DNA of 7,477 nucleotides, from the NCBI GenBank assembly GCA_001803565.1, contig MHDQ01000236.1, positions 1 through 7,477 on the forward strand. The letters are read 5' to 3'. Positions 1-7,477 of the stretch are shown here, piece after piece. Below the pieces are notes generated by a model, which ran no database searches, was not told the origin of the DNA, and saw only the letters and a list, made by a program, of their open reading frames with translations. The stretch comes from Nitrospinae bacterium RIFCSPLOWO2_12_FULL_45_22. Lineage in GTDB: Bacteria > 2-12-FULL-45-22. The translations under genes and the position numbers were made by a program. Every line of letters starts with the position of its first letter. Within the stretch, counting starts at the first letter, position 1.

Positions 1-2797
1 CATCTGTACCTTCAATAGTAATTGTCCTTGAAATAGGATTTGTGCCACCTTCTATTGCAGAGAGGGATATCCTATTATCCATATAATCTTGAGTTTGATC
101 ATCAACCTTTATGTTTAGAGGAGGATCAATTACTAAGTTTGCAGGTGTTATTTGGTGAGATATATTTGGATCATCCGAAGATATCGTTATTTCTCCTTGA
201 TACCAGTCGGATTGCATTCCAGTTATATCAACTGTAATTGTTACTATTGAAGGGGTAGTACCTGAAGTTGGGGACAGGGTTAACCATGGCACATTACTGA
301 ACGCTATCCAGTTACCGGTTCCGCCATTATTCTGAATCGAAATTGTTTGATCTGATGGATTTGTTAAGCCTTCCACACCTCTAAAATTTAGTGTGTGCGG
401 GTATACGATTAAAGGCTTATGATGATGAAAGATAGCACCATTGATTCCTACAGCAAAGATATCACCACTACTGGGCCCCCAGATTGCATTTAACCATTCT
501 GCCGCCCCACTATTCACTGGTGACCAAACCTTTCCATCATAATGTCCGATTGCGTCATACCCAGGGAAGTTGATTGGATAGCCAACGACATAAATATCAT
601 CTTTGTCTGTTCCCCAAATATCACCCCCATACTGTACGGGGAGTCCGCCATCATAATCCCACGAAACTCCATCATAATGGTAAAGACCGTTGTTATAATC
701 TACCGCATAGACATTACTATTCGAGGAGCCCCAGATAGAATTAATCGAATACGAATTTGTGTTCGCGGAGAACGGCATCTCACTCCAAACAGCTCCATCG
801 TAGTGAAGCATTTTGCCTCTATATCCAGAAACAAAAACATCCGTACTCGAACTTCCCCACACACACCTCCAATAATCTAAACCTATCTCTGGAGTAGCCA
901 TCTGTGACCACGTATTCCCATTATAATGTAGAATAACATTCTCTTCTCCAACCACGAAAATATCGTTATTCCCACTACCCCATATTTTATTTAGGGTTGA
1001 TGACATACCGCTATTCATAAAACTCCAAGAAGTTCCATCATAATGCAGTATTGTCCCCCCCCCTCCGACAACATATATATTATTGTCAGCATTGCCCCAG
1101 ATACCATTCAAACTTTCTGCAGTACCGGAATTTACTATACTCCATGAACTTCCATCAAAATGAATAATAGTTCCATTATTCCCTACTGCATACATGTTAT
1201 TTGAACTTGTACCCCAGATATCACTTAAATTACCGGTTGTAGGACTTGCCATTTGCTCCCATGGAATACCAAAACTCCTCGGATCAAGCGGATTACTCCC
1301 ATGTCGATATTCCTGGAGATTGGTATATGCATCGCCATCCGAATCAGTATTAGCGTCACTTGAACTCAATGGATTGAGACCGTACTTAACTTCCCAGCCA
1401 TCCGGCATTCCATCCCCGTCGGTATCGGGTTTATTTGGATCTGTGCCGTAAAGATTGTTCTCGTCAATGTCCGTTAGTTCATCGCCGTCTGTATCGAGAA
1501 TGACTGGTCCAGTAAAAAATCGAATTACACCGCTACCTCCATTATTTAATGGTGCTGAAACCGCTAAATCTAAAAATCCATCCCCACTCGCATCCGAAAG
1601 CCCCACAACTCTCAATCCAAATTCTTCTCCACTAGAAAAACCGGTAGGTTGAGGATCTCCTTGGAGTACAGCCACGATCATGCCGTCTTTAGAACTGACA
1701 ATGTAAACAGAACCTACATACCCTAATCCATCTATTGAAGTCCCAAATGCACCAATTGCAAGGTCACCATAACCATCTTCACTAATATCTCCAATGTTAA
1801 CGGCACTAACACCTAACTGCTGTCCCTGTTGTTGTCCATCAATTTTCCAAAGCATAATCCCATCAGCACCTGAATAAGCAATGGCTGTCCCTGTTCCATA
1901 CGGATTTGTAATTAAGATATCTCCCACGCCATCTCCATTGATGTCATTCATTTCTAATATGATCCATCCGAAACCCTCTACCGCTAAGTTATCACTAATC
2001 TCATAAAGGAGTGCCCCTGTTCTACCTGAATAAACTTTAACTTTCCCCATGAAAGAAAGAGTTCCATCTGGATTCTCGCCTCCGCTATTCCTAATCCTGA
2101 TTGCTATATCAGGGATTTGATCCCCGTCAATATCCGAAAGTCCTGCGACATTTGTACCAACTTGTTCTTGGACTAAACTTCCATCGAATCGTCTAATAAG
2201 AGAGAAATCACTACCGGAATACACAAATACGCTCCCAGCATTTAACACCCCGCCAGGATCCGCTGCCAGAGCCCCCACAATTATTTCTCCGATGCCATCT
2301 CCGGTAATATCCCCTATTCCAGAAACAGCCTGCCCAAAAGCATCTCCCCAAATTGTCGAATCTAAATTGCTGAGTGTTTGAATTACTGCCCCAGTCATAC
2401 CACTATGTACTGTAGCTATTCCATAAGTTTGAACTGAACCAATGATGTAATCTCCAACGCCATCTCGATCTATATCATCCAGTTTAGAAATCGTAGATTG
2501 GTAGTTATTTGTTGCAATAGGATCCTGACGAGTAACTTGAAATTCATAAATAATAGATCGTGTTAACCCTGATATGACCTTAAGATCTTCTCCTCCATTA
2601 GTAAAAATATGCCCTCCCACCAAAAGATCTTGAAATCCATCCTGATTCATATCTCCAATATTTGCTGACAGTGATCCAAATCTGCTTCCTTCATCTCCTG
2701 CTAAAGTAGCGTATTGGTATAATGTGCTGGCGAAACCCGGGGTTGCAGATAATGTCAAAATTGAAAGTATAGTGGACAATACTGTTAAAAGAATCAT
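1..2797 (-). CDS. Large secreted FG-GAP / beta-propeller surface protein (3' end outside window)
   Basis: The minus-strand frame is open from ATG at 2797 to the window edge (932 codons, no stop), so the C-terminus is missing. The start has a good ribosome binding site, GGAGGA seven bases upstream. Residues 1-23 (MILLTVLSTILS...TPGFA) form a signal peptide with little positive charge. Seven FG-GAP-type calcium motifs follow, near residues 49, 108, 163, 222, 285, 337 and 402 (for example DMNQDGFQD, DINGDGVGD), as in integrin-alpha propellers. Residues 434-507 carry thrombospondin-3-like Asp-rich motifs (DTDGDELTD, DTDGDGMPDGWE). Residues 524-792 hold seven repeats of about 40 residues with IWG...VG...HYDG..WS. 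Residues 795-885 resemble a BACON domain (PWLTLSPTSG). The protein is presumably exported and calcium-stabilised, with a role in adhesion or carbohydrate binding; that role is inference. No cell-surface anchor is visible in the part present. Confidence 0.9.
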   Translation of the reverse strand, partial: MILLTVLSTILSILTLSATPGFASTLYQYATLAGDEGSRFGSLSANIGDMNQDGFQDLLVGGHIFTNGGEDLKVISGLTRSIIYEFQVTRQDPIATNNYQSTISKLDDIDRDGVGDYIIGSVQTYGIATVHSGMTGAVIQTLSNLDSTIWGDAFGQAVSGIGDITGDGIGEIIVGALAADPGGVLNAGSVFVYSGSDFSLIRRFDGSLVQEQVGTNVAGLSDIDGDQIPDIAIRIRNSGGENPDGTLSFMGKVKVYSGRTGALLYEISDNLAVEGFGWIILEMNDINGDGVGDILITNPYGTGTAIAYSGADGIMLWKIDGQQQGQQLGVSAVNIGDISEDGYGDLAIGAFGTSIDGLGYVGSVYIVSSKDGMIVAVLQGDPQPTGFSSGEEFGLRVVGLSDASGDGFLDLAVSAPLNNGGSGVIRFFTGPVILDTDGDELTDIDENNLYGTDPNKPDTDGDGMPDGWEVKYGLNPLSSSDANTDSDGDAYTNLQEYRHGSNPLDPRSFGIPWEQMASPTTGNLSDIWGTSSNNMYAVGNNGTIIHFDGSSWSIVNSGTAESLNGIWGNADNNIYVVGGGGTILHYDGTSWSFMNSGMSSTLNKIWGSGNNDIFVVGEENVILHYNGNTWSQMATPEIGLDYWRCVWGSSSTDVFVSGYRGKMLHYDGAVWSEMPFSANTNSYSINSIWGSSNSNVYAVDYNNGLYHYDGVSWDYDGGLPVQYGGDIWGTDKDDIYVVGYPINFPGYDAIGHYDGKVWSPVNSGAAEWLNAIWGPSSGDIFAVGINGAIFHHHKPLIVYPHTLNFRGVEGLTNPSDQTISIQNNGGTGNWIAFSNVPWLTLSPTSGTTPSIVTITVDITGMQSDWYQGEITISSDDPNISHQITPANLVIDPPLNIKVDDQTQDYMDNRISLSAIEGGTNPISRTITIEGTD
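422..1228 (-). repeat. Seven tandem ~40-residue coding repeats (IWG...HYDG) in the surface protein
   Basis: Residues 524-792 of the surface protein contain seven copies of a unit with the pattern IWG-x4-(D/N)-(I/V)-(Y/F)-V-x-G-x-G-x-I-L-H-Y-D-G-x-x-W-S. The unit starts are close to residues 524, 563, 602, 643, 685, 725 and 769. Copy 4 begins WRCVWG and copy 6 carries a short insertion. Seven units of this length fit one seven-bladed beta-propeller. At DNA level the copies have diverged, so this is an old protein repeat and not a recent tandem duplication. Confidence 0.8.
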
Positions 2798-2872
2798 TGG
2801 GAAATCCTCCGCATATAACTCAAAAAAGTCTAAAATTGCATTTTTGCATTGTTTAATCAAAAATAAGCCAGG

Positions 2873-3049
2873 CTATAGACGTACCAATAATCCATACGGC
2901 TGTTGCGATTGCTGGGCTTGATCCACGCCCATCCCTTTGGTAATGCTGCTCAGGGCCATATTCCCAGGCATTGCCGTCCCGAATAGAACATAGACCAATA
3001 TCATTAGCCACGGGGTCATTTCCTTCCACCTTGGTTTTCTACACCTCAT
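2873..3049 (-). CDS. Short membrane or exported protein, 58 aa, leader of the surface-protein gene
   Basis: An ATG at 3049 is preceded by a perfect AGGAGG (3055-3060) at ideal spacing. It encodes 58 residues: a basic N-terminus (MRCRKPRWKE), a hydrophobic stretch (WLMILVYVLFGTAM, about residues 14-27) and a polar, Gln-rich tail ending at TAG 2873. It lies 75 bases upstream of the surface-protein start, in the same frame and direction, so the two could be co-transcribed. I do not recognise a family. The frame shifted by two bases is also open for 58 codons from a GTG at 3029 and ends in a second hydrophobic segment (AVWIIGTSIAWLIFD). A frameshifted two-helix protein is therefore possible, and the single-frame call is uncertain. 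Confidence 0.45.
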   Translation of the reverse strand: MRCRKPRWKEMTPWLMILVYVLFGTAMPGNMALSSITKGMGVDQAQQSQQPYGLLVRL

Positions 3050-3108
3050 GATCGCCTCCTCTTTGATTTCTCCATAATGTAAAAACTCATATTATGTCCT
3101 CTTATCTC

Positions 3109-3137
3109 TTGACTCTATCTGTATATTCAGTTATCTT
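3109..3137 (+). promoter_or_regulatory. Candidate sigma70 promoter for the DUF104 antitoxin
   Basis: TTGACT at 3109-3114 is followed, after exactly 17 bases, by TATCTT at 3132-3137. This matches a -35/-10 pair with five and four consensus bases. Transcription would start near 3144, about 58 bases before the antitoxin ATG. There is no experimental support. Confidence 0.4.
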
Positions 3138-3201
3138 TTACCTACATCTACCTACATCGTGCTAACAGCATGGACATCCATCCTTTATAGAGGTGATCAA
3201 G

Positions 3202-3465
3202 ATGCCCAGGACTATTGAAGCCATTTATGAAGACGGGGTCTTTAAACCCCTTACAAAACCACGCCTTAAGGAGCATGAAAAGGTAGAATTGACTATTGCT
3301 ACCAAATCTGAAACTGACGAGGCTGTTAAAAATGCCCTCAGCATTATTGGTGTAGGTGAAAGACCTTTTAAAGATAGCTCTGTAAAATATGACAATTACC
3401 TCTACGGCAAGAAACGTTTTTTGCAATCTCCTTACATCCAATCTGATTCTTGTAGAAACCTTTAA
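3202..3465 (+). CDS. DUF104 (AF2212/PG0164)-type antitoxin with a frameshifted C-terminal tail
   Basis: The first 55 residues match the DUF104 antitoxin pattern: PRTIEAIYEDGVFKPL, then LKEHEKVELTI. This family is encoded just upstream of PIN-domain ribonuclease toxins and binds and neutralises them. The ATG at 3202 has a GAGGTGAT ribosome binding site. The in-frame GTG at 3193 lies inside that site, so I did not use it. The family usually ends soon after a YLYG-like motif, seen here at residues 66-69. The remaining residues (KKRFLQSPY... to 87) look like out-of-frame toxin sequence, so the natural stop and the toxin start appear to have been deleted. The antitoxin core may still fold. Its partner toxin is broken, and the overlapping frame immediately downstream holds the remains. 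Confidence 0.75.
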   Translation: MPRTIEAIYEDGVFKPLTKPRLKEHEKVELTIATKSETDEAVKNALSIIGVGERPFKDSSVKYDNYLYGKKRFLQSPYIQSDSCRNL

Positions 3466-3685
3466 TCTCCTCTCCAGGACTATAGGCAGTAAGGCCACCG
3501 TCAAATTCGGTGATGCGCTTAAAACCACTGTCTTCCTTACAATAGAACCCGTCACTTCTGTTGACTGGGAGAGAGGCTGGGGCAATACGGGTTTAATGCT
3601 TTCCCATAGTCTTTTTGATCTGAAAGATTCTAATTTTGTAGTTGGCCTTATTAAAGGAAAGAGGAGATTATTGGTTATTGGGTAA
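3413..3685 (+). pseudogene. Remnant of a VapC-like PIN-domain toxin, N-terminally truncated
   Basis: In the frame one base ahead of the antitoxin, about 90 codons read as the middle and C-terminal part of a PIN-domain ribonuclease: LLTSNLILVETFNLLSR, then KATVKFGDALKTT and EPVTSVDWERGW. The Glu in LVETF matches the conserved second acidic residue of PIN proteins. The first block (usually hVDTS with the first catalytic Asp, plus roughly 30-40 residues) is absent. No start codon or ribosome binding site belongs to this frame, and the C-terminus (LIKGKRRLLVIG) does not show the usual SFTDC-type acidic motif. I infer that a deletion fused the antitoxin end to the toxin middle and changed frame. 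It is unlikely to be active. Confidence 0.65.
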
Positions 3686-3848
3686 GAGGAGATTGTGAGT
3701 GAGTGAGTGAGTGAGTGAGTGAGTGAGTGAGTGAGTGCAATTTGGGGGCCATGCTGGAGTACGATGCTGTGATTGAGCGGCAATGACTGGAAATGACTGG
3801 AGTCGTCGCACTCCGGAGATCACGATAAATAGAATTAGTGCTGGTCAT
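3675..3848 (-). CDS. Short ORF behind the riboswitch, ends in Thr-His-Ser-Leu repeats; probably a decayed gene
   Basis: This is the first reading frame downstream of the c-di-GMP riboswitch terminator on the same strand. ATG at 3848 is preceded by GAGGGG at suitable spacing, as expected for a riboswitch-controlled start. The frame begins MTSTNSIYRDLRSATT, matches no family I recognise, then runs through the GTGA microsatellite (read as THSLTHSL) and stops at 3675 after 57 residues. The start is credible, but the body looks like non-coding or degenerate sequence. I infer that the original regulated gene was lost or truncated here. Confidence 0.3.
   Translation of the reverse strand: MTSTNSIYRDLRSATTPVISSHCRSITASYSSMAPKLHSLTHSLTHSLTHSQSPLTQ
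3695..3737. repeat. GTGA tetranucleotide microsatellite, about 10.75 copies
   Basis: A perfect period-4 tract of 43 bases lies immediately 3' of the PIN-toxin remnant. Such tracts expand and contract by slippage. It lies inside the short riboswitch-proximal frame on the minus strand, where the copies read as repeated Thr-His-Ser-Leu, and copy-number change would shift that frame. Confidence 0.95.
3782..3801. repeat. Tandem 10-bp duplication (aatgactgga x2)
   Basis: Two perfect adjacent copies of AATGACTGGA lie between the microsatellite and the riboswitch. With the GTGA tract, this makes 3690-3805 a low-complexity, slippage-prone stretch. Confidence 0.8.
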
Positions 3849-3867
3849 GATAAAGCCCCTCATAAAT

Positions 3868-3928
3868 AAAAAAACCGGACTGCTGAAATAACAATAATAC
3901 ATAAATTATTGTCACCTCGGCAGCCCGG
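3868..3928 (-). terminator. Intrinsic terminator (expression platform of the c-di-GMP riboswitch)
   Basis: On the minus strand, two 24-base arms (3928-3905 and 3898-3875) pair around a 6-base loop, with four G:U pairs and one C.A mismatch. They are followed directly by seven U (3874-3868), the classic rho-independent arrangement. The first 16 bases of the 5' arm (3928-3913) are also the 3' end of the riboswitch aptamer, including its P1 strand. The two structures are therefore mutually exclusive. Ligand-bound aptamer should block the hairpin, which predicts an ON switch; this last step is inference. Confidence 0.85.
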
Positions 3929-4043
3929 CTGGCTTGAACGTCACCCCCACCCTGACCCTCCCCCATCGAGGGGGAGGGAAAAGATGGAAAGCCCCGTAGC
4001 TTTGCGCCCTGTCCTCACGGACAGTTTGCCCTGATAGAAGGTG
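3913..4043 (-). ncRNA. Cyclic di-GMP-I (GEMM) riboswitch aptamer
   Basis: Read on the minus strand, the hallmark blocks occur in order. P1 is CACCTT (4043-4038) pairing with GAGGTG (3918-3913). Then comes GGGCAAAC (4031-4024), a hairpin CTGTCC-GTGA-GGACAG (4024-4009) with a GNRA tetraloop, GCGCAAAGC (ending at 3999), a second variable stem, and AGCCGGGCTGCCGAGG. By alignment to the Vibrio Vc2 aptamer from memory, the ligand-contacting G20, A47 and C92 equivalents are present (about 4029, 4002 and 3920). G at position 20 favours c-di-GMP over the A20 type that binds cGAMP. The aptamer is longer than the usual 85-100 nt because of a repeat in the second stem. A terminator overlaps its 3' end. 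Confidence 0.88.
3936..3988. repeat. REP-like GC-rich hairpin repeat inside the riboswitch's variable stem
   Basis: The segment contains a perfect 9-bp inverted repeat, CCCTCCCCC (3956-3964) and GGGGGAGGG (3970-3978), around ATCGA, preceded by CACCCCCACCCTGA. From general knowledge, this wording recurs as a dispersed intergenic element in several environmental bacterial genomes. It lies between the GGCTT (3993-3989) and AAGCC (3935-3931) strands that close the riboswitch's second stem, so it would replace the variable loop without touching the ligand pocket. Confidence 0.7.
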
Positions 4044-4047
4044 TTAT

Positions 4048-4053
4048 ATTGTA
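4048..4053 (-). promoter_or_regulatory. Possible -10 box for the riboswitch transcript
   Basis: TACAAT (minus strand, five of six consensus bases) ends five bases before the aptamer P1 strand, so transcription would begin at or next to P1. No convincing -35 element lies 16-18 bases upstream, so this is tentative. Confidence 0.3.
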
Positions 4054-4080
4054 ACCATTTGATTTTTAAGCACTGCTCAG

Positions 4081-4287
4081 ATGCAAAGACAAATGGTGAT
4101 AGCAGTTTACCACTACCTGCAGGGTCTGTATATCACCCATATGGGTGATGTCTTAAATATTTTTTTACCTGGAGAGGATCCCCTTGGCCCTCACAAGATA
4201 TCGGGGACTGAACACAGAATTACTTACAGGCGCGAGGGCGACACGAGTGTAGTCGATAATTTCGTGGCCATCTCTGTTTTCAGGTAA
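4081..4287 (+). CDS. Possible small protein of unknown function, 68 aa
   Basis: An ATG-to-TAA frame of 68 codons lies just upstream of the plus-strand MNT/HEPN pair. It has no ribosome binding site, no recognised family, no signal peptide and no membrane segment, and its reading frame contains the 18-bp palindrome at 4132-4149. The C-terminal half (HRITYRREGDTSVVDNFVAISVF) has a protein-like composition, which is the only positive sign. It may be spurious or a remnant. Confidence 0.2.
   Translation: MQRQMVIAVYHYLQGLYITHMGDVLNIFLPGEDPLGPHKISGTEHRITYRREGDTSVVDNFVAISVFR
4132..4149. promoter_or_regulatory. Perfect 18-bp palindrome, candidate operator
   Basis: ATCACCCATATGGGTGAT is its own reverse complement over all 18 bases. 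The size and symmetry suit a dimeric DNA-binding protein. It lies about 80 bases upstream of the riboswitch -10 box on one side and about 160 bases upstream of the MNT promoter on the other, so the target gene is not clear. Confidence 0.4.
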
Positions 4288-4292
4288 TCATC

Positions 4293-4321
4293 TTGCTTTT
4301 TACGTTGCACCCGGATAGAAT
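4293..4321 (+). promoter_or_regulatory. Candidate promoter of the plus-strand MNT/HEPN module
   Basis: TTGCTT (4293-4298), a 17-base spacer and TAGAAT (4316-4321) form a -35/-10 pair; the -10 has five of six consensus bases and the -35 is weak. The start point would fall at about 4328, on the ATG itself. This would make the message leaderless, in agreement with the absence of a ribosome binding site there. Confidence 0.4.
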
Positions 4322-4327
4322 CTTGTT

Positions 4328-4699
4328 ATGTTAGGACCAATAACAAAGTCTGTAACTTTACCGCCTGTTAGGTGGCTTAGCCCGGTTGAATGGTCAGCAT
4401 TGGAGAAGTATTGCGAAAGTGCCCGCTCCCTTTACGGGGATCGTATACACGAGATGATCCTTTTTGGTTCCAGGGTACGGGGTGAGGGATACGAGGAGTC
4501 TGATCTGGATGTCGCGATGATCATAACTACAGAAGATTCAAATCTAAGTCGTGAATTATACGACATGGCAACAGAGTTATGGCTGGAGACGGAAATAAAG
4601 ATCTCCCCGCTGGTGTTTTCGATAAAAGAATACGAACTGCTCTTACAGATGAAAAAGGGGATTGCTGTGGCTATCCATAACGAGGGTGTGGCGTTATGA
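4328..4699 (+). CDS. MNT-family nucleotidyltransferase, antitoxin partner of a HEPN protein
   Basis: The 123-residue protein has the minimal nucleotidyltransferase signature: LFGSRVRGEG at residues 45-54 and SDLDVAM at 58-64. This gives GS-x10-DxD (G47, S48, D59, D61), the metal- and NTP-binding site. The third carboxylate usually found on a later strand is not obvious; the matching region reads EIKISPLVF. Proteins of this kind (MntA type) neutralise HEPN toxins by adding AMP to them, and I infer the same here. Its stop overlaps the HEPN start as ATGA, indicating translational coupling. ATG 4328 has no Shine-Dalgarno sequence, but a -10 box lies just upstream; an internal TTG around 4400 is a less likely alternative start. 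Confidence 0.85.
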   Translation: MLGPITKSVTLPPVRWLSPVEWSALEKYCESARSLYGDRIHEMILFGSRVRGEGYEESDLDVAMIITTEDSNLSRELYDMATELWLETEIKISPLVFSIKEYELLLQMKKGIAVAIHNEGVAL

Positions 4700-5088
4700 C
4701 ACCGGAAGAGATAAGAGAGAATATTCGGTTGGAAATGGATGCCGGCAATGAGGCCCTGGAGGCTGCAAGGAGCCTTGTGAAGCAGGCACTCTACCGGAGC
4801 GCCATGTCCCGGGCTTACTATGGGTTATTTCATTATATCAAGGCACTCCTCTACACCCGTGGACTTGAGCCAAAGAGTCATGAAGGATTGGAACACCTGT
4901 TCGGACTCCATTTTGTAAAGGCCGGGAAGGTGGATGTGAAGAGTGCAAAACTGCTCGCACGTCTGCAAAAATATCGTGAGCGGTCTGACTATGGACTGGT
5001 TACCTTTTTTACGAAAGAGGATGTTGAGCAAGAGCTGGCAGAGGTTGATAGCTTCCTGCAATGTATACAGGACTACTTGAAAATTTAG
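4696..5088 (+). CDS. HEPN-domain protein (COG1895-like), presumed toxin of the MNT/HEPN pair
   Basis: This 130-residue, mostly helical protein carries the HEPN core motif YRSAMSRAYYGLFHYIKAL (residues 33-51), typical of small HEPN proteins encoded next to nucleotidyltransferases. Near the C-terminus, YRERSDYG (93-100) occupies the place of the catalytic RNase motif. It has Arg and Tyr, but Asp98 where Rx4-6H proteins have His, as is common in this subgroup. It may therefore be a weak nuclease or act by another route. It is coupled to the upstream nucleotidyltransferase gene by a 4-base overlap, and its end faces the convergent minus-strand genes with a 24-base gap. Confidence 0.85.
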   Translation: MTPEEIRENIRLEMDAGNEALEAARSLVKQALYRSAMSRAYYGLFHYIKALLYTRGLEPKSHEGLEHLFGLHFVKAGKVDVKSAKLLARLQKYRERSDYGLVTFFTKEDVEQELAEVDSFLQCIQDYLKI

Positions 5089-5103
5089 ACAAACAGACTA
5101 TAT

Positions 5104-5122
5104 GGTGAAAATTTACTTCACC
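5104..5122. terminator. Weak hairpin between convergent genes
   Basis: GGTGAA (5104-5109) and TTCACC (5117-5122) can form a 6-bp stem with a 7-base loop, in the gap between the plus HEPN gene and the end of the minus 87-aa gene, overlapping the latter's stop codon. There is no U-tract worth the name, so terminator function is doubtful. Confidence 0.25.
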
Positions 5123-5376
5123 TCAGACAGTTCAACTTTTACATCATAACCGAGCTTCTGAAGATAATCATAACAATCATCCCATGTAAGGCCAAATTCG
5201 CGGACATCTGCAAGACCAATTCTGGCAAGAATATCCTTTATGGTTTCATAGCCATTATCTTCAATTTCGGCATCCCTGATCATGTCCTCAGCCCAATCAA
5301 TCAGATTCGGCAAGTCAATTTTTCTATTTATATATTTAAGAAGCATGTCAACAAGCAGTTTTTTTGTTACAACCAT
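5113..5376 (-). CDS. Conserved-looking small protein of unknown function, 87 aa
   Basis: The start is strong: AGGAGG sits eight bases before ATG 5376. The protein is acidic and mainly helical, with LIDWAEDMIRDAE (residues 25-37) and a C-terminal block LTWDDCYDYLQKLGYDVKVEL. That style is reminiscent of small uncharacterised proteins found beside toxin-antitoxin genes, but I cannot name a family. There is no membrane segment, signal peptide or clear DNA-binding motif. It lies 63 bases downstream of the HEPN gene on the same strand and is probably in its transcript, or independently expressed. It may be an accessory or antitoxin component of the minus-strand MNT/HEPN module; this is inference from position only. 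Confidence 0.7.
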   Translation of the reverse strand: MVVTKKLLVDMLLKYINRKIDLPNLIDWAEDMIRDAEIEDNGYETIKDILARIGLADVREFGLTWDDCYDYLQKLGYDVKVELSEVK

Positions 5377-5439
5377 TCTTATTCCTCCTATATTTTCCTG
5401 TGACCTTTATCCACTTTCTGTCCCCTTTTTTCGAGGGCC

Positions 5440-5919
5440 TTATGACACCTTCATCAAGGTGTCACAGAACTTAATTAGCTCACTTGAAAAATTCCTGACC
5501 GTATCTTCAAATGAAGAAACAAGCTCTTCCAGCTTAGATTCGTCCAGTTGGAAGCCGTAAGCCTGTCTAACCACATGCCTAAAACCAAGAAATAGTCTTA
5601 GGCTGTTGTAAAGACCAGGGGAAATCACAGGCGGCCTAACCCCTGCAATCTCTATCGTCATGTTTATCAATAGCCTCTTGTGCCATTCCTCTCCCTGTGG
5701 AATACCACCATCAATCTCGGTTGCTATTATCTGAAAAACTCTTTCAATACCCATATAAAAATCTGCTAAATAGGATGCCTTTACTCGCAACAGATACTTG
5801 TCTACGGTCTTATATTTATTAATGAACTCGTTGTATTCATCGCGTAATCTATGGATGTTGGATAGTTCTGCATTTATCTCAGAAACGATACGCCTGACTA
5901 ATATTTCATTGCCGTTCAT
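5440..5919 (-). CDS. HepT-like HEPN-domain protein, presumed toxin
   Basis: The 159-residue helical protein contains LYNSLRLFLGFRHVVRQAYG then FQLD (residues 103-126), the hallmark block of HepT-like HEPN proteins paired with nucleotidyltransferases. Canonical HepT toxins have RX4HXY. Here the motif reads R114-HVVR-Q119-A-Y121, with Gln where the catalytic His is expected; RHxVRN-type variants also occur in this family. RNase activity is thus uncertain. The start ATG 5919 lies within the end of the nucleotidyltransferase gene (14-base overlap) with AAGGAAAG upstream, so the two are translated together. The last codons form a 9-bp hairpin spanning the stop region. An unknown 87-aa gene follows after 63 bases. 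Confidence 0.8.
   Translation of the reverse strand: MNGNEILVRRIVSEINAELSNIHRLRDEYNEFINKYKTVDKYLLRVKASYLADFYMGIERVFQIIATEIDGGIPQGEEWHKRLLINMTIEIAGVRPPVISPGLYNSLRLFLGFRHVVRQAYGFQLDESKLEELVSSFEDTVRNFSSELIKFCDTLMKVS
5443..5464. repeat. Perfect 9-bp inverted repeat at the 3' end of the HepT-like gene
   Basis: TGACACCTT (5443-5451) and AAGGTGTCA (5456-5464) surround a 4-base loop. It covers the last coding codons and touches the stop codon. Neither strand has a following U-tract, so it is more likely an mRNA-stability or translational structure than a terminator. Confidence 0.6.
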
Positions 5920-6247
5920 AAATGATCTTTCCTTTCTCGTAATAGTTTTGCATCCTTTCTGTAGCGCCTTCCATTGGTATCAAATCCACACCAAATTCAT
6001 CTGACTCTGCAATCAGATCTCCGAGGGCACGAAAATAGTCTGAATCAGCGAGACCTTCTACACACAGGTCTATGTCTGAATGAGAATGAAAATGCTTCTC
6101 GTCAAGGCACGACCCTATAAGGACAATCTTCTTCACTCTATATTCCCCAGCAAGGATACTGGCAAGTTTATCTATGACAATCCGCGCCTTCTGAAACCTG
6201 TCTTTTTTTTGTCTCTCCCGAAGGATGATGAAGTTATATTGTGGCAT
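5906..6247 (-). CDS. MNT-family nucleotidyltransferase, antitoxin partner of the HepT-like protein
   Basis: From ATG 6247 the protein has 113 residues. VLIGSCLDEKHFHSHSDIDL gives GS (45-46), 11 residues, then D58-x-D60; VDLIP (D88) supplies the third carboxylate, so the active site looks complete. This is the pattern of MntA-type enzymes that AMPylate and silence HepT toxins; the role here is inferred from family and context. A TTG at 6259 would add four residues, but the promoter at 6268-6296 predicts transcription starting near 6261. The TTG would then be almost leaderless with its GGTGG outside the message, so I prefer the ATG. The gene overlaps the HepT-like gene by 14 bases. Confidence 0.8.
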   Translation of the reverse strand: MPQYNFIILRERQKKDRFQKARIVIDKLASILAGEYRVKKIVLIGSCLDEKHFHSHSDIDLCVEGLADSDYFRALGDLIAESDEFGVDLIPMEGATERMQNYYEKGKIIYERQ

Positions 6248-6267
6248 AAGTTTGCTCAATATCCACC

Positions 6268-6296
6268 ACTATAATTGAGGTATATTGTAGAGTCAA
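6268..6296 (-). promoter_or_regulatory. Sigma70-type promoter of the minus-strand MNT/HEPN module
   Basis: On the minus strand, TTGACT (6296-6291), a 17-base spacer and TATAGT (6273-6268) form a near-consensus promoter (five of six at both boxes). The predicted start point at about 6261 leaves a leader of roughly 14 bases before ATG 6247. Its position shows that the module has its own promoter, separate from the response regulator gene upstream. Confidence 0.6.
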
Positions 6297-6339
6297 GGAC
6301 AAGAAAAGAACATTGTAGTTAACAGGTGGCGCCTTAATT

Positions 6340-6996
6340 TTAATTCTTTTTCGCAGGAATAATACCCTTCTCCATTGCCTTGACTGCAGCCTGGGTACGG
6401 TTTTTGACCTGGAGTTTCTCAAAGATATGTTTAAGGTGGGTCTTAAGGGTATCACGGCTCATGGCGAGGGCCTCTGCTATGGCATCATTCTCATGACCCC
6501 CCATGATCAGGTGGAGGACCTCTTTTTCCCGGCTGGTCAGGTGGATTTCCGGATGGGAGGAAGGGGCTTCCAGATTCTTAATGGTCAGGCGGGCCAGATA
6601 CGGGGAAATCAGGATCTCCCCATTATGGGCAGAGCGGATGACATTCAGAAGACCGGCCTGATTGGTGCTCTTGATGACATATCCCACAGCGCCTGCCTGC
6701 ATGGCGGTGTAGACATGCTGGTTATCCTCATACGCTGAAAGCACCAGGATCTTCAAACCCGGAAATCTCTCTGTAAGGACACGAATTGCGGTTGCACCAT
6801 CCATCGTTGGCATATCTAAGTCCATAAGCACCACATCCGGACGCAGGTCGGTCACCAGCATGACCGCCTCCTCACCATTCCGGGCCTCACCCACCACCTT
6901 GATATCCTCGGCCCTGCCCAATGACGCAATGATCCCTTCCCGGATGAGGGGATGATCATCTGCGACAAGGATACTTATCGGAGTTCTACGGAGCAT
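6340..6996 (-). CDS. NarL/FixJ-family response regulator (receiver plus LuxR-type HTH)
   Basis: From ATG 6996 the protein has 218 residues. The receiver domain starts ISILVADDHPLIREG, with the acidic pair D13-D14, phospho-acceptor Asp59 in VVLMDLDMP, Ser87 in VLSAY and Lys109 in YVIKS. A LuxR-type HTH follows from about residue 153 (LTSREKEVLHLIMGG...SRDTLKTHLKHIFEKL). It should act as a phosphorylation-dependent DNA-binding dimer; its targets are not visible here. A TTG at 7020 extends the frame, but GAGG lies correctly before ATG 6996. The kinase stop codon is seven bases upstream and overlaps that binding site, so the two genes were translationally coupled. Since the adjacent kinase is broken, this regulator may be orphaned or use another phospho-donor. 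Confidence 0.92.
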   Translation of the reverse strand: MLRRTPISILVADDHPLIREGIIASLGRAEDIKVVGEARNGEEAVMLVTDLRPDVVLMDLDMPTMDGATAIRVLTERFPGLKILVLSAYEDNQHVYTAMQAGAVGYVIKSTNQAGLLNVIRSAHNGEILISPYLARLTIKNLEAPSSHPEIHLTSREKEVLHLIMGGHENDAIAEALAMSRDTLKTHLKHIFEKLQVKNRTQAAVKAMEKGIIPAKKN

Positions 6997-7003
6997 ATGC
7001 GCC

Positions 7004-7477
7004 TCACTGTGTACCGGCAATAGGTAGGGTAAACAGAAACCTGCTCCCGTGGTTCAGTCCCTCCAATGGGGACTCTGCCCAGATCCTTCCCCCATGGGCC
7101 TCTATAGTTTGGCGGCAGAAGGGGAGGCCAAGACCCATCCCCATCTTTCCACCAAAACTGGTAGACTCCGCCTTAAAATACTTCTCGAAGAAGATCCTCT
7201 CAATATCTTTTAGGGCAATGGCCTTCCCCTGGTTTGTGACACTTACCTGAACCTGATTACCCAGTCTCCTGACGGCAATCTCTACACATCATCTATCATG
7301 GCCAGGAGAAGTTCACAGGTATCCCGTGTGGCGGTCATGATGGGGGATTTTTTCTCATCCAGCTCGCCATAGTACCCCTGAATCAGATTATCGAGCGATT
7401 GGGCCGTTGCCAATATGGGATTGCGGATGTCATGGGCCAGCATATTCATCGTCTCCTCTTTGTGTCTTTCCAGATAG
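7004..7477 (-). pseudogene. Histidine kinase 3' part, disrupted by internal deletion and frameshift (5' end outside window)
   Basis: Two frames carry one kinase. Codons from 7476 to TAG 7282 read YLERHKEETMNMLAHDIRNP...LLAMIDDV, a HisKA dimerisation domain with the phospho-accepting His in LAHDIRNP. From 7285 to TGA 7004, a different frame reads EIAVRRLGNQVQVSVTNQG, FFEKYFKAES and MGMGLGLPFCRQTIEAHGGR, then FTLPI: the end of the HATPase domain with F-box and G2-box. The N-box and the segment linking it to the H-box, roughly 70-85 residues, are missing at the junction. ATP binding is therefore lost unless the read is misassembled. The sequence lies directly upstream of its cognate response regulator gene. 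Confidence 0.85.

Follow-up and report, generated by a model that had tools for sequence, protein, structure and literature searches.

A c-di-GMP-I riboswitch on the minus strand of the window (the whole stretch of 7,477 nt that was analysed) appears to gate a long transcript leading to a 58-aa open reading frame (ORF) and to the gene of a secreted surface protein with FG-GAP and TSP3 repeats. The switch would thus be no orphan and would stand at the start of a partly scrambled leader, a reading given a probability of about 0.6. As a whole, the best explanation, held with the same confidence, makes the switch a member of a lineage-specific Nitrospirota cassette that governs large secreted surface proteins. 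Several observations support gating: the aptamer itself, a terminator that excludes the aptamer fold, conservation of both, the surface-protein genes found behind relatives, and a vapBC module whose position is shared with a second genome (G154). On the other side, the distance to the surface gene is much greater than in the relatives. The features of the locus are listed in Table 1.

Table 1. Features of the riboswitch locus, in window coordinates.
Feature	Position	Strand	Basis
Likely promoter -10 region, TACAAT (4053-4048) or TATAAC (4048-4043)	4043-4053	-	Read from the sequence, just 5' of the aptamer
c-di-GMP-I aptamer (P1; P2 with GUGA loop; P3 with 54-nt loop)	3915-4041	-	RF01051, 58.4 bits; RF03167, 59.4 bits
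Dispersed G-rich palindromic repeat within the P3 loop	3941-3978	-	Many copies in G172, G146, G145 and others
Intrinsic terminator, 5' arm sharing aptamer bases 3915-3930	3868-3930	-	Fold of -35.6 kcal/mol; hairpin retained by 24 of 25 switches
Conserved leader start (MTSTNSIYRDLRSA...) in a 57-codon frame that continues into the repeat array	3675-3848	-	Start shared with G195, G200 and G188, where it also follows the switch
Sigma-54-like -24/-12 element TGGCCCCCAAATTGCA	3736-3751	-	10/12 consensus match
Tetranucleotide array (TCAC)n, 10 units	3695-3738	-	Sequence
vapBC: AF2212-like antitoxin ORF (3193-3465) and VapC remnant lacking two blocks	3193-3685	+	PF01954, 55.8 bits; intact homologue at the same place in G154
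58-aa ORF with strong Shine-Dalgarno sequence and hydrophobic segment	2873-3049	-	Start region also in G154
Secreted surface protein (FG-GAP, TSP3 repeats), truncated by the contig end	2-2797	-	Probable start ATG 2797; listed frame from 2860

The GEMM-I identity of the minus-strand RNA, proposed from its signature blocks in the original prediction, was borne out by RF01051, which matched 3915-4039 over model positions 1-87 of 87 with 58.4 bits (gathering score 35; E 1e-10 for the whole assembly). Neither RF01051 nor the sister model RF03167 (c-di-GMP-I-GGC) gave a second match across the window's own assembly. P1 is short, with CCUU (4041-4038) pairing with GAGG (3918-3915). The RNA has the sequence and structure of the class, a GNRA loop on P2 and, in our own alignment, G, A, and C at the bases aligned to G20, A47, and C92, which we take to be the ligand-contacting bases in Vc2 numbering; it differs from the usual members in its 54-nt P3 loop, largely a dispersed repeat, and in the distance to the next intact gene. 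Its ligand is presumably c-di-GMP. It is very improbable that the RNA is a true c-di-GMP-I-GGC variant, perhaps with a different ligand. In cmscan RF03167 did score 1 bit above RF01051, yet it passed its own gathering score of 59 only marginally, by 0.4 bit, and both scores are disturbed by the long loop insert. The RF03167 consensus has G at the A47 position (GCGAAGC), presumably the G to which GGC in its name refers, whereas the window reads GCAAAGC and has the canonical bases at the equivalents of G20 and C92. Since the apparently distinguishing base is A here, the RNA is filed as an ordinary c-di-GMP-I riboswitch.

Some members of the class have A instead of G at the G20 position (L040; L078 in G146:C156; L082 in G163:C31), a replacement linked to c-GAMP sensing among GEMM-I RNAs, and close relatives of these switches keep G there, even within one genome. 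With regard to the start of the transcript, no good -35 box was seen upstream of the likely -10 region, which was not listed by a consensus promoter scan either. The DNA upstream of the aptamer is nearly identical in G146:C156.

Most of the P3 loop is a palindromic repeat that is abundant in Nitrospirota, occurring in dozens of places in both G172 and G146. The window's own assembly contains one other similar copy, and a search of it allowing 3 mismatches returned the window's copy only. When genome contigs were scanned for a GEMM junction followed by the same palindrome, two more switches were found (L040 and L041, both in Nitrospirae MAGs), which share approximately 91-94% identity with the window outside the loop, terminator included; the six further matches of that scan were unrelated, with the repeat lying beside a chance 12-mer. 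Among 18 parsable related aptamers, the P3 loop measured either 9-20 nt or 51-109 nt, a count somewhat biased because covariance models are more tolerant of inserts at this site than at others, and most of the long loops are multi-copy palindromes. A riboswitch family that repeatedly takes dispersed repeats into its P3 loop shows which parts of the RNA are constrained.

Immediately downstream, the terminator hairpin comprises 25 pairs (5' arm 3930-3905, 3' arm 3898-3873) and a U tract running to 3868. Its 5' arm had been predicted to reuse the final 16 bases of the aptamer, and the overlap is exactly that, so that the two folds are mutually exclusive and the ON-type architecture holds by structure. 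The hairpin is retained by 24 of the 25 class members compared, with two-sided (compensatory) changes at several pairs, and the shared bases are kept in relatives, consistent with an expression platform able to switch with the aptamer. Because the terminator takes up these bases, we infer a transcriptional ON switch. When the ligand is absent, the last 16 bases of the aptamer would join the terminator and transcription would halt near 3868; with c-di-GMP, P1 and P3 would keep the shared bases and the polymerase would pass that point. The pilM riboswitch of Geobacter metallireducens (PMC9262584) has an ON platform of the same type, with the 3' strand of the aptamer inside the terminator and folds that exclude each other. 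It senses c-GAMP, and the window differs from it in having G instead of A at the G20 position.

A DNA search with the 3' half of the aptamer and the terminator as query showed that 13 of 395 Nitrospirota genomes (best candidates per genome scored) contain relatives sharing the aptamer end and the terminator; with RF01051, about 28 switches of the class were collected from these 13. Most of these relatives lie at most 350 nt ahead of genes for large secreted proteins that carry N-terminal hydrophobic segments. Pfam searches of the proteins behind them returned RHS/PD40, Kelch/fn3, DUF11, MopE-motif, and DUF7948 matches, and five further downstream proteins were judged by eye. The exceptional genes, as judged by eye from the sequence, encode a PilZ-like protein, NtrC-type activators, a response regulator, and a histidine kinase. 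A literature search, with most subscription journals outside its coverage, found no paper describing this cassette. In uncultured Nitrospirota, such a cassette would tie large, repeat-rich secreted proteins to c-di-GMP.

One locus (L146, G301:C17) carries three switches of the class within approximately 5 kb, two before genes for NtrC-type activators and one before that of a secreted protein of about 1500 aa. In addition, a weak GEMM-like match (L035, 7179-7286 on the minus strand of G001:C58; 33.9 bits) lies 27 nt past an aminotransferase stop codon and precedes an apparent integron-integrase remnant.

The original prediction noted that no intact gene stands directly behind the window's switch and offered three explanations: an orphaned riboswitch, control of the surface-protein operon, or a c-di-GMP-responsive RNA antisense to the vapBC remnant. 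The observation is literally correct, but the short frame found there is a conserved leader start. The sequence MTSTNS(I/M)YRDLRSA follows the terminator in G195, G200, and G188 as in the window, with related starts in G154 and G145:C51. Because the same ORF start recurs in this position, the 57-codon frame reads as a leader start common to part of the family and not as a chance frame. In G188 the leader start runs straight into a signal peptide, and that gene is interrupted further on. A copy of the leader without a switch also occurs (L259, G146:C53). A 211-aa frame (3148-3783, minus strand) was rejected as the regulated gene, as it is antisense to vapBC.

In G154 the order is switch, leader, reversed vapBC, and the start of a small ORF like that of the window, after which the contig ends. 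There both vapC (134 aa) and vapB (83 aa) are intact, while the window's vapC is missing two blocks of about 110-120 nt each. Since the same order is found with an intact module, the insertion is, on this comparison, shared by both genomes and not recent, and the module has decayed in the window's lineage. The long gap would then have arisen when vapBC landed reversed behind the leader. The conserved leader and the old reversed insertion together mostly explain the puzzle of the missing gene, and an apparent orphan riboswitch is in this way explained by comparison with relatives.

The best-supported of the three explanations is control of the surface-protein operon, since the genes behind relatives of this very switch encode large secreted proteins. 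The read-through transcript would cross the leader, the repeat array, and, in antisense, the vapBC remnant before reaching the 58-aa ORF, 0.82 kb from the switch, and the surface-protein gene, about 1.07 kb from it. No convincing minus-strand terminator was found between 3868 and 3049, where one weak site was seen against 1.7 expected. Read-through to this particular surface gene is presumed: no relative with the same gene behind its switch was found, the G154 contig ending too early. A search of viral contigs gave no relatives of the 58-aa ORF. The 0.8 kb of untranslated read-through could be exposed to Rho-dependent termination, and the sigma-54-like element 3' of the terminator could make transcription of the surface gene independent of the switch.

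It is rather unlikely that the vapBC insertion severed the gene and left the switch decoupled, a relic driving the short leader only. The nearest intact same-strand ORF is indeed 0.82 kb away, the leader frame stops right after the array, and vapC has decayed; however, neither aptamer nor terminator is damaged, the repeat has inserted into the only loop that tolerates it, no strong terminator intervenes, and the arrangement persists in a second species. That the read-through transcript serves as a c-di-GMP-responsive antisense RNA against vapBC is quite improbable. The geometry allows it, vapBC being antisense to the switch in the window and also in G154, where it is intact, and genome surveys have led to proposals of antisense-acting c-di-GMP riboswitches (PMC9943018); against this, VapC is destroyed in the window and other family members have no vapBC behind the switch. 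A stand-alone c-di-GMP-binding RNA, or sponge, has a precedent in merRNA of Bdellovibrio (PMC3627812), which is likewise a c-di-GMP-I RNA with no obvious gene behind it. However, merRNA is 445 nt long and massively expressed, whereas the window's relatives have genes directly behind the switch and the terminator in a short transcript would use up the 3' end of the aptamer, which makes a sponge extremely improbable here.

Gating of the surface-protein transcript may be combined with a second element. Arrays of TCAC or TCAG with 7-10 units lie behind six switches, the window's among them. In G145, G163, G195, and G200, all arrays of at least 7 units are located within approximately 350 nt behind a switch, and in G172 three arrays are located elsewhere, away from switches. 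The window's array lies inside the leader frame, directly 3' of the sigma-54-like element, a predicted promoter that matches TGGC-N8-TTGC at 10 of 12 positions, and no surface gene is in frame behind it. Across Nitrospirota, a sigma-54-like site scoring 9/12 or better lies no more than 45 nt upstream of 35 of 37 arrays, that of the window included; nearly all of these sites abut the array, and 9% of background stretches reach this score. MAPKLHS was considered as a conserved peptide motif and set aside, since a sigma-54-like element describes the DNA equally well or better.

With regard to the role of array length, G163 has one copy that shares the reading frame of a protein of about 980 aa and a second that does not. 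In G195 (10 units) and G200 (9 units), the same gene follows, neither array is in frame with the leader, and the gene has its own plausible start; a reading-frame role is therefore suggestive only. Arrays away from riboswitches are mostly not in ORFs, so a promoter-related role competes with it. The arrays would suggest phase variation combined with c-di-GMP control. It is tentatively proposed, as a possibility more doubtful than not, that one Nitrospirota lineage stacks a c-di-GMP ON riboswitch with a slippage-prone TCAC/TCAG array that follows a sigma-54-like element within a translated leader, thus forming a two-key gate. Surface proteins would then be made only with high c-di-GMP and the right repeat number, which would join a second messenger to phase variation in a testable combination of riboswitch and repeat-based variation.

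Partial parallels are known. In Clostridioides difficile, Cd1 and the invertible flagellar switch before flgB (PMC5386303) likewise place a phase-variation element between a c-di-GMP-I riboswitch and the first ORF; Cd1 is an OFF switch and its element is inverted by a recombinase, whereas the window has a predicted ON switch and a tetranucleotide array that is a candidate for variation only. In the repeat-modulated NadA and SabA adhesin systems (PMC2791445, PMC4081817), simple repeats lie near the promoter of a surface-protein gene, as they would in the window; no riboswitch is involved there, while the window's array follows a sigma-54-like element.

At the Nitrospirota loci L154-L176 and L184-L196, sigma-54-like -24/-12 elements are followed immediately by TCAC/TCAG arrays of 7-14 units. 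Most of these arrays lie outside ORFs, and several have a terminator-like hairpin within the next 100 nt. Rfam gave no match for array loci away from riboswitches. These loci may encode small RNAs driven by sigma-54, or leaders whose 5' ends vary.

The window is the entire contig C236 of a 321-contig MAG whose phylum is represented by two genomes in the comparison set. Its tetranucleotide profile correlates at 0.73 with sampled contigs of its own bin, 0.82 with G195, and 0.77 with G146, the Nitrospirota pools being blurred by some sampled stretches masked as N. Most sampled contigs of the bin reach about 0.9, which marks the window as a compositional outlier, and parts of it are 87-95% identical to G146:C156. 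To judge from composition and identity, the contig is likely Nitrospirota DNA, either mis-binned or recently transferred; the anatomy of the locus is unchanged by its provenance. A similar compositional outlier was seen at L207 (G000:C90). Elsewhere in the window, a histidine-kinase gene (7004-7477, minus strand) is split into two frames around 7282 by mutation or assembly error. Two further HEPN/nucleotidyltransferase-type pairs lie at 4328-5088 (plus strand) and 5440-6259 (minus strand), and with vapBC counted the contig carries three toxin-antitoxin-like modules.
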